Assembly: GCA_945861535.1 (NCBI GenBank)
Contig: CAMAUZ010000020.1
Coordinates: forward strand, 1-64,000
DNA: 64,000 nt
Source: Akkermansia muciniphila
Lineage (GTDB): Bacteria > Verrucomicrobiota > Verrucomicrobiia > Limisphaerales > BJHT01
Direction of reading: 5' to 3'
The notes under the pieces were generated by a model. The model worked only from the letters and a program-made list of their open reading frames with translations, was not told the origin of the DNA and did not search any database. Below, in pieces: positions 1-64,000 of the stretch. How positions within the stretch are numbered: position 1 is the stretch's first letter; each line of letters starts with the position of its first letter. Both the position numbers and the translations under genes were made by a program.

Positions 1-2
1 TG

Positions 3-116
3 CGGGAACGCAATCTCCGCCCCAAGCGCTACGTCTGGAAAGCCGCGGGGGAGGAAATCCTGGCCAAGATTCAGCGGGCGCGGGCCGCCGCAAATTCCGC
101 GCCGAAAGAATTATGA
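3..116 (+). CDS. 3' end of an IS630-family transposase-like gene (truncated by window edge)
   Basis: The frame is open from the window edge to a TGA at 114-116 and encodes 37 residues. The segment KRYVWKAAGEEILAKIQRAR resembles the C-terminal tail of IS630/Tc1-type DDE transposases, which usually ends in an F/V-W-T/K-A-x-x-x-I-L-x-K-I/V-x-R-A/G-R pattern. This is family recognition from a short tail, so the call is tentative. The AT-richer 30 bases just after the stop could be the terminal inverted repeat of the element, but the other end lies outside the window. Confidence 0.5.
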   Translation, partial: RERNLRPKRYVWKAAGEEILAKIQRARAAANSAPKEL

Positions 117-169
117 GTATAGTTTTGAGAGACACTACACTAGGCAGGGTCCGCCCAGCCAAAGACCGT

Positions 170-1006
170 ATGTTGCCGCCTCTCCAATTCAGCCGTCGCC
201 ACGCACTCCGTGCGCTGGCGCTGGTTGGTTTGGGCGCGCCCTTCCTCCGGCTCGCGCACGCCCAGGCCGCGGGCGGCGCGACGATTCACTTCTACAGCCC
301 GGAGACGAACATCAACAATTTCGGGACGCTCAAGAGCGAGTTCGACACGTTTTTCGCCAATGCGGGCGGGCACAAGTTCCAACCCTACGGCGATCGCGCG
401 GCATTCGAGAAGGCGCTGGCGGGCAAGAGCGGGGTGTTCCTCCTGTCGAGCTGGCATTACCCGCAACTGGCCGCCAAAGCCGCCTGGCAGCCGGTGCTCA
501 TCGGCCAGCTCAAGGACAAGAGTACCCAGCGCCATGTCCTCTGCGCCCGCCGCGGCGTCGCCAACGTGGCCGCGCTCAAGGGCGCGAAGGTGGCCTCCCC
601 GGGCAACAAGGCCTTCACGTTGAACCTGCTCGCGGACCTGCTCGGCCCGGCCCACCGCACGCTCGTCACCGAGCAAAACGTCCTCCCCGTTCCCAAGGAC
701 ATGGATGCCCTGATGGCCATCGGCTTCGGCCTCGCGCAGGCGGCGATCGCCACCGAGGGCGGTTTGGAAAAGCTGGCCAAGACCAACGCCAAGCAACACG
801 ACGCCCTGACCCAGCTCGTCTGCGGCCCGGAGCGGCTGCTGCCCATCGTCGTCGCCCGGTCCCAGCCCGACGCCGCGAGCCAGGCCCTGCTCCAGGTGCT
901 CGCCCGCATGGGCCAAGAGACCGAAGGCCAGCAACGGCTCCGGCTGCTCGGTTTGGATGCGTTCGCCCCTATCGGCGAGGCGCACCGCCACGAACTTCGC
1001 AAATGA
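170..1006 (+). CDS. PhnD-like periplasmic solute-binding protein with Tat-like signal
   Basis: A 278-residue protein. An upstream ATG at 113 lies in the end of the transposase frame. The ATG at 170 is preferred because it starts directly before a signal peptide with a twin arginine (SRRHALRAL, residues 8-16) and an Ala-rich cleavage region near residue 32. The mature part has the type II periplasmic binding fold pattern of the PhnD/phosphonate-binding superfamily (FLLSSWHY, then a G-x-KVASPGNKAFTLNLL segment). No permease or ATPase gene is adjacent. The stop overlaps the next gene by 4 bases (ATGA), so the two are probably translationally coupled. With a histidine kinase close downstream, a sensory rather than transport role is an inference. 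Confidence 0.6.
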   Translation: MLPPLQFSRRHALRALALVGLGAPFLRLAHAQAAGGATIHFYSPETNINNFGTLKSEFDTFFANAGGHKFQPYGDRAAFEKALAGKSGVFLLSSWHYPQLAAKAAWQPVLIGQLKDKSTQRHVLCARRGVANVAALKGAKVASPGNKAFTLNLLADLLGPAHRTLVTEQNVLPVPKDMDALMAIGFGLAQAAIATEGGLEKLAKTNAKQHDALTQLVCGPERLLPIVVARSQPDAASQALLQVLARMGQETEGQQRLRLLGLDAFAPIGEAHRHELRK

Positions 1007-1989
1007 AAGCGCACTTGCACCTCAACCATCCGCGCCCGCGTGCCCGGCGCGGCCTGAACGCGTCGTTCATCTGGCCCGCGCTGCTGGTGCTCGTGGCCAC
1101 GGTGTTGCTGGCGCTCGCCGCCGCGCCGCCGGCGGCGAAAGTGTTGGTGGTCAACTCGGATGCCTCAGTCGCCAAATACGTGGAAGTGCAGCACGCCTTC
1201 AAGGAAGCACTGGGGACCGACGCGGGGACCGTGACGGAAGTGGACCTGAGCAAAGTCGGCGAGGCCGGGTTGCGGCGGACGCTGGCGGCGGAGAACCCCA
1301 CGATCCTCTACTGTGTTGGCAGCCCGGCCTACCAGGCGGCCGTGAAGCTCGCCCGGGGCCGGTCCATCATCCTGAGCACGGCGATCAATTGGGAGCGCTT
1401 CAAGCCCGATCCCCGCACCACGCGGGTGATTGCCGACGAACTGCCGGCGCTCGCACAGCTCACGCTCTTCCGACATTTCTTCCCGAAACTGCAGCGCGTC
1501 GGCGTGGTGTACAATCCCGCCATCAACAAACAGTGGTTCGAGCAGGCCGTCGTGGCCGGCAAAGAGGTCGGCGTCGAGGTCATCGGCCGCACGGTCACCC
1601 GCAGCTCCCAGGTCGGCTCCGCGTTGGCCGAACTCACGCCGAAGGTGGATGCGCTCTGGCTCACCCCCGACCCCGTCGTGCTCGAGAACACGGCGGCGGT
1701 GAAGCTCTACTTCACCCGCGCGGACGCGGCGCGGAAGCCGGTCTTCGCCTACTCGACCACCTACTTGCAGTTGGACCCGAACTCGCCATTGGGCGCGACC
1801 TTGGTGCTCGCTCCGGACGTGCCGACCACGGGCCGCCAGGCCGCCAGCGTGGCGCAGGACTTCGCCGGCGCGCCGCCCGTGACCACCCCGGCCGGTTCCG
1901 AGGTGACGTTGAACCTCAAGCGCGTCCAGCAATACGGCCTCGAGTTCAACCGCGACGCCCTCGACGCCGTGAACAATCTCCTCCGCTAA
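1003..1989 (+). CDS. ABC-type substrate-binding protein, PF04392/TrpX-like family
   Basis: A 328-residue exported protein. A hydrophobic segment at about residues 20-42 acts as signal peptide or anchor. The body has the two-lobed fold of the COG2984 (ABC_sub_bind) family: an N-terminal lobe with VLVVNSDAS, a P-T-I-L-Y-C-V-G-S-P segment, and the hinge region VGVVYNPAINKQW that is typical of the family. These proteins bind amino acids or other small ligands. Its ATG overlaps the stop of the PhnD-like gene. Neither gene has transport partners here, and the next gene on the strand is a hybrid kinase, which suggests ligand presentation to a sensor. Confidence 0.7.
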   Translation: MKAHLHLNHPRPRARRGLNASFIWPALLVLVATVLLALAAAPPAAKVLVVNSDASVAKYVEVQHAFKEALGTDAGTVTEVDLSKVGEAGLRRTLAAENPTILYCVGSPAYQAAVKLARGRSIILSTAINWERFKPDPRTTRVIADELPALAQLTLFRHFFPKLQRVGVVYNPAINKQWFEQAVVAGKEVGVEVIGRTVTRSSQVGSALAELTPKVDALWLTPDPVVLENTAAVKLYFTRADAARKPVFAYSTTYLQLDPNSPLGATLVLAPDVPTTGRQAASVAQDFAGAPPVTTPAGSEVTLNLKRVQQYGLEFNRDALDAVNNLLR

Positions 1990-2405
1990 ATGAACGGCGT
2001 CGGCGCGAAACCCACAGTCCGCGGGACAAAGCTCAAAGCTCAAAGCTCAAGGGAAGCCCCAAACGCCAAGGACCAGACGTGGCGTGGCGATCCGCAGCGG
2101 CGCGGGAATTCATCGCGGCTGCCGTTCACTGCGGACGTGTTCGCCGGAACAACGCCGCGCTCCGGGCTTGGGCCAACGCCAGGGGACTTAAGCTCAAAGC
2201 TCAAAGTTCAAAGCTCAAGGGAAGGGCCAAGCGCCAAGGACCAACGGTCGCGTCGCGAGCCAAAGCGGTGCGGGGTTTGGCTGCGGCTCCTGTTCCCTGC
2301 GGACATTGCTGCGCCGTAAACCCAGCGCTTGGCGCTTGGTCCTTGCTCCTTCCCTTGAGCTTTGAGCGTTATCCTTGGAGTTTTTCCCCCGCGTTCCGTT
2401 AACCC
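1990..2405. repeat. Intergenic region with direct and inverted AAGCTCAAAGCTCAAGG repeats
   Basis: Between the binding-protein pair and the kinase there is no credible gene. Two direct copies of a motif beginning AAAGCTCAAAGCTCAAGGGA and continuing into CCAAG(C)GCCAAGGACCA lie at about 2028-2075 and 2184-2246. An inverted copy (GGTCCTTGCTCCTTCCCTTG, then AGCTTTGAGCG) lies at about 2338-2380. The inverted arrangement could form a large hairpin. Partial copies of the same motif flank the second sulfatase at 26996-27025 and 28504-28560. Confidence 0.8.
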
Positions 2406-4862
2406 ATGGATGCTTCCCCCCAATTCCGCCGCGGCATCCGCTGGAAACTTCTGGTCACGATGCTCGGCCTCATCGTCGGCCTGGTTGCGGTGCTCTCGTG
2501 GCTCGAGATCGACGCGTCCCAGCAGCTCATCAAGCGCGAGATGGAGCGCCGGATCCAGTTGATGCGCGACGTGCTCGTGGCGCGCGGCGAGGGCGCGGCG
2601 ACGCAACTGGCCAAGGAGATTGGCAATCAGATCTCGGGCGTCGCCTTCTCGACGGTCTCGGAAATCGTGACCAACGCCACGCGGCTGAACCCGCAGTTGA
2701 CCTACGCCCTCGTCCTCAACACCAAAGCCCAGGCGCTGGCCCACGCCGGCGAACGCGGCGCGTTGATCCACTTCGATGGCGAACTGAAACAATACGCGGG
2801 CGAGGATGACCGCGTGGCCGCGGGCCAGACCCGCATTCTGGCGCGCAACGTCGTGGTGAAGCAGACGGAGGTGCTCGAGATCATCGCGCCGATCGTCGTG
2901 GGCAACGAGCGCTGGGGCGTGCTGCGGCTCGGCTATTCGCTGGCGGATTTGCGCCGGGAAACCGAGAGCACACGCCGCGAGATGCACGCCCAGGTCGCCG
3001 CCGTCATCACCCGCAGCGTCACGACCGCCGGGGTCGCCGTGTTCCTCAGCATGGGGGTGGTCGCGTGGCTGGCGGCGCTGATCACGCGGCCGCTCCAGCG
3101 CGTGACCGAGTCCGCGCGGCAACTGGCCACGGGGAATTTTGAAGCGGCCGCGACGCTCGACATCCGCTCGCAGGACGAGGTCGGCGTGCTGGCCGAGGCG
3201 TTCACCAAGATGGCCGACAACCTCCAACGCACCTACGCGCAGCTCGAGGAATCCAACCGCACGCTGGAATTGAAAGTCTCCGGGCGCACCCGTGAACTGG
3301 CGCACATGACCGAACTGGCCGAGGAGGCCCGCCAGCAGGCCGAGGCCGCCAACCGGACCAAGAGCGCCTTCCTCGCCAGCATGAGCCACGAGCTGCGCAC
3401 GCCGTTGGCGGCCATCATTGGCTTCTCCGAGCTGCTGCTGGGCGACGCGCAGGCCGAGGGGCGCGTCGAGGCGGCAGACGATTTGCAACGCATCATGGAT
3501 TCCGCCAAGCACCTGCTCGGGCTGATCAATGAGATTCTCGATCTCTCCAAAATCGAGGCGCAAAAAATGGAGCTGCACCTCGAACGCTTCGAGGTGGCCA
3601 ATGTCCTCCGCGAGGTCGGCAACACCCTCACGCCGCTCGTCAAGAAACGGGGCAACCAGCTTGTCATCACGACCGGGCCGGACCTCGGCTCCATCCAGGC
3701 GGACCTGACCAAGCTCAAACAGTGCCTGCTCAACCTGCTCAGCAATGCCAGCAAGTTCACCGAGGATGGCGTCGTCCGGCTGCACGTCGAGCGCTTCCTC
3801 CGCGAGGGCGTGGGCTTCATCCGCTTTGCCGTGAGCGACACCGGCATCGGCATGACGTCCGAGCAGTTGGGCCGGCTCTTCCAGGCCTTCCAGCAGGCCG
3901 ACAGCGCCACGGCGCGCAAATACGGCGGCACCGGCCTGGGTCTGGTCATCACCAAGAAATTCAGCGAGCTGATGGGCGGCAGTGTCAGCGTCGCGAGCGA
4001 ACAGGGAAAAGGCTCGACCTTCACCATGGAACTGCCCGCCGAGGTGCGGAAACCCGAACCCAAGCCCGTCCCGCCGGACGGCAAAGCACTCCTCCCCGGC
4101 GGGGCGGCCGCGCGGACCGTGCTGGTCCTGAGCGCGGACAAGAACGTCCAGCAACTGGTCGGCGACGCACTCGTCGGCAGCGGCTGCCAGTTGCGCGTCG
4201 CGCCGAACGACGCCGCGGGCCTGACCCTCGCGCGCGAACTCCGGCCCGTGCTCATCACGCTGGACGCCGCCGCGCCCGGCGTGGACGGCTGGTCGGCGAT
4301 GGGCCAGCTCAAGTCCGACCCCGAGCTGGCGGCCATCCCCGTGATCCTGCTCACGCTCAAGGATGGGCAGGCCGACGCCGGCTTCACCCTCGGTGCGGCC
4401 GAGTTCCTCGCCAAGCCGGTGAACTCCGCCCTGTTGAGCCGCGCGTTGCACCGCCACCTGCATTATCCGCCGGACGGCTACGTGTTGCTCGTCGAGGACG
4501 ATCCGGTCCTGCGCGAGATGATGACGCGCCTGATCGAGAACGAAAAATTCCCCGTCACCGCTGCCGAGAACGGTCGGCGCGCCCTTGAGTTGGTGAAGCA
4601 AAGCATCCCCAAACTCATCCTGCTGGACATCATGATGCCCGTGATGGACGGCTTCCAATTCCTCGGCGAACTGCGCCAGCGCAAGGAATGGGCGCACATC
4701 CCCGTCGTGGTCCTCACCGCCAAGACGCTCTCGCCGGCGGAGCGCGACTTCCTCGCCGCCCACACCAACAGCGTCCTCCAGAAAGGCGCCAGCGTCCGCG
4801 ACGACGTGATGGCCAACATCCGCCACCACATCGCCAAATCACCCGTGCTTCACGGCTCCTAA
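2406..4862 (+). CDS. Membrane hybrid sensor histidine kinase with two receiver domains
   Basis: An 818-residue kinase. Residues 13-33 are TM1, followed by an extracytoplasmic sensor domain of about 170 residues, TM2 near 204-224 and HAMP. The HisKA domain has the H-box SHELRTPLAAIIGFSELL with His near 327. The HATPase has the N-box LLNLLSNASKFTEDG (about 441) and the G-boxes SDTGIGM and GGTGLGL. REC1 (about 568-690) keeps the phospho-acceptor Asp (ITLD) and Lys (AKP) but has a reduced acidic pocket (SADKN). REC2 (about 691-810) is canonical (VEDD, LLDIMMP), with QKG at the Lys position. It probably relays phosphate to the DivK-like regulator 12 bases downstream. Confidence 0.93.
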   Translation: MDASPQFRRGIRWKLLVTMLGLIVGLVAVLSWLEIDASQQLIKREMERRIQLMRDVLVARGEGAATQLAKEIGNQISGVAFSTVSEIVTNATRLNPQLTYALVLNTKAQALAHAGERGALIHFDGELKQYAGEDDRVAAGQTRILARNVVVKQTEVLEIIAPIVVGNERWGVLRLGYSLADLRRETESTRREMHAQVAAVITRSVTTAGVAVFLSMGVVAWLAALITRPLQRVTESARQLATGNFEAAATLDIRSQDEVGVLAEAFTKMADNLQRTYAQLEESNRTLELKVSGRTRELAHMTELAEEARQQAEAANRTKSAFLASMSHELRTPLAAIIGFSELLLGDAQAEGRVEAADDLQRIMDSAKHLLGLINEILDLSKIEAQKMELHLERFEVANVLREVGNTLTPLVKKRGNQLVITTGPDLGSIQADLTKLKQCLLNLLSNASKFTEDGVVRLHVERFLREGVGFIRFAVSDTGIGMTSEQLGRLFQAFQQADSATARKYGGTGLGLVITKKFSELMGGSVSVASEQGKGSTFTMELPAEVRKPEPKPVPPDGKALLPGGAAARTVLVLSADKNVQQLVGDALVGSGCQLRVAPNDAAGLTLARELRPVLITLDAAAPGVDGWSAMGQLKSDPELAAIPVILLTLKDGQADAGFTLGAAEFLAKPVNSALLSRALHRHLHYPPDGYVLLVEDDPVLREMMTRLIENEKFPVTAAENGRRALELVKQSIPKLILLDIMMPVMDGFQFLGELRQRKEWAHIPVVVLTAKTLSPAERDFLAAHTNSVLQKGASVRDDVMANIRHHIAKSPVLHGS

Positions 4863-4874
4863 ACCCGCACTGCC

Positions 4875-5285
4875 ATGCCAAAAATCCTCGTCATCGAAGA
4901 CACCGAGAACAACCGCATCATCATTGGTCGCCGCCTCAAAGCCAAAGGCCACGACGTGCACCTCCGCGAGGACGCCGAGACCGGCATCAGCGCCGCGCGG
5001 GAACTGCAACCGGCGGTCATCCTCATGGACATCGGCCTCCCGGGCATGGACGGCTGGACCGCCGCCACTGCCCTCAAAGCCGATGCCGTCACCGCCGGCA
5101 TTCCCATCATCGCCCTCACCGCCCACGCCATGGCCGGCGACCGTGAGAAGGCCCTCGAAGCCGGCTGCAACGACTACGAAACCAAGCCCATCGACTTCGT
5201 TTCCCTCTTCGCCAAGATCGACGCCCTGACCGGTGGCGGCGCGGTTCCGGCGGCTCCCGTCGCCCCACCCGCGCCGGCTGGCTGA
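4875..5285 (+). CDS. Single-domain response regulator (DivK/CheY-like)
   Basis: A 136-residue protein consisting almost wholly of one receiver domain. The acidic pocket is VIEDTENN, the phosphorylated Asp is in ILMDIGLPGMDGW, the switch Thr is in IIALTAHAM, and the Lys is in YETKPID. No output domain follows; the C-terminal 20 residues are Pro/Ala-rich. It starts 12 bases after the hybrid kinase and precedes the DHp-like gene, so it is the likely phosphate shuttle of this cluster. DivK-type regulators act through protein-protein contacts or as intermediates in a phosphorelay. Confidence 0.92.
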   Translation: MPKILVIEDTENNRIIIGRRLKAKGHDVHLREDAETGISAARELQPAVILMDIGLPGMDGWTAATALKADAVTAGIPIIALTAHAMAGDREKALEAGCNDYETKPIDFVSLFAKIDALTGGGAVPAAPVAPPAPAG

Positions 5286-5312
5286 TCGGCGCCCGGCAAA
5301 CGGCCCGTCGCC

Positions 5313-5660
5313 ATGTCCAACCCGCCATCACTCCGCCTCCTGCCCGAGCGCGTCAGCGTTGCCCGGCACGACCTGCGCAACGCGTTGGGCGAGGTCTTGG
5401 GTTTCGCGGAGCTGATCGTCGAAGAGGCGACCGACCTCGGGCAGGCGCAGTTCGTCGCCGAGCTGCCGGCCCTCCAGCACGCCACGGAAGAAATTCTCCA
5501 GCGACTCGGCCAGACCCTCACCGTCGAAAACCTCACCGCCCACCCCGACGCGGGCGAGGAACTCGGTCGCACCCTCCAGCGCTTCTCACAGTCCACCGAC
5601 GACACCGTGACCGCCCTCCACGCCCGCTGCGCGCAGCTTCCGACGCGGCCGTTCCTTTGA
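5313..5660 (+). CDS. DHp-like (histidine phosphotransfer) domain protein; probable 5' half of a frameshifted gene
   Basis: A 115-residue ORF whose core ARHDLRNALGEVLGFAELI matches the H-box helix of kinase DHp domains (H-[DE]-L-R-N/T), with a second long helix following. No ATPase domain is present. The frame ends at a TGA at 5658-5660. The +1 frame becomes clearly coding after about 5641 (RRGRSFDDLLRICASARRLG) and runs without interruption into the REC-cyclase gene. The natural reading is one protein, DHp-REC-cyclase, broken by a one-base indel somewhere in 5611-5657. Sequencing error, a true mutation or programmed shifting cannot be separated here. Confidence 0.65.
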   Translation: MSNPPSLRLLPERVSVARHDLRNALGEVLGFAELIVEEATDLGQAQFVAELPALQHATEEILQRLGQTLTVENLTAHPDAGEELGRTLQRFSQSTDDTVTALHARCAQLPTRPFL

Positions 5661-5718
5661 TGACCTCCTGCGCATCTGCGCGTCCGCCCGCCGCCTGGGC
5701 GCCCGCGCGCCCGAGCTG

Positions 5719-6948
5719 TTGGCTGAAATGTTCGTGCCGGCCGAGCCAACCTTGGCCGATCTCGAGGCCGCCCTCGTTCATCCGGGTGGCAGCGGTGAGA
5801 CCACTTTCTTCCGTAAACCCACCAGCTCCGCCGTCGCCGCCGCGTCGGCCGTCGCCACCGCGCCCGACGGCGAGAGCACCGCCTTCCTCACGCGCGCCGC
5901 AGTCCGCCCCCCGGCCAGCGGCACCATCCTCGTCGTCGATGACACCGAGTCCAACCGCGCCTTGCTCACGCGCCGGCTCAGCCGCGAGGGCTTCACCGTC
6001 GCCGTCGCCGAGCATGGCCGGCGCGCGCTCGATCTGCTTGGTCGCCACGCGTTCGACCTCGTGCTGCTCGACATCATGATGCCCGAAATGGACGGCCACC
6101 AGGTCCTCACCGCGATGAAGGCCGACCCCGCGCTCCGGCACATTCCCGTCATCATGATCTCCGGCCTCGACGACTTGGACACGCTGGTCCGCTGCATCGA
6201 AGGCGGCGCGGAAGATTATCTCACCAAGCCCTTCGACCCCGTGCTCTTGCGCGCGCGCATCGGCGCCTGCCTCGACAAAAAACGCCTCCGCGACCGCGAG
6301 CGCGAACACCTCGCCGTGATCGAAGAGCAACGCCGCCGTGCCGACGAACTGCTCCACGTCATCCTCCCGCATTCCATCGCTGTCGAACTGAAGGAGACCA
6401 ACGTCGTCCAGCCCCGCCACCATCCGCACGTCGCCGTGCTCTTCAGCGATGTCGTCGGCTTCACCGCCTATTGCGACCAGCACCCGGCCACCGAGGTGAT
6501 CGTCCATTTGCAGGCGCTGGTCCGCGCCTTCGAGGAAATCGCCGCGCGCCACGGCCTCGAGAAAATCAAAACTATCGGCGACGCCTTCATGGCCACGGCG
6601 GGCCTGATCGAACCGGTCGCCAACCCCGCGTTGAACGCGGTGCGCGCCGGCCTGGAAATGGTGCAGGCCGCCCGCAGTTTGGGCAGCGGCTGGGAAGTCC
6701 ACATCGGCGTCCATTCCGGCCCCGTCATCTCCGGCGTCGTCGGCCAGCGCAAATACCTCTTCGATGTCTGGGGCGATACTGTGAACACCGCCTCGCGCAT
6801 GTGCGGCCTGGCCGGCACCGGCGAACTCTGCGTCTCCGAGCACACCTGGCGCGAACTGGCCGGCGACTGCACCGGCGTCTCCGCCGGCACCTTCCCCGTC
6901 AAAGGCAAAGGCGAACTCCAGGTCTTCCGCGTGACCGCGGCCCGCTGA
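5719..6948 (+). CDS. REC-linked class III adenylate/guanylate cyclase
   Basis: A 409-residue ORF. A receiver domain (ILVVDDTESN, LLDIMMPEMDGH with the acceptor Asp, TKPFDP) is at about residues 73-190. A helical linker (HLAVIEEQRRRADELLHVIL) follows, then a cyclase homology domain. The metal-binding Asps are in LFSDVVGFT and KTIGDAFMA. The Lys of KTIGD and the Asp of FDVWGDTVN fit ATP rather than GTP specificity, and NTASRM supplies the transition-state Asn and Arg. Coding sequence in this frame extends upstream of the ATG to about 5611, so the start at 5719 may only be an internal Met of a longer, frameshifted protein. It is the probable output of the kinase cluster. Confidence 0.88.
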   Translation: MAEMFVPAEPTLADLEAALVHPGGSGETTFFRKPTSSAVAAASAVATAPDGESTAFLTRAAVRPPASGTILVVDDTESNRALLTRRLSREGFTVAVAEHGRRALDLLGRHAFDLVLLDIMMPEMDGHQVLTAMKADPALRHIPVIMISGLDDLDTLVRCIEGGAEDYLTKPFDPVLLRARIGACLDKKRLRDREREHLAVIEEQRRRADELLHVILPHSIAVELKETNVVQPRHHPHVAVLFSDVVGFTAYCDQHPATEVIVHLQALVRAFEEIAARHGLEKIKTIGDAFMATAGLIEPVANPALNAVRAGLEMVQAARSLGSGWEVHIGVHSGPVISGVVGQRKYLFDVWGDTVNTASRMCGLAGTGELCVSEHTWRELAGDCTGVSAGTFPVKGKGELQVFRVTAAR

Positions 6949-7239
6949 TCCCGCTTTGTAGGCGTCGAGGTAACGAGACTCAAACCTTCCTCCCCGAGAA
7001 TTATTGCCCACCTGCCAGCTTGAAACTGGCACGAGCCGCGGAACAGCGAACCACGGAAAAACTCCGATAAACACGGAGGAAACCGCCTCCTCGCCGCTTC
7101 ATTCACCGGACGCACGCGGTCTCCTGCACACCCCTTTCCCATCGGTGTCCATCCCTGTCCATCCCTGTCCATCCGTGGTTGAAAAGCCGTTTTTGCCTTC
7201 GCGATCCACTGCGTCCGGCGCGCATGCCTTCCATCCGTT
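6949..7239. repeat. Intergenic repeats: half of a 180-bp MITE-like element and a CACGGA-type inverted repeat
   Basis: At 6956-6986 lies one end of the GTAGG(A)GTCGAGGTAACGAG family, found complete at 22248-22425 and 45909-46090. At 7048-7184 an inverted repeat runs from ACCACGGAAAAACTCCGATA to a triple CATCC(C/G)TGTC run ending CCATCCGTGGTT. It belongs to the same type as 34394-34676 and 57329-57404. The region separates the convergent cyclase and GIY-YIG genes. No gene is seen. Confidence 0.7.
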
Positions 7240-8382
7240 TCACATCACTTCCGCTTCGCCATCCCGCTCCGCCCGCTCCGTCACCGCCAGCAAATCAACC
7301 AACTGCTCCGGCGTCAGCAATCCCTCGGGCAAACCATGCAGGAACCGCAGCCGCCGGCCGCGCTGCGGTCCGGTGCGGAAGAAACTTTCGAGCGTCAGCA
7401 AATCGTCCAGCAGCAGGGCTTCCTCGAACCGATGCCCCGGCGGACCGCTCGTGACTGCGCGCAGCAGCACCGCGACCAACTCGGTGGAAACTCCGCCGAG
7501 ATACGCGCGCAACAGCGGCGCGACCGGCTGCCCATCGGGCCAGCACGGCGGGACGCGGTATTCGCGCGGCGGCGTGGAGCCGAGGAGATTCAGCGGCAGC
7601 GTCTCGATGCGCGCGGGCGCGTGCAGCGTGAAGCAGAGCAACCGGAGCAGACCGGCGTAGGCGAATTTCGCCCCGCCCTTGAACGCGCCGTGGCAGGCCC
7701 AGCCATCGCCCGTCGCCGGTTCGCGGAGCAGCGCGAGTTCGAGCACCGGCGCGTGCCTGTCCCCGGTACCGCAGACGTCCCCGCCTGCGAGTTCGCGGGG
7801 CGTCTCGTCCCGAGTACCAACGGGCGGCGAGACGCCGCCCGAACTCGCACGAGAGGACGCCTGCATTACTGGCACAGCGACGCCTTGCGGACACTCCCGC
7901 CACGCGAGGTAAAAACACGCCCACGGCCACACGTTCACGCGGTTGAAGCGCGGCCGCACGGTGCGCAGCAGTTCGTTCTCGCGCAGCCGCGCGCTCGCCG
8001 GCGAGTCGCAGATCTCCCACTCGATGCGCCGGACCTCATGCACCAGGCGCACCGTCTTGCGCGAATCGCGCTCGGGATGCACGTGCCGGTAGCTGTTCAA
8101 CCGGTCCCGCAAATTCTGCGACTGCCCGATGTAGATGATCCGCCCCTCGCCATCGAACATCCGATACACGCCCGGCACCGCGGGGATCGCGCGGAAAAAC
8201 TCCGCACCAAACCGTTCCGTCAACGGCTTCGGTGGCGCGAACAACCGCAACTGCCGCGGCCGCTCTTCCGCCCCCAGGAGCGCGGGCGTCCCGCCCGCAG
8301 CGGCCCCACCTGCCACCGATGGCAGCGATTCCTCGTCCCCATCCAATGACACCGCTGCCTTAGTGGAAATCATGCGAAACAT
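7240..8382 (-). CDS. GIY-YIG endonuclease (UvrC/Cho N-terminal-like) in the SOS cassette
   Basis: A 380-residue protein. The nuclease domain at about residues 65-145 has the paired motifs GVYRMF and IIYIGQSQNLRDRLNSY, with the catalytic Arg in the second and a Glu in RLRENELLRT. The rest (about 145-380) resembles no domain I can name. Residues about 172-211 are encoded by a palindromic dispersed repeat (7766-7868) that also occurs between genes at 39240-39337, and residues 22-36 fall in another repeat (GCGGGCGTCCCGCCCGC). The ATG overlaps the end of dnaE2 by 23 bases, so it is almost certainly co-transcribed and coupled. A role in incision or processing during damage tolerance is inference. 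Confidence 0.75.
   Translation of the reverse strand: MFRMISTKAAVSLDGDEESLPSVAGGAAAGGTPALLGAEERPRQLRLFAPPKPLTERFGAEFFRAIPAVPGVYRMFDGEGRIIYIGQSQNLRDRLNSYRHVHPERDSRKTVRLVHEVRRIEWEICDSPASARLRENELLRTVRPRFNRVNVWPWACFYLAWRECPQGVAVPVMQASSRASSGGVSPPVGTRDETPRELAGGDVCGTGDRHAPVLELALLREPATGDGWACHGAFKGGAKFAYAGLLRLLCFTLHAPARIETLPLNLLGSTPPREYRVPPCWPDGQPVAPLLRAYLGGVSTELVAVLLRAVTSGPPGHRFEEALLLDDLLTLESFFRTGPQRGRRLRFLHGLPEGLLTPEQLVDLLAVTERAERDGEAEVM
7766..7868. repeat. Palindromic repeat lying in frame within the GIY-YIG gene
   Basis: About 100 bases containing nested inverted repeats: GCCTGCGAGTTCGCGGGGCG pairs with the later CGCCGCCCGAACTCGCACGA, and GGCGGCGAGACGCCGCC is a near-perfect palindrome. The reverse complement of the intergenic stretch at 39240-39337 has the same order of arms with only scattered changes. 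This marks it as a mobile or duplicated element that landed in a coding sequence without breaking the frame. Confidence 0.8.
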
Positions 8383-11300
8383 TTGCCTGTAGCTCCGCGA
8401 AGGCCAGTCGCTCGATGCGCAGCGCCTTGATGTGGATCGTGCCGTGCCGCGATTGCACCCGGCCCTCGATGAGCAGGAACGGCTCCATCGTGATCGTCAG
8501 CCGCTCGGCCTCGAACAAGTCCGCGTTCACGATCGCATTGCTGATGCCAGTCTCGTCCTCGAGGCTCACGAAGCACGTGCCCTTCGCCGTGCCCGGCCGC
8601 TGCCGGCAAATCACCAGACCCGCGACGCGCACGAGATCGCCGTTGCGCGCCTCCGCCAGTTCATTCGCGCACCACACCTTCGGCAAATGCTCGCGCACAA
8701 ACGCCATCGGATGCGGCCCCGTCGTCAGCCCCAGCCCCGAATAATCCGCCTGCAACCGCTCGACCGGATTCATCGGTCGCAACGGTGAATCCCCGTAGCC
8801 GCCGACGTGAGGAGGCGGAGCGTCTGGCACGGGCGGCCCATCGGGGACGGAGCGCCGAGCAATGCTCGGCCTGAGCGGATCGTCGGGATTCGTGCCGAGC
8901 GATGCTCGGCGCTCCGCTGCGTTGCGGGCGAATTGCGGATCGCGCCCCGCTGCCGAATCCGCCTCCTCCCGCCGGCTTCCGCCTGACCGCGGCATTTCCC
9001 AAGCCTTGGCTGGATCGCCTCCCCCCGAACGCAGCGGCTCCACGTCGTCGGTAGCTTTGGAATCTCCACCGCCCTCCGCCTGCTCCGCGCCGCTGCGGGC
9101 GGGACGCCCGCGCTCCTGCCGCCCGTCCGCCTCCTCACGTCGGCGGCTACCATCCGCCTCGTCACCTCGGCGGCTACCGTCCGTCGTGAACAACTCCCCC
9201 TCGCGCAGCGTGCTCTCCGCCTCCCACAGCGCCGCGCGGCGATGCGCCGCCAGGCAGTTCAGCGCGCCAATTTCCGCCAGCGTCCGCAGCTCCGGCTTCG
9301 TGAAACGCGTCCGCGCCTTCAGGTCATCCAGCGATGCAAACCGCCGCTGCGCCCGCGCCGCCAGCAGCGCCTCGCCGTGATCGCGCCGCAGTCCCTCGAC
9401 CTGCCGCAGGCCCAATCGCAGCGCGCCATCCGCCTCGATCCGGCAGTCCCAGTCCGACTCCGCCACGCACACCGGCCGCACGCGCAGGCCCCGCCGCCGC
9501 GCGTCCTTGAGCAACGTGTCCGGCGCGTAGAAACCCATCGGCTGGTTGTTCAGCAGCGCGCAGAAAAACTCGGGCGCGCGATGCACCTTCAGCCACGCGC
9601 TCGCATACGCCAGCAGCGCGAAACTGATCGCGTGCGACTCGGGAAACCCATACAGCGCGAAACCGCCCACGGCCTTCACGATCTTGTCCGCGACCTCCGG
9701 CTTTACCCCGTTGCGATCCATCGCCGCGCGCAACCGGGCCGTGACGCGCGCCATCTTTTCCTCGGACCGATGGAAGCTCAGCGCGCGCCGCAATTCCTCC
9801 GCCTCGTCACCGGTGAAGTTCGCAATGACCATCGCGATCTGGAGCATTTGTTCCTGAAACAACGGCACGCCGAGCGTGCGCTCGAGCACCGACACGAGCC
9901 GCTCGTCATAGTACGTCACTGCCTCCTCGCCTGTGCGCCGCCGCAGATACGGATGCGCCAGATCGCCCTGGATCGGCCCCGGACGGATGAGCGCGACCTC
10001 GATCACGAGGTCGTAAAAAATCTTCGGCTTCATGCGCGGCAACGTGGCCATCTGTGCGCGGCTTTCGACCTGGAACACGCCGATCGTCTCCGCTCGTTGC
10101 AACAGCGCGAACGTCTCCGGGTCCTGCTCGGGAAGCTGCGCCAGATCGACCGGCCGACCGCGCTCCGCCGCGAGCCGCAGCGTGTCCTGAATCGCGGACA
10201 TCATGCCGAGACCGAGCAGGTCCACCTTGATGATGCCGAGGTCTTCGCAGTCGTCCTTGTCCCACTGCGCGACGACGCGGCCGGGCATGGCGGCGTTCTC
10301 CAGCGGCATGAGCGAGCTGAGTTCGCCCTGGCAAATAATCATCCCGCCCGTGTGCTGGCCGAGATGCCGCGGCAACCGGCTCATCTGCTGATACAGGCTC
10401 GCGAAGGCCGCGGCGCGTGGATGCGTGCGCGGCAGGCCCGCCTGCTCCATCTGCGCGAGCAGTTCAAGCGTGTGCGGAAAATCACCGTGCGGAAACAGGT
10501 GTGTAAAGCGGTCGAGCACGTCGGCAGGCAGGTTCAGCACCTTGCCCAACTCGCGTGCGGCGCTGCGGCCGCGATAGGTGATGACCGTCGCCGTCATCGC
10601 CGCGCCGTGCTGGCCGTAGCGGCGATAGACCTCCTGAATCACGCGCTCGCGCCGCTCGCCGCTGGGCAGGTCGATGTCGATGTCCGGCCAGCCTTTGCGG
10701 CCTTCGCTGAGGAAACGCTCGAAGAGGACGTTGAACTTCACCGGATCCACGGCGGTGATGCCGAGGCAGAAACACACGGCGCTGTTCGCCGCGCTGCCCC
10801 GGCCCTGCGCGAGAATGTCGTTGTCCCGACAAAAGCGCACGAGGTCGGCGACGATCAGGAAATAGCCGTCGAACGCGAGCTTGCAGATCAACGCCAGCTC
10901 CTTCTCCAGCAGCAGCCGCACTTTTTCCGGCACGCCCTTTGGATAGCGCAGACGCGCGCCCGCGTAAGTCTGCGCGCGCAGAACGCCCGGCATCGTTTCG
11001 CCGAGGCCGACGGGGAAACGGGGAAATTCGTAACCCAGATCTGCGAGCGTGAACTGGAGGCGGTCGGCGAGGCGCACGGTGTTGGCGAGCGCGTCGGGCT
11101 GATCGGCGAAGAGCGCGGCCATCTGCGGCGCGGTCTTGAGATGCCGCTCGCTGTTCACGGCCAGCAGCGTGCCGGCGACGTCCAGATGCGTGTGGTGGCG
11201 CAGACAGGTGAAGACATCGAGCACCTGACGACCGGACGAATCGGTGTGCAGCGGGCCGTTGGTGGCGAGCAGCGGGAGGCGGTGCGCGTGGGCGAGATCA

Positions 11301-11866
11301 AGCAGTTGGCGATTCACCGTGTGTTCGTCGCGGCGCAGGTGGCGCTGGATTTCGATGAACACATTTTGTGGACCGAATGCGTGGACGAGACGCTGGATGA
11401 TTTCCGCGGGCGCGGGTGCGGGCGCGCGGGGGGGCGTGGGTACGGATGACGTGCCGGTCAAGCCGCGACGCAGCGGGCCTTCGTCATCGCCGGTGAGGGC
11501 GACAAGGCCGCCGGCGAACTCGGCGAGTTCCTCCCAACGCACGGTGCCCTCGCCCTTGGGCGCGCGCAGATGCGCCCGCGTGAGCATCTGGCACAGGTGC
11601 CGGTAGCCCGCGCGCGACTCGACGAGCACCGGCAGCACCGAGCCGTCTTCGAGAATCAGTTCCGACCCGATGATCGGCCGCACGCCCGCCTCGCGCGCGG
11701 CGCTGAACAACCGGGGCGCGCCATACACGCCCATGCGGTCGCACACCGCCAACGCAGGCAGCCCAAGATTCGCCGCCGTCGCCGCGAGCTGCTCCGGCAG
11801 CGCCGCCCCGCGCAGAAAGCTGAACGCACTCCGCGCGTGCAGCTCGATGTAGGCAGGCGCGGTCAT
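8360..11866 (-). CDS. dnaE2: Error-prone DNA polymerase DnaE2 (C-family)
   Basis: A 1168-residue polymerase, longer than the usual 1000-1080. The open frame extends to 12334, but upstream codons are repeat DNA. The start is the ATG at 11866, giving MTAPAYIELHARSAFSFLRG, the canonical start of the PHP domain. The palm has PDIDIDLPSGER with the catalytic Asps near residue 395. Helix-hairpin-helix and C-terminal OB-fold segments are present (VRVAGLVICRQRPGTAKG). Residues about 890-1030 are a Ser/Arg/Gly/Pro-rich insert encoded by palindromic repeats at 8790-9190, placed in the variable linker before the OB fold. It acts with ImuA and ImuB in SOS translesion synthesis. Confidence 0.95.
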   Translation of the reverse strand: MTAPAYIELHARSAFSFLRGAALPEQLAATAANLGLPALAVCDRMGVYGAPRLFSAAREAGVRPIIGSELILEDGSVLPVLVESRAGYRHLCQMLTRAHLRAPKGEGTVRWEELAEFAGGLVALTGDDEGPLRRGLTGTSSVPTPPRAPAPAPAEIIQRLVHAFGPQNVFIEIQRHLRRDEHTVNRQLLDLAHAHRLPLLATNGPLHTDSSGRQVLDVFTCLRHHTHLDVAGTLLAVNSERHLKTAPQMAALFADQPDALANTVRLADRLQFTLADLGYEFPRFPVGLGETMPGVLRAQTYAGARLRYPKGVPEKVRLLLEKELALICKLAFDGYFLIVADLVRFCRDNDILAQGRGSAANSAVCFCLGITAVDPVKFNVLFERFLSEGRKGWPDIDIDLPSGERRERVIQEVYRRYGQHGAAMTATVITYRGRSAARELGKVLNLPADVLDRFTHLFPHGDFPHTLELLAQMEQAGLPRTHPRAAAFASLYQQMSRLPRHLGQHTGGMIICQGELSSLMPLENAAMPGRVVAQWDKDDCEDLGIIKVDLLGLGMMSAIQDTLRLAAERGRPVDLAQLPEQDPETFALLQRAETIGVFQVESRAQMATLPRMKPKIFYDLVIEVALIRPGPIQGDLAHPYLRRRTGEEAVTYYDERLVSVLERTLGVPLFQEQMLQIAMVIANFTGDEAEELRRALSFHRSEEKMARVTARLRAAMDRNGVKPEVADKIVKAVGGFALYGFPESHAISFALLAYASAWLKVHRAPEFFCALLNNQPMGFYAPDTLLKDARRRGLRVRPVCVAESDWDCRIEADGALRLGLRQVEGLRRDHGEALLAARAQRRFASLDDLKARTRFTKPELRTLAEIGALNCLAAHRRAALWEAESTLREGELFTTDGSRRGDEADGSRRREEADGRQERGRPARSGAEQAEGGGDSKATDDVEPLRSGGGDPAKAWEMPRSGGSRREEADSAAGRDPQFARNAAERRASLGTNPDDPLRPSIARRSVPDGPPVPDAPPPHVGGYGDSPLRPMNPVERLQADYSGLGLTTGPHPMAFVREHLPKVWCANELAEARNGDLVRVAGLVICRQRPGTAKGTCFVSLEDETGISNAIVNADLFEAERLTITMEPFLLIEGRVQSRHGTIHIKALRIERLAFAELQANVSHDFH
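8790..9190. repeat. Palindromic dispersed repeats lying in frame within dnaE2
   Basis: Inside dnaE2 are: TAGCCGCCGACGTGAGGAGG at about 8797-8818; a GAGC(C)GAGCAATGCTCGGC type palindrome at 8848-8925 in two arms; GCTGCGGGCGGGACGCCCGC at 9093-9118; and a GCCTCCTCACGTCGGCGGCT tandem at 9126-9180. Copies of the same sequences occur between genes at 11880-11910, 12021-12045, 15588-15612, 39443-39470, 58411-58437, 58479-58560 and 58775-58910. The coding frame stays open through all of them. Confidence 0.85.
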
Positions 11867-12616
11867 TTCAAAAGCCCCCCCGTAGCCGCCGACGTGAGGA
11901 GGCGGACGGCCCCGCACGCACGCGCTCGGCCTGCGTTCCGGAGCGCGGTCTGCAGGCCGCAGAGACGTCCGCATGGAACGGAGGCGTGGGCAAAATCTAG
12001 AGCGCCCGGCGAGATCGCCGCCGCTGCGGGCGGGACGCCCGCGCCCCGTCCCGGAGGGACACCGCAGGAGATTAGCCGGGGGCAAGTCCGCGGCAGCGGA
12101 CGCGGCCCCCGGTTGCCGCCGCAGATTGGTCCCCGCCCCGGAGGGGCATCGAAGAAAGCGAGTCGTCGTGAGTGAAACGTCCTCGCGAAAGAGTTCGGAT
12201 ATTTTTCTCCGATGCCCCTCCGGGGCATGGCGTTTTCGCGACGTCCACCGGGGGCTGCATCCGCTCGCGCGGCCTTGCCCCCGGCTAATCTCCGCTGGCG
12301 TCCCTCCGGGACCAGGGACGGCGCGGCACTCCACGGAGCGCGGCCTTCAGGCCGCAGAGACATCCGCATGGAACAGAGGCGATGGAAGATACGAGCGCGC
12401 CCAGCGTGGTCGGGGCCGCTGCGGCGTGAACGCCGCGCCCCCGGAGCGCGGCCTTCAGGCCGCAGAGACGTCCGCATGGAACGGAGGCGTTGGGAGATAC
12501 GAGAGCGCCCCGCGAGGTCGGGGCCGCTGCGGCTGGTCCTCGGCGGACACAGCCGCGCTCCAGGCGCTCCTGATCGCCGCGCTGTGGGTTTCCTGTTCAT
12601 GCGCAGTCGCCGCGTT
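11867..12616. repeat. Repeat-filled gap between imuB and dnaE2 (fold-back element plus three ~100-bp units)
   Basis: No gene is supported. A TAGCCGCCGACGTGAGGAGG copy is at 11882-11903. Three related units starting CGGAGCGCGG(T/C)CT(G/T)CAGG and continuing AGAC(G/A)TCCGCATGGAAC lie at 11939-12030, 12334-12426 and 12442-12535, the last two spaced 108 bases. A 265-bp fold-back element (12048-12312) has arms GTCCCGGAGGGACACCGCAG...TTAGCCGGGGGCAAG and their inverse. A CTGGTCCTCGGCGGACACAG fragment at about 12533-12562 matches part of 30146-30274. dnaE2 must either be read through this from imuB or have its own promoter here. Confidence 0.8.
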
Positions 12617-14107
12617 TCAATCCAACATCCCCTCGACCGTCCAGCCGTCGGGTTGATGCGCGAGACGCAGGGTCTGGCCGCTCTGCGTGGTGATGTCCCA
12701 TTCGTCGCGCTGCCACGCGCCGGGTTCCCACCAGTGACCGGACGCGCGCCACGGGCCGAGGACGATCTTCAGTTTCCCCCGCGCCACCGTGCATTGCAGC
12801 GCCACCGGCGTCGGAGCCGCCGCGCCGGGAGCCGTGGTGACGTCCACCTTTTCCGCCGGGCGCAATCGCCGCAGGGCCACCGGACGCGCGATCGTGCCGA
12901 CGCGTGAAGTCGCGGCGCGCGGCGCATTTTCAAAATCCGGCGGAACCATGCGGAAGGCGTCGGGCCGATGACTGTTCTCGCGCACCGGCGTGCCGACGCG
13001 GTCGGAGCCGAGCAGCGCGGTGAGGCGGGCGATGGTGTCCTGAAACTGCTGCGGATCGCGCAGGGCGGCCTCGAACAGACTGAACTGCTTGTGCTCCGGC
13101 TCGGCGGGTTCGATCCGCAACGTGACGGTGACGATGGCCGAGTCGCTGCGCACGGTTTCGAGATGCGTGTGCAACATGCGGAACAGCACGTCCGGCTGGC
13201 GCGTCGGCTGCGGCACGCGGAGGCGGCGTTCGAGCGGATCGCCGGATTCGAGGCCGAGGCGGAGAATGAGCTGCCCGGCGACTTTGCCGCCGATCTCAAG
13301 ACGCGGCGTGAGCTGATCAACAAAGCGGCGGAGGAGAAAGAGCAGCGGTTCGAGGGTCTCGACGGCGTCCTCGAACTCGAAGGTCTCGGCGAACTCCTCG
13401 GCCGGACGAATGATGTTCAGCGGCCGGCTGGCCGTGGGCGAGGCGGCGGCGAAGAGCGCGAGGGCTTCGAGACCGAGGCGATCCATCACGGCGTTCTGCC
13501 CGAGCGCAAGCAGTTCGCCGACCGTCGGGATGCCCCATTTTTTGAGGATGTCCGTGACATCGGTGGACGGCTCAAGCGCGGCGACGGGCAGGGATGCGAT
13601 GAAGGCGACGGGATCGGTGACGATGTGGATGCCTTCGCCCCAGCGGGCCGCGTGGCGCGCGAGATTGGGCGTGGGCGCGATGCCGATGCGCGCGCGCAAC
13701 TGAAAAACTGCGAGGCTGTCGCGCAGTCGCGTGGCCCAGCGCGTGAGGATTTCGGGCGCGGCATTTTTCAATTCACTGAGTCCGCGCAGATCCAGCGTGG
13801 TCAGGCCGGGCGCGGTGTTTTCCAGATGCGGCGAGAAGCCGTAGGCACCTTGCAGGAGCGCGTCGGTGGCGCTGCGTTCGTGCGCGGGCGAGCGATGGCG
13901 GATGAGCACGTCGCGGCAGCGCGCGAGCGCCTGCGTCGGGGTCAGTCCCAGTGTGATGCTGGCAGCGCGCGCGGCCCCGGTAAACTCGCAAACGCGCGGC
14001 GTGCTCAGCGCGGGATCGACGAGCGCGACCGACTTGTCCCACAGCTCCGGCTCGTGGCGCAGCGCGGCTTGCAGCGGGAATTGCGGGATTTCAATCGCGG
14101 CGAACAT
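12617..14107 (-). CDS. imuB: ImuB, inactive Y-family polymerase-like mutasome protein
   Basis: A 496-residue protein with the DinB/UmuC-like fold. The N-terminal DxD position of active Y-family enzymes reads AAIEIPQFPLQAAL, and the S-I-D-E-A motif is replaced by TLDLRGLSELKNA, so the catalytic acidic residues are missing, as is usual for ImuB. The helix-hairpin-helix/thumb segment is ILKKWGIPTVGELLALG, and the C-terminal part (VALRRLRPAEKVDV) is the family tail. ImuB bridges the beta clamp, ImuA and DnaE2. It lies between imuA and dnaE2 on the same strand, but repeat DNA separates it from both. Confidence 0.93.
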   Translation of the reverse strand: MFAAIEIPQFPLQAALRHEPELWDKSVALVDPALSTPRVCEFTGAARAASITLGLTPTQALARCRDVLIRHRSPAHERSATDALLQGAYGFSPHLENTAPGLTTLDLRGLSELKNAAPEILTRWATRLRDSLAVFQLRARIGIAPTPNLARHAARWGEGIHIVTDPVAFIASLPVAALEPSTDVTDILKKWGIPTVGELLALGQNAVMDRLGLEALALFAAASPTASRPLNIIRPAEEFAETFEFEDAVETLEPLLFLLRRFVDQLTPRLEIGGKVAGQLILRLGLESGDPLERRLRVPQPTRQPDVLFRMLHTHLETVRSDSAIVTVTLRIEPAEPEHKQFSLFEAALRDPQQFQDTIARLTALLGSDRVGTPVRENSHRPDAFRMVPPDFENAPRAATSRVGTIARPVALRRLRPAEKVDVTTAPGAAAPTPVALQCTVARGKLKIVLGPWRASGHWWEPGAWQRDEWDITTQSGQTLRLAHQPDGWTVEGMLD

Positions 14108-14568
14108 GGCGGGGGATCAGGGGTGGGACTGGGTCTTCCTCCCGCACTCCGAAGTCCGGGGGAGCACACCCGCCCTCGGGTGTGGCTGGCTGCGCCCTCG
14201 CAGCCAGCCGCGGGGCGCGAACCCAGGTCGTTGCAACATCGGACGCGTTCGTGCCCCCCAGGTTTTCCGCGAGGGCGCGGGCAGCTCTCCAGCCCCAACG
14301 GGGCGGTCCCATACCAGCCTGGGGCAGCGCCCCAGGTATTGGCGAGGAGCAAGCCCCAAGCCCTGAAGGGGCGGCCCATTTCGACCGACGCACCAGCCGT
14401 GGCACGCCCCTTCAGGGCTTGGGTTTCCTTTGGGCGGCCCGACCCAGGGCGGCGCTGCGCTCTGCCCTGGGCTGGTATGGCACCGCCCCGTTGGGGCTAA
14501 ACAGCCTCGGGCGCGGAAAACGGCACCCGAGGGCGGGTGCGCTCCCCATTTTGCTGCGGCGTTCGGTT
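14108..14568. repeat. 389-bp fold-back element between imuA and imuB
   Basis: The gap is almost entirely one imperfect palindrome at about 14159-14547. The outer arms are GGAGCACACCCGCCCTCGGG and CCCGAGGGCGGGTGCGCTCC. Inner arms include AGCCCCAACGGGGCGGTCCC paired with CCGCCCCGTTGGGGCT, and a central CCCTGAAGGGG / CCCCTTCAGGG pair. No ORF here looks protein-coding. Confidence 0.85.
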
Positions 14569-15243
14569 TCATCCCGCTTGCGCCAGCCTTGGTTCGGCGA
14601 TTTGCGGCGTGGCGCGGAGGAGTTCGAAGCGCAGTTGCGCCAGGCTGCTTTCCGTCGGCGCGGCCAGGGCGTGGGCATCAAGACCGCCGCGGACTTCCAC
14701 GCGGGCGGCGACGCCGCTGGCAAGGGCGAAGGGCGTGATGAGCAGCACCGTGGGCTGGTGTTGCGCGAGCAGACGGCGGAAGCGAAACCAGACGGTGCTG
14801 GAGATTTTCCGCAGTTCGCGCGCGGAGTTGAGTTTCAGATCAAGCACGATGAGCGGGAAATTGGCATCGCGCAGGAGGAGGTCGGTGGCCTGCAGCGCTT
14901 CGGTGACGCGGTGGCAGCGGACCCAGAGCAGACGCGCGAGGGCCGCGGGTTCGGGGGCATCCACGTCGAAGCTGTCCGCGCCGTCCACGAGCGCGAGGAA
15001 CTGGCCGTCCGCAGCGACCTGGCGGATCAGCGCGTGCAGAATCTGCGCCGTGCCGGAACCGGCGCCCTGGCCGACGAGTTCGGTGAATTCGCCGCGCGGC
15101 AGGCCGCCGCCGAGCAGCGCATCCAGGCCGGGCACGCCGGTCGCCAGCGCGTGCACAGGCGTGGCTGCCACGGCCCGCGGCGCGTGCGGGAAGCGCTCCG
15201 CCAGCAACTGGCGCAGTTCGATGATTTTGGCCGACGTGCTCAT
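14569..15243 (-). CDS. imuA: ImuA, RecA-like mutasome accessory protein
   Basis: A 224-residue protein. The open frame reaches 15345, but the start is set at the ATG at 15243 (MSTSAKIIELRQLLAERFP), where homologous sequence begins. The RecA-like core shows G-V-P-G-L-D-A-L-L-GGGLPRGEFTEL, and the Walker A region reads VGQGAGSGT, lacking the Lys of a functional P-loop. A Walker B-like strand (FPLIVLDLKL) follows. ImuA/ImuA2 proteins bind RecA and ImuB in the SOS mutasome. It is the first gene of the cassette. Confidence 0.9.
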   Translation of the reverse strand: MSTSAKIIELRQLLAERFPHAPRAVAATPVHALATGVPGLDALLGGGLPRGEFTELVGQGAGSGTAQILHALIRQVAADGQFLALVDGADSFDVDAPEPAALARLLWVRCHRVTEALQATDLLLRDANFPLIVLDLKLNSARELRKISSTVWFRFRRLLAQHQPTVLLITPFALASGVAARVEVRGGLDAHALAAPTESSLAQLRFELLRATPQIAEPRLAQAG

Positions 15244-15684
15244 GTTCCCGATGGTCTGCTTCCCGTTTTGTTGACCTGCGGGAGGGCCAACGTAGCCCTT
15301 CGCGAATCGCTGAAAACGGAAATAATGCAGAACGCATTCTGCCACAGGGGGTGGGTCATCTACGGGGTAAGGGGTAAAAAAAGTTTTCGCGCTCGGCCGG
15401 CCTGCAGCGGTGGTGGTGGTGGCGCGCTGGTGGGAGCGAAACCGGAGCGCCGAGACTGATTGGGCAGGGGGATTTTGGGCAAAGGAATGGAGGCAAAGGA
15501 ATGGGGACGGGAAAACTTTTTCGCCTTCATTCCTTTGCCTCCATTCCTTTGCTCCAAAATTCCCCTGCCATGTTTCGATGCGGGGAGATCCGCCTCCTCA
15601 CGTCGGCGGCTGCAGTACTGCTCCGCGCGTTTGACATGCCCCGCACCCTCGCTACCCTGCCGCCGCATTCAGCCGCCACCCATT
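15244..15684. repeat. Divergent intergenic region with AAAGGAATGGAGGCAAAGGA hairpin
   Basis: Between imuA and the first sulfatase. A near-perfect hairpin at 15463-15569 has arms of about 40 bases: GGGCAAAGGAATGGAGGCAA continuing AAGGAATG, against CATTCCTTTGCCTCCATTCC continuing TTTGCTCC, with a loop of about 20 bases. A GCCTCCTCACGTCGGCGGCT copy is at 15590-15610. Promoters for both divergent genes must be here; none is recognised with confidence apart from the operator-like inverted repeat at 15327-15342. Confidence 0.8.
15327..15342. promoter_or_regulatory. Candidate SOS operator (inverted repeat GCAGAA-N4-TTCTGC)
   Basis: A perfect 6+6 inverted repeat with a 4-base spacer, 84 bases upstream of the imuA start and in the only sizeable leader of the cassette. 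Its architecture (two 6-base arms, N4) is what a dimeric repressor such as LexA needs. No lexA gene is in the window, so the assignment rests on position and symmetry only. Confidence 0.35.
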
Positions 15685-17202
15685 ATGAACCGACTACGCC
15701 TCGCACTTATCGCCCTCGCTCTTGTCTCCGCCTGCACCTTCGGATTCCACGTCACCGCGACCACCGCTGCGGCCGCTGATCTGCCGTTTGCCAAACGCCC
15801 GAACATCGTCCTCGTGATGACCGACGATCAGGGCTACGGCGACCTCGCGTGCCACGGCAACCCGATCATCAAGACGCCGCACCTCGACCGCTTCCACTCC
15901 GAGGCCGTGCGCTTCACCGACTTCCATGTCAGCCCAACGTGCTCGCCGACGCGCTCGGCGCTGATGACCGGCCGGCACGAGTTTCGCAACGGCATCACGC
16001 ACACGATCCTCGAACGCGAGCGGATGACGCTGAAGGCCACGACCATCGCGCAGGTGCTCAAGTCGGCGGGCTATGCGACGGGCATTTTCGGCAAATGGCA
16101 TCTGGGCGATGAAGCGCCGTATCAGCCCGACCAGCGCGGGTTCGAGGAGGTGTTCATCCACGGCGCGGGCGGCATCGGGCAGTCGTATCCGGGCAGTTGC
16201 GGCGACGCGCCGGGCAACAGGTATTTTGATCCCGCCATCCTCCACAACCGCGTGTTCGAGAAAACCAAGGGCTACTGCACGGATGTCTTCTTCGGGCAGG
16301 CGACCAAATGGATCACCGAGAAACGGCAAGCGGGCACGCCCTTCTTCGCCTACATCACGCCGAACGCCCCGCACGGTCCGCTCGATTGTCCGCCGGATTA
16401 CGAGAAGATGTACACCGGTAAGGTGCCGCCGAATGTCGCCAAGTTTTACGGCATGATCTCGAACATCGATGACAACTTCGGCCGCCTCCTCGCGCGCCTG
16501 AAGGAGCTTGATCTCGAACGCGACACGCTCGTGATCTTCATGACCGACAACGGCACGGCCACCGGTGCAGCGACGTTCAACGCCGGCATGCGTGGCCAGA
16601 AGGGCACGCCCTACAACGGCGGCACGCGCGTCCCGGCGCTGTGGCGCTGGCCCGCGGCCTTCAAGGGTGGCGTGGACATCGATGCGCTGACGGCGCACAT
16701 CGACATTTTCCCGACCTTCACCGAACTCAGCGGCGCGACGCTCACCGACGCGGCGCGGCAGCAATTCTCCGGCCGCAGCCTCGTGCCATTGTTGCGTGAT
16801 CCGAGGGCGACTTGGGCTGACCGCATGCTTTTCACGCACGTCGGGCGCTGGGAACGCGGGCAGGCGGCGGCGGCAAAATATGCCTCGTGCAGCATTCGCA
16901 ACACCCGCTACAACCTCGTCAACACCTCGCGCCAGGGCGAGAAGTGGGAACTCCACGACCTGAAGGCCGATCCCGGCGAGAGGAACAATCTCGCCACCGA
17001 ACGCCCCGAGGTCGTGCGCGAACTCAAGGCCGCCTACGACCGGTGGTGGGAGGAAACGCAGCCCTATCTGGTCAATGAAGACGCCGTCGGTCCGAAGGTG
17101 AATCCCTTCAAGGAACTGTATTGGAAACAATTTGGCGGCGGCCCCGGGCCGGATGACATCAAGCCCGCCAACGAACAGCCGAAGCGCAAGAAGAAGGTGT
17201 GA
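15685..17202 (+). CDS. Secreted FGly-type arylsulfatase (1)
   Basis: A 505-residue protein starting at the ATG at 15685, where a signal peptide begins (MNRLRLALIALALVSACTFG, cleavage near residue 33). The sulfatase core has NIVLVMTDDQGYGDLACHG with the metal-binding Asps. The FGly motif CSPTR has Cys86, a Cys-type site needing FGE or an anSME to mature it. GKWHLGD and MTDNGT follow, giving further active-site residues. The tail is Lys-rich. It removes sulfate esters from glycans or related substrates in the periplasm or outside; the substrate is unknown. It belongs to the glycan-related block of 15-34 kb. Confidence 0.92.
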   Translation: MNRLRLALIALALVSACTFGFHVTATTAAAADLPFAKRPNIVLVMTDDQGYGDLACHGNPIIKTPHLDRFHSEAVRFTDFHVSPTCSPTRSALMTGRHEFRNGITHTILERERMTLKATTIAQVLKSAGYATGIFGKWHLGDEAPYQPDQRGFEEVFIHGAGGIGQSYPGSCGDAPGNRYFDPAILHNRVFEKTKGYCTDVFFGQATKWITEKRQAGTPFFAYITPNAPHGPLDCPPDYEKMYTGKVPPNVAKFYGMISNIDDNFGRLLARLKELDLERDTLVIFMTDNGTATGAATFNAGMRGQKGTPYNGGTRVPALWRWPAAFKGGVDIDALTAHIDIFPTFTELSGATLTDAARQQFSGRSLVPLLRDPRATWADRMLFTHVGRWERGQAAAAKYASCSIRNTRYNLVNTSRQGEKWELHDLKADPGERNNLATERPEVVRELKAAYDRWWEETQPYLVNEDAVGPKVNPFKELYWKQFGGGPGPDDIKPANEQPKRKKKV

Positions 17203-17214
17203 AAGCAGGCGCAG

Positions 17215-17410
17215 ATTTTGGAGTGCGGGGACTTGTCCCCGCTTTGGCGAGGCGACTTGTCGCCGTCGAACTGCGGGAGGCGTGGGTGAGCAGTGGAGCG
17301 TCCACGGCTCGCGCCAGCGCCGGCGTGCCGGCGAGATCGGAAGCGTACGGAGGTTCGACGGCGACAAGTCGCCTGCGCGAAAGCGGTGACAAGTCACCGC
17401 ACTCCAAACT
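17215..17410. repeat. 196-bp fold-back element
   Basis: The outer arms TTTTGGAGTGCGGGGACTTG and CAAGTCACCGCACTCCAAA pair across the element, and inner arms GGCGACTTGTCGCCGTCGAA and TTCGACGGCGACAAGTCGCC pair inside it. It fills the gap between sulfatase 1 and the propeller gene. No ORF of substance is present. Confidence 0.85.
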
Positions 17411-17491
17411 TCGGCGTCGCCAGCCCCCCGTCCCCATGTCCGCCGTCGTTTGAAATTTCTAGTTCCACCAACCCTGATTCCACCCACTCCC

Positions 17492-18598
17492 ATGAATCGC
17501 CGCACTTATCTCAAAACCGCCGGGGCCTCGGCCGTGCTGACCGTGGCCGCGCCCTTCATTCTCCGTCGCGCCGCCGCCGCTGCCGCACCTGCGCCGACGG
17601 CTCCGCCCGCAGCCGCGCCTGCCGGGCCGTTCCGCGTTCACGACTGGAAACGCGACGCACGCAACCCCGTCCTCCCGAACGGCGGCGGCGCATTCGATGT
17701 CGGCTGTTGCATGAACCCGTTCGTCGTCATCCGTGATGGCGAGTATTGGCTCTTCTACGCGGGGGCCGACAAAGGCGGCGCCCGGCGCATCTGTCTGGCG
17801 ACGTGCCCGATCGACGACGTGAGCCAGTGGAAACGCCACGGCCCGCTGTTCGAGCGCGGCGGGAAGGGATCGTTCGACGAGACGTGGTGCGTGCTGCCGT
17901 GCCTGCATCGCATCGGCGGCAAGTGGCATCTCTACTACACCGGCCGCAGCACCGATGGCGGTGGTCTCCAGGCCTTTCGCGGCATCGGTCTGGCCGTGAG
18001 CGATGACTTGCTGAACTGGAAGAAAACTTCGGACGAACCGATTCTGCTCGGCGACGGTTTCGAGCAATGGCCGAACAATCGCGGCATCGCCGGCGGCGGC
18101 CCGATTCTGGAAATTTCCCAACCCGACGGCCGCATCCTCTACCGGATGTACTACACGCTGGCCAACGGCGTGCCCGGCAAGGAACTCGTCGTCAACCAGG
18201 CCAAGCAGTCCGTCATCGCGCATTCCTACGACGGCCTGCGCTGGACCGACAAACGCCACGTTCTCGGCCCGCGCCGTGACGCAGATTACGAGAACGCCGC
18301 GACCATCGCGTTGAATCCGTGGAAAACGAAAACCGGCTGGCGCGCCATCTACGCGGGCATCGGTACGCGCTTTGGCGCCTACTCGATCTGCGAGGCCGCG
18401 AGCGCCGACGGCCTCACCTGGCACCGCGGCCAGCCCGGCGAAAACCTCGCGCTCGCGCCCGCGGGCAAAGGTTGGGAAAGCAAGATGACCGAGTATCCGC
18501 ACGTCGTGCGCGAGGGCGACCACCTGCGCCTTTTCTACTGCGGCAACGGCTACGGCGCGACCGGCATCGGCACGGCCACGGCGGTGCCGATTGAGTGA
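17492..18598 (+). CDS. Secreted five-bladed beta-propeller, GH43/GH32/GH130-like
   Basis: A 368-residue protein. The ATG at 17492 gives MNRRTYLKTAGASAVLTVAA, a Tat-type signal peptide. An Ala/Pro linker follows to about residue 48. The mature protein has the blade pattern of glycosidase propellers: NPFVVIRDGEYWLFYAGA, CLHRIGGKWHLYYTGRS, GIGLAVSDDLLNWKK and EYPHVVREGDHLRLFYCGN. Catalytic residues cannot be assigned safely, so the exact GH family is open. The context (sulfatases, DUF4838 proteins) fits glycan breakdown. Confidence 0.72.
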   Translation: MNRRTYLKTAGASAVLTVAAPFILRRAAAAAAPAPTAPPAAAPAGPFRVHDWKRDARNPVLPNGGGAFDVGCCMNPFVVIRDGEYWLFYAGADKGGARRICLATCPIDDVSQWKRHGPLFERGGKGSFDETWCVLPCLHRIGGKWHLYYTGRSTDGGGLQAFRGIGLAVSDDLLNWKKTSDEPILLGDGFEQWPNNRGIAGGGPILEISQPDGRILYRMYYTLANGVPGKELVVNQAKQSVIAHSYDGLRWTDKRHVLGPRRDADYENAATIALNPWKTKTGWRAIYAGIGTRFGAYSICEAASADGLTWHRGQPGENLALAPAGKGWESKMTEYPHVVREGDHLRLFYCGNGYGATGIGTATAVPIE

Positions 18599-18650
18599 GG
18601 AAAAATCACGGAGGATCGAACGGATTTTGGCAGGGGCCGATTGCGCCGCC

Positions 18651-19067
18651 TCAGCAGGGCCGCGCTTCGGGAGGCAGAATACCCAGCACAAATTCGTAGA
18701 TTGTCCGAGCGTGCCGTAGCGCGGCGTCGAATTCCGCGCGACTCGGCATCGGTTCTTCCCAGCCGCCGGGATAACGAAACGCTGAAGCGTACGGAGTCAG
18801 ATTTTCCGCCGCCGCCGCGAGTGGTTGGAACTCGGCGTTTAATTTCGCGGCGCGGGAGATCAATTCTTCGATGTCGTGGGTTTTGGGGAACGGGGAGTCC
18901 TGCGATTGCAGCCAGCCTTTGAGCGCTTTTTCTGCGGTCTGTTGACAATGGTAGATCGCGGTGTCGAGCAGTTGATCGTCGGGATCCGACAACTTTTCTG
19001 CCGCCGCCAAATCATGGCTGGCGCGAGTGAGCCAGTCGCGCACCAGTTCGCGCTTCGCCTCATCCAT
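18651..19067 (-). CDS. HEPN-domain toxin (HepT-like, PF05168)
   Basis: A 138-residue protein starting at MDEAKRELVRDWL (ATG at 19067). Features of the PF05168 HEPN family are DWLTRASHDLAAAEKL, the second helix DTAIYHCQQTAEKALKGWL, KTHDIEELI, and YASAFRYPGGWEEP with the conserved R-Y-P. HEPN proteins of this type are RNases or RNA-binding toxins neutralised by a paired nucleotidyltransferase. Its start overlaps the stop of the upstream nucleotidyltransferase gene by 8 bases, the usual layout of the MNT/HEPN module. Confidence 0.85.
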   Translation of the reverse strand: MDEAKRELVRDWLTRASHDLAAAEKLSDPDDQLLDTAIYHCQQTAEKALKGWLQSQDSPFPKTHDIEELISRAAKLNAEFQPLAAAAENLTPYASAFRYPGGWEEPMPSRAEFDAALRHARTIYEFVLGILPPEARPC

Positions 19068-19380
19068 AAAGTTTGCGGCCTTGGGCCAGCACTTGATGAA
19101 ACAGGGACGCCTGCAGGTGTTTGTAGCGGTCCACTTCTGCACGCGTCGGCACGAGCACGTCCTTGGAAAAGCCAATCCCCCGCAGGCAGTGTTGGGCACG
19201 CTGCATCCGTTGAATACCGCGCTCGCGGCTCGCGGGAACGATCACCATCAAATCCACGTCGCTGTCCTCGGTTGGCGTGCCCCACGCGTGCGAGCCGAAC
19301 AGCCAGATTTGTTCGGGCTGGAACTCCGCGACCAGGCGTTGGGTGGCCGTCCGCAGCAATTCTTCGTCGAGCACTTTCAC
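19060..19380 (-). CDS. Minimal nucleotidyltransferase antitoxin (MntA-like)
   Basis: A 106-residue protein. No ATG fits, so the GTG at 19380 (VKVLDEELLRTATQRLV) is chosen; the longer open frame upstream is not protein-like. The polymerase-beta fold signature G-S-x10-D-x-D is present as GSHAWGTPTEDSDVDLMVIV. In characterised MNT/HEPN pairs this enzyme AMPylates the HEPN toxin. It is directly upstream of and overlapping the HEPN gene, so the pair forms one transcription unit facing the propeller gene. Confidence 0.83.
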   Translation of the reverse strand: MKVLDEELLRTATQRLVAEFQPEQIWLFGSHAWGTPTEDSDVDLMVIVPASRERGIQRMQRAQHCLRGIGFSKDVLVPTRAEVDRYKHLQASLFHQVLAQGRKLYG

Positions 19381-19608
19381 GGGACCAATGCGTACCACCC
19401 AGACGAATGAAATGAAAGCCCCGGCTGCGGCGCAGCGTTTGCCACGCTCGGGCTCCTTCCCATTTTTTCTGCCCCCATTCTTCTGCCGGCTCCCGGCCCC
19501 GGCCCGCCGGGTCTGTCGGCTTTTCCCTTCCCCCACCCGGGTCCCCCGGCATAGTCGGCCCATGCCCGACACCGGATCACGCGTCGCCTCGCCGCCAATT
19601 TCTGCACC

Positions 19609-22095
19609 ATGAAAATCCTCACCGCTTTGACCGCCCTCGCCTTCGCCCTCCTCGCCAGCACCCTCCCGCTTGCCGCCGACGTCACGCTTGTCCACGACCG
19701 CGCGAATCCGCTCGCCGTCTATCATCCCGCCACGCCGCGTCCCCAAGAGCGCACCGCCGCTCTCGAACTCGCGAAATATCTCGAGAAACTCTCCGGCGCG
19801 AAATTCCCCGTTCTGCCCGTGCCGTCGCCGTTGCCCGACACGGGCATTTTCGTAGGGGTGTTCGATTCAGCGGCGACCAACGGCCTCGGCCCCGATGCCT
19901 TCCGCATCCGCGCCCGGGCCCGGCGCGTTGAGTTGGTCGGCGGCAATCCGCAGGGCACGCTTTACGCCGCGTTCGCGCTGCTCGAAGAACATCTCGGCTG
20001 CCGGTGGTGGTCGCACGACGAGGAGTTCGTTCCGCCCGCCAAACCGACACTCACGTTGCCCGATCTCGACACCGTCACGCGCCCCGCGTTTGCGTTGCAC
20101 AATGTCTGGAATCGCGAGGCGCAGTCGGCCGCCAATCATTTTTCCTCCAAGGCGCGCACCACCAGCGCCGAAGGTTTCAGTGGCGGCCACACGCTGTATC
20201 CGTTGCTGACCCCCTATGCGACGGCGCATCCCGAGATTTATCCCCTTGGCAAAACGGGCGAACGCAAGGGCAACCATCTCCACTTCTGCTATCTCGCCCG
20301 CGGCATCGCCGAGGCGCTCGCCGACGCGCTGGAGAAGCAGATCGTCACAACCAAACGCGATGAGTCGCAGACCATTTTTTTCGCCGGCATGGGCGACTGG
20401 TACGGCGGCATGTGCGAATGCGCGGACTGCCAGAAAGTGTACGAGGAGGAAACGTGGACCGATCCCGACGGCCGCAAAAAACCCGGCTACAGCGCCACGC
20501 TGCTGCGCATGATCAATCGCACGGCGGAGTTGCTCGAAATGAAGCATCCCGGCGTGCGCATCGGCACCTTCGCCTACATGAGCCTCGAAGCGCCGCCCGC
20601 GAAAACCAAGCCGCGCGACAACGTCGTCATTCGCGTGCCGCGCCTGCGCCATTGCACCGTGCATCCGGCGCGCACCTGCGAGAAGAACGCCACCTTCGCG
20701 CGCAATCTCGAACGCTGGTGCCAGCTCGCGCCCGGTCGCACCTACGTCTGGGAATACGGCGCGAACTTCAAAAATTATCTGCACCCGTTCCCGTGCCTGC
20801 TGTCGCTCGCGGACAACCTCAAATATTATCAGTCGCTCGGCGTTCGCGGCGTCGAGATTCAGGGCAATTACGGAAGCACCGGTGGCGATCTGGCGGTGCT
20901 GAAAAACTACGTCTGGCGGCGCCTCTTCTGGCAGCCCGCGCTCGATCCCCAGGCGCTCGTGCGCGAGTTCTGCGCCGGCTACTACGGCCCCGCGTCCGCT
21001 GAGATGCTTGCCTACGTGGACACGCTGGAAAAATCCATCCGCGAGCCACAAGCCACCTGCGCCGATGAATTTGCCGGGTCGCAGTTTCTCACCCCGCCCA
21101 TCCGCGCGCGCCTCGCCGTCCACCGCGACGACGCGCTCGCGAAGGTATCGAGCGAGCCCGCCCTCACGCAGCGCATCCGCGAGGCCACGGTCGGACTCGA
21201 CACGCTGGAACTGTGGGCGCCCGGTCCGTTTGCCGAGCGCGACGGACGCCTCATCCGCTCCGACCTCGGGCAAGACACCTACGACCGCGCGCAGGAGGTT
21301 TTGAAAAACATCCGTCACGCCAGCCCGAACGAGTGGAGCAGCGGCCGCGCCGCGCACATGAACTTCCTCGCGTGGCACGGCGGACCGCTCGTGACGCTGA
21401 CCAATGTTGATCTTGCCGTGACGCTTGCGCCGTTGTTGAACGGCCAGATTCGCCAGCTCGCCTTCCGGGGCCAGCCGCTGCTGCACATCGAGAACAACGC
21501 GAAGGCCAAGGGTTTTCCTTTTGTTGGCGGCAGCGTCGATGCCGTCGGCACGCGCCACATGTTGCTCGACGGCGAGCCGACCGCGCGCTGGGCGCGCGTC
21601 GTCGGCGAGGGGGGCGTGCCGATGTTCGGCAGCGCAGCCAAGCAGATTGTCCACCGCACCTTCGCGCTCGATGACCGCGACACACTCGTGGTGACCAACA
21701 CCGTCCGCCTGCCGTTGCCCGGCGCGACGACGGAGACGCGCGGCTCCACGGTCACGACCGTTTATGCGGCCGGGAAGGGCTTGGCGGGCGTGCGCGTGGA
21801 AATGCAGAGCGCCGGTGATCGCTGGGAACCGCTCACGGTGGGCGCGAGTCAGGCGGAGGTCCCGCTGCCCGCCAAAGTCCGCGCCGTGCGCATCCACCTG
21901 CCCACGCAGGCGTGCGTCGTGGTGGACCGTTATCTCGGAGTGGAAATCTCCAGCGGCAAAATTTTGCATGACGAAAAGGCGGGAACGGTAAGCACGGTGA
22001 TCACCACGGAAGCAGTCGAGCTGCCCAAGACCGGCGAGCGCGTCTTCCTCGAGCGCCGGCTTCAGGTGTTGGCGAAAGATGGGGCCGGGCGCTGA
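19609..22095 (+). CDS. Secreted DUF4838 protein (1)
   Basis: An 828-residue protein with a signal peptide (MKILTALTALAFALLASTLP). The N-terminal region (about 45-135) resembles the small alpha/beta domain common in front of glycoside hydrolases such as GH20 and GH67 (RTAALELAKYLEKLSGAKFP, GTLYAAFALLEEHLGCRWW). The DUF4838 core follows, with FFAGMGDWYGGMCECADCQK (a CxxC-type pair near residue 270), IGTFAYMSLEAPP and VEIQGNYGSTGGDL. A C-terminal beta-rich part follows. DUF4838 proteins are common beside sulfatases and CAZymes, and enzymatic activity is presumed but not established. A paralogue follows at 22518. Confidence 0.85.
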   Translation: MKILTALTALAFALLASTLPLAADVTLVHDRANPLAVYHPATPRPQERTAALELAKYLEKLSGAKFPVLPVPSPLPDTGIFVGVFDSAATNGLGPDAFRIRARARRVELVGGNPQGTLYAAFALLEEHLGCRWWSHDEEFVPPAKPTLTLPDLDTVTRPAFALHNVWNREAQSAANHFSSKARTTSAEGFSGGHTLYPLLTPYATAHPEIYPLGKTGERKGNHLHFCYLARGIAEALADALEKQIVTTKRDESQTIFFAGMGDWYGGMCECADCQKVYEEETWTDPDGRKKPGYSATLLRMINRTAELLEMKHPGVRIGTFAYMSLEAPPAKTKPRDNVVIRVPRLRHCTVHPARTCEKNATFARNLERWCQLAPGRTYVWEYGANFKNYLHPFPCLLSLADNLKYYQSLGVRGVEIQGNYGSTGGDLAVLKNYVWRRLFWQPALDPQALVREFCAGYYGPASAEMLAYVDTLEKSIREPQATCADEFAGSQFLTPPIRARLAVHRDDALAKVSSEPALTQRIREATVGLDTLELWAPGPFAERDGRLIRSDLGQDTYDRAQEVLKNIRHASPNEWSSGRAAHMNFLAWHGGPLVTLTNVDLAVTLAPLLNGQIRQLAFRGQPLLHIENNAKAKGFPFVGGSVDAVGTRHMLLDGEPTARWARVVGEGGVPMFGSAAKQIVHRTFALDDRDTLVVTNTVRLPLPGATTETRGSTVTTVYAAGKGLAGVRVEMQSAGDRWEPLTVGASQAEVPLPAKVRAVRIHLPTQACVVVDRYLGVEISSGKILHDEKAGTVSTVITTEAVELPKTGERVFLERRLQVLAKDGAGR

Positions 22096-22517
22096 ACCGC
22101 GTTGGGTAGGGCGTGTCTGTCCTCGGCGCACCGTCACCCGCATTTGCAGGGGATGACGTGAGGAAAGCCCGAGCGTCGAAACGGTGCAACATGGGGCCAG
22201 CGTACTCGGTGGGTGGAGGGGACGTTGGCCGGCGGATCGCCCACCTTTGTAGGAGTCGAGGTAACGAGACTCTGACCTTTTCTGCGCGAGAAGCGGACTG
22301 AGTTGCGTGGGCTGATTTTGGCGAGGCGTGTGGCCCAGAACTTGGTTGCAAGACGCGGCTTGGGGTGTTTTGGGCGGGCCGCTCGCGGAAGGAGGTTAGA
22401 GTCTCGTTACCTCGACTCCTACAAGGGACGGAAGCGGTCGCTTGCCAACAACTTCCGGATTCGCGCCCGGCCACATTTCGCCTTTCTCCCACCGCCGCCG
22501 CCGCCATAATTCCGCGC
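22096..22517. repeat. Intergenic region with complete 178-bp MITE-like element (22248-22425)
   Basis: Terminal inverted repeats GTAGGAGTCGAGGTAACGAG... and ...CTCGTTACCTCGACTCCTAC flank an interior of about 120 bases. A second copy lies at 45909-46090: its right end and interior (for example a CTTGGTTGC...GACGCGG block, in reverse orientation there) match. There is no ORF inside that could be a transposase. No gene is seen in the rest of the gap. Confidence 0.8.
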
Positions 22518-24932
22518 ATGAAAACCCGCTGCTCGTTCGACTTCGTCCGGCGCTTCACCGCGCTTTTCCTTCTTGTCTCCGGCTTCACCGCGTCCGCGCT
22601 CGACCTCGTGAAGGACGGCCAGCCGGTCGCGACAATCGTAACCACGGCACCGCTCGACGGCTTCGCCACGACGCCAGCGAAGTCGGTGAAGGGCGCAAAA
22701 AAAGCCGCGGCACTCGAACCGACGGACGCTGGCGAAGCGGCGGCGGTGAAACTCCTGGTCGAGTGGATTCGCAAAATCACGGACGCCGAACTGCCGGTCG
22801 CGCAGCAGGCGCCGGCGGGAGCGCCCGCGATTTATGTCGGCAAGGCCGCGCTCGCTGCCGGGCTGAAACTGGATGACATCGCCAGCCCGAGCCGCGAGGG
22901 CGTGCGGATCAGCGCCGACGGGCAGCGGGTGCTCATCGCGGGTCAGAGCGAGGGGGCGACTTACCGGGCGGTCGCGCGTTTCCTCGAGGAGCTGGGCTGT
23001 CGCGTTTTCATGGATGGTCCGCTCGGCGAAGTTTTTCCGCGCAGCAAGACGCTCTCGGTCGGGGCGCTGGCGATCACCGAAAAGCCGGGACTGCACTGGC
23101 GCAATCCGAAAGGCCCGTCGTGGCGTTACGCGAACTGGCGGCAGTGGAATGGCGCGGGCGGCGACGCCATCGGGCACAGCCATTCGTGGGGCTATTTTCC
23201 GAAGGAGACGTTCGAGCAGCATCCGGAATGGTTCGCGCTCGGGGCCGACGGGCAGCGCAAAGCGGGGAGCTGGCTTTGCACCTCGAATCCAGAAATGCGA
23301 AAGGCCTTCGCAGCGCAGCTCTGCGACGTGATCGCGGGCGGCAATCGGAATCCCTCGATCTCGCCGCCGGACGGCCGCGGCTACTGCCAGTGCGGGCCGT
23401 GCAAGGCGCAGGATGATCCCAGCGTCGTCGAGCCTTCGAGCGGCACGGTGTCGATCTCGAACCGGTATGCGGATTTCTTCGACGCGGTTGGCCGGCTGGT
23501 GGCCACGGTGCATCCGGATTCCATCCTGAGTTTTTACTGCTACGCGGATTACACGCAGCCGCCGACGTTCAAGCGCAAGCTCTCGCCGAACCTCTGCGCG
23601 GTGATCGCGCCGATCCGCTATTGCCGGCTGCATGAGATTGGTCATCCGGGCTGCGCGAGCCGCGAGCAGGCGGTGAAGATGATCGAAGGGTGGGCCGCCA
23701 TTGCGAGCCGGATTGGCTACTACAATTACATGTACAACCTGGCTGATGCGACGCTGCCGTTCTTCAAGTTCACCGCGTGCGAGAAGGAGTTCCCCTGGCT
23801 GCACGCGCGCGGGCTGACGCACATGACCCTCGAGGTGCTGTCCAACTGGCACATCTACGGTCCGCAAATGCACCTCGGCCTCCGCCTGGCCTACGATCCC
23901 AAGGCCGACGCCAAGGCGATCATGGAGGATTACTGGCAGAAGTTTTACGGCCCGAAAGCCGGGCCGTTCATGAAAGAATATTGGATGGGCATCGACGCGG
24001 CGCAGGGCCGGTTGCAATCGCACGCGGGCTGTTTTTTTGGCCTGGCGCAGATCTACACGCCGGAGTTTCTGAAACAGTGCGCGACTCGGCTGGCCGACGC
24101 CGCGGCGGCGGCACGCGGGGACGCGACGTACGAACAGCGCGTCGCGCTGCACGCGGAGGGTTACAAGAGTGCCGTGGAATATCGCGCGATTTCGGATGCG
24201 CTGAACCGGGGCGATTTCGCCGGTGCCTTGAAAATGCTGGATGCCACCGGCGAGCGGCTCGGGGATTTGGCATCCAAGGGCTGGGTGAATTCCGAATACC
24301 ACACGTCGTATCTGAACCGTTTTCTTCGCAAGACCGTGGTGCAGGGTGCCGCGCTCATCGCGCCGCCGAATCAGCTTCTGCAGGTGCTTCCGGACCAATG
24401 GCGCTTTGCGTTCGATGAGGCCGACCGCGGGAACGAACTCGGATTTCCGGACGTGAAATTCGATGACACGAAATGGGCGACGGTGTCCACGCTCAACCGC
24501 ACGCTGGATTCGCAGGGGTTTGATCGCAACACGGTCTTCTGGTACCGCACGAAATTCACCGCGCCGGCCGCGCCGGGCGCCGGCAAACTCTCGCTGTTCT
24601 TCGGGGAGGTCGATGGTGCGAGCGAGGTCTATGTGAACGGGAAGCGCGTGGACATTGTCTGGCCGTCCGCCCCGGTCGCGCCCGCGGCGGGCAAGGCCGC
24701 GCCGAAGAAGGCCGTCGCCAAGGCCGCCGCCCCGCCGGCCGCGCCGAAGCCCGGCGTACCGAGCCTGCGCGATGGCCAGGCCAAAGGCCGGCAGCCCTTC
24801 GAGGTGGATGTGTCCGCCGCGGTGAAGCCGGGCGAGAACGTGGTGGCGCTGCGCGTGGATCACTCGCGGATCACGGAACTGTCGCTGGGCGGGATTCTGC
24901 GACCGGTGCTGTTGGTCAGGAAGGGGGAATGA
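22518..24932 (+). CDS. Secreted DUF4838 protein (2) with C-terminal jelly-roll domain
   Basis: An 804-residue protein. The start is the ATG at 22518, which opens a signal peptide (MKTRCSFDFVRRFTALFLLV). Its N-terminal domain has YRAVARFLEELGCRVFMDGP, followed by the DUF4838 core with SPPDGRGYCQCGPCKAQDD, ILSFYCYADYTQPPTF and SRIGYYNYMYNLADATLPFF. The C-terminal 170 residues form a GH2-type sugar-binding sandwich (WYRTKFTAPAAPG, LSLFFGEVDGASEVYVNGK, NVVALRVDHSRITELSLGG). An Ala/Pro/Lys-rich stretch (about residues 717-745) interrupts that sandwich between strands. Paralogue of 19609-22095. Confidence 0.83.
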   Translation: MKTRCSFDFVRRFTALFLLVSGFTASALDLVKDGQPVATIVTTAPLDGFATTPAKSVKGAKKAAALEPTDAGEAAAVKLLVEWIRKITDAELPVAQQAPAGAPAIYVGKAALAAGLKLDDIASPSREGVRISADGQRVLIAGQSEGATYRAVARFLEELGCRVFMDGPLGEVFPRSKTLSVGALAITEKPGLHWRNPKGPSWRYANWRQWNGAGGDAIGHSHSWGYFPKETFEQHPEWFALGADGQRKAGSWLCTSNPEMRKAFAAQLCDVIAGGNRNPSISPPDGRGYCQCGPCKAQDDPSVVEPSSGTVSISNRYADFFDAVGRLVATVHPDSILSFYCYADYTQPPTFKRKLSPNLCAVIAPIRYCRLHEIGHPGCASREQAVKMIEGWAAIASRIGYYNYMYNLADATLPFFKFTACEKEFPWLHARGLTHMTLEVLSNWHIYGPQMHLGLRLAYDPKADAKAIMEDYWQKFYGPKAGPFMKEYWMGIDAAQGRLQSHAGCFFGLAQIYTPEFLKQCATRLADAAAAARGDATYEQRVALHAEGYKSAVEYRAISDALNRGDFAGALKMLDATGERLGDLASKGWVNSEYHTSYLNRFLRKTVVQGAALIAPPNQLLQVLPDQWRFAFDEADRGNELGFPDVKFDDTKWATVSTLNRTLDSQGFDRNTVFWYRTKFTAPAAPGAGKLSLFFGEVDGASEVYVNGKRVDIVWPSAPVAPAAGKAAPKKAVAKAAAPPAAPKPGVPSLRDGQAKGRQPFEVDVSAAVKPGENVVALRVDHSRITELSLGGILRPVLLVRKGE

Positions 24933-25127
24933 GGGATCAGGACTACGAGATCATCAGGAAGGCAGGAAAGCAGGAAGGCAAGAGTGGGGGGAAAGTGATT
25001 GGTGATTAGTGATCTCGGGGGCGTTGCCAATCGTCGCGAAAGGTAGTGCGGTCCGCGGTGTGGGCACTATCTCAGTCGCCGCCCGCCGCGGGGCGAGGGC
25101 GAGGTCCGGGCCGCCCGCGCTGCGGGG

Positions 25128-26612
25128 CTACTTGCGTTCTTTCACGTCCTTGAGGGCTTGCTTGGCGAACATGGCCACCAACGGATCGCCGTCGCTGGCG
25201 GCTTTTTCGAGGGCGGGCAGGCTCGCGGGCGAGCCGATGGCTTTGAGAATCTGGCAGGCTTCGCGGCGCGGCTCGGGCTTGGTGTCGGCAAGCAGCTTCA
25301 AGACTTCGGGTTCGGCAACGCGACCGAGCACCTTCAGGGCCTGGCTGCATTGAAACGTTTCTTTTTTGTCGGCGATCATGCGGGCGAGCGGGGCGGCTGC
25401 GCGCGCGTCGTGGAGGGCGCCGAGGGACTCGATGGCGGCCCAGCGGACGTTGAATTGCGTGTCTGTCAGCAAGGCCAGCAGCGGTTCGACGGCATCCGCC
25501 GCGCCCCAGATGCCGAGGGCTTTGGCGACGTTTTGGCGGGTGAAGTGATCGGTGTCCTTCAGCATCGGCAGCAGCACGGCGGCTACTTCGGCCTTGTTGC
25601 CATCGGCTTTTACGCCCCCGAAACGGCTGAGGGCGACGCTGCGCCGCGCCTTGTCGGGCGAGCGCAGGTCGGCGAGGAGCGACGTGCGGTCGTCGGCGGA
25701 GAGCGGCTTGAGTTCGGGCTTGGGCGGGGCGGCGGCGGCCTTTTGGGCGGCGACGAGCGCCTCGCCCTCGAGCAGGCTGCAGATGAGTTTCAGCGGCGTG
25801 CGGACGGTGACGTTAGCCGAGGCCTCGGTGATGGTGGCGCTGAACTCGAGCTTGCGCAGCAGGCCGCGCTTCACGTCGAAGGTGTTGGTGCCTTCGCCTT
25901 TCATCTCGAAGCGCGGGACGCCGACGACGGTCGCGGTGGTTTTCAATTCGTAGGTTTTGCGGAGCGGGACGACGTCGCCTTCCGCCGGACCGATGGTGTA
26001 CACGACCTTCTCGCGCGCGGGCATGCGGACCTCCTTCAAGCGATAGCTCATCGGCGTGACGTAGACTTTTTCCTCGAGGATGACGGTGCAGTTGCCATCC
26101 ACCTCGAAGGTCGCTTTGCCGCCGGGCGGGAGAGGTTCGATGAGCAGGCGGTTCAGCGCGCCGAGGGCCTGCGGCAGCGCGGTGTCGCCCGATTCGCGCA
26201 GGACCTGTCCCTGGGCGTTGATCTCGATTTCGTCGGGCGTGGCGAAGGGGCCGCCGCTAAATGGCGGCGCGCCAAAGCGGAAGCCACCGACGCGCAACAT
26301 GCCGCCCATGCCCGGTCCCATCGACGGGCGAAAACGGGGCGCGCCTTCCTTGGCCTTGGAGCCGTTGTGCAGGGCGCCGCGGGCGGTGAGCGTGATCGCG
26401 TCGGGGTTGGCGGATTTCACTGCGAGTGTCACCAGGCCGTCCAGAGTGGCGATCTGGCGCGGTTCGTCGGCCTCGAGGTGGAGGGAATAGACATGGTTGC
26501 TGCCGGCCTTGAACTGGTAGCGCAGGTCCGGGGCGGCCGCGGTTGCGAGGCTCGCAAAACCGCCGAGCAGGAGCAGGGCGCAGGGGAACCGGCAGAGCAG
26601 GAATGTTTTCAT
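25128..26612 (-). CDS. Secreted HEAT-repeat protein
   Basis: A 494-residue protein. The ATG at 26612 begins a signal peptide (MKTFLLCRFPCALLLLGGFA). Residues 25-300 form a beta-rich domain of unknown function with a Gly/Met/Pro-rich patch (MGPGMGGMLRVGGFRFG). From about residue 320 come HEAT/PBS-type helical repeats: DLRSPDKARRSVALSRFGGV, VAAVLLPMLKDTDHFTRQNV, AVEPLLALLTDTQFNVRWAA and ASLPALEKAASDGDPLVAMF. Such repeats are protein-binding scaffolds. It is transcribed away from sulfatase 2. Confidence 0.8.
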   Translation of the reverse strand: MKTFLLCRFPCALLLLGGFASLATAAAPDLRYQFKAGSNHVYSLHLEADEPRQIATLDGLVTLAVKSANPDAITLTARGALHNGSKAKEGAPRFRPSMGPGMGGMLRVGGFRFGAPPFSGGPFATPDEIEINAQGQVLRESGDTALPQALGALNRLLIEPLPPGGKATFEVDGNCTVILEEKVYVTPMSYRLKEVRMPAREKVVYTIGPAEGDVVPLRKTYELKTTATVVGVPRFEMKGEGTNTFDVKRGLLRKLEFSATITEASANVTVRTPLKLICSLLEGEALVAAQKAAAAPPKPELKPLSADDRTSLLADLRSPDKARRSVALSRFGGVKADGNKAEVAAVLLPMLKDTDHFTRQNVAKALGIWGAADAVEPLLALLTDTQFNVRWAAIESLGALHDARAAAPLARMIADKKETFQCSQALKVLGRVAEPEVLKLLADTKPEPRREACQILKAIGSPASLPALEKAASDGDPLVAMFAKQALKDVKERK

Positions 26613-27048
26613 AGGATTGGGCGGAGCATTGGATCGGGGACGGGATGATTCAAACCCAAATACCGATTTCCAACCACGGATAAATCGCGCGCGGTTGCGG
26701 CCGTCAGCGACGGAATGTTGGCGCGGGAGTGCGGTGATTTGTCCTGTGCTGTGTGTGGACATCCGAAGGTTCCGACCGCCAATGCTGGTCACGCATCCGG
26801 GGCAGGAACTGCCGAGTTTGGACTGATGAAAGGGGACCGGCGAATAGGGAGCGGCACTCTCTGCTCCGATTCGTCAGGTCTCATCCCGTCCCTGTTTCCC
26901 GGCGGCCTTACCCGTCTCAGCGTCGTTCTGCACAGTCGCCCGCCGTCATTTCCATTCAGTCAATGGTTCGTCGTCGTTGCGGCGGTGCGAGTGCTTTCGT
27001 TGAGCTTTGAGCTTTATTCTTGGAGCGTTCGCCCGCTTTCTTTCGGGC
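26613..27048. other. Divergent intergenic region, 436 bases, no gene seen
   Basis: This gap separates the HEAT-repeat gene (minus) from sulfatase 2 (plus) and must hold both promoters. It contains a lone AACCACGGATAAATCG half-site of the CACGGATG family near 26673 and a TTGAGCTTTGAGCTTTATTC half-copy at 26998-27020 of the repeat seen at 2028-2380. Small ORFs here lack coding character. Confidence 0.6.
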
Positions 27049-28500
27049 ATGAAAGCATTGTTGCGGGTGGTTTTTTTGGGGTTGGTCTTTTTCGTTGCAG
27101 GCGCGGGCGTGGGTGTGGCGGCGGCGGGGCGGCTGCCGAATGTGGTGATCATTTTCACGGACGATCAGGGGTATGGCGATGTCGGGGTGTTTGGGGCGAA
27201 GGGATTCACGACGCCGAATCTGGACCGGATGGCGGCGGAGGGGCGGAAGTTTACGAATTTTCATGTGCCGCAGCCGGTGTGTTCGGCGTCGCGCGCGGGG
27301 TTGTTGACGGGGTGTTATCCGAATCGCATCGGCATTCACGGCGCGCTGGGGCCGGGGGCGCGGCATGGGTTGGCGGCGACGGAGCTGACGCTGGCGCAGT
27401 TGGTGAAGCAGCAGGGTTACGCGACGGGCATGGCGGGCAAGTGGCATCTGGGGCATCACGCGCAGTTTCTGCCGACGCAGCGGGGCTTCGATGAGTATTA
27501 CGGGCTGCCGTACTCCAATGACATGTGGCCGCATCATCCCGAGGCGAAGGCGGGGACGTATCCGCCGCTGCCGCTGATCGAGGGGGAGAAAACGGTCAAG
27601 GTCGGCCTTGGGCACGCGGATCAGGAGCAGCTCACGACGGATTACACGGCGCGCGCGGTGAGGTTCATCGAGCGGAACAAGGAGCGGCCGTTCTTTTTTT
27701 ACCTCGCGCATAGCATGCCGCATGTGCCGCTGTATGTGAGCAGCAAGTTCAAGGGGAAATCGCAGCAGGGCCTCTACGGCGATGTGATCATGGAGATCGA
27801 TTGGAGCGTAGGCGAGGTGTTGCGGGCGCTGGAGCGGCAGGGGTTGGAAAAGGACACGCTCGTGATTTTTACATCGGACAACGGGCCGTGGCTGAGCTAC
27901 GGCAATCATGCCGGCTCGGCGGGACCGTTGCGCGAGGGAAAGGGGACGTGCTGGGAAGGCGGCACGCGCGTGCCGTGCATCATGCGGTGGCCGGGGCGGA
28001 TTCCGGCGGGCACGACGTCGGCGGACATGCTGATGACGATCGATCTGCTGCCGACGATTGCGAAGCTGGTCGGGGCCGAGCTGCCGAAGCACGCGCTGGA
28101 TGGGCGCGATGTGTGGCCGCTGCTGGCGGGCGAAGCGGGCGCGCGCCATCCGCACGAGGCGTATTGGTTTTACTACGAGAACAATCAGCTCCAGGCGGTG
28201 ACGTCGGGCGACGGGCGGTGGAAGCTGCAGTTGCCGCACACGTTTCGCACGCTGAACGGTCGGGCGGGCGGACGCGATGGCGTGCCGGTGAAATACGAGC
28301 AACGGAAACTGGACGCGCCGGAGTTGTTCGATTTGCACGCGGACCTGGCGGAGACGAACAACGTCGCGGCGCCGAATGCGGAGGTGATGGCGCGGTTGCT
28401 GAAGTCGGCGGAGGCGGCGCGGGAGGAGCTGGGGGATTCGCTCACGAAGCGGCAGGGCAGGGGGGTGCGGGAGCCGGGGAGGTTGGCGGAGCTGAAGTAG
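27049..28500 (+). CDS. Secreted FGly-type sulfatase (2)
   Basis: A 483-residue protein, start at the ATG at 27049 before a hydrophobic signal (MKALLRVVFLGLVFFVAGAG). The core is NVVIIFTDDQGYGDVGVFGA, FGly motif CSASR with Cys78, GKWHLGHH and FTSDNGPWLSYGNHAG. The domain order and C-terminal ELFDLHADLAETNNVA match the arylsulfatase A-like family. The CSASR motif differs from the CSPTR of sulfatase 1 by Ala for Pro. It is flanked by copies of the GAGCTTTGAGCTTT repeat, inverted with respect to one another. Confidence 0.92.
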   Translation: MKALLRVVFLGLVFFVAGAGVGVAAAGRLPNVVIIFTDDQGYGDVGVFGAKGFTTPNLDRMAAEGRKFTNFHVPQPVCSASRAGLLTGCYPNRIGIHGALGPGARHGLAATELTLAQLVKQQGYATGMAGKWHLGHHAQFLPTQRGFDEYYGLPYSNDMWPHHPEAKAGTYPPLPLIEGEKTVKVGLGHADQEQLTTDYTARAVRFIERNKERPFFFYLAHSMPHVPLYVSSKFKGKSQQGLYGDVIMEIDWSVGEVLRALERQGLEKDTLVIFTSDNGPWLSYGNHAGSAGPLREGKGTCWEGGTRVPCIMRWPGRIPAGTTSADMLMTIDLLPTIAKLVGAELPKHALDGRDVWPLLAGEAGARHPHEAYWFYYENNQLQAVTSGDGRWKLQLPHTFRTLNGRAGGRDGVPVKYEQRKLDAPELFDLHADLAETNNVAAPNAEVMARLLKSAEAAREELGDSLTKRQGRGVREPGRLAELK

Positions 28501-28503
28501 GAA

Positions 28504-28560
28504 AAAGCTCCAAGGTTAAAGCTCAAAGCTCAAGGGAAGGGACAAGGATCAAGGGCCAAG
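28504..28560. repeat. Copy of the AAAGCTCAAAGCTCAAGG repeat
   Basis: Directly after the sulfatase stop lies GTTAAAGCTCAAAGCTCAAG continuing GGAAGGGACAAGGATCAAGGGCCAAGG. The same block occurs at 2028-2075 and 2184-2246, and its inverse at 2338-2380 and, in part, at 26998-27025. Confidence 0.8.
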
Positions 28561-28599
28561 GCGGGGGCGGAGTTTGCGAGGGTCTCGGGATTGGGGTGG

Positions 28600-30036
28600 C
28601 TATTCGGGCAGACGCAATTTCCAGAGGAATTCGCTGGTTGCGATATAGGCTGCTTGCTTGATGACTACCGGTGCATGGTAGATCGGCCCGGGCAGTTCAA
28701 ATCGGCCCAGACATTTCTTCTTTCGGCCGGCGGCGAAGACCACCAAATCACCGTCATCGGTTCCGACGAGAACCTTGCCGTCGGCAAGAATTGGCGACCC
28801 ATAACCGCCCGCGTTATCGGCGAGTCGGCAGCGCCAGATCTCTTCCCCGTTCCTCTCATCCAGCGCAAAGAGTACCGCCCGATGACCCAAGACATAAACG
28901 ATGCCGTCCGCCACGGCAGGCGCACAGTAGGTGCTGCCAAACTCGGGATGCTGAAATTTCCAGCGCACGGCTTTTGCCGTTGCGTCGCCGCGGTGGCCCA
29001 GCGAGATGGCGTAGAGCGGGGCGTTGGTTTGTGGACTTTCGAAGTCGTGATTGAGACCGACGTAGAGGGTGTCCTTCTGCACGGTCGGCGTTCCGACGAA
29101 GAAGTGTTTCATCTCGCCGTTACGCCAACCAAACCGGTGGTTTTTGCCCCCCCACCAGTCGAGTAGCGACGGGTCGTTGCAGTTGACCTTCCACAGCAAT
29201 TCCCCGGCCTTGGATTCAAAGCCATACAACCAGCCATCGCCACCCGGAAAAACCACTTGGTCTTGGGCGTTCACTCGCGCGATCACCGGTGATGACCACT
29301 GGCCGTACATGATTGCTTGTTCCGGCGCCCGACTGCTCCAAACCACCTTGCCGCTCCCCTTGTTCACCGCGAGAAATGACGGTGCGGAACTCGGCTCACC
29401 GGTCGGCTTGCGCCCTTCGCCAGTGACGCAAAACACCAAGTCGCCCAGCACCACCGGCGAGCAGATCGCACTCCACGCATCGGCCGCATCGAGTTTGAAA
29501 ACGCCCAACTCGCGAATCATGTCGAGTTTCCAAACGTAGTCGGCATCACCTGGCCCGGTGAGTTCCTCCGCCGTGAACGGGCCGTCGTTCTTGCCGTCGC
29601 GGAATCCCTCCGTGTCCACGCAGATCAACTCCCCGCGATTGCTCACATACCAGGCGCGCCGGCCTTCCAACCACGGGCGTGAATTGACGAATCCCACCAT
29701 GTCGTTGACACGATTTGGCAGTCGGGGATGGACTGACTGCCACAACAGCGCGCCGGTCTGGCTGTCGAAGCACATCATCGCCCCGCCATCCTGTATGGAT
29801 TTGGGAGTCTTCGGATCCTCCCGGTGGTAGTTCGAACCAACGAGAACTTTCTCCTGCCAGAGTGCCACTCCGCCGGACATCCCGCCGGTCTTCGCGCGCC
29901 AGACCACATGCTCGTTGGGAGCTTTGTAGCACTTCCAACCCGGTGCCTTGCTCACTTCGCGATCCCGTTGGGCGCAAAGCCCAAGTGAGGACGCGAGCAA
30001 CACCGCCAGTGCTGGAGCGAACGGTAGGAGTGACAT
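28600..30036 (-). CDS. Secreted PQQ-like beta-propeller protein
   Basis: A 478-residue protein. The start is the ATG at 30036 giving a signal peptide (MSLLPFAPALAVLLASSLGL). Propeller blades show repeated A-x-D-x-x-T/N-G-x-x-x-W patterns: MCFDSQTGALLWQ, LAVNKGSGKVVWSS, LYGFESKAGELLWKV and LFALDERNGEEIWRC. No dehydrogenase active-site residues or cofactor-binding domain are evident, so it is a PQQ_2/BamB-type propeller of unknown ligand. It converges on sulfatase 2. Confidence 0.85.
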   Translation of the reverse strand: MSLLPFAPALAVLLASSLGLCAQRDREVSKAPGWKCYKAPNEHVVWRAKTGGMSGGVALWQEKVLVGSNYHREDPKTPKSIQDGGAMMCFDSQTGALLWQSVHPRLPNRVNDMVGFVNSRPWLEGRRAWYVSNRGELICVDTEGFRDGKNDGPFTAEELTGPGDADYVWKLDMIRELGVFKLDAADAWSAICSPVVLGDLVFCVTGEGRKPTGEPSSAPSFLAVNKGSGKVVWSSRAPEQAIMYGQWSSPVIARVNAQDQVVFPGGDGWLYGFESKAGELLWKVNCNDPSLLDWWGGKNHRFGWRNGEMKHFFVGTPTVQKDTLYVGLNHDFESPQTNAPLYAISLGHRGDATAKAVRWKFQHPEFGSTYCAPAVADGIVYVLGHRAVLFALDERNGEEIWRCRLADNAGGYGSPILADGKVLVGTDDGDLVVFAAGRKKKCLGRFELPGPIYHAPVVIKQAAYIATSEFLWKLRLPE

Positions 30037-30342
30037 GATTTGAAATGGTCGCTGCTGGTTCTGGCCGGTCAACAAGTCATGTCAGGAAACAACACCTCGG
30101 TATCACAACTCTGGAAAACCCTCGCGCGCCGTGAGGATTTTTCCCGGAGCGCGGCTGTGTGCGCGGAGCACCAGCCGCAGCGGGTTGGCCGCAGGCGACG
30201 CTTCTGTTTCCAACGGGTGGCGACGCGGATTCGGGGCCGCTGCGGCTGGTCCTCGGCGGACACAGCCGCGCTCCTCAGGTTGCGGCCCCGCCGCTTTGTG
30301 ATCCGCCGGCTTTTCCGAGAATTGTTGGCGGAGAAACCAATT
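30037..30342. repeat. Intergenic fold-back repeat (30146-30274)
   Basis: The arms GGAGCGCGGCTGTGTGCGCG and its inverse CGGACACAGCCGCGCTCC enclose about 90 bases, with inner arms ACCAGCCGCAGCGG / CCGCTGCGGCTGGT. A fragment of the right arm is also present at 12522-12562. No gene is seen. Confidence 0.75.
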
Positions 30343-31143
30343 TCACTTCTTCGGCTTCTTCGCGCTTTTCTGCTGGGCGTCGGCGCGTTGCTTGGTTTCG
30401 CGGGCGAGGGTGGCGTGGGCGGTGGCGAGTTCCTTTTGTGCGTGGGCGACGTCTTCGCGGGCCTTGGTGATGCGGGGGGCGGCTTCGCGTTCGTGTTTCA
30501 CGGCGGCGATCACGTCGGGGTCGGACTCGGCGGCTTTGGTGACTTGCGGCTGGATGGCCGCCACTTTTTTGGCGGCTTCGGCTTCGCGCTGGCGGGCTTC
30601 GAGGAGCTTGGGATCGGCGTCGAGGCGGGCGCGTTCGAGTTCGGCGGGGCGGCGGATGGTGGCGGAAAGTTCGGAGGTGAGCTGGGCTTTTTTTGCGTCG
30701 GCGAGGCTGGCGTCTTCGCGGACTTCCTTCAGGCGGTCGCTGGCCTTGGCGGCGGCCTCGGCGGCGGCTTTGTATTCGCCGGTGGCTTTGATGGCGGTGA
30801 CGGTGGAATCGAAAATGGCGCTGGTCTGGCGGTGCAGGGCGTCGCGTTCGCCGATGGCCTGGAACAAGCCGAGTTTGCCGCCGTGTTCCTGCATGGCTTT
30901 CTGGCGCTCGCGCTGAAGTTTGGCGACGGCCGGGGCGTGGGCGGCCTCGGCTTTCTGCAAATCCTTCTGGCTGTCGGTGAGTTTGTGCTGCGCTTCGGTG
31001 ACCTGTTTTTTGGCGGCGGCGAGTTCGGCGTCGGCTTTGGCGAGGTTGCCGGCCTTGGGTTGGGCGGCGGGGGCGGCGGAACTCAGGGTCAGTGCGGCGC
31101 AGGCGACGAGGGCGAGCGGGAGGAAACGGAGCGGCGTTTTCAT
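30343..31143 (-). CDS. Exported Ala/Lys/Glu-rich coiled-coil protein
   Basis: A 266-residue protein. The ATG at 31143 starts a signal peptide (MKTPLRFLPLALVACAALTL). The remainder is almost entirely predicted helix with heptad-like spacing (DAELAAAKKQVTEAQHKL, ALHRQTSAIFDSTVTAIK, AAAEAAAKASDRLKEVREDA), ending in a Lys-rich tail. No catalytic motif is visible. It may be a structural or periplasmic tether protein, but the function is not recognised. Confidence 0.75.
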   Translation of the reverse strand: MKTPLRFLPLALVACAALTLSSAAPAAQPKAGNLAKADAELAAAKKQVTEAQHKLTDSQKDLQKAEAAHAPAVAKLQRERQKAMQEHGGKLGLFQAIGERDALHRQTSAIFDSTVTAIKATGEYKAAAEAAAKASDRLKEVREDASLADAKKAQLTSELSATIRRPAELERARLDADPKLLEARQREAEAAKKVAAIQPQVTKAAESDPDVIAAVKHEREAAPRITKAREDVAHAQKELATAHATLARETKQRADAQQKSAKKPKK

Positions 31144-31233
31144 GGGCGGATGGACGAGGAAGGGACGCGGTAAGTTACAAGCAAGACGCGGGGGAATGCG
31201 CGGGCCGACCATTCAAAAAGAGAAGTCGGCGGT

Positions 31234-31953
31234 TCAAAAACTGAACTGCGTCGGGCCGGTGATAAACTTGTTGGTGAGGCGCGTGCCATCAATCCAATCG
31301 ACGTGGCCGTCGATGAAGGACTCGTTGTTGCCGGCGGGGACGGTGGATTTCAAGTGGCTGGTGCGGTCCACGAGGCCGCCGACGACCGAGGTGTAGTTGG
31401 TGTAACCGGGCGCGCCTTGGGAGACGGTGCAGTCGCTGGTGAGCATGCTGTCCACGGGATTTTTCACGCCGTTGCCGAGGGTGTTGGTCTGGATGTATTG
31501 GGCGGGAACCCCGGGCGGTCCCTAGCGCGGGAGCATGAAGAGGTAGCCGACGACGCGGAAATTGGGCGGGCTGAAATCCCAGTGCGCGGCGTTGTTTTGC
31601 TCGGCGTAGGACGGGCAGTAGTAGAGGTCGCGGCTGAGGCCGTAGTAGGCGAGGTTGGTGGTCATCGCCATCGGCACGTCCCACGCCCAGTTGCCGGTCG
31701 TGAAGATGGGGAACGTGGTGTAGTCGTCGGCGTAGAGCAGCAGGGCGAGAGCGGTTTGCTTGACGTTGTTTTTGCACTTGGCGCGTTTGCCCTGCTCCTT
31801 GGCGCGGCCCAGCGCGGGGAGCAACATGCTGGCGAGGATGCCAATGATCGCGATGACGACGAGCAGTTCGATCAGGGTGAAGGCCGCCAGTCGCCACGGC
31901 GTGGCGCGGGGCGTCGGTGCGGAGACGGAGGATGTCGAGGGTGGTGTGGTCAT
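31234..31953 (-). pseudogene. Prepilin-type N-methylation/H-x9-DG protein interrupted by an in-frame TAG
   Basis: The ATG at 31953 starts [10 protein letters not shown], and the type IV prepilin motif is [20 protein letters not shown] with cleavage before the Phe. The middle part ([20 protein letters not shown]) is typical of the Verrucomicrobia/Planctomycetes secreted pseudopilin family. A TAG at 31522-31524 stops the frame after YLFMLPR. The same frame continues without further stops to 31234 with the expected tail, ending in GNNESFIDGHVDWIDG, the family's C-terminal motif. A single substitution would restore a 239-residue protein. It could be a pseudogene, an amber-suppressed gene or a base-call error. 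Confidence 0.8.
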
Positions 31954-32166
31954 GATGTCTCGATCGGGGTGGTTGGCGACGATGGTGCGCCAGGCAGGCC
32001 GACAAGTCCAGAAAAACACGGTGGGCGGTCGGGGGCGCCGGAGCGCGCCCGTCTCGGGCGCAGCGGGGTGGAAGGCGGGAGGATGCTGGGTAAATCGGCA
32101 GCGCTCGTGCGGGCGGGCGTTGCTGCGGCCGGGGACGGTCGCACTCCGGCGGAGCGCGGCTGCGGC

Positions 32167-34368
32167 TCAGGGCAGAAGCGTGAGCGCCACCGGTCCGAGA
32201 CGTCCGCCGAAGGGAAACGGCCCCGTGTATTCGCCGACGATTCCGCCGTCGTCGCGGCCGACTTCGAGGCCGTCGAGGGGCATTTTGAGGAGCGGGCCGG
32301 GAGTCTTCTCGGTGACGGGTTTGCGGTCGTTGGTTTGCAGCGTGACGGTGCCGTCGCGGGCGAGGGTGGCGGTGACGCGATGCGGGGTTTGCGGAACGGG
32401 ATCAGCGGTTTTGACCAATGCCAGTTTGCCGTCGCGACGGGTTGCGAAGTGGAGCGCGCCGCCTTTCACGTAGAGCGCGAAGCCGTGGGTGACGCCGCCT
32501 TGCGCGAGGATGACGCCGTCGCGCGTTGGCTCGAGAATCTCGGCGGTGATGGTGAAGCTCTGGCCGGCGATCCGTGGCGCGGCGTGTTGCGGGAGGGCGT
32601 CGCCGGACTTGAGTTCGAAGCGTTGCGCGGTGCTGCCGGGATTTTCCACAGCAGTGTTTTTCTTGCCGGGCGCTTCGCCGTATTGCGGCGTCCACGGCCA
32701 CGGGAGCACGTGGGCGCGGCGTGCCCAGGCTTCCCATTTTGCGGAAAGCTCTTTCACGCGCGCGGGTTCGGCGGACGCAAGATCGTGTTGTTCGGTGCGG
32801 TCGCGGGCCATGTCGTAAAGTTCCCACGGCGCGCCGGGGCCTTTGGCGACGAGCTTCCACGCGTCGGCGCGGATGGCGCGGTTGCCTTCGTGTTCCCAGT
32901 AGATGGCATCGCGGGCGAGGGCATCGCGGGCTTCGCTGGCGAAGGCGGGCTGGAGGCTGCGGCCTTCGAGGGGCGTGATTTTTTCGCCGTTGCGCTCGGT
33001 GGGATAGGTCGCGCCGGCGACATCCACGCACGTCGCCATGATGTCGATGAGGTGGCCGGGTTGGTGTCGCAGCGCACCGCGCGCGGCGATGCCGGCGGGC
33101 CAGTGGGCGATCAGGGGCGTGCTGATGCCGCCTTCGTGGACCCAGTGTTTGTACTCGCGGAAGGGCGTGTTCGAGACGTTGGCCCAGCCCAGGCCGTAGG
33201 CGATGTAGGTGTCCTCGGGGCCGGGCATCACGCCGGGGCCGCTGAGGGTCGGGACGCCGGCGCGGTTTTGTTTTGGGATCACGTCCTGACGCAGCGCGGC
33301 GAGAGGAATAGCGGGCAGCGTGGGTTTCTCAGGGCGCGTCAGGTTTCCTTTGCGGCCGATGGTTTCGGCGCAGCCGCCGTTGTCTTGGAGGAAGAGCAGC
33401 AGCGTGTTCTCGAACCGCCCCTGCTGCTTCAACTCGGCGACGATGCGGCCGATGCCTTGGTCCATGGAGTCGATCATCGCGGCGTACACTTCCATGCAGC
33501 GGGCCTCCCAGGCCTGGTGCTCGACCTTGTCCCAGTCGCCGGCAGTGGTGGCGCGTTCCCATTGCGGGGCGATGAGGCCGAGTTGGCGGGCTTTGGCGAG
33601 GCGCGCCTGCCGGATGGGTTCGTAGCCGCCGTCGTATTTGCCCCGGTATTTGGCGATGTCTTTTTCGAGCGCGTGCATCGGCCAGTGGGCGGCGGTGTAG
33701 GCGACGTACATGAAAAAGGGCTGCGCGCGGTGATCGCGCTGGTGTTCGGCGAGGAAGCGCACGGCGTGGTCGCTGATCGCGTCGGTGTAGTAAAACTGCG
33801 CGGGCTGATATTCGGGATCGGCGAAGGGGCTGAGGGCGGTGTTGTCGCGCGTGAGCGTGCCGGGATCGAAGAAGCTGCCCGCGCCGGTGATGGTGCCGTA
33901 GAAGCGCGAGAAGCCGCGTTGGAGCGGCCAGTTGTGGCGCGGTCCGTCGGGCTTGGTGTTGCGCGCGACGTGCCATTTGCCGAGCGCGTAGGTGCGGTAG
34001 CCCGCGGGTTGCAGCACCTCGGCGATGGTGGCGCAGCGGCGGTTGAGTTCGCCCTGAAAACCTTCCAACCCTTTGTCCTCGGTCATGTGCCCGATGCCGG
34101 CTTGATGCGGATAAAGCCCGGTCAGCAGCGCCGCCCGCGTGGGGCAGCAGCGCGCGGTGTTGTAGAACTGCGTGAAGCGCACGCCACCCGCCGCGAGCGC
34201 GTCGAGTTGCGGTGTCTGAATCTCGCCGCCGTAGCAGCCGAGATCGGAGAAGCCCATGTCATCGGAGAGGATGACGATGATGTTCGGGCGGCGCGGCGCA
34301 TCGGCGGCGAAGGCGGGCGCGGCTGTGCAGGCGACGAGGAGCAGCAGGGAGATGAGGGGGAGAGTCAT
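32167..34368 (-). CDS. Secreted FGly-type arylsulfatase (3) with C-terminal LamG-like domain
   Basis: A 733-residue protein with a signal peptide (MTLPLISLLLLVACTAAPAF). The core has NIIVILSDDMGFSDLGCYGG, FGly motif CCPTR with Cys74, TYALGKWHVARN and FLQDNGGCAETIG. It is longer than sulfatases 1 and 2 because of about 150 extra C-terminal residues (from ENPGSTAQRFELKSGD), which look like a concanavalin/LamG-type sandwich (SFTITAEILEPTRDGVILAQ, HFATRRDGKLALVKT). That domain probably binds the glycan or the cell surface. Confidence 0.92.
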   Translation of the reverse strand: MTLPLISLLLLVACTAAPAFAADAPRRPNIIVILSDDMGFSDLGCYGGEIQTPQLDALAAGGVRFTQFYNTARCCPTRAALLTGLYPHQAGIGHMTEDKGLEGFQGELNRRCATIAEVLQPAGYRTYALGKWHVARNTKPDGPRHNWPLQRGFSRFYGTITGAGSFFDPGTLTRDNTALSPFADPEYQPAQFYYTDAISDHAVRFLAEHQRDHRAQPFFMYVAYTAAHWPMHALEKDIAKYRGKYDGGYEPIRQARLAKARQLGLIAPQWERATTAGDWDKVEHQAWEARCMEVYAAMIDSMDQGIGRIVAELKQQGRFENTLLLFLQDNGGCAETIGRKGNLTRPEKPTLPAIPLAALRQDVIPKQNRAGVPTLSGPGVMPGPEDTYIAYGLGWANVSNTPFREYKHWVHEGGISTPLIAHWPAGIAARGALRHQPGHLIDIMATCVDVAGATYPTERNGEKITPLEGRSLQPAFASEARDALARDAIYWEHEGNRAIRADAWKLVAKGPGAPWELYDMARDRTEQHDLASAEPARVKELSAKWEAWARRAHVLPWPWTPQYGEAPGKKNTAVENPGSTAQRFELKSGDALPQHAAPRIAGQSFTITAEILEPTRDGVILAQGGVTHGFALYVKGGALHFATRRDGKLALVKTADPVPQTPHRVTATLARDGTVTLQTNDRKPVTEKTPGPLLKMPLDGLEVGRDDGGIVGEYTGPFPFGGRLGPVALTLLP

Positions 34369-34679
34369 GCGCGGGATTGGGGTGGAAATTTTTTAACCAC
34401 GGATGGACACGGATGGACACGGATAAGGAGCGGAAGCGAACGCGGCTTGTCTGTAGCGCAGGTTTCCAAACCTGCTGTGTCGCCGACTTCCAAGTCGGCG
34501 GGGCGTCGGCCAAACCGGGCGCGTGGGGAAGTCCGAGCGGCCGCAGGTTTAGAAACCTGCGATACAGCAGGCTTGGAAGCCTGCGCTACACCGGATTCAC
34601 GCATCGTCGATTGCCCAACGCCGCCGCGGGTGCCCCTTTCCCATCCGTGTACATCCGTGTGCATCCGTGGTTGAAAAAA
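34369..34679. repeat. Intergenic nested inverted repeats (CACGGATGG arms and TTTCCAAACCTGC-type palindromes)
   Basis: The outer arms are TTAACCACGGATGGACACGG at 34394-34430 and its inverse at 34641-34676 (CATCCGTGGTTGAA). Inside, at 34448-34598, are short palindromes: GCAGGTTTCCAAACCTGC, GCCGACTTCCAAGTCGGC, GCAGGTTTAGAAACCTGC and GCAGGCTTGGAAGCCTGC. The region separates sulfatase 3 from the SUI1 gene. No gene is seen. Confidence 0.85.
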
Positions 34680-35084
34680 TCATCCCCCGGCAAACACCGG
34701 ACGAAAACCCGCCTCGGTCAGGATGCGCGCGACGGCTTCGCGCTGGTCGCCTTGGATTTCGATCTGGCCGTCTTTCACGGTGCCGCCGGTGCCGCAGGAT
34801 TTTTGCATGGCCTTGGCCAGTTGTTCTTTTTCCGGCAGACCGATGCCGACGAAGCCGGTGACGACCGTGACGGTCTTGCCGCCGCGGCCGGCCTTCTGGC
34901 GGATGATGTCCACGCGGCCGCGGTTTTTCTTGGGCGGCTTGGCGTCGTCGCCGCCGGGCCGCTGCGCGGATGCCGCGGGCGCGGGATCGGGCGCGGATGG
35001 CAGGCCGTCGCTCGACAGGGCGGCGAAGGGATTGTGGCTGAGGCCGGGGCCGGCTTCGGTGGGGATGCGTTTGGAACTGCTCAT
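34680..35084 (-). CDS. SUI1/eIF1-like translation factor (YciH family)
   Basis: A 134-residue protein starting at MSSSKRIPTEAGPGLSHNPF (ATG at 35084). The first 55 residues are Pro/Ala-rich. The SUI1 domain follows: GRVDIIRQKAGRGGKTVTVV, GIGLPEKEQLAKAMQKSCGT and GQIEIQGDQREAVARILTEA. Bacterial YciH proteins resemble eIF1 and are linked to start-site fidelity or stress translation. The gene is divergent from the desaturase with 226 bases between. Confidence 0.88.
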   Translation of the reverse strand: MSSSKRIPTEAGPGLSHNPFAALSSDGLPSAPDPAPAASAQRPGGDDAKPPKKNRGRVDIIRQKAGRGGKTVTVVTGFVGIGLPEKEQLAKAMQKSCGTGGTVKDGQIEIQGDQREAVARILTEAGFRPVFAGG

Positions 35085-35310
35085 GAATTCGTTTTTGTGG
35101 GCGGAGCGTAAGCGACAAGCCGGGCGGCGGGGAAAACAAATTGGTCCGGCGCGCTTGCCCGGAATGGGATCGGAACGATTATTGACTCGCAAGGGCGGGT
35201 GGCAGTTTGGGATTCTCCCGCGGTCGGACCGCTCGCAACCAGGTCGCTGGCCCGTCACGCGCGCCGCGCTCCGGGTCCGTCCAGTCCGGGAAAACAATCA
35301 GTCGCCAACT

Positions 35311-36405
35311 ATGAATGTCGCGGGTTCAACGTCCTCCCCACCCACGGTGGGCATCGCCGATTGGAAGGTCATCGTGGCGGAGTTTCAGCAGCCGTCGCCG
35401 CTGCGCGCCAACTGGCAGGTGATCAACACGCTCGGGCCATACGCGCTGCTTTGGTATTTCATCTATCGCAGCCTCGAAGTGTCGTGGTGGCTCACCATTC
35501 CGCTGGCGATGCTGGCGGGGGCGCTGCTGGTGCGGGTGTTCATCATCTTCCATGACTGCGGTCACGGGTCGTTCTACCACTCGCGCCGCGCCAACGACAT
35601 CGTCGGTTTTTTCTGCGGGCTGCTGACCTTCACGCCCTACTATCATTGGCGCTGGGAGCACTCGGTCCACCACGCGACCACGGGCGATCTGGACCGCCGC
35701 GGCATGGGGGACATCTGGACCATGACGGTGCAGGAGTATCTCGAGTCCTCCCGCTGGAAGCGCTTCGCCTACCGGCTCGCGCGCAATCCGTTCGTTCTGT
35801 TCGTGCTCGCGCCGGTTTACTTGTTCGTCATCGAGCAACGGATTCCGTCCGCCAAGGCGAGCCTGCGGGAACGCAATTCCGTGTGGTGGATGAACCTGTC
35901 GATCGCCACGTTTGTCGGCGCGATGGCCCTGACGTTTGGCATCAAGGAATACCTGCTCATCCAGCTCACGGTTACGATGGTCGCGGGTGCCAGCGGCATC
36001 TGGTTGTTCTACGTGCAGCATCAGTTCGAGGATGCCTATTGGGAAACGCGCGAAGACTGGGACTACACCGCCGCCGCGCTGAAAGGCAGTTCCTACTACA
36101 AACTCCCGCGCATCCTCCAGTGGCTCTCGGGCAACATCGGCTTCCATCACATCCACCATCTCAGCTCGCGAATTCCGAACTACAATCTCGAGCGTTGTCA
36201 CAATTCGCATCCGATCTTCCAGCAGGTCGAGCCGATCACGCTGCGTTCGAGCCTCAAGTCGATCAACGTGCGCCTGTGGGACACGGACCGTCGTAAGCTC
36301 GTGGGCTTCCGCCACATCAAAGGTCTGCCGCGCAATCCCAAGCCGGCGGGCAAGGAGGAGTCGGCAGGCGCGGCGAAAGACAGCGTTGGCAGCGCTCGAA
36401 ATTGA
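35311..36405 (+). CDS. Membrane fatty-acid desaturase
   Basis: A 364-residue membrane protein starting at the ATG at 35311 (MNVAGSTSSPPTVGIADW); the much longer open frame upstream overlaps the SUI1 gene and is not used. It has the three His boxes of the acyl-lipid/acyl-CoA desaturases: HDCGHGS, HSVHH and HHIHH (in GFHHIHHLSSRIPNYN), which bind the di-iron centre. Paired hydrophobic segments lie around residues 44-85 and 155-235. The closest named type is the delta-12/omega-6 desaturase group; the position specificity is not decidable here. It would adjust membrane fluidity. Confidence 0.9.
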   Translation: MNVAGSTSSPPTVGIADWKVIVAEFQQPSPLRANWQVINTLGPYALLWYFIYRSLEVSWWLTIPLAMLAGALLVRVFIIFHDCGHGSFYHSRRANDIVGFFCGLLTFTPYYHWRWEHSVHHATTGDLDRRGMGDIWTMTVQEYLESSRWKRFAYRLARNPFVLFVLAPVYLFVIEQRIPSAKASLRERNSVWWMNLSIATFVGAMALTFGIKEYLLIQLTVTMVAGASGIWLFYVQHQFEDAYWETREDWDYTAAALKGSSYYKLPRILQWLSGNIGFHHIHHLSSRIPNYNLERCHNSHPIFQQVEPITLRSSLKSINVRLWDTDRRKLVGFRHIKGLPRNPKPAGKEESAGAAKDSVGSARN

Positions 36406-36763
36406 GCGTCACTTTTGAAGCAGCGTGACGTAACAGTGGAAATGAGGAGGACTCGAGTGTCGGGCGGTCGAACTCGGAGCCAGCGCAGTCTGCAGGCAGA
36501 CCGGGTGGTGGCAGATAGCGAACAGCGCGGGGCCGATGGGTCTTGGGGAGTGGGCAGGGGAATTTGGGGCAAAGGAATGGAGGCAAAGGAATGAAAACAA
36601 GAAGTTTCCACCTTCCCATTCCTTTGCCTCCATTCCTTTGCCAAATCAGATGCTGCGATTGGGATTCCGATTTGGAGGGGTCAAGACGCGTTCGTCCGGC
36701 CCGGAGCGTTCCACCCTGAAGCGGCATAAGTGCCGCGCTCCCCGGTCGGCTTCCGAGTCGATC
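36406..36763. repeat. Intergenic hairpin of the AAAGGAATGGAGGCAAAGGA family
   Basis: At 36552-36646 lie GGGCAGGGGAATTTGGGGCA, AAGGAATGGAGGCAAAGGAA and their inverse, with a loop of about 20 bases. It sits between the convergent desaturase and acetyl-CoA synthetase genes, so a terminator role for both is possible. Nothing else is recognised in the gap. Confidence 0.85.
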
Positions 36764-38779
<2,016 letters not shown>

Positions 38780-39479
38780 AGGTTTGGTTCCAAAAGTGGG
38801 CGGCATCTTAGAAGTGAAGTCCGATGCGTCAACGGTGAAGGCGGGGGCGCGCAGCAGGACCATGAACCGCCGGATTTTGGCAGACGAATGGGGGCAGGCG
38901 AATGGGGAATGGCGAACGTATTCGGTGGACGTTCCCGGCGAGCGGCGCGGCCCGATGGACGCACGGAAGTTTGGCAGCAGAATTTTGGGCAAAGGAATTT
39001 TGGGCAAAGGAATGGAGGCAAAGGAATGAAGACAAAAGGTTCCCCGTCCCCCATTCCTTTGCCCCCATTCCTCTGCCCAGATCCGTTTCGGAGATTGGGG
39101 TTCAGAGCCAGGTTGTCCCCGCCGCGTTCGTCGTCCCGCTGCTGCCGTTGGCGTGCGGAGAACCCGGGCGCTGAGACGGCGCAGCCTGGGGCGAGGGTGC
39201 CTGCGTGGGGCGCGCCGAACGAGCGGGTAGCGCCGGTTTTCTCGCCTGCGAGTTCGGGCGGCGTCTTGCCGCCCGTAGCGACTCGGGGCAAGACGCCCCG
39301 AGAACTCGCAGGCGAGACGCCTGCGGTACGGTTGCGCGATCGTACGGCGGCAGGCGCTGACCTTTTCGGCGATGGGAGCGTCGTCGGGGAAAAGGAGGTT
39401 AGAGTCTCCTCACGTCGTCTCCTACAAGGGCGCTCGCGGGCGTCCGCCTCCTTACGTCGGCGGCTACGGGGGGAGCCGA
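38780..39479. repeat. 700-base intergenic region with four repeat families
   Basis: Contents: a CAAAGGAATGGAGGCAAAGG hairpin at 38974-39081, with one extra direct GGGCAAAGGAATTTT unit; the palindromic element at 39240-39337 (GCCTGCGAGTTCGGGCGGCG / GAACTCGCAGGCGAGACGCC), whose other copy is inside the GIY-YIG gene; one end of the GAGTCGAGGTAACGAGACTC family at 39398-39429 (diverged); and a TACGTCGGCGGCTACGGGG copy at 39452-39472. The short plus-strand ORFs here are made of repeat sequence. Confidence 0.8.
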
Positions 39480-42266
39480 TCAGGCGGGCACGGCGAGTTT
39501 CAACTGGCGGGTGCCGGTGGAGACGGCGTCGGCCATTTTGAGATTGCGGATGGCGTCGGTCTGGCCGCTGAGGACGCGGCGGAGAATCATGAGGAGCTTC
39601 TCCGCGTTGAAAGGTTTCACCAGGAAGCTCACGTCTTTGAGGCCGACTTCCTCGTCGAATTTGTCGCCTTTCATCAGGCCGCTGATGGCGACGAAACGGA
39701 GGGTCGGATCCTTGGTGTTGAGCTGCTTGATGGTGGTGGCGCCGTCCATCACCGGCATCATCATGTCCATGAGGACGCATTTGATTTTGCCGGGATTTTG
39801 GGCGCACAGCGTGATGGCCTCGGTGCCGTCGGCGGCGGTGAGAACTTCGTAGCCGTGGTTGGTGAGAATGGTTTTGGTCATCTCGCGGATGGCCATTTCG
39901 TCGTCCACGAGGAGGATGGTTTCGCCCTTGCCGCGCAGGGCTTCCTTGGGGATCGAGGCCTGCGCGGGGCCGGTCGGTTTGTCGGCGGCGGGGAGGTACA
40001 CTTTGAACGTGGTGCCGACGCCCATGATGCTGGAGAGGTCGAGCGAACCGCCGTGGCTCTTGATGATGCTCATCACGGTGGAGAGGCCCAGGCCGGTGCC
40101 TTTGCCAATTTCCTTGGTGGTGAAAAACGGCTCGAGAATGCGGGCCATGACTTCGGGCGGCATGCCCGTGCCGGTGTCCGTGACTTGCAGCAGAACGTGG
40201 TTGCCGGGCTTCACGCCGGTGAGACGTTTGGCGTCTTCCTCGGTGAGGCAGCAGTTTTCGCACTGGACGCTGATCTCGCCGCCAGTGGGCATGGCGTCGC
40301 GGGCATTGACGCAAAGGTTCAGCAAAATCTGGTGCATCTGCGTGGCGTCGCCGGAGACGGGCAGCAGGTCGGGGGCGATGGCGGAGCGGAAGGTGACGTT
40401 CTTGGGGAAGGTTTCGCGGACGAGTTTTTCCATCTCCTTGACGAGATGGCCGACGTGCAGAATGACGCGTTCGCCAACGTGACCGCGGGCGAAGCCGAGC
40501 ACCTGCTTAACCATGTCCGCGCCACGCTTGGCGCTGGCGTCGATGGTCTTGAGCATCTTCAGGCTGACGGCGTCCTGGGTGCGCATTTGCAGGAGTTCGA
40601 CGCCCATCATGATCGGCGAGAGGACGTTGTTGAGATCGTGCGCGATGCCGCCGGCGAGGGTGCCGATGCTTTCCATGCGCTGGGTGCGGAGGAACTGGGC
40701 CTCGAGGGTTTTCTTCTCGGTGATGTCGGTGTTGATGACCAGAACGGACTTGGCCTGACCGGCGTCATCGCGGACGAGTGTCCAGCGGCTTTCGAGGATG
40801 ATCTCGGCGCCGGCCTTGGTGGGTTGGCGGAGTTCGCCGTTCCACTCGCCGTTTTGCAGGACGATGCGCCAGGTGTCGTTGAGCTTCTGCGCCTGCTTGG
40901 TGAAGACGGTGGTGAGCGGATTGACACCGAGCATTTCCGCCGCTTCCCAGCCGTAGATGCGGGTGGCGCTGCGGTTCCAGTACGTGACGTGCCAGTCGAG
41001 ATCGTAGGCGACAATGGCGTCCTGCGCCTTGTCGAGCAGGGCGGCCTGTTCGTGGATTTTTTCCTCGGCGCGGCGGCGCTCCTCTTCCATGCGACGCTTC
41101 TGCACATACCACTCGATGGATTTGGAAACGAGGCACCAGAGGAAGCCGGCGGGAATCTGGACGGCGGCGACGATGGCCCACGGGAACCAGACGCGATCGA
41201 CATGAAACTTCACGCCCGCCACTACGACGGTGGTGGCCACGCCGGCGACGGCGATCAGCAGACCGGGCATGGGTCGGAAGCAGGAGAGACCGAAACCAAA
41301 CAGCAGCGCGGCGACGAGCAGCACGCCCAGTTCGCCGGCGGGGGAGAGCCGTGTGAGCCAGTCCTCGCGGACGAGGTTCAGCATCGAGGTCGCGTGGACC
41401 TCGACGGCGGGCATGAAGATAAATTTGTCGCTCCAGGTGGAAAAGGAACTGCGGAATTCGTCCCGGCGTTCGCCGGAGTACCCGGTGATGGGCCGGGCAC
41501 CGACGATGACGATCTTGTCCTTAAAGAACTGCGGTTTGGTGCCGTCGGGAAACAACGCCTGGCTGTAGCTGACGTGTGGGATGGTTTGCGGGCCGCCGTA
41601 GTAGCGGATCCAGCGCTCGTCGAAACGGTCGTCGGGATTTTTGGCCACCGGCAGTTTGAGGAACGTCGCGGCCGCCCAGGTCATCGAGGCGCTGTCATCG
41701 CCCGGCTTGCCGTGGAAATGCTGGCGCACGATGAAGTCATCCTCGGGCCGCAATTGCGCGGTGCCCCAGCTCGCGGCGGCGTTGCGGAACAGCGGCAGGG
41801 GCAGCGTGAGGGTGTTGGAGTCAATCAGCCCGGCGGCGTGTTCGCTCTGGGAATCGTCGGCGGCGAGGATGACCCGGCCATTGGCCCGCAGCGATTCCGC
41901 GAAGGCCTGGTCGGCTTTCGGATTGGGGCCGGGATCGCTGAAGACAATGTCGAAGACGATCGCGCGCGCGCCTTCGGTCTTGAGGCGGTCGATCAGTCTG
42001 GCGTGGAGAGAGCGGTCCCAGGGTGCGTTGAAGGGCTGGCCCAGCGCCTTGTGCGAGGCCTCGTCGAGATAGATCAGGACAACTTCGGAATTTTCGAGCG
42101 CCTGACCTTTCAAGAACGGCAGGTCGAAGCTCCAGTCATAGCTGGCGCGCACGAGCGTCTTGTTCAGCCGCGAGGCGGGGAAGAGGAGGATGCCGTAGCC
42201 GAGGAGGAAGACCACGACCGCACCGATCAGGCCGGCGAGCCGCTGGCTCAGGAGTTTGGTCTTCAT
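39480..42266 (-). CDS. CHASE2-PAS hybrid sensor histidine kinase
   Basis: A 928-residue kinase. An N-terminal TM (LAGLIGAVVVFLLGYGILLF) precedes an extracytoplasmic CHASE2 domain (about 30-310, with EVVLIYLDEASHKALGQPFN and KIVIVGARPITGYSGERRDE). Three TMs follow at about 313-382, then a PAS domain (about 405-530, AIVAYDLDWHVTYWNRSATR). The DHp H-box is GGIAHDLNNVLSPI with His near 543. The HATPase has LLNLCVNARDAM, TDTGTGMP and GKGTGLGLS, and a C-terminal REC (about 797-910) has LLVDDEMAIR, LMDMMMPVMDG and VKPF. The ligand is unknown. The gene at 42326 lies 59 bases upstream on the same strand. Confidence 0.94.
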   Translation of the reverse strand: MKTKLLSQRLAGLIGAVVVFLLGYGILLFPASRLNKTLVRASYDWSFDLPFLKGQALENSEVVLIYLDEASHKALGQPFNAPWDRSLHARLIDRLKTEGARAIVFDIVFSDPGPNPKADQAFAESLRANGRVILAADDSQSEHAAGLIDSNTLTLPLPLFRNAAASWGTAQLRPEDDFIVRQHFHGKPGDDSASMTWAAATFLKLPVAKNPDDRFDERWIRYYGGPQTIPHVSYSQALFPDGTKPQFFKDKIVIVGARPITGYSGERRDEFRSSFSTWSDKFIFMPAVEVHATSMLNLVREDWLTRLSPAGELGVLLVAALLFGFGLSCFRPMPGLLIAVAGVATTVVVAGVKFHVDRVWFPWAIVAAVQIPAGFLWCLVSKSIEWYVQKRRMEEERRRAEEKIHEQAALLDKAQDAIVAYDLDWHVTYWNRSATRIYGWEAAEMLGVNPLTTVFTKQAQKLNDTWRIVLQNGEWNGELRQPTKAGAEIILESRWTLVRDDAGQAKSVLVINTDITEKKTLEAQFLRTQRMESIGTLAGGIAHDLNNVLSPIMMGVELLQMRTQDAVSLKMLKTIDASAKRGADMVKQVLGFARGHVGERVILHVGHLVKEMEKLVRETFPKNVTFRSAIAPDLLPVSGDATQMHQILLNLCVNARDAMPTGGEISVQCENCCLTEEDAKRLTGVKPGNHVLLQVTDTGTGMPPEVMARILEPFFTTKEIGKGTGLGLSTVMSIIKSHGGSLDLSSIMGVGTTFKVYLPAADKPTGPAQASIPKEALRGKGETILLVDDEMAIREMTKTILTNHGYEVLTAADGTEAITLCAQNPGKIKCVLMDMMMPVMDGATTIKQLNTKDPTLRFVAISGLMKGDKFDEEVGLKDVSFLVKPFNAEKLLMILRRVLSGQTDAIRNLKMADAVSTGTRQLKLAVPA

Positions 42267-42325
42267 TGATGACGGTGTCGCGCGGGTCGGGCGTTCGGCG
42301 CGACGTCCTTTTTTCGCGGAGAAAA

Positions 42326-43258
42326 CTAGAACTTGAATCGCGCGCTCACCATGGCCGTGCGCTCCCTACTCTCTTCGGAACGAACGTTGCCGGGGTTAAG
42401 GCGAAACTGTTTTTCCGTCAGGTCCATCAGGCCGAAGCGCAGCTCAGCGGCGCGGCCGGGCAGGCGGCAGCCGACAAAATTGTACTCGCGCCGGGTCGTG
42501 GGATCCGGGGCGAATTCGGTGGTCAGGGCGGGGGCGTTCGCGAAGCCCCGGAGCTGGCTGGAGACGACGGTGAGGGGGTTGAAGCTGAGCCGCGCGTCAA
42601 GGGCGGCGTGTGCGGTGGGATCGCCGAGGCTGGAGCGGCGGAAGGTGGGCGCCGTGGATGCTGCGGGGTCGTGAGGCATGGTGGGCGCCGGGTTTCCCCA
42701 GAGCGAGGCGAGGAAGCGGTCGCGGAGTTGCGGACTGTGCCGCCAGTGCGCGGCGAGTTGGGCGTGTTGGGTGTGCTGAGTGTGCTGAACTCCGGTGGCT
42801 GGCGAGGCTGGAAGCACCGGCGCGTTCTGCAGCGCCGCGAGCGTGCGCGCGGGACGGACGGGCGTGAGCGCGGGGTGGGGCGGCGGATTGGCGGGGTGAA
42901 TTGCGGTCAGTGCGGTCAGTGCGGTCAGTGTCGCTGAATTCGAGGAGGCGGCGGTCGCAGCGGCGGGGACGGCCGAGATCGCCCGCGAATCCGGGGTCCA
43001 CTGCCAGCCGCGTTTGGTGGCCGCGCCGACGGTGGCGGGATCGAAGAAGCTGACGCTCACAAGACCGTCCGCGTCGGCCGGGATGAGGGCGGCCGGACGG
43101 GCGATGCGAGCAATGGTGTTTTCGAGTTCGACCGGCGACGGCCACGTCGTGCGGGCGGCGGAATCGCGCAGCAGGAAGAGCGGAAGCAGCACCAGCAAAC
43201 GCAGCCACGCGACGATCAAGCTCGGCGACGGCGGGACGTTTGCTGCTTTGGACATCAT
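42326..43258 (-). CDS. Uncharacterised exported or membrane-anchored protein upstream of the CHASE2 kinase
   Basis: A 310-residue protein of no family I recognise. A hydrophobic stretch at about 15-35 (LIVAWLRLLVLLPLFLL) is a signal or anchor. Two low-complexity parts derive from 9-base tandem DNA repeats: LTALTALTA (42902-42928) and QHTQHTQHAQ (about 42760-42788). The C-terminal third (REYNFVGCRLPGRAAELRFG, RERTAMVSARFKF) looks beta-rich with an aromatic final residue. ATG codons at 43258 and 43255 are both possible. Its place just upstream of the kinase suggests a sensor partner, by inference only. Confidence 0.65.
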   Translation of the reverse strand: MMSKAANVPPSPSLIVAWLRLLVLLPLFLLRDSAARTTWPSPVELENTIARIARPAALIPADADGLVSVSFFDPATVGAATKRGWQWTPDSRAISAVPAAATAASSNSATLTALTALTAIHPANPPPHPALTPVRPARTLAALQNAPVLPASPATGVQHTQHTQHAQLAAHWRHSPQLRDRFLASLWGNPAPTMPHDPAASTAPTFRRSSLGDPTAHAALDARLSFNPLTVVSSQLRGFANAPALTTEFAPDPTTRREYNFVGCRLPGRAAELRFGLMDLTEKQFRLNPGNVRSEESRERTAMVSARFKF

Positions 43259-43542
43259 GGGCGGCGAACAGACGGCTGGAATAATCTGACCAAAACCACC
43301 TCTCCTCTATCGACTGCGCTGCTGATCAGCTTAGCACAAATCTCGCCTTCCGTCACCGGGATGGATCGCCTTTCCCGGCAACGATCTGTCCTGGTGGATG
43401 GCGGTCCCCTTGGGCCGGGTGAAATTCGCCGGGGTGCGCCATTCACGCCGCACGCTGTAGCCGTCGATGCGCGGCGGCGGATTCCCGCGCCGTTTGCGTT
43501 CGCCGCCTCCGCCACGCCACCGCGGCGGCTACGCCCGCCCGC
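43259..43542. other. Intergenic region, 284 bases, no gene called
   Basis: This lies upstream of the CHASE2 operon and downstream of the FAD oxidoreductase, both on the minus strand. A small minus-strand ORF (43255-43515) would just overlap the start of the uncharacterised gene, but it has no recognisable domain and is not called. The promoter of the CHASE2 operon should be in this interval. Confidence 0.5.
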
Positions 43543-45840
43543 TCACGGCTGCGGCAGCAGTTGCACCGCGTCGGCGTGGATGTTTCCGTTCGCCGGCTTG
43601 CCACCGATGGTGACCACCGCCGGTTTGCCGGGTGTGAAACGGAACACGCCGAGCGCGAGGAAATTCTGCGGCAGCGGCGGTTTCTCACGCTGGTTCACGG
43701 TGAACTCCTTCACGCCTTCCGCGCCCTCGACCAGCACGCGCGTGTTGGTCGCGCGGTTCTCGTGCGGACTGAAACTGAGGCGCACTTCATACGCGCCAGC
43801 CGTCACGATCTTGAACTCGAAGCGCGCCGCGCCGGTGTCGTTCGCGGTGCGATAGTGATAACCGTTCGCCACGTATGGCTGGAGCGTGGGATTGCCCGCG
43901 ACGGCCCATTTGCCCGTGAACGTTGCCTGCGCGTCGTCGATCACCAGTCCCGGCAGCTTGGCCACGGCGATGCCCGGCTCGACCGACGCCTCGGGCGCGA
44001 GCGCCACCGGTGGTAGCGGCTTGTAATCAGCGGGCACCTTCGGTTCGTCGCCCACTGTGTCGCGGCGCGCCGCGCCGGGCAGACGCATGAGGGTCTGCAG
44101 CTCGGGGAAGTACCGCTCATAGACATCGCGCGGTCCGCAGGTGTGGCGGACGCACAGGCTAGCGGCCTTGCCCACGACCTCGCCGATCATGCCGCCGGTC
44201 TTCATCACGCGCACCGTGCCCAGCGCCTCGTGCGTCACGCTGATGTCGCGGCCGGCCATGAAGAGGTTCTCGATGTTGCGTGAATAGAACGAGCGATACG
44301 GCACCGGGTAGCCATGCAGGCGGTCCACTTTTTTGTCGAACACCGCCTTGGAAATGAACGGGTCCTCGGGAAATTTTTTCGCGTACTGTTCCTTCGGATA
44401 ATGCAGGTCGATGTCCCACGTCGTCGGCACGCAGCCGTCGGGGAACGGTTTCTTCGACTCGATGTCCTCGCGCGTGAGGATCACGTCGCCGAGCAGTTGC
44501 CGCGACTCGCGCGTGCCGCCGATGTGCGCGACCCATTCGAGCTTGGCGTTGACGTGCTCGGCCTTGCCGTCGCGGTTTTTCATCGCGTTGAACGCGCCGA
44601 AGATCGCGCGGAAATTCCAATCGCGCGTGTGTTCCAAATCTTTCAACGGATGCCGGTTGAAGCCGCTTTCCCAGAACCACTCGGCGTGCCCGCGGCGCGG
44701 ATACGGGAAGTCATCCATGATCAAATCCAGCGCCCACGTGGTCTCGGGAAACGCCGTGGGCTGGTCGTTCATTTTCCAGCGCCACATGTTGCTCATGCCG
44801 AGGTGGCCCTCCTCCTTCACCGTATGATCGGCCCCCGCCAGCGCGCCCAGTGTCGCGTGGCCCGTCGCGTCCACAAACAAGGTGCCCGTGAAGCGCTTCA
44901 CCTCGGTCGTGCGCGTGTCGATGGCGGTCACGCTCACGATACGCTTGCCCTGCATCTCCACGCCCAGCGCGTGGTGATTGAGGAAGAGCGAGATGTTCTT
45001 TTCCGCCCGCACCAGCGCTTCTTTTTTCGCGTCGCCAAATTCCTCGAAGGTCCCCGGCGACGACTTCGCGCGATCCGCGAACTCATCCACGATCTCGCCC
45101 AGATTCGGATACAACCCGCGCCGCGTGCCGCCCATCGCCCACACGCGAATCTCCGAGCTCCCGTTGCCGCCGAGCACCGGACGATTCTGAATCAGCGCGA
45201 CCCGGCAGCCCATCCGCGCCGCGGAAATCGCCGCGCCCATGCCGCCGTAACCGCCACCCACCACGACCAGATCGAACGCCCCGACGGTCGCCGTTTGCGC
45301 GGGCAAGCCCAACTGCTCGCGCCGCCACGCGCCCAGCGGCGCGGATTCATTGGGCGGCGTCGCGGTTGCATCGGTGGTGAAAAAGATCGCGTCGCAGCGG
45401 CCCTCGAAGCCGGTGAGGTCGTGCAGGGCGAGCTTTGTCTCGCCCGCCGGGAGTGCGACCGTCCCGCCGTCGTGCCAGAACCACTCCGCGCCCTGCGTGC
45501 CGAACGTTTCCTTGAGCGGCTGACCGGCGATGAGCACCTGAAACTTCCCTGGTGCTCCCGGCGCCTTCCAGCGCGCGACCCAGTCTTTAGTGCGCGCGAA
45601 CACGCGATAGGTGCCGGCCGCCGGGATCTTCACGGTTGTCGTGGCGTCGGCCACGGGCGTCCCGAGGCCATGCGCCAGCAGATACGGCGAACCCATCAAC
45701 TCGATGAACTGCGTGTCGAGCGACCAGCCGCCGTGCGCGGCGAAGCTCTCGGCTTCGACCAGGAATTGCGCGGCGCGCACGGGGGCGGCGCAGAGCACGA
45801 GGACGGCAAGGGCGAAAAAGATTCGGCGAAATTCTTTCAT
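43543..45840 (-). CDS. Secreted FAD-dependent oxidoreductase with flanking carbohydrate-binding-like domains
   Basis: A 765-residue protein; the ATG at 45840 starts a signal peptide (MKEFRRIFFALAVLVLCAAP). Residues 28-170 form a beta-sandwich of CBM6/golvesin type (AQFLVEAESFAAHGGWSLDT, VKIPAAGTYRVFARTKDW). The FAD domain follows (PF12831-like): DLVVVGGGYGGMGAAISAAR with the dinucleotide-binding glycines, GTLFVDATGHATLGALAGAD and ENLFMAGRDISVTHEALGTV. The C-terminal 130 residues form a second sandwich (GAYEVRLSFSPHENRATNTR, GNIHADAVQLLPQP). Such proteins are expanded in Verrucomicrobia/Planctomycetes; the substrate is unknown. Confidence 0.85.
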   Translation of the reverse strand: MKEFRRIFFALAVLVLCAAPVRAAQFLVEAESFAAHGGWSLDTQFIELMGSPYLLAHGLGTPVADATTTVKIPAAGTYRVFARTKDWVARWKAPGAPGKFQVLIAGQPLKETFGTQGAEWFWHDGGTVALPAGETKLALHDLTGFEGRCDAIFFTTDATATPPNESAPLGAWRREQLGLPAQTATVGAFDLVVVGGGYGGMGAAISAARMGCRVALIQNRPVLGGNGSSEIRVWAMGGTRRGLYPNLGEIVDEFADRAKSSPGTFEEFGDAKKEALVRAEKNISLFLNHHALGVEMQGKRIVSVTAIDTRTTEVKRFTGTLFVDATGHATLGALAGADHTVKEEGHLGMSNMWRWKMNDQPTAFPETTWALDLIMDDFPYPRRGHAEWFWESGFNRHPLKDLEHTRDWNFRAIFGAFNAMKNRDGKAEHVNAKLEWVAHIGGTRESRQLLGDVILTREDIESKKPFPDGCVPTTWDIDLHYPKEQYAKKFPEDPFISKAVFDKKVDRLHGYPVPYRSFYSRNIENLFMAGRDISVTHEALGTVRVMKTGGMIGEVVGKAASLCVRHTCGPRDVYERYFPELQTLMRLPGAARRDTVGDEPKVPADYKPLPPVALAPEASVEPGIAVAKLPGLVIDDAQATFTGKWAVAGNPTLQPYVANGYHYRTANDTGAARFEFKIVTAGAYEVRLSFSPHENRATNTRVLVEGAEGVKEFTVNQREKPPLPQNFLALGVFRFTPGKPAVVTIGGKPANGNIHADAVQLLPQP

Positions 45841-46253
45841 AGAAAAATCAGAACAGGGACGCCCGGTGGCGGGAAGGTAATTTCCGTGGAGGCTTGGCGA
45901 AGGCTTGTCGTTGCAGGAGTCGGGGTGGCGAGACGTTAACCTCCTTCCGCGAGTGGCGCGGGCAAACACACTCCGTGCCGCGTCCGGCAACCAAGCTACG
46001 GTCCCGCACGCCTCGTCCAAGTCAGCTCTCAAGACTCAGTTTGCTGCTCGCGGCGAAGCGGTTAGAGTCTCGTTACCTCGACTCCTACAAGGGTGGGCGG
46101 CCCGCCGGCCACCGTCTCTCCTGCTCTCGCCGAATTTGTTGGCCCTACGCTGCGCCTTTTTTTGTCGTTCGGGTTCTCCTCACGTCGTAGGCCACGTTGC
46201 CACCCAAGCTCTGAGGGCTGCGCTCCGGGTCGCCCGGAGCGCATTGTTACGGC
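45841..46253. repeat. Intergenic region with second complete MITE-like element (45909-46090) and a terminator-like hairpin
   Basis: The element matches 22248-22425 in its right end (GTTAGAGTCTCGTTACCTCG continuing ACTCCTAC) and in its inverted interior; the left end is diverged. A perfect 11-bp stem TGCGCTCCGGG / CCCGGAGCGCA with a 3-base loop lies at 46219-46243, 11 bases past the stop of the TPM gene. It could end that transcript, although it has no T-run. Confidence 0.75.
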
Positions 46254-47225
46254 TTAGAAATCGCCACCGCCGCCGGAGTCACCACCACCGCCTGAGTCCC
46301 CGCCGCCGGAGCTGTCGCTGAAGTCGCCGCCGGAGCTGGAGTAGTCGGAATCGCGGCCGCCGAATCCGCCGTCGCCGCCGTTGTCGTTGTTCTGGTCTGC
46401 GCCCCAAGCCGAGCCGTGGTTGCCGGAGAATTGGTTGTAGAGCCACATGCCCGCCGCAGCCCCGAACATTCCCCCGAGAAGTGAACTCATGAAGCCGCCG
46501 CCGCCCGAGAGCGGGGACGCGCCCGCCACGCCCGGCGTGCCGCCGCCCCGCGTCATGGCTTTGAAGATTCCCATGATGAGCAGGATCGCGCCGACGCCAA
46601 GGAGGGCCAGGAGAATCCAGAGCCACGGGCGCGATGCCTCGGTTTCCGTATTCGTCGCATTGCGCGTCGCCGCGGGAGCCGGCGTCGGAGCCACGGAGCG
46701 GGCCGGAGCGCGGACGGTAGCATGGGCGCGGATCGTGGAGTGAACGAAGTTGACACCCTCCAACAGGGCCTGGTCGGGCTGCTTCTGTCGCAGACGGCCC
46801 AGCATGGTGCTGACGAGATTGTCGCGGTCCAACAGGGTGAACGCTTTCTTCTGAGTCTCGGTGCCGAGGACGACCTGGAGGTGGGCTGGCTCGGTGGAGA
46901 TCAGCACGTAAACACCGTTGACCTTGAGCTGCTTTGCTTGCTTGACAGCCCATTGCTCGAACAGGCGGTTCATCGCGGCCTTGTCCTGCGAGTCCACGCC
47001 TTTCTTGAGGTCGTCGGGAATCGTCTTGAACGTCTCGATGGCCAGGTCCTTGCCAAAGCGTTTCTCGAGTTCGGCAATGTTGCGGCTGGCCTCGGATTTG
47101 GCGGCGTCGGAAAACAACGTGGCGTTGTCGCGGATGCCCGAGCCGTCCGCCCGCACGAGCGCAGTCCCGAGCAGCAGGAGGGTGGCGACGCCGAACAGGG
47201 CGCGGAGGTGGATCGATTTAGTCAT
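46254..47225 (-). CDS. TPM-domain membrane protein with Gly/Ser/Asp tail
   Basis: A 323-residue protein: signal peptide (MTKSIHLRALFGVATLLLLG), TPM (TLP18.3/Psb32/MOLO-1) domain at about 28-165 (LFSDAAKSEASRNIAELEKR, VNGVYVLISTEPAHLQVVLG), an Ala/Pro linker, one or two TMs at about 200-265 (PWLWILLALLGVGAILLIMG), and a tail of repeated DSGGGGDSGGGGD units. Bacterial members face the periplasm and their role is not settled. The tail is strikingly regular at the DNA level too (46254-46400). Confidence 0.85.
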   Translation of the reverse strand: MTKSIHLRALFGVATLLLLGTALVRADGSGIRDNATLFSDAAKSEASRNIAELEKRFGKDLAIETFKTIPDDLKKGVDSQDKAAMNRLFEQWAVKQAKQLKVNGVYVLISTEPAHLQVVLGTETQKKAFTLLDRDNLVSTMLGRLRQKQPDQALLEGVNFVHSTIRAHATVRAPARSVAPTPAPAATRNATNTETEASRPWLWILLALLGVGAILLIMGIFKAMTRGGGTPGVAGASPLSGGGGFMSSLLGGMFGAAAGMWLYNQFSGNHGSAWGADQNNDNGGDGGFGGRDSDYSSSGGDFSDSSGGGDSGGGGDSGGGGDF

Positions 47226-47796
47226 GATGTTTTTCAGTTAAATGCCGTGGTTGACCGCGAACCGTGTCGGCACGGTTCGCATCGGCACAGTGCGGTTGGG
47301 GCAGGGGGGCGTCAAGGGTGGCGCGCGTTTGCGCTGGGTCGCGCGCGGGGCAGGCAAGAGGGATTGGCAGGGGAACTTGGGGCAAAGGAATGGGAGGCTG
47401 ATTTTGCATTCCCTTTTCGCCATACCTTTGCCTCCGTTCCTTCGCCTCCTATTCGGCTGTGCTGCGGGGGATCCCGATTTCGCGCGCGATGGAGCGTTGG
47501 GGTGCCCGGTGGGATCTCTTCCTTGCGGACGTTTCTGCTTGGTAAACGCCGCACTCCACCGGTCATCCCACCTGCAACTTTGCCAAGGAAATTTCTTTGC
47601 CCGGTGTTGACACCGCGGTGCTCCGGGGTATTGTTCGACCGTTCAGGCGGCGGTACGTTTCTTCAGCGGGATTCCCCATCCCCACCTCCTTGGCGTCCGC
47701 CGCCTGAGCATTAGATCCCCCGCCGACCTTGTCCCCCCGCAATGATTCTACGCTTCCGAACCGCGTCATCACGCCAATGCAGCCTGTGCGGTGGGT
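47226..47796. repeat. 571-base intergenic region with diverged CAAAGGAATGGGAGG hairpin
   Basis: A diverged member of the GGGCAAAGGAATGGAGGCAA family lies at 47367-47452 (left arm GGCAGGGGAACTTGGGGCAA, right arm CATACCTTTGCCTCCGTTCC). Near 47250-47300 a short stretch repeats GTGTCGGCACGG / ATCGGCACAGTGCGG. No gene is supported; the ORFs on either strand have no domain or signal. Confidence 0.65.
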
Positions 47797-48048
47797 TTAC
47801 TTTCTCGAGCCAACCCCGGCCGGCTGGCGAAGTCCGGCCGCGGCGGCTTGGACCGCACCGAAGAGGAAGACCGTCACACCCGTCCAGCGAATGCCCGCGG
47901 CGATGCGCGAATGCCGGGCGTAGCGCGCGGACATTTCCGGCGTCGGGTCCTGATAGGGAATGCCGGCAAAGACGATGTCGTAGAGCAGGCCCGCGAGAAT
48001 CAGGACAATACCAATGGCAATTGCGGTTACGATTCGGCGGTTTTTCAT
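47797..48048 (-). CDS. Small two-TM membrane protein
   Basis: An 83-residue ORF with two clear hydrophobic helices: VTAIAIGIVLILAGLLYDIV (about 8-27) and GIRWTGVTVFLFGAVQAAAA (about 52-71), separated by a short loop with charged residues. No family is recognised. It is called because it has a sensible start (MKNRRIV), membrane topology and a position in a gene-free gap. It shares strand with the DUF4230 gene upstream. Confidence 0.55.
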   Translation of the reverse strand: MKNRRIVTAIAIGIVLILAGLLYDIVFAGIPYQDPTPEMSARYARHSRIAAGIRWTGVTVFLFGAVQAAAAGLRQPAGVGSRK

Positions 48049-48158
48049 GGGAGGAAAAGTGCGGCATCAAAATCCCCAAGGCAACCGCGCGATTCCGGCC
48101 GTGCCGTGTTGGCGGCGGGACAATCACCACAGTGCGGCGGGCCGTCGGCCGCAACGCG

Positions 48159-48755
48159 TCAGGGCAGGATCGGAGCTTTGTGAAATTCGGCGGTGCCATA
48201 GCCGAGCTGCTGGAAGAGGAGACCGAGCTGTAACTGCGCGCGGTCCTCGGCTTCGCGGAGAATGCCGCTGGAGCGGGCGGCGAGTTTGATGTGATCGAGG
48301 GCGGCGCGGCGGGCTTGTTGTTCGAGATTTTTGTCAAATTGCCGGAGCAGTCCCGTGGTGCGGTCGATGATCTCCGTCTTGTGGTCGTCGAGGTAGAGGT
48401 CGGTGATTTTGGCGGGCGGGAGGCGGAGATGGACCTTGCCGTCTTTGATGCGGATGTCTCCGGGTTTCAGTTGGCCGAGGTCCACGCCGGCTTTGACAAT
48501 GCCGTGGGCGACGAGGATCACCCGGTTCTCGCCAAACCATTTCGGATCTTCGAAGACGACCACTTTCTCGACGACATATTTGATCGTGACGAGTTGCGCG
48601 AGCGGCTGGATTTGCGTGATGAGGTTGGCGGTGTCGCGCAAGGCGGGACGGTCCTCGCCGCGACGGGCGCGGTGGAGCAGCAGACCGAGCAGCACTCCAC
48701 ACAGGAGCAGCAGGACGCCGAGGAACGCGAAGAAAACCAGCAGCCGCTTTGGCAT
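48159..48755 (-). CDS. DUF4230 family membrane-anchored protein
   Basis: A 198-residue protein. An N-terminal TM (LLVFFAFLGVLLLLCGVLLG) is followed by the DUF4230 domain: LITQIQPLAQLVTIKYVVEK, NRVILVAHGIVKAGVDLGQL, VHLRLPPAKITDLYLDDHKT, and a C-terminal helix (RAALDHIKLAARSSGILREA). The fold has not been given a biochemical role. The gene runs divergently from the protease gene and shares strand with the small membrane protein. Confidence 0.85.
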   Translation of the reverse strand: MPKRLLVFFAFLGVLLLLCGVLLGLLLHRARRGEDRPALRDTANLITQIQPLAQLVTIKYVVEKVVVFEDPKWFGENRVILVAHGIVKAGVDLGQLKPGDIRIKDGKVHLRLPPAKITDLYLDDHKTEIIDRTTGLLRQFDKNLEQQARRAALDHIKLAARSSGILREAEDRAQLQLGLLFQQLGYGTAEFHKAPILP

Positions 48756-49153
48756 GGCGGGAGTGTAGGGGGTGGGTGGTGGGGGTGACAGAATTGTTTA
48801 ATCCTGGAAACGGCGGTCGAGTTGAACCACGAAAGACACGCAAGGCACGAAAAGCCGGAAAAAAAGGGCGGAAGAGTGGTTGTTCGACATCCGAATAACT
48901 CACCTGTCAGATGACAACCACCGATTCCGCATGCCCTTCTCCTTTCGTGCCTTTCGTGTCTTTCGTGGTTCCGACTGCTTTTTCCAGGTTCATCGGCGAG
49001 GCGAAACCTGTGAGCCACAAAACGCCCCGATTACGTTGCACGGTGCGGTGCGGCGCGGGCATACTTTCGGGCAGTTCCCGTGGGCGAGAATGGCTGTGGT
49101 TTCCGCTGTGTCGGCGGTGGCTCGCGGGGCGGCGGACGTTGAGTGGCTGCTAT
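48756..49153. repeat. Divergent intergenic region with 168-bp ACCACGAAAGACACG inverted repeat
   Basis: At 48820-48987 the left arm GTTGAACCACGAAAGACACG continues into CAAGGCACGAAAAG. The right arm reads CTTTCGTGCCTTTCGTGTCT, then TTCGTGGTTCCGACTGC. An element of the same length and arms lies at 61382-61549. No gene is seen. The rest of the gap (48988-49153) should contain the promoter of the protease. Confidence 0.8.
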
Positions 49154-50050
49154 ATGAAATTGCATTTGGGAATCCTTGCCGGTTGGTTGCTGGGCGGTGC
49201 CGCGGCGTTGGCGCTGGACACCGCGAAGCCGGCGGAGTCCGAGCGCTTCGATCTCGGGACCGTCATTGACGACGCCGCCGTGGAGAAACGGTTGATCGCG
49301 GCGGCGACGGCGTTGATCGACTCTGGCAAGGGCGTGAGCGTGACAACGCTGGCCGGCCAACTGGAACGGCGTTCATGTGCGGCGCGGCTGCCGGAAGCGG
49401 GCAAAAAAAAACTCTCGGCGGCGGAACTGATTGCGCAGGCACGGCCCGGCGTGCTGGTCGTCGCGCAAACCTTTCTCTGCGGCAAATGTGACAAGCGCCA
49501 TCTCTCGGCGGCGAGCGGCGTGATGCTGACGGCGGAGGGCGCGTTTGCGACCAGTTATCACGTCGTGAATCAGAAGACCAACGACGTGATGTTGATCATG
49601 ACCGGCGATGGCCGAATCGCCCCGGTGACGGCAGTGCTGGCCGCCCGACGGGACGCGGACGTGGCGATTTTACAGGCGGAGGGCAGGGGTTTCACCGCGC
49701 TGCCGCTTTCGACCAACGCGCCGGCGGGCCTGCCGGTGCGGGTCATCAGCCATCCCGACCACAATTTCTACACGCTGAGCGAGGGCGTCGTGTCGCGGCA
49801 GTTTGTGAACCGCCGGCGGCGCGGCATGGAGCCGGTCACGATGCTGGCTATCACGGCGGATTTCGCGAAGGGATCGAGCGGCGCCCCGGTGTTCGATGAC
49901 ACGGGTGCGGTGATCGGGATCGTGACAAGCACGATCTCGACCTATTACGACACGAACAACGGCCGACGGGACAATCTCCAGATGGTCTTCAAACACTGCA
50001 TCCCGTCGCGCTACCTGCTCGAATTGGTGCGGCCGGAAGCGAAACTGTGA
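49154..50050 (+). CDS. Exported trypsin-like serine protease
   Basis: A 298-residue protein. The ATG at 49154 is chosen because it opens a signal peptide (MKLHLGILAGWLLGGAAALA); the open frame upstream is repeat DNA. The catalytic triad fits the DegP/trypsin-2 fold: His in ATSYHVVNQKT, Asp in RRDADVAILQAE, Ser in KGSSGAPVFDDTG. A Cys pair in TFLCGKCDKRH precedes the fold and may bind metal or form a disulfide. No PDZ domain is present. It is probably a periplasmic protease. Confidence 0.88.
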   Translation: MKLHLGILAGWLLGGAAALALDTAKPAESERFDLGTVIDDAAVEKRLIAAATALIDSGKGVSVTTLAGQLERRSCAARLPEAGKKKLSAAELIAQARPGVLVVAQTFLCGKCDKRHLSAASGVMLTAEGAFATSYHVVNQKTNDVMLIMTGDGRIAPVTAVLAARRDADVAILQAEGRGFTALPLSTNAPAGLPVRVISHPDHNFYTLSEGVVSRQFVNRRRRGMEPVTMLAITADFAKGSSGAPVFDDTGAVIGIVTSTISTYYDTNNGRRDNLQMVFKHCIPSRYLLELVRPEAKL

Positions 50051-50202
50051 GGCGGGCCGATTTCACGGAGCCCGATCAATCTGCAAGCGCTCCTGGCCAT
50101 CGAGGCCACTGCGGCACGAAGGGCCGCGCTCCAGTTCGCGGTTCGCACCACGCGTCCGCGACGGCGGAGCACCAACTGTCCTGAAATCATCTCGAACCCT
50201 TG

Positions 50203-51021
50203 ATGAATCCCCCACCGCAACCACCCGCCGCCGCCGCCGCCGTCGCCGCCCCGCCCCCGCCCACCGCCAACCTCGGCGACCGCCAGCACCGCCTCGACCC
50301 GCCGAAGACCTTCACCGGCCGCTGCCTGCTCTGGCTGCAAGACCGGCTTGAGGCCGCCGTTGCAAAGGTGTCGGTGCATGGCGATCCGCCGATTTACGAG
50401 ACCACGACTTTTCCGTGGGTCGCGGAGGTCGAGAGCGATTGGCGAAGGATTCGCGCTGAATTGGATCAGGTGATGAAATTCCGCGACCAGATGCCGAGCT
50501 TTCAGGACATCCTCAAAGAGGTCAGCCCGATCCAATCGGACAATCAGTGGAAAACTTTTTTCCTCTCGGGCATCGGCATGGACTGCACGGAGAATGCGCG
50601 GCGCTGTCCGGAAACCATGCGGCTGCTGGGAAAAATTCCGGGGCTGAAGACGGCGTTCTTTTCGATTCTGTCTCCGCGCAAACACATCCCGGCACATCGC
50701 GGCGCATACAACGGCGTGCTGCGATTTCATCTCGGCCTGCTGGTGCCCGAGCCGCGTGAACACTGCCGCATCCGCATCGGGAGCGAGTTCCGCCACTGGA
50801 CCGAGGGCCGCGGGCTGATTTTCGACGACTCCTACAATCACGAGGTCTGGAACGACACGGAGGGCTATCGCGTGGTGTTGTTCGTGGACTTTGCCCGGCC
50901 GCTCCGACAGCCGTTCCACGCTCTGAACGAAGGGCTGATGAGCGTCAGCGCCCTCGCGCCGTTCCTGCGCGAGGCGGGCGACAAACAGAGAAAATGGGAG
51001 GCGAAATTCTATCGCCGCTGA
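50203..51021 (+). CDS. Aspartyl/asparaginyl beta-hydroxylase-like dioxygenase
   Basis: A 272-residue protein. ATG at 50203; the first 25 residues are Pro/Ala-rich. The double-stranded beta-helix of PF05118 is visible: LSPRKHIPAHRGAYNGVLRF supplies the first His and substrate-loop residues, IFDDSYNHEVWNDTEGYRVV the second His (NHEVWND), and GYRVVLFVDFARP the 2-oxoglutarate-binding Arg strand. The enzyme would hydroxylate Asp/Asn side chains of proteins or lipids using Fe(II), O2 and 2-oxoglutarate. Substrate unknown. Confidence 0.9.
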   Translation: MNPPPQPPAAAAAVAAPPPPTANLGDRQHRLDPPKTFTGRCLLWLQDRLEAAVAKVSVHGDPPIYETTTFPWVAEVESDWRRIRAELDQVMKFRDQMPSFQDILKEVSPIQSDNQWKTFFLSGIGMDCTENARRCPETMRLLGKIPGLKTAFFSILSPRKHIPAHRGAYNGVLRFHLGLLVPEPREHCRIRIGSEFRHWTEGRGLIFDDSYNHEVWNDTEGYRVVLFVDFARPLRQPFHALNEGLMSVSALAPFLREAGDKQRKWEAKFYRR

Positions 51022-51190
51022 ACCGCGGAGGGCGGCAAATCTGGCCGCGCCCTGGCGCCAAACTCGAATCCCGCAGATGCCAGACGGCCCCAGATTTTGC
51101 CGGCTGAATTTCCATCGGTGGCCGCCTTGATTCTGCGGGAATTTTTTTGGCCGGCGTCATTCCAAGCCACCGTGTTCGACGGAGGCCTCG

Positions 51191-51237
51191 GGAAAAATGA
51201 AAGCCCGGTCGAGAACCCCAACGGTTCCCGACCGGGC
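51191..51237 (-). terminator. Intrinsic terminator of the TlpA-like gene
   Basis: On the minus strand a 16-base stem (AGCCCGGTCGGGAACC / GGTTCTCGACCGGGCT, loop GTTGG) with one mismatch is followed by TTTCATTTTT. It lies about 60 bases past the stop of the gene at 51295-51897. Confidence 0.85.
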
Positions 51238-51294
51238 TGACCACAAACCGGCTGAACCCCCGGTTGAGCCAAATCTCGAAATCGCAGGCGCGCC

Positions 51295-51897
51295 TTATTT
51301 GGCGGGCACTGCGGCGGTTTTGCGAGCGTCCACGTTGCCCTTCACGTCCACCTTCTGGCCGCCGCTGATGCGGGCCACGTCGTCGCTCAGGCGGGCGGCG
51401 ATCATGCCGCTGGTGTCGCACCCGGCGGAGATTTTCACAATCTGCCCGCCCTTCGCGATGAGGAAGTTGCTGGGCATCGTTTTCGCCCCGAAGACCTTCC
51501 AGCTATAGCCCTTGGGATCGACCGCGTAGAGCATGTTCAGCTTCTTTTCCTTCACGTAAGTCTCGACCTTGGCATCGGGTTCCTTGAAGACGGCGAGGCT
51601 GGTCAGCCCGAGGTGCTTGTAGGCCGTGTGCAGTTCCTGAAAGTAAGGCAGCTCCTTGTCGCAGCCGAGGCAGCCACAGGTGAGCCGCACCAGCACCGGG
51701 CCTTTGGCCGTGAGTTCCGCCAGGTCAATGATCTTGCCATTGGCGTCCTTGATTTTGAATGCCGGCGCGGCTTGGCCGACGGCCACGGTGGTGGCGGCAG
51801 CGGCCGGAGTCTTGACGCTGTCCGCCGCGTGCGCGGCCAAGGGCAACAGCAGCATTCCAGACAGGGAGAGGGAGAGGACGAGCGATGTTTTTTGCAT
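51295..51897 (-). CDS. TlpA/AhpC-type thioredoxin-fold exported protein
   Basis: A 200-residue protein; the ATG at 51897 starts a signal peptide (MQKTSLVLSLSLSGMLLLPL). The thioredoxin-like fold shows VGQAAPAFKIKDANGKIIDL, then VLVRLTCGCLGCDKELPYFQ, where CLGC is the redox pair with an extra Cys two residues earlier (C-G-C-L-G-C). The cis-Pro region is KTMPSNFLIAKGGQIVKISA. It is probably a periplasmic reductase or peroxiredoxin-like protein. Its own terminator follows. Confidence 0.83.
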   Translation of the reverse strand: MQKTSLVLSLSLSGMLLLPLAAHAADSVKTPAAAATTVAVGQAAPAFKIKDANGKIIDLAELTAKGPVLVRLTCGCLGCDKELPYFQELHTAYKHLGLTSLAVFKEPDAKVETYVKEKKLNMLYAVDPKGYSWKVFGAKTMPSNFLIAKGGQIVKISAGCDTSGMIAARLSDDVARISGGQKVDVKGNVDARKTAAVPAK

Positions 51898-51997
51898 AGT
51901 TTTAGGGGGCTTCGAGTTGGCGGACGCTACCATTCCGGCGAGGTGAGGCAAAAGGAATCTTCGGCTTGCTTCGATCCCCACGACGCGACGCGATCGC

Positions 51998-52903
51998 TCA
52001 CGGCGAGACGACCCGATAAAACCGCTGTGACAGGGGCTTCGCCGCCACGTCCACAAACCGCACAGCCTCTGCCGAGCTGACGAAATTCGTCACGTCGCTC
52101 CAAGTTTGCAGATCCGCAGACGCCTGCACCCTAAAGGCGCGGCCCGCTTCCAGCGCCAAGTCGAGAACGAATCCATTGCTCTGAATTTCCTCGGCCGTCT
52201 GTGCCGCCGGCGGCTGGGTAAGGCTCCGGGCCGCGCTCAAAAACGCCGTCGGACTGGTGAAAAACAACACCGGCGAATACGGCGAGTCCCCCGCCGGATT
52301 CCCCGCCGCAACGCTCCAGCGAAAAGCGCGGCCCGGCGGCAACGGGATCGTGTAGGAAACGGTGGGCGAAAAAACATCGTTGGTCGCAAAGTGAGCGATG
52401 GTCACGTTGGTGGAGCTGTTCACCAGCGAAGCGCCCGTGACCACATCGAACACCCCCAGATCGTAAAAGGTGGCCTCGCGCACCGCCCCCCACGTCAGCG
52501 TCACGCTGTTGACTTTCAGCCCCACGCCCGGACTGCTCTGCAGCCCTGGGGCCGGATTCGACGGCACCCCCGGGGGGATCGAAATGGAAGCCAGCCCGAT
52601 CTCGGCCACCCAGCCATCGGCGCCGGTGTCGAAGTCCACCCGGAACCAAGTGAGAGTGTTCACGCCCAAGTTCGCGACCACCGGTCCCTCCGCGATCGTC
52701 CCTTGCGTGCCAATTCGCCGCGTGGTTTGAAACGTCCCGCCGGGCGTGGCCCGTACGTTGACCCGGTCGATCGCCTGCACCCGTTCCCCAACGTCGAGGG
52801 CGAGCAGTCGGGGTTCCCCGAGCCACGATAGCACGCCGCCCAGCAGCGCCGCGAACGCCAGGCGAACGCCCCTGTGGCCAATCTTTCCGAGTTTATTTTT
52901 CAT
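51998..52903 (-). CDS. Exported SH3-like/fibronectin III-like protein
   Basis: A 301-residue protein. ATG at 52903 (MKNKLGKIGHRGVRLAFAAL) is favoured because it begins a signal peptide; an upstream ATG at 52942 is also in frame. The first domain is a bacterial SH3-like unit (AIDRVNVRATPGGTFQTTRR, GADGWVAEIGLASI). The second is FnIII-like (VNSVTLTWGAVREATFYDLG, GRAFRWSVAAGNPAGDSPYS). The third is a short C-terminal sandwich (RAFRVQASADLQTWSDVTNF) common in Verrucomicrobia surface proteins. Role unknown; possibly cell-wall or glycan binding. Confidence 0.72.
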   Translation of the reverse strand: MKNKLGKIGHRGVRLAFAALLGGVLSWLGEPRLLALDVGERVQAIDRVNVRATPGGTFQTTRRIGTQGTIAEGPVVANLGVNTLTWFRVDFDTGADGWVAEIGLASISIPPGVPSNPAPGLQSSPGVGLKVNSVTLTWGAVREATFYDLGVFDVVTGASLVNSSTNVTIAHFATNDVFSPTVSYTIPLPPGRAFRWSVAAGNPAGDSPYSPVLFFTSPTAFLSAARSLTQPPAAQTAEEIQSNGFVLDLALEAGRAFRVQASADLQTWSDVTNFVSSAEAVRFVDVAAKPLSQRFYRVVSP

Positions 52904-53239
52904 TTGCCCCACTGTGCCGACAAATTTGATCCTGCGCAGCATACACCAGTTCTGCGCGTTTCCAGCGGACGTTAGCGCCAGGCCAGCCCCCGCTTCAAAT
53001 CTTTTGGCGATCTCGCCGCGGCCCCGCTGGTGGGAAAAAAGACGCGGGCGACCTGGGGCGGCGTGCTCAGGACCAATCTTTGGAAGGCGCGGGTGCGGCG
53101 CGTGTCAGCACCGGCACGGGCCCGCGGCTGGGAGCGCGTGAAAGTTTGATCCGGGGAATCGCTTGCGCGAAAGCGGGGCCGAATCACTGCGCTCGAAAAC
53201 GGGGCGTTGCGACTTGCGACCACTGGCGCCAGTGCTTCT
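52904..53239. other. Intergenic region, 336 bases, nothing recognised
   Basis: This lies between the SH3-like gene and the isomerase, both on the minus strand. Only GC-rich sequence with short imperfect repeats (GCGCGTGAAAG, TTGCGCGAAAGCGG) is seen, with no ORF showing a domain. Confidence 0.5.
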
Positions 53240-54064
53240 TCACGCGTCGCGCAAGCCCGCGAGGGCCATCAGTTTCGCTGTTTCGCGGTAGGCTTCCTCG
53301 ACCCACTCGACGATTTTCTCGGGCTGCGGGGAGTATTCGAGTTCGATGGAGACGACGCCGTCGATGGCGAGTTCCTTGATGGCGTGGAGGTAGGGCGCGA
53401 ATTTCACGACCCCGCGTCCGGGCGGGAGATCGCCGTGGACCTTGCCGTCGCAGTCGCTGATATGAACGTGGATGGCGCGGCCTTTGAGCTTGTGGAGATC
53501 CGCAGGCGACGAGTCGGAGAGAACGAGGTGGGAGATGTCGATGTTGGCACGGACGCGGGGGTGGTTTACCTCGTCCACGAAGCGGACCATGGACGCGACA
53601 TTGTGAAGGAGACTGAGGCGGAAGGGTTCAAGCTCAAGGGCGATGTCGATCCGCTTCCGGTCGGCGTAATCACCGAGCCGGCGGCAGGTTTCGACGGCCC
53701 ATTGCCATTGGGCGGCAGGCGGGATGACTTCGCGTTGCCAGATGTATTCGCCGAGGACGAGGAGGATGTTTTTCGCGTTCCAGTCGTGGGCGAGGTCGAT
53801 GAATTTCTTTGTGCGCTCGACGTGAAATTCGCGGACCGGCTCGCTGAAATCGATGAGGCCGACGCTCACGACGGGGAGCGAAATGATCGGGAGTTTGAGC
53901 TTCGCGCAGGTGCGGGTGACGAGCTGGATTTCCCGGCGGGAAATGGTCGTGGCCTCGGTGAAAATGTCCACGCAATCGAAGCCGATGCGGGCGATGTGGC
54001 CGAGGCCGGTGGCGGTGTCCATGCCGACTTGTTGGAAGGCGGAATTGATGAGGCCGAGTTTCAT
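53240..54064 (-). CDS. TIM-barrel sugar-phosphate isomerase/epimerase family protein
   Basis: A 274-residue protein; ATG at 54064 (MKLGLINSAFQQVGMDTATG). The AP-endonuclease-2 type barrel is clear: HIARIGFDCVDIFTEATTIS, the metal Glu in RIDIALELEPF, His in RANIDISHLVL, HVHISDCDGKVHGDLPPGRG, and Glu in GVVSIELEYSPQPE. This family includes hydroxypyruvate isomerases, inosose dehydratases and epimerases; the precise substrate cannot be told. The metal-site pattern is intact, so it is probably active. Confidence 0.88.
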   Translation of the reverse strand: MKLGLINSAFQQVGMDTATGLGHIARIGFDCVDIFTEATTISRREIQLVTRTCAKLKLPIISLPVVSVGLIDFSEPVREFHVERTKKFIDLAHDWNAKNILLVLGEYIWQREVIPPAAQWQWAVETCRRLGDYADRKRIDIALELEPFRLSLLHNVASMVRFVDEVNHPRVRANIDISHLVLSDSSPADLHKLKGRAIHVHISDCDGKVHGDLPPGRGVVKFAPYLHAIKELAIDGVVSIELEYSPQPEKIVEWVEEAYRETAKLMALAGLRDA

Positions 54065-54511
54065 GGGGGTGGTGTTGGTTGGTGGTGAAAGCTGCTGGAT
54101 TGTGTGCGGGAGAATTGCGAAGCGGGGGCGGGATGGCAACGGGCAACTGGCGCGGGTCGCATCGCGAAGGTCGCATCGTCGAGTGGCCGTCGGTGGAAGT
54201 CGCGGCGGTGGCGGCCGGGGAGGGCAGGGGTGCGCATTGATCCGGCCCGACCATTCTGGGCACCGCGTAACCGTGAGTGTCTGGCCGAGGAACTAAGGAC
54301 AGGGAATGGAGGCAAAGGAATGAGATGCTGCGGTTCCACTCCGCGGGCGCGATTTCTTTGGCCCCATTCCGTTGCCGTCATTTCTTTCTCAACGCGTCGG
54401 CACTGGTGCGGGCAAATCACACGGCGGAACGGGCGGAAGACAACACTCGGCGCAGCGAAGCGGGGCTGCGCGAACCAGGCGGAAAATCGCACTCGTACTC
54501 CTTGCCGGCGC
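54065..54511. repeat. Intergenic region with diverged AATGGAGGCAAAGGAATG hairpin
   Basis: At 54293-54389 the left arm GGGAATGGAGGCAAAGGAAT and a diverged right arm (ATTTCTTTGGCCCCATTCCG) flank about 35 bases. This is the fifth member of the family in the window. The rest is GC-rich and shows no gene. Confidence 0.65.
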
Positions 54512-55399
54512 TCAGTACACCCCCATCGTCTCCAGCACCGCTTTGATCCGCGGCACCTCGTGCGTGCGCAACAGATCGGTCTTCCCAAGGCCCGCCAGCA
54601 CCGCAAAAAACGACTCGGCACACCGCACTTCCTCCCCGAAAAACTCGAACGCGTGCGGCAGCGCATGACACGTCGGAAAGCCCAGCGTCCGCAGCCGAAA
54701 CGTGTTCAGGAACACCTTCATCTGGTGCCGCACCCGCACCCCGCTGTCCTGCAAGTTGCGGTAGTAAAACCCCAGCCCCGGATCGAGGAAAATCTTCCGC
54801 ACCCCCGCCCGCGTCGCCACCTCGATCTGCCGCCCAAAATACTCGTGCAACATCGGCACCGGATCCGCGCTGAGATCGTAATCCCCGACCTCCCGGACAT
54901 TCGCCCCCTGCACGTAACAGATAATCACCGCCGCATCATGCTCGGCGACCGCCTGGAACATTTCCTCGCTCCGTTCCGTGCCCGTCAGGTTCAAAATATT
55001 CGCGCCCGCCTCGAGGCACGCCCGCGTGACCGCCGGTTGATACGTCTCCACCGACACCAGCACGCCCGCCGCGCGCAGACCGCGGATCACCGGGACGAGC
55101 TGCCCCGTCTGCCCCGCGTCGCCGATCCGCGCCGCGTGCGCGAGACTCGACTCCGCCCCGACATCCACGATCTCCGCCCCCTGCGCCTGCAACACGCGAC
55201 CGCGCTGAATGGCCGCCGCCGCCGACAAGCACACACTCTCGCGGTACCACGACTCCGCCGAGAGATTCACCACCCCCATGATCGCCGGCCGCGGATTGAA
55301 CGCGAACGCCCGCCCGCCGATCACAAACTCCGCCACCCGCGCCCCTGCCGCCGCGCGATGCGCCTCGAGCAGTTCCGCCAAATTTTCCAGACTCAACAT
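54512..55399 (-). CDS. Divergent dihydropteroate synthase-like (pterin-binding) protein
   Basis: A 295-residue TIM-barrel protein starting at the ATG at 55399 (MLSLENLAELLEAHRAAAGA). DHPS-type motifs are present but altered: AIMGVVNLSAESWYRES against the usual IMGILNVTPDSFSDGG, GAEIVDVGAESS for GAxIIDVGGEST, SVETYQPAVTRACLEAGANI, and IFLDPGLGFYYRN for ILDPGIGFGKT. The C-terminal R-x-H motif is LLRTHEVPRIKAV. It may be a true folP of a divergent lineage or a DHPS-like methyltransferase-type barrel. It is divergent from purC. Confidence 0.7.
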   Translation of the reverse strand: MLSLENLAELLEAHRAAAGARVAEFVIGGRAFAFNPRPAIMGVVNLSAESWYRESVCLSAAAAIQRGRVLQAQGAEIVDVGAESSLAHAARIGDAGQTGQLVPVIRGLRAAGVLVSVETYQPAVTRACLEAGANILNLTGTERSEEMFQAVAEHDAAVIICYVQGANVREVGDYDLSADPVPMLHEYFGRQIEVATRAGVRKIFLDPGLGFYYRNLQDSGVRVRHQMKVFLNTFRLRTLGFPTCHALPHAFEFFGEEVRCAESFFAVLAGLGKTDLLRTHEVPRIKAVLETMGVY

Positions 55400-56393
55400 G
55401 CCCTGAGTATTGCGCCTTTTCGCCCGAGCAACAGCGCGGAAATGGCCGGAACAAGCGGCTGACACCTCTCGTCGCCGTAACCAATTCAGAAACGCAGCCG
55501 TTGCCGCAAAGAGGGAAACGAACTTCGAGACATGATGAACCCGGCCACCGGAGAGATGTCGCCGACGCCTGGCTGTTCGTCCCGGAGGGACGCCGCAGGA
55601 AATTAGCCGGGGGCAAGCCCGCGCCAGCGGGCGCGGCCCCCGGGTTGCCGCGCCGAACCGGCCATGCTCCAGCGGGGCATCGGAGAAACTTTTGCGTCGG
55701 TCCTCCCACGGCGTCTTCGGCACCGCCTGTCGCCCCGGACAGATAGATCGAGCCACCGGAGATCGTCCGCACCCCGCGTCACTTTCTTCGATGCCCCGCT
55801 GGGGCACGGAACCACTCGGCACGGTTTCCGGGGGCTGCGTCCGCAGGCGCGGACTTGCCCCCGGCTAATCTCCTGCGGCGTCCCTCCGGGACCGGAAAAT
55901 CGGCGGCCGCGTGCGGCTACACGAAAACCACCGGCGCGAGCAAGTCGTTCCCAACTCATTCGGTTGCGGCTCCGCCTCCCGTTCGACCACCCGGCAAAAC
56001 CCTCGCACGCCGAGAAAATTTTCCGCGCTGGAACGTCCCGCCTCGACTTCATCTTCAATTCCCTTGCCCCAAATTCCCCTGCCAAACTCGGCTGAACTCG
56101 CGGCCGGCTCCGTCCCGCGCCGCCATCCACATCACGCCTGTCCCTCCGCCTCCTCAGCGCCTCGGCCGGGCGCAAGTCGTCGGCCGCTTCCGCCACTCCC
56201 TTCCCCTTTCATCCCCTGCGACCGGGGACCGACCGCGCCGCTTCGGTTTCAGCTCCGCTGCTCCGCGCCCATCGCGTCCCAGCCGTCTCTCCCCCCTGCT
56301 CGCCCCATTTTTAGTTGGCGCTCGGCGCAACCCCCCGGAAGATGCGCGCGCGCCCGCCGGGACCGCCCGAACTCGCCCCCGCGTCGCCACTGC
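55400..56393. repeat. 994-base intergenic region with second copy of the GTCCCGGAGGGACGCCGCAG fold-back element
   Basis: At 55579-55892 the arms GTCCCGGAGGGACGCCGCAG...TTAGCCGGGGGCAAG and their inverse enclose about 220 bases, including a GATGCCCCGCTGGGG / CCAGCGGGGCATCGGAG pair. The same outer arms and inner GATGCCCC pair make up 12048-12312. At 56051-56092 is one arm (CCCCAAATTCCCCTGCCA) of the GGGCAAAGGAATGG family. The remainder has an open frame upstream of purC but no protein-like sequence. Confidence 0.8.
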
Positions 56394-57287
56394 ATGATGA
56401 ACACAGCGCCCTTGCTCCACCTCGATCTGCCCGGCCTCAACCGGCTCAAAAGCGGCAAGGTCCGCGAGGTCTTCGATCTCGGCGACCGCCTCCTCTTCGT
56501 CGCCACCGACCGCATCTCAGCCTTCGACTGCATCATGCCCAACGGCATCCCGCGCAAAGGCGAAGTGCTCACCCAGCTCTCCCATTTCTGGTTCGACCAG
56601 ACCGCGGCCATCGTTCCCAACCACCGACTCGCCCGCGCCGACGATCCGCTCCCCGCCGCGCTCCAACCCTTCGCCGCGCGCCTCGACGGCCGCAGCATGA
56701 TTGTGAAAAAAGCCCGGCCCCTCGTCATCGAATGTGTCGTGCGCGGCTACCTCGCCGGCTCCGGTTGGAAAGAATATCGCGCCAGCCAGACCGTGTGCGG
56801 TATCCATCTCCCCGCCGGGCTCCTCGAAGGTTCCGAACTGCCCGAACCCATTTTCACCCCCGCCACCAAGGCCGAAACCGGCCACGACGAAAACATCCCC
56901 TTCGCCACCGCCGCCCAGCTCGTCGGCGCCGACCTCGCCGCGCAAGCCCGCGACTACAGCCTCCAGCTCTACCGCTTCGCCCGCGACTACACCCGTCAGC
57001 GCGGCATCATCATCGCCGACACCAAGTTCGAGTTCGGCCTCTTCGACGGTCGCCTGATCCTGATCGACGAAGTTCTCACGCCCGACTCCTCGCGCTTCTG
57101 GCCCGCCGCCGAATACCGCCCCGGTCGCGGCCAGCCGAGCTTCGACAAACAATTCGTGCGCGACTACCTCGAAACCCTTGCGTGGGACAAAACCCCGCCC
57201 GCCCCCGCGCTCCCAGCCGAAATCGTCGCCAAAACCCAGGCCAAATATTTTGAGGCCTACGAGCGCCTGACCGGGCGGAAGCTCTGA
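56394..57287 (+). CDS. purC: Phosphoribosylaminoimidazole-succinocarboxamide (SAICAR) synthase
   Basis: A 297-residue enzyme of purine synthesis that joins CAIR and aspartate using ATP. ATGs at 56394 and 56397 are adjacent. SAICAR synthase signatures: SGKVREVFDLGDRLLFVATD, DRISAFDCIMPNGIPRKGEV, IECVVRGYLAGSGWKEY, GIIIADTKFEFGLFDGRLIL and IDEVLTPDSSRFWPAAEY. The length fits the eukaryote/Bacteroidetes-like long form (about 290-300). It is divergent from the DHPS-like gene and followed on the same strand by a recombinase. Confidence 0.95.
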   Translation: MMNTAPLLHLDLPGLNRLKSGKVREVFDLGDRLLFVATDRISAFDCIMPNGIPRKGEVLTQLSHFWFDQTAAIVPNHRLARADDPLPAALQPFAARLDGRSMIVKKARPLVIECVVRGYLAGSGWKEYRASQTVCGIHLPAGLLEGSELPEPIFTPATKAETGHDENIPFATAAQLVGADLAAQARDYSLQLYRFARDYTRQRGIIIADTKFEFGLFDGRLILIDEVLTPDSSRFWPAAEYRPGRGQPSFDKQFVRDYLETLAWDKTPPAPALPAEIVAKTQAKYFEAYERLTGRKL

Positions 57288-57328
57288 ACCTGACAAGGCC
57301 GGAGAAATTGAGAGCCACCGCGAAGCCC

Positions 57329-57404
57329 CGATAAACACGGATGAAAACCGGAGTCGCGAACGCGCCGTTCCCATCCGTGTTCATCCGTGTTCATCCGTGG
57401 TTTA
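57329..57404. repeat. CACGGATGA inverted repeat between purC and the recombinase
   Basis: The left arm CGATAAACACGGATGAAAAC and right arm CATCCGTGTTCATCCGTGTT continuing CATCCGTGGTTTA pair over a loop of about 25 bases. It belongs to the family at 7048-7184 and 34394-34676. Confidence 0.8.
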
Positions 57405-57437
57405 GCCGCCTTTTTCCGAGTTGAGGCTTTCCCTGCG

Positions 57438-58385
57438 ATGCACCACCTCGTCGAAGATTTCCTGCAATACATCCGCCACGAGCGCGGCCGCTCCGAGCAG
57501 ACCCAGAAGACTTATGCCTCGCTGCTCAACCGGTTCATCGCCTGGGCTGGCTCGCAAAACCTGCGCGACTGGAAAGCCGTCGAGTTCCGCCATCTCACCG
57601 CCTTCCTCGAACACGAGCGCCTGCGTGGCCTCGAGACCGAACCCGAACCCACTGCCCGCAAACTCAGCTCCGAAAGCCTCTACCTCCAGATCGCCGCCCT
57701 GCGTGCTTTCTACCGCTTCACCGAGACGGAAAAATTTCTGCCGGTGAACGTCGCCGAAAACCTCTCGCTGCCGAAACGCTGGAAGCGCCTCCCCAAATCT
57801 CTCTCCGCCGCGGAAATCGAAACGCTGCTCAAACCGCTCCCGCTCGAAACCCCGTCGTCCCTTTGCGACCAGGCCATGCTCGAGCTCGCCTACGCCTCCG
57901 GCCTGCGCCTCGCCGAGTTGCGCCACATCCGCCTCGAACAACTCCACCTCGACGCCGGCTTCGTCACTGTCATCGGCAAGGGCAACAAAGAGCGAGTGGT
58001 CCCCCTCGGACGCGCCGCCGTCGCCGCGCTCAAACACTACCTCGACTCACCCGGCGGCCGCGCGAAACTCGTGACCAAACGCTCGCCCGCGAATGTTTTT
58101 TTGACCCAGCGCGGCACGCCCTTCGCACCCGTTACCCTTTGGTTGCGCGTCAAAAAACGCGCCGAACACGCCGGCCTCGAACGCAACCTCACACCCCACA
58201 TGCTGCGCCACAGCTTCGCCACGCACCTGCTCGAACACGGTGCCGACCTGCGCGCCATCCAGGAACTCCTCGGCCACGCGAGCATCGGCACCACCGAGCT
58301 ATACACGCACGTCGAAGGCAAACGCCTGCGCGAGGTCCACCAAAAATTCCACCCCCGTGCCCGCGACGACGGAGAAAAAGATTAA
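57438..58385 (+). CDS. Tyrosine recombinase XerC/XerD
   Basis: A 315-residue recombinase; the ATG at 57438 starts MHHLVEDFLQYIRHERGRSE, the canonical SAM-like N-terminal domain. The catalytic set is complete: Arg157 (ASGLRLAEL), Lys in GKGNKERVVPLG, His254/Arg257 in HMLRHSFATHLLEHGADL, His280 in LLGHASIGT and Tyr289 in ELYTHV. XerC/XerD resolve chromosome dimers at dif. Which of the two it is cannot be decided. The last 27 codons are part of the tandem duplication that continues downstream. Confidence 0.92.
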   Translation: MHHLVEDFLQYIRHERGRSEQTQKTYASLLNRFIAWAGSQNLRDWKAVEFRHLTAFLEHERLRGLETEPEPTARKLSSESLYLQIAALRAFYRFTETEKFLPVNVAENLSLPKRWKRLPKSLSAAEIETLLKPLPLETPSSLCDQAMLELAYASGLRLAELRHIRLEQLHLDAGFVTVIGKGNKERVVPLGRAAVAALKHYLDSPGGRAKLVTKRSPANVFLTQRGTPFAPVTLWLRVKKRAEHAGLERNLTPHMLRHSFATHLLEHGADLRAIQELLGHASIGTTELYTHVEGKRLREVHQKFHPRARDDGEKD

Positions 58386-59029
58386 CCTTGTTCCTGCGGC
58401 GATCCCACGCCCGTAGCCGCCGACGTGAGGAGGCGGATCGGCCGCGGGCTGAAAGCCGGTGCCTCCCCCTGAACCCCGGCGTGGAGCGCCGAGCCTTGCT
58501 CGGCAAGTGCGGCCGGGAAATGTCCGAGCCGAGCAATGCTCGGCGCTCGGATCGCCGTCGGCTCACTCCTTTTCCCCGACCAGCTTGATGAGCCGCAGCT
58601 TGGCGGCATCGCGATCCAAAATCTGCGCGCGAGAATCCAAGACCGTGTGCGGCGCCGGATTCTGTGCACGCACGTCGAAGGCAAACCCCTTCGCGAGGTC
58701 CACCAAAAATTCCACCCCCGCGCCCGCGACGACGGAGAAAAAGATTAGCCTTGTTCCTGCGGCCACCTCACGCGCGTAGCCGCCGACGTGTGGAGGCGGA
58801 TCGGCCGCGAGGGAGGTCTCCGGCTAGCCATGAATCCGGGCGTGGAGCGCCGAGCCTTGCTCGGCAAGTGCCGCCGGAAAATGTCCGAGCCGAGCAATGC
58901 TCGGCGCTCCGGTCGGCGTCAGCTCACTCCTTCTCCCCGACCAGCTTGATGAGCCGCGGCTTGGCGGCGTCGCGATCCAAAATCTGCGCGCGAAAATTCC
59001 AAACCGTGTGCGGCGCCAGATTTCCGAGA
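58304..59029. repeat. Tandem duplication (about 363-bp period) spanning the ends of the convergent xer and zinc-ribbon genes
   Basis: Unit A (58304-58666) starts in the last codons of the recombinase and includes the intergenic palindromes and a copy of the last part of the zinc-ribbon gene. Unit B (58667-59029) repeats all of this in the same order. Shared landmarks are CACGCACGTCGAAGGCAAA, CAAAAATTCCACCCCCG, GTAGCCGCCGACGTG, GCCGAGCAATGCTCGGCGCT and GCTTGATGAGCCGC. The copies differ at roughly one base in ten, so the event is not recent. It leaves a chimeric dead ORF at 58536-58748. Confidence 0.9.
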
Positions 59030-59649
59030 TAATCATTCGCGTTGCCCACCACCTGTCCCTTCGTGTTCAGCATCTCGAACTCGACCTTCACATTGAAAAA
59101 CTGCCGGTCCCCATGATTGGTCACCACGCCGCTGACGTACCGCAGGCTCCCTTGCTCCGCCTTTTGAATCTGCTGCTTGAGCACCTGCAAATCCTCGCCC
59201 GGCACCCGCGGCGGCGGCGGCGGCTCCGGCTCCGGCGGCGGCGGTGTCACCACGCTGGGCTTAACGGTTTTCCCCGCCATCGCGCCGCCGTCCGCAACAG
59301 ACTTGTCCCGGTATTTCTTCACCACCACCGCGACAACGACCAACCCCACCACGAGCACCGCCACGATCCCGCCGATGAGCTTCCCCCGTTTCCCGCTCGT
59401 GACCGCACCCGCAGCGGACGCGGACAGCGCTGTCGCTGTTGCTGGCGGAGATTGGGGTGGAGGCGGTGACTGCGGCGGGTGTGTCGTCGCCCGCACGGGC
59501 GGCGGCACCGACGGCGACGGCGGCACGGCGAGCACGGTGGGCTGTCCGCAGTGCGGACAATTGATCTCCATGCCGATCCCATGCTCGGGAAACTCGAGGT
59601 GCCCGCCGCAATGGGCGCAGTTGCATTTGAGAAACCGCGGCTCGCTCAT
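58924..59649 (-). CDS. Zinc-ribbon, single-TM protein with C-terminal FxLYD-like domain
   Basis: A 241-residue protein; ATG at 59649 (MSEPRFLKCNCAHCGGHLEF). A four-Cys zinc ribbon (CAHC...CPHC) fills residues 11-36, then a Pro-rich stretch (SPSVPPPVRATTHPPQSPPP), a TM (LIGGIVAVLVVGLVVVAVVV, about 90-109), a second Pro-rich linker, and a beta-sandwich (SLRYVSGVVTNHGDRQFFNV, VGNANDYLGNLAPHTVWNFR) like FxLYD domains. This architecture is frequent in Verrucomicrobia. Its last 35 codons are duplicated downstream as an antisense relic of unit A. Confidence 0.8.
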   Translation of the reverse strand: MSEPRFLKCNCAHCGGHLEFPEHGIGMEINCPHCGQPTVLAVPPSPSVPPPVRATTHPPQSPPPPQSPPATATALSASAAGAVTSGKRGKLIGGIVAVLVVGLVVVAVVVKKYRDKSVADGGAMAGKTVKPSVVTPPPPEPEPPPPPRVPGEDLQVLKQQIQKAEQGSLRYVSGVVTNHGDRQFFNVKVEFEMLNTKGQVVGNANDYLGNLAPHTVWNFRAQILDRDAAKPRLIKLVGEKE

Positions 59650-59789
59650 GCTTGAAAATGTTTCGTGCCGCACCGTGGCGGAACCGCCCTTCACCCGCCA
59701 GCCGCAAATCAGGCGACAGGGGGCAGGAGTCAGGCGATGGAAGTCCGGTGGCAGGGACGACCTGACTAATCACAAATCACTTTTCCTGT

Positions 59790-60119
59790 TCAGTACCTCG
59801 CCACCCCCGCATCGACCTCCACCGACCAGCGGTCAATCCCGCCCGTCAAATTCACCAAGTTGTCGAATCCCGCCATCTCCAAAACCCGGATCGCCATCTG
59901 GCTCCGCACCCCGTGATGGCAATACACCACCACGCGCTCGCCCTTCCAATCCGCCAACTCCCCCACCCGCGCCGGCAAGATCGGCAGCGGTACCAACCGC
60001 GAGTTCGGCAGCGCGGCCAACTCATGCTCGTCCGGCTGCCGCACATCCAAGAGCCGCGGCGGATTCGCCGTTTTCAAACTTGCCGCCAGTTCCGTCGCAG
60101 AAATGTGTTCCATTATCAT
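59790..60119 (-). CDS. Rhodanese-domain protein (GlpE-like)
   Basis: A 109-residue single rhodanese domain: ATELAASLKTANPPRLLDVR, then the active-site Cys in VVVYCHHGVRSQMAIRVLEM, then GFDNLVNLTGGIDRWSVEVD. The active loop CHHGVRS is the short form found in GlpE/MoeB-linked sulfurtransferases. It would transfer sulfane sulfur in the cytoplasm. ATGs at 60119 and 60113 are possible starts. Confidence 0.9.
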   Translation of the reverse strand: MIMEHISATELAASLKTANPPRLLDVRQPDEHELAALPNSRLVPLPILPARVGELADWKGERVVVYCHHGVRSQMAIRVLEMAGFDNLVNLTGGIDRWSVEVDAGVARY

Positions 60120-60232
60120 TCGCCCATCCCGCTAGGGACCGCGCTGCGAGCGTCCGTGACCTTCCCCTGACCGCCGCGCCTGCCTGCAACCGCCGCTCTC
60201 ACCATCCCCACGCGCCCGGACGGGGAAATAGC

Positions 60233-60255
60233 AGGGCCGCGCGCAGCGCGGCCCT
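60233..60255. terminator. Perfect 10-bp hairpin between trxB and the rhodanese gene
   Basis: AGGGCCGCGC and GCGCGGCCCT pair over a GCA loop, about 40 bases past the trxB stop (minus strand). No T-run follows, so it is either a weak terminator or another small palindromic repeat. Confidence 0.4.
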
Positions 60256-60295
60256 ACCAACGCCGGGAAAGATGCGCTGTCGCGCCGCCCCGCCG

Positions 60296-61225
60296 TCACT
60301 GATTCAACCCCGCCAGATACCGCTCCGCATCAATCGCCGCCGCGCAGCCCATGCCCGCCGCGGTGATCGCCTGCCGATACACCGGGTCCGAACAATCGCC
60401 GGCGACGAACACGCCCGGCACATTGGTCTCGCTCCCGCGCTGCCGCAGCACGTAGCCGGCGGCGTCGAGATTGATCGCTCCCTGGAAGAGCTGCGTGTTC
60501 GGCACATGTCCGATGGCGATGAAAAGTCCCGCGCAATCGAGGACCGATTCCGCGCCGGTTTTCACGTTCTTCACCCGCACGCCGGTCACCTTGTCCTGCG
60601 CCACGTCGAGCACTTCGGTGACGACGGAATCCCACACCGGCTTGATCTTCGGATGCGCCAGCGTGCGGTCGGCCATGATCTTCGAGGCCCGCAGCGAATC
60701 GCGCCGATGCACGAGATAAACCACCGACGCAAACCGCGTGAGATACACCGCCTCTTCGCACGCCGAATCGCCGCCGCCGACCACGACCAGCGGCTGACTG
60801 CGAAACATCGGCAGCGCCCCGTCGCACGTCGCGCAATACGTCACGCCCTTTTTTTCGAGCTTCTCCTCGCTCTCCAGTCCGATGTGCCGGTGCCCCGCGC
60901 CGCTGGCGATGATGATCGTCTCCGCCTGCACCTTCGCGCCATCGACCGTCAGCGTGAACGGCCGCTGCGACACATCCACCGACTCGACCGTGGCGAACTC
61001 GACGCGCGCGCCGAAGCGCTCGGCCTGCTTCTGCATCCGCACCATCAACTCGTAGCCATCAATGCCTTCGGGAAAGCCGGGGAAATTCTCGACAATGCTC
61101 GTCGTCGTGAGCAATCCGCCGGGCATCGTGCCGGTGAGCACGAGCGGCTTGAGATTGGCGCGCGCAGTGTACAGCGCCGCCGTGAGGCCGGCACAGCCGG
61201 TTCCGATGATGACCACTTTTTCCAT
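60296..61225 (-). CDS. trxB: Thioredoxin reductase
   Basis: A 309-residue flavoenzyme; the ATG at 61225 starts MEKVVIIGTGCAGLTAALYT with the FAD-binding glycines. The redox motif is CATC in KKGVTYCATCDGALP. NADPH-binding glycines are in PLVVVGGGDSACEEAVYLTR, with HRRDSLRASKIM supplying the phosphate-binding Arg residues, and the C-terminal FAD motif is GVFVAGDCSDPVYRQAITAA. It reduces thioredoxin with NADPH. It is upstream of the rhodanese gene on the same strand, with 176 bases between. Confidence 0.95.
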   Translation of the reverse strand: MEKVVIIGTGCAGLTAALYTARANLKPLVLTGTMPGGLLTTTSIVENFPGFPEGIDGYELMVRMQKQAERFGARVEFATVESVDVSQRPFTLTVDGAKVQAETIIIASGAGHRHIGLESEEKLEKKGVTYCATCDGALPMFRSQPLVVVGGGDSACEEAVYLTRFASVVYLVHRRDSLRASKIMADRTLAHPKIKPVWDSVVTEVLDVAQDKVTGVRVKNVKTGAESVLDCAGLFIAIGHVPNTQLFQGAINLDAAGYVLRQRGSETNVPGVFVAGDCSDPVYRQAITAAGMGCAAAIDAERYLAGLNQ

Positions 61226-61694
61226 AAGGCGCGAGACGCTAGGGATGGCCTCCGGCATTGGCAAGCGCTGGCTCCGATCACGGATGCGATTGTGGTCTCA
61301 ATTACAAAAATGATCGCCTGCCTGCCCGCTCCCCCGCCTTCCAGACGGGTCGCCGCCATGTTCGTTGAACCTGAAAACCACAGTTGAGATGAACCACGAA
61401 AGGCACGAAACACACGCAAGCCAAGGTTGAGAGGGAGGGTTTTTGGGGCATCGAAAAACCTCATCCGCCGGGTGAACCGTGGCCTGCCTGCAACGCGTTC
61501 CCTTTTCGTGTCATTTGTGTCTTTCGTGGTCTCAACTGCTTTTTCCTGCCTGAAGCTAGTTTTTTCGGATGGGTGCTTGGGGCCGGGGCAGATGGTAGGG
61601 CGCCGTTGTCCTCAGCGCGCCGCCAGGAGGGCGACGACCGCAGAAGTTCTTCGGCAGAAAAATGGGGGCAGAAAAAAACAGAACCCGGAAAATG
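61226..61694. repeat. Intergenic region with 168-bp ACCACGAAAGGCACG inverted repeat (61382-61549)
   Basis: The left arm GTTGAGATGAACCACGAAAG continues GGCACGAAACAC. The right arm reads GTGTCTTTCGTGGTCTCAAC, then TGCTTTTTCC. Length and arms match 48820-48987. A GGCAGAAAAATGGGGGCAG half-site lies near 61654; its inverse is near 19472. No gene is seen. Confidence 0.8.
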
Positions 61695-61720
61695 AAAAGC
61701 CCCGGTTCGTCACCGGGGCT
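61695..61720 (-). terminator. Intrinsic terminator of the korAB operon
   Basis: On the minus strand AGCCCCGG and CCGGGGCT form an 8-bp stem with loop TGACGAA, followed by TTTTCATTTTC. It starts 29 bases past the korB stop. Confidence 0.8.
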
Positions 61721-61748
61721 GGCGCTGATTAATTTTATCCGCGCGGAG

Positions 61749-62705
61749 TTATTTCATCCGGTCGAAGGTCTTTTGCAGGATTTGCCAGTCGGCCAGGTCT
61801 TTCACTTTGGCGCGGCTGTTGGTGATGATGTCGGCCTCGAGTTTGTTTTTGGTCGGGCGGTTGTTCTTGTAGAAGATGCCGAACTTTCCGGGGAACGGCT
61901 CGTCGGCGAGCTTGTAGGCGGCCATCTCGTCGGTGACGTCGTGCTCGGGTCCGATGAGGTCGAACTTGCCGCCTTTGCGCGGATTGGAGGCGTCGAAAGC
62001 GGCCGGGAAGAACTCGATGCACTCGCTGAGGCACTCGATGAAGCTGAAGCCGTCGTGGTCCATCGCGGCTTCCATCATCTGGAGGACGTGGTTGGCGTTG
62101 GTGTGCGTGGTGCGGGCGACAAAGGTGGCACCGGCGGCGATGGCCTGCTTGAGCGGATTGATCGGCTGATCGACCGCGCCCCAGATGTCGGTCTTGCTCT
62201 TGAAGCCGATCGGCGATGTCGGCGAGGTCTGCTTCTTGGTGAGGCCGTACACGAAGTTGTCCATGACCACGTAGGTCATCTTGATGTTCTTGCGCGCGGT
62301 GTGGTTGAAGTGGTTGCCGCCGATGGAGAAGGCATCGCCGTCACCGCCGAACACGAACACATGCAGGTCGGGGCGGCTCAGGGAAACCCCGCTGGCAAAG
62401 GGCAGCGCGCGGCCGTGGATGTAGTGCGCGCCGTGGGCCTGCACGAAGTAGGGGAAGCGGCTCGAGCAGCCGATGCCCGCGACGGTCGTGATCTTTTCGT
62501 GCCAGATTTTGCGGCGTTCGATCAGTTTGAAGTAGAGCGCGAGCACCGAAAAATCGCCGCAGCCGGGGCACCACGTCGGGTGGTCGGCGGCGACTTCTTT
62601 TTTGGTCAGGCCCTTGCGGTCGGCATCGGTCAGGAGCGGCACCGGCTCGCCGGAAGTGCGGGTGGTGCGGGGTAGGACAGCGTTCGGAATGGCAATGGTC
62701 GTCAT
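61749..62705 (-). CDS. korB: 2-oxoacid:ferredoxin oxidoreductase beta subunit
   Basis: A 318-residue TPP-binding subunit. Motifs: HPTWCPGCGDFSVLALYFKL, IGCSSRFPYFVQAHGAHYIH, and the TPP-Mg motif GDGDAFSIGGNHFNHTARKN. The first two are typical of KorB of the two-subunit 2-oxoglutarate (or 2-oxoacid) oxidoreductase. It works with the alpha/gamma subunit encoded 33 bases upstream to convert 2-oxoglutarate, CoA and oxidised ferredoxin to succinyl-CoA. No ferredoxin-like delta subunit is present in the window. Confidence 0.93.
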   Translation of the reverse strand: MTTIAIPNAVLPRTTRTSGEPVPLLTDADRKGLTKKEVAADHPTWCPGCGDFSVLALYFKLIERRKIWHEKITTVAGIGCSSRFPYFVQAHGAHYIHGRALPFASGVSLSRPDLHVFVFGGDGDAFSIGGNHFNHTARKNIKMTYVVMDNFVYGLTKKQTSPTSPIGFKSKTDIWGAVDQPINPLKQAIAAGATFVARTTHTNANHVLQMMEAAMDHDGFSFIECLSECIEFFPAAFDASNPRKGGKFDLIGPEHDVTDEMAAYKLADEPFPGKFGIFYKNNRPTKNKLEADIITNSRAKVKDLADWQILQKTFDRMK

Positions 62706-62738
62706 GGTGTTGCTGGTAAAAAGGTTGCTGAAAACGGA

Positions 62739-64000
62739 TCAGGCTTCGCCGCTTTTGATGGCTTGGGCGAGCGTGCGACTGCGGTCGAGGATTTCCTTCA
62801 CTTTCCAGGTCAGGCCGTCGGTCTTGGTGATGCTGCGGATGCGCGGGTCGCAGTAGCGGCCGCGGAGGATGGCGGCGAGCTGGCCGAAGCCGTAGAGATT
62901 TTCGTCATTTAACTCGACCACGAAGATGTGGTGGAAGCCGCGGAAGACTTTCTCGAGGTCGTTGGGCAGCGGGTTGAGATGGCGGAGGTGCAGGCAGGAA
63001 ACGGCGTCGCCGACGGCGCGGGCGCGGTCCACGGCTTCGCGGAGCGGACCTTGGGCGCTGCCCCAGCCGACGAGGAGGATCTGGCCTTCGTCGGGGCCGT
63101 AGGTCTTCGGCACCGGCAGTTCCCACGAGAGCGCGCGCAGCTTGTTGCGGCGCTTGGCGTTCATCTTGACGTGCAGCGTGGGCGAGCCGGTGGGATGTCC
63201 GAGTTCGTCGTGTTCGAGACCGGTGACGACGGGATATTTGCCGCTGGCGACGCGGGTGCCCGGGGCCAGATGGCGGGTGATGCCGTCGGTGGTGTTCAAG
63301 TCGTAGGGCTTGTGATCCTGCACGGCGGTGAGGTCCGGCGAGATGTCCTGGCAGACAGCCTTCAAGTCGGGTTCATCGAAGGCCTCGATGCGCGTCGCGA
63401 TGCCCTGATCGGTGAGCAACAGCACGGGCGTGCTGTATTTGCGGGCAATGTTCACGGCCTCGATGGCGGCGTGGAAGCATTCCTCGACATTGGCCGGCGC
63501 AATCACCACGCGCGGGCTGTCACCGTGGCCGCCGAAGCACGCGATGTTCAGGTCGGACTGCTCGATGCTGGTCGGCATGCCAGTCGAGGGACCGCCGCGT
63601 TGCACGTCCACCACCACGAGGGGAATCTCGGCCATGACTGCCCAGCCGATGGCCTCGGTCTTGAGGGAAATGCCCGGGCCGCTGGAACCGGTCACCGCCA
63701 CGCGACCCGCGTAACTGGCGCCGATGGCCATGGACACCGCGGCGAGTTCGTCTTCGCACTGAATGAATTCGCCGCCGTACTTTGGCAGCTCGCGCCGGAG
63801 CAATTCCATGATGTCCGACCACGGCGTGATTGGATAACCCGCGCCAAACCGCACGCCCGCCGCGATGAGGCCGAAGGCGAGCGCCTCGTTGCCGTTCATC
63901 ACGATCTGGGGGCGGGCCTTGGCTTCCGCCGGATAGAATTGGTACGTCTTGAGCAGGTTCTCGAGGCTGTTGCTGTAGCCGGCGTTGAAGCAGGTGAGGG
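62739..64000 (-). CDS. korA: 2-oxoacid:ferredoxin oxidoreductase alpha subunit (5' part beyond window)
   Basis: The frame is open from 62739 to the window edge (420 codons visible), so the start is not in view. The internal GTG/ATG at 63902/63899 is not the start: upstream codons read GYSNSLENLLKTYQFYPAEA, matching the linker after the gamma domain of fused gamma-alpha KorA. The alpha part has GNEALAFGLIAAGVRFGAGY followed by PITPWSDIM (the YPITP motif), GSSGPGISLKTEAIGWAVMA and VDVQRGGPSTGMPTSIEQSD. The gene is followed by korB and then the terminator. Confidence 0.92.
   Translation of the reverse strand, partial: LTCFNAGYSNSLENLLKTYQFYPAEAKARPQIVMNGNEALAFGLIAAGVRFGAGYPITPWSDIMELLRRELPKYGGEFIQCEDELAAVSMAIGASYAGRVAVTGSSGPGISLKTEAIGWAVMAEIPLVVVDVQRGGPSTGMPTSIEQSDLNIACFGGHGDSPRVVIAPANVEECFHAAIEAVNIARKYSTPVLLLTDQGIATRIEAFDEPDLKAVCQDISPDLTAVQDHKPYDLNTTDGITRHLAPGTRVASGKYPVVTGLEHDELGHPTGSPTLHVKMNAKRRNKLRALSWELPVPKTYGPDEGQILLVGWGSAQGPLREAVDRARAVGDAVSCLHLRHLNPLPNDLEKVFRGFHHIFVVELNDENLYGFGQLAAILRGRYCDPRIRSITKTDGLTWKVKEILDRSRTLAQAIKSGEA

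Follow-up and report, generated by a model that had tools for sequence, protein, structure and literature searches.

An in-frame mosaic of REP and REPIN palindromes in the HhH–OB linker of a verrucomicrobial DnaE2

The error-prone DNA polymerase DnaE2 encoded in the 64,000-nucleotide stretch analyzed here (the window) carries between its HhH and OB-fold domains a linker whose recognizable elements are REPs and REPINs, i.e. mobile palindromes tagged by GTAG or GGAG and arranged as inverted pairs. With a probability of about 85%, the linker is a REP/REPIN mosaic that was inserted in frame into a short flexible linker and is tolerated as a disordered tether.

Structure of the dnaE2 gene

The gene, the insert with its flanking domains and the neighbouring partner gene are located as follows.

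8360..11866, minus strand: dnaE2 (imuC), error-prone C-family DNA polymerase of 1168 aa, uninterrupted open frame
9233..9490, minus strand: HhH domain (HHH_6, PF14579), aa 793-878, flanking the insert upstream, Pfam match, pLDDT of the block mostly 91-95
8786..9190, minus strand: REP-derived linker between HhH and OB, aa 893-1027, ~135 residues, recognized by six REPs and by pLDDT
8408..8632, minus strand: OB-fold domain (PF01336), aa 1079-1153, flanking the insert downstream, Pfam match
12617..14107, minus strand: imuB (Y-family, mutasome partner; Pfam IMS), upstream of dnaE2 on the same strand, intact

The Pfam matches of the protein comprised PHP (aa 8-176), Pol III alpha (296-552), finger (555-720), HHH_6 (793-878) and OB (1079-1153). 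The PHP domain, the Pol III alpha core, the HhH and OB domains and the neighbouring imuB identify it as a member of DnaE2/ImuC. DnaE2 orthologues were aligned with it, and the genome also holds a separate DnaE1.

Compared with the sister genome G001, dN/dS was 0.06 for codons 1-892 and 0.03 for the 140 codons starting directly after the insert; strong purifying selection thus acts on either side of it. A preliminary description of this DNA had claimed an in-frame linker of ~140 residues with at least four repeat units and a surviving reading frame. Both claims are borne out by the 135 residues with six REPs, and by the uninterrupted gene with flanks at 0.06 and 0.03, respectively. Since selection acts on the OB domain and no stop codon intervenes, the linker is most likely translated. 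In the AlphaFold2 model the pLDDT was below 50 for aa 889-1024, and most of the nearby flanking blocks reached 80-95.

The insert starts right after an ELF motif ([DE]DLF/ELF). This motif aligns near the clamp-binding peptide of the E. coli Pol III alpha subunit; clamp binding by the motif in DnaE2 would be putative.

Composition of the linker

Listed in the direction of translation, the linker contains the following elements.

9154..9177, minus strand: GTAG-family REP, sense, two mismatches, peptide GSRRGDEAD
9127..9150, minus strand: GTAG-family REP, sense, exact, peptide GSRRREEAD
9095..9116, minus strand: GGAG-family REP "C" (GGAGCGCGGGCGTCCCGCCCGC), sense, peptide RGRPARS
8978..9049, minus strand: middle segment DDVEPLRSGGGDPAKAWEMPRSGG, unique and non-dispersed, with synonymous-biased divergence from the sister
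8957..8980, minus strand: degenerate GTAG-like REP, peptide SRREEAD, aligning with SRRREEAD of the sister module
8894..8915, minus strand: GGAG-family REP "D" (GGAGCGCCGAGCATYGCTCGGC), sense arm of a REPIN
8849..8870, plus strand: GGAG-family REP "D", inverted partner of the sense arm at 8894-8915, with a 23-bp spacer between the two
8795..8818, plus strand: GTAG-family REP, inverted, at the outer edge of the insert, encoding PPPHVGGYG, present at this position in sister G001 as well

On the coding strand the order is GTAG, GTAG, C, unique segment, degenerate GTAG-like copy, D REPIN and inverted GTAG, and the reading frame is open throughout. In total, six recognizable REPs from three families and one degenerate GTAG-like copy were found. 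The earlier view of a repeat-built linker holds insofar as the REP units are real; recognizable REP sequence, however, makes up only ~40% of the linker DNA and stems from three families rather than one. The spacers are unique within the sampled DNA.

REP families in the window and in the genome

Further copies of the linker repeats had been reported at 11880, 12021, 15588, 39443 and 58411-58910. All of them were confirmed, and each is located between called genes.

11886..11905, plus strand: intergenic GTAG REP between imuB and dnaE2
12019..12044, minus strand: intergenic C-family REP
15589..15611, minus strand: intergenic GTAG REP
39441..39467, minus strand: intergenic GTAG REP
58413..58911, no strand assigned: duplicated stretch between genes that contains GTAG REPs and D-family REPINs

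Most copies of the GTAG family in the window are intergenic. At 58299-59022 a tandem duplication of ~361-363 bp comprises the end of the upstream gene together with its downstream REPs. A C-family REP additional to the earlier list was found near the start (8275-8304) of a GIY-YIG gene (7240-8382), the frame of which also contains a long inverted repeat at 7765-7869. Furthermore, a separate dispersed palindromic family built on GGCAAAGGAATGGAGGCAAAGGAATG is present at 15461-15552, 36551-36642 and 38986-39077.

Genome-wide (7.94 Mb) the 20-mer core of the GTAG family occurred in 297 copies with at most 2 mismatches, whereas the reversed sequence used as control occurred in none, which excludes chance. 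The foot of this family (family A) was GTAG in 32 of 37 sampled copies and GTGG or GCAG in the rest, and a hairpin was predicted. Foot, palindromic stem, high copy number and mainly intergenic location are those of REPs. According to the published definition the REP foot reads GT(A/G)G. The C and D families, with GGAG in 9 of 13 and 11 of 12 copies, respectively (384-kb subset), fall outside this definition and in the strict sense are REP-like; altogether, four of the seven families carry GGAG instead of GT(A/G)G. In the same subset all seven families formed inverted pairs with outward feet and clustered gaps (D 23-24 bp, F 63 bp), and REPs were rare between divergent genes. Inverted REP pairs with short conserved spacing characterize REPINs. 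The feet, the outward inverted pairs, the clustered gaps and the rarity between divergent genes fit what has been published on REPs and REPINs (PMC3733652, PMC3116915).

The seven families accounted for 430 copies in 1.58 Mb of sampled DNA (~82% coding), with 379 intergenic copies, 3 across a gene end and 48 within genes, as counted with a purpose-written gene caller on a sample that was partly picked around known REPs. A subset of 1.2 Mb, added later by contig order, contained 248 intergenic, 2 gene-end and 27 intragenic REPs. The 48 intragenic REPs fall in 23 of 1110 called genes, among which dnaE2 is level with a gene for a YfhO-like protein for the highest number of REPs.

UvrA carried two REPINs and the YfhO-like protein three. 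REPINs were also present in an FtsX/MacB permease, a DUF1549/DUF1553 protein, a type II methylase, a U32 peptidase, CstA and others. In UDP-glucose dehydrogenase a single REP is located directly after the central domain and before the C-terminal domain. Intragenic REPs were mostly found between or outside detected Pfam domains, as expected for what remains after a filter against damage to folded domains. The two REPINs of UvrA (L217:14175-17786) belong to the D and B families and lie in the C-terminal part; this matches the doubly interrupted uvrA genes reported in Opitutus terrae.

Putative transposase partner

The genome contains nine matches to Y1_Tnp (HuH transposase). At one of these loci (L007:1390-2126) a RAYT-type gene has D-family REPINs on both sides, known as a REPtron arrangement. 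Its N-terminal codons are apparently out of frame with the remainder in the assembly, so the gene may be decayed or may use a later start. Within the ~1.5 kb flanks scanned at the nine Y1_Tnp loci, no transposase was located beside the GTAG family, and the D family was the only one with an adjacent transposase gene. Movement of the REPs and REPINs by RAYT-type HuH transposases can therefore only be inferred.

Comparison with known mobile palindromes

Intragenic REPs tagged by GTAG were described by Di Nocera, De Gregorio and Rocco in 2013 and were most numerous in the verrucomicrobium Opitutus terrae (PMC3733652). There, the REP-tagged proteins include DnaE2 and uvrA, the largest REP-encoded regions measure 43-82 aa, and genes of one functional category carry REPs mostly at different sites. 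Flexible linkers and neutrality were already proposed by these authors as an explanation. Since intragenic REPs including those of DnaE2 have been reported, the insert described here belongs to a known kind. It shares with them GTAG palindromes which are often dimers, the wholly intragenic and in-frame location, the targets DnaE2 and uvrA and the verrucomicrobial host. It differs from the 2013 cases by a composite of 135 aa as compared to 43-82 aa, by the co-occurrence of three families, two with GGAG tags, in a single linker, by the turnover between sister species and in that unrelated families have invaded one linker repeatedly. What is added to the 2013 report is the size, the mixed composition, the GGAG families, the rearrangement between sisters, the recurrent use of the linker by unrelated families and a species-specific in-frame REPIN in imuB of the sister.

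REPINs and their RAYT (TnpA-REP) transposases were described by Bertels and Rainey in 2011 (PMC3116915; see also PMC8266576 and PMC3686654). As in these systems, inverted REP pairs with conserved spacing, several families per genome, a flanking RAYT-type gene (one case, perhaps decayed), tandem clusters and insertions into existing REPINs were found. Unlike published REPINs, four of the seven families have a GGAG foot and inserts are located within coding genes.

The elements had previously been compared with Rickettsia palindromic elements (RPEs). This comparison is appropriate with respect to behaviour, since both are dispersed palindromes that enter protein genes in frame, here in dnaE2 and several others. 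Membership in that group is ruled out: RPEs carry a CGTC tag, and CGTC elements are without a dedicated transposase (PMC3733652), but the feet found here are GTAG or GGAG and no terminal CGTC tag is present. The enterobacterial elements RU-1/2/3 (PMC2759123) are likewise small non-autonomous repeats that keep the frame inside host genes; they are, however, longer (103-168 bp), MITE-like and from other lineages.

Comparison with a sister genome and outgroups

DnaE2 of G001, the one congeneric genome searched, shared 97% identity with DnaE2 of the window over the 893-aa core. Its linker carried the two outer GTAG REPs at positions corresponding to those in the window. The interior was arranged differently. 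In G001 a module (GTAG REP, spacer, D REPIN) occurs twice and the unique segment comes next, whereas in the window a single such module is placed after the unique segment. The different number and order show that inner modules were duplicated, deleted or relocated after the two species diverged, the frame being kept.

DnaE2 orthologues from the order, which served as outgroups, had a short HhH-OB linker. The expectation that the linker would be missing in relatives with aligned flanks was thus confirmed for the outgroups, and the sister linker was rearranged. Presence in the sister and absence in the outgroups indicate that the insert arose in a pre-existing short linker. An exact empty site was not seen among them, the nearest outgroup being 77% identical.

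A filled and empty pair was found in imuB. The sister carries an in-frame insertion of 162 bp (54 codons; filled copy L052), and the window has the empty site at ~13631-13638. The insertion is a species-specific, C-family-like REPIN, and gain or loss would explain the pair alike. With respect to REPIN transposition, this presence/absence difference is all that was observed. As only few insertion differences between G001 and the window were present in the sampled overlap, and most of them were without REPs of the seven families, no consensus insertion target was drawn.

Recurrent invasion of the linker in other Verrucomicrobia

Among 86 DnaE2 sequences, insertions of at least 12 residues formed two clusters, one near residue 135 (12 sequences) and one in the HhH-OB linker (24 sequences). 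Repeat-type linker inserts were present in 14 of 15 sampled Udaeobacter-like DnaE2s (label assigned by hand). These were often complete REPINs with GTAG or GGAG feet, and the families differed by species. Each of three such REPIN families counted was dispersed in most or all of 14 genomes searched. Where tested, linker families of other lineages had 0 and 1 copies in the genome of the window. On a core tree of 74 DnaE2 rows the insert family changed at least 15 times and presence changed at least 6 times, both counts being rough due to the quick tree and the coarse labels assigned by hand. Inserts of different families shared no common peptide.

In the 15 genomes with sampled DnaE2, no insert was found at the HhH-OB linker of DnaE1. 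Single degenerate REPs were located in a short loop of DnaE1 in about three or four of these genomes, and DnaE1 is consequently not quite a clean negative control.

Proposed origin and alternative explanations

We propose that a REP or REPIN inserted into the short HhH-OB linker in the ancestor of the genus and that the resulting mosaic would be translated as a long disordered tether. Later growth may have occurred as additional REPINs inserted within or next to existing ones and as repeat copies recombined. Equally oriented GTAG copies share one reading frame and, as inferred from the two sister arrangements, duplication or deletion between such copies would not disrupt it. Selection would remove frame-shifting insertions and hits to folded domains, and inserts in the linker would survive because linker length can vary. 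The same filter would lead to unrelated repeat families in the HhH-OB linker of other Verrucomicrobia.

Tolerance at linkers, as suggested earlier, is supported overall, but some of the linker may be under constraint at the protein level. In the middle, REP-free segment of 24 codons the window and G001 differed at 1, 2 and 9 sites by codon position (p = 0.004; dN/dS 0.07), and the two tandem modules of G001 differed at 3, 2 and 12 sites (p = 0.002), both p values being uncorrected for ~14 comparisons. These patterns suggest that parts of the linker are constrained in their amino acids, and they also support its translation. Simple tolerance does not predict so few amino-acid changes in the REP-free part.

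According to a different explanation the inserts themselves are selected, and a renewable disordered tether would tune mutasome assembly or clamp access, with REPINs as exapted raw material. We regard this as rather unlikely. Besides the codon-position patterns, it could draw on the inserts in 14 of 15 Udaeobacter-like DnaE2s with none in the DnaE1 linker of the same genomes and on the ELF motif preceding the insert. However, the comparison of the window module with the sister modules gave no significant codon-position bias, and the p values above are uncorrected. Single REPs also occur in the short loop of DnaE1 in a few species, and many unrelated genes contain REPs. Moreover, the repeat family shifts constantly without a shared peptide, which argues against a fixed sequence-specific role of the linker.

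More speculatively, the HhH-OB linker could be a recurrent landing site in Verrucomicrobia at which the currently active REPIN family becomes coding, and selection could retain the tether because its length or composition tunes the mutasome. We consider this rather unlikely as well. If true, selfish palindromes would represent a steady supply of new protein for an error-prone polymerase.

That the mosaic is an assembly artefact, with repeats collapsed or misjoined, could be suspected from a repeat-rich draft genome of 169 contigs but is very improbable. The outer REPs recur at identical places in the separately assembled G001, where the frame is open and the flanks are about 90-93% identical, and independent genomes have inserts at the same site. 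Even less credit can be given to dnaE2 being a decaying pseudogene that accumulates repeats unselected. Many repeats within one gene would be compatible with this, but it was rejected since the gene has neither stop nor frameshift, the dN/dS values before (0.06) and after (0.03) the insert are low, all DnaE2 domains were detected and the adjacent imuB is intact. Finally, the idea of an ancient conserved DnaE2 segment whose intergenic copies are decayed dnaE2 pieces can practically be dismissed: no support for it was found, outgroup linkers are short and lack the segment, the sister linker is rearranged, other lineages have unrelated families at the same place, there are ~297 genomic copies, and in the sampled DNA only palindrome units are shared with dnaE2.

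Under the preferred reading of a tolerated REP/REPIN mosaic, the linker represents a naturally replicated experiment, in which one site has received many in-frame fillings by unrelated selfish palindromes and the paralogue DnaE1 is available for comparison. It allows one to measure the conversion of mobile DNA into protein, the rate of turnover and tolerance versus later use. It is also a warning against taking long low-complexity stretches of such proteins for domains, as these may be mobile DNA of recent origin.

Further insertion sites in DnaE proteins

Inserts at other positions were noted as well. The replicative DnaE1 of the genus to which the window belongs (L278 in G001, L279 in G000) has an insert of 55-64 residues near residue 344. 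It contains a different dispersed repeat of the GGCGGCGAGACGCCGCC...CTCGCAGGC type. The site near residue 135 of DnaE2, close to the PHP region, is a second recurrent insertion site with apparently translated repeats in Udaeobacter-like genomes (L070, L079, L080, L082, L084, L087, L090, L096, L101 and L145). In acidobacterial DnaE2s (L116, L134 and L137), inserts of ~70 residues near residue 837 contain CPKCGCDD and a second Cys pair and resemble a zinc ribbon.
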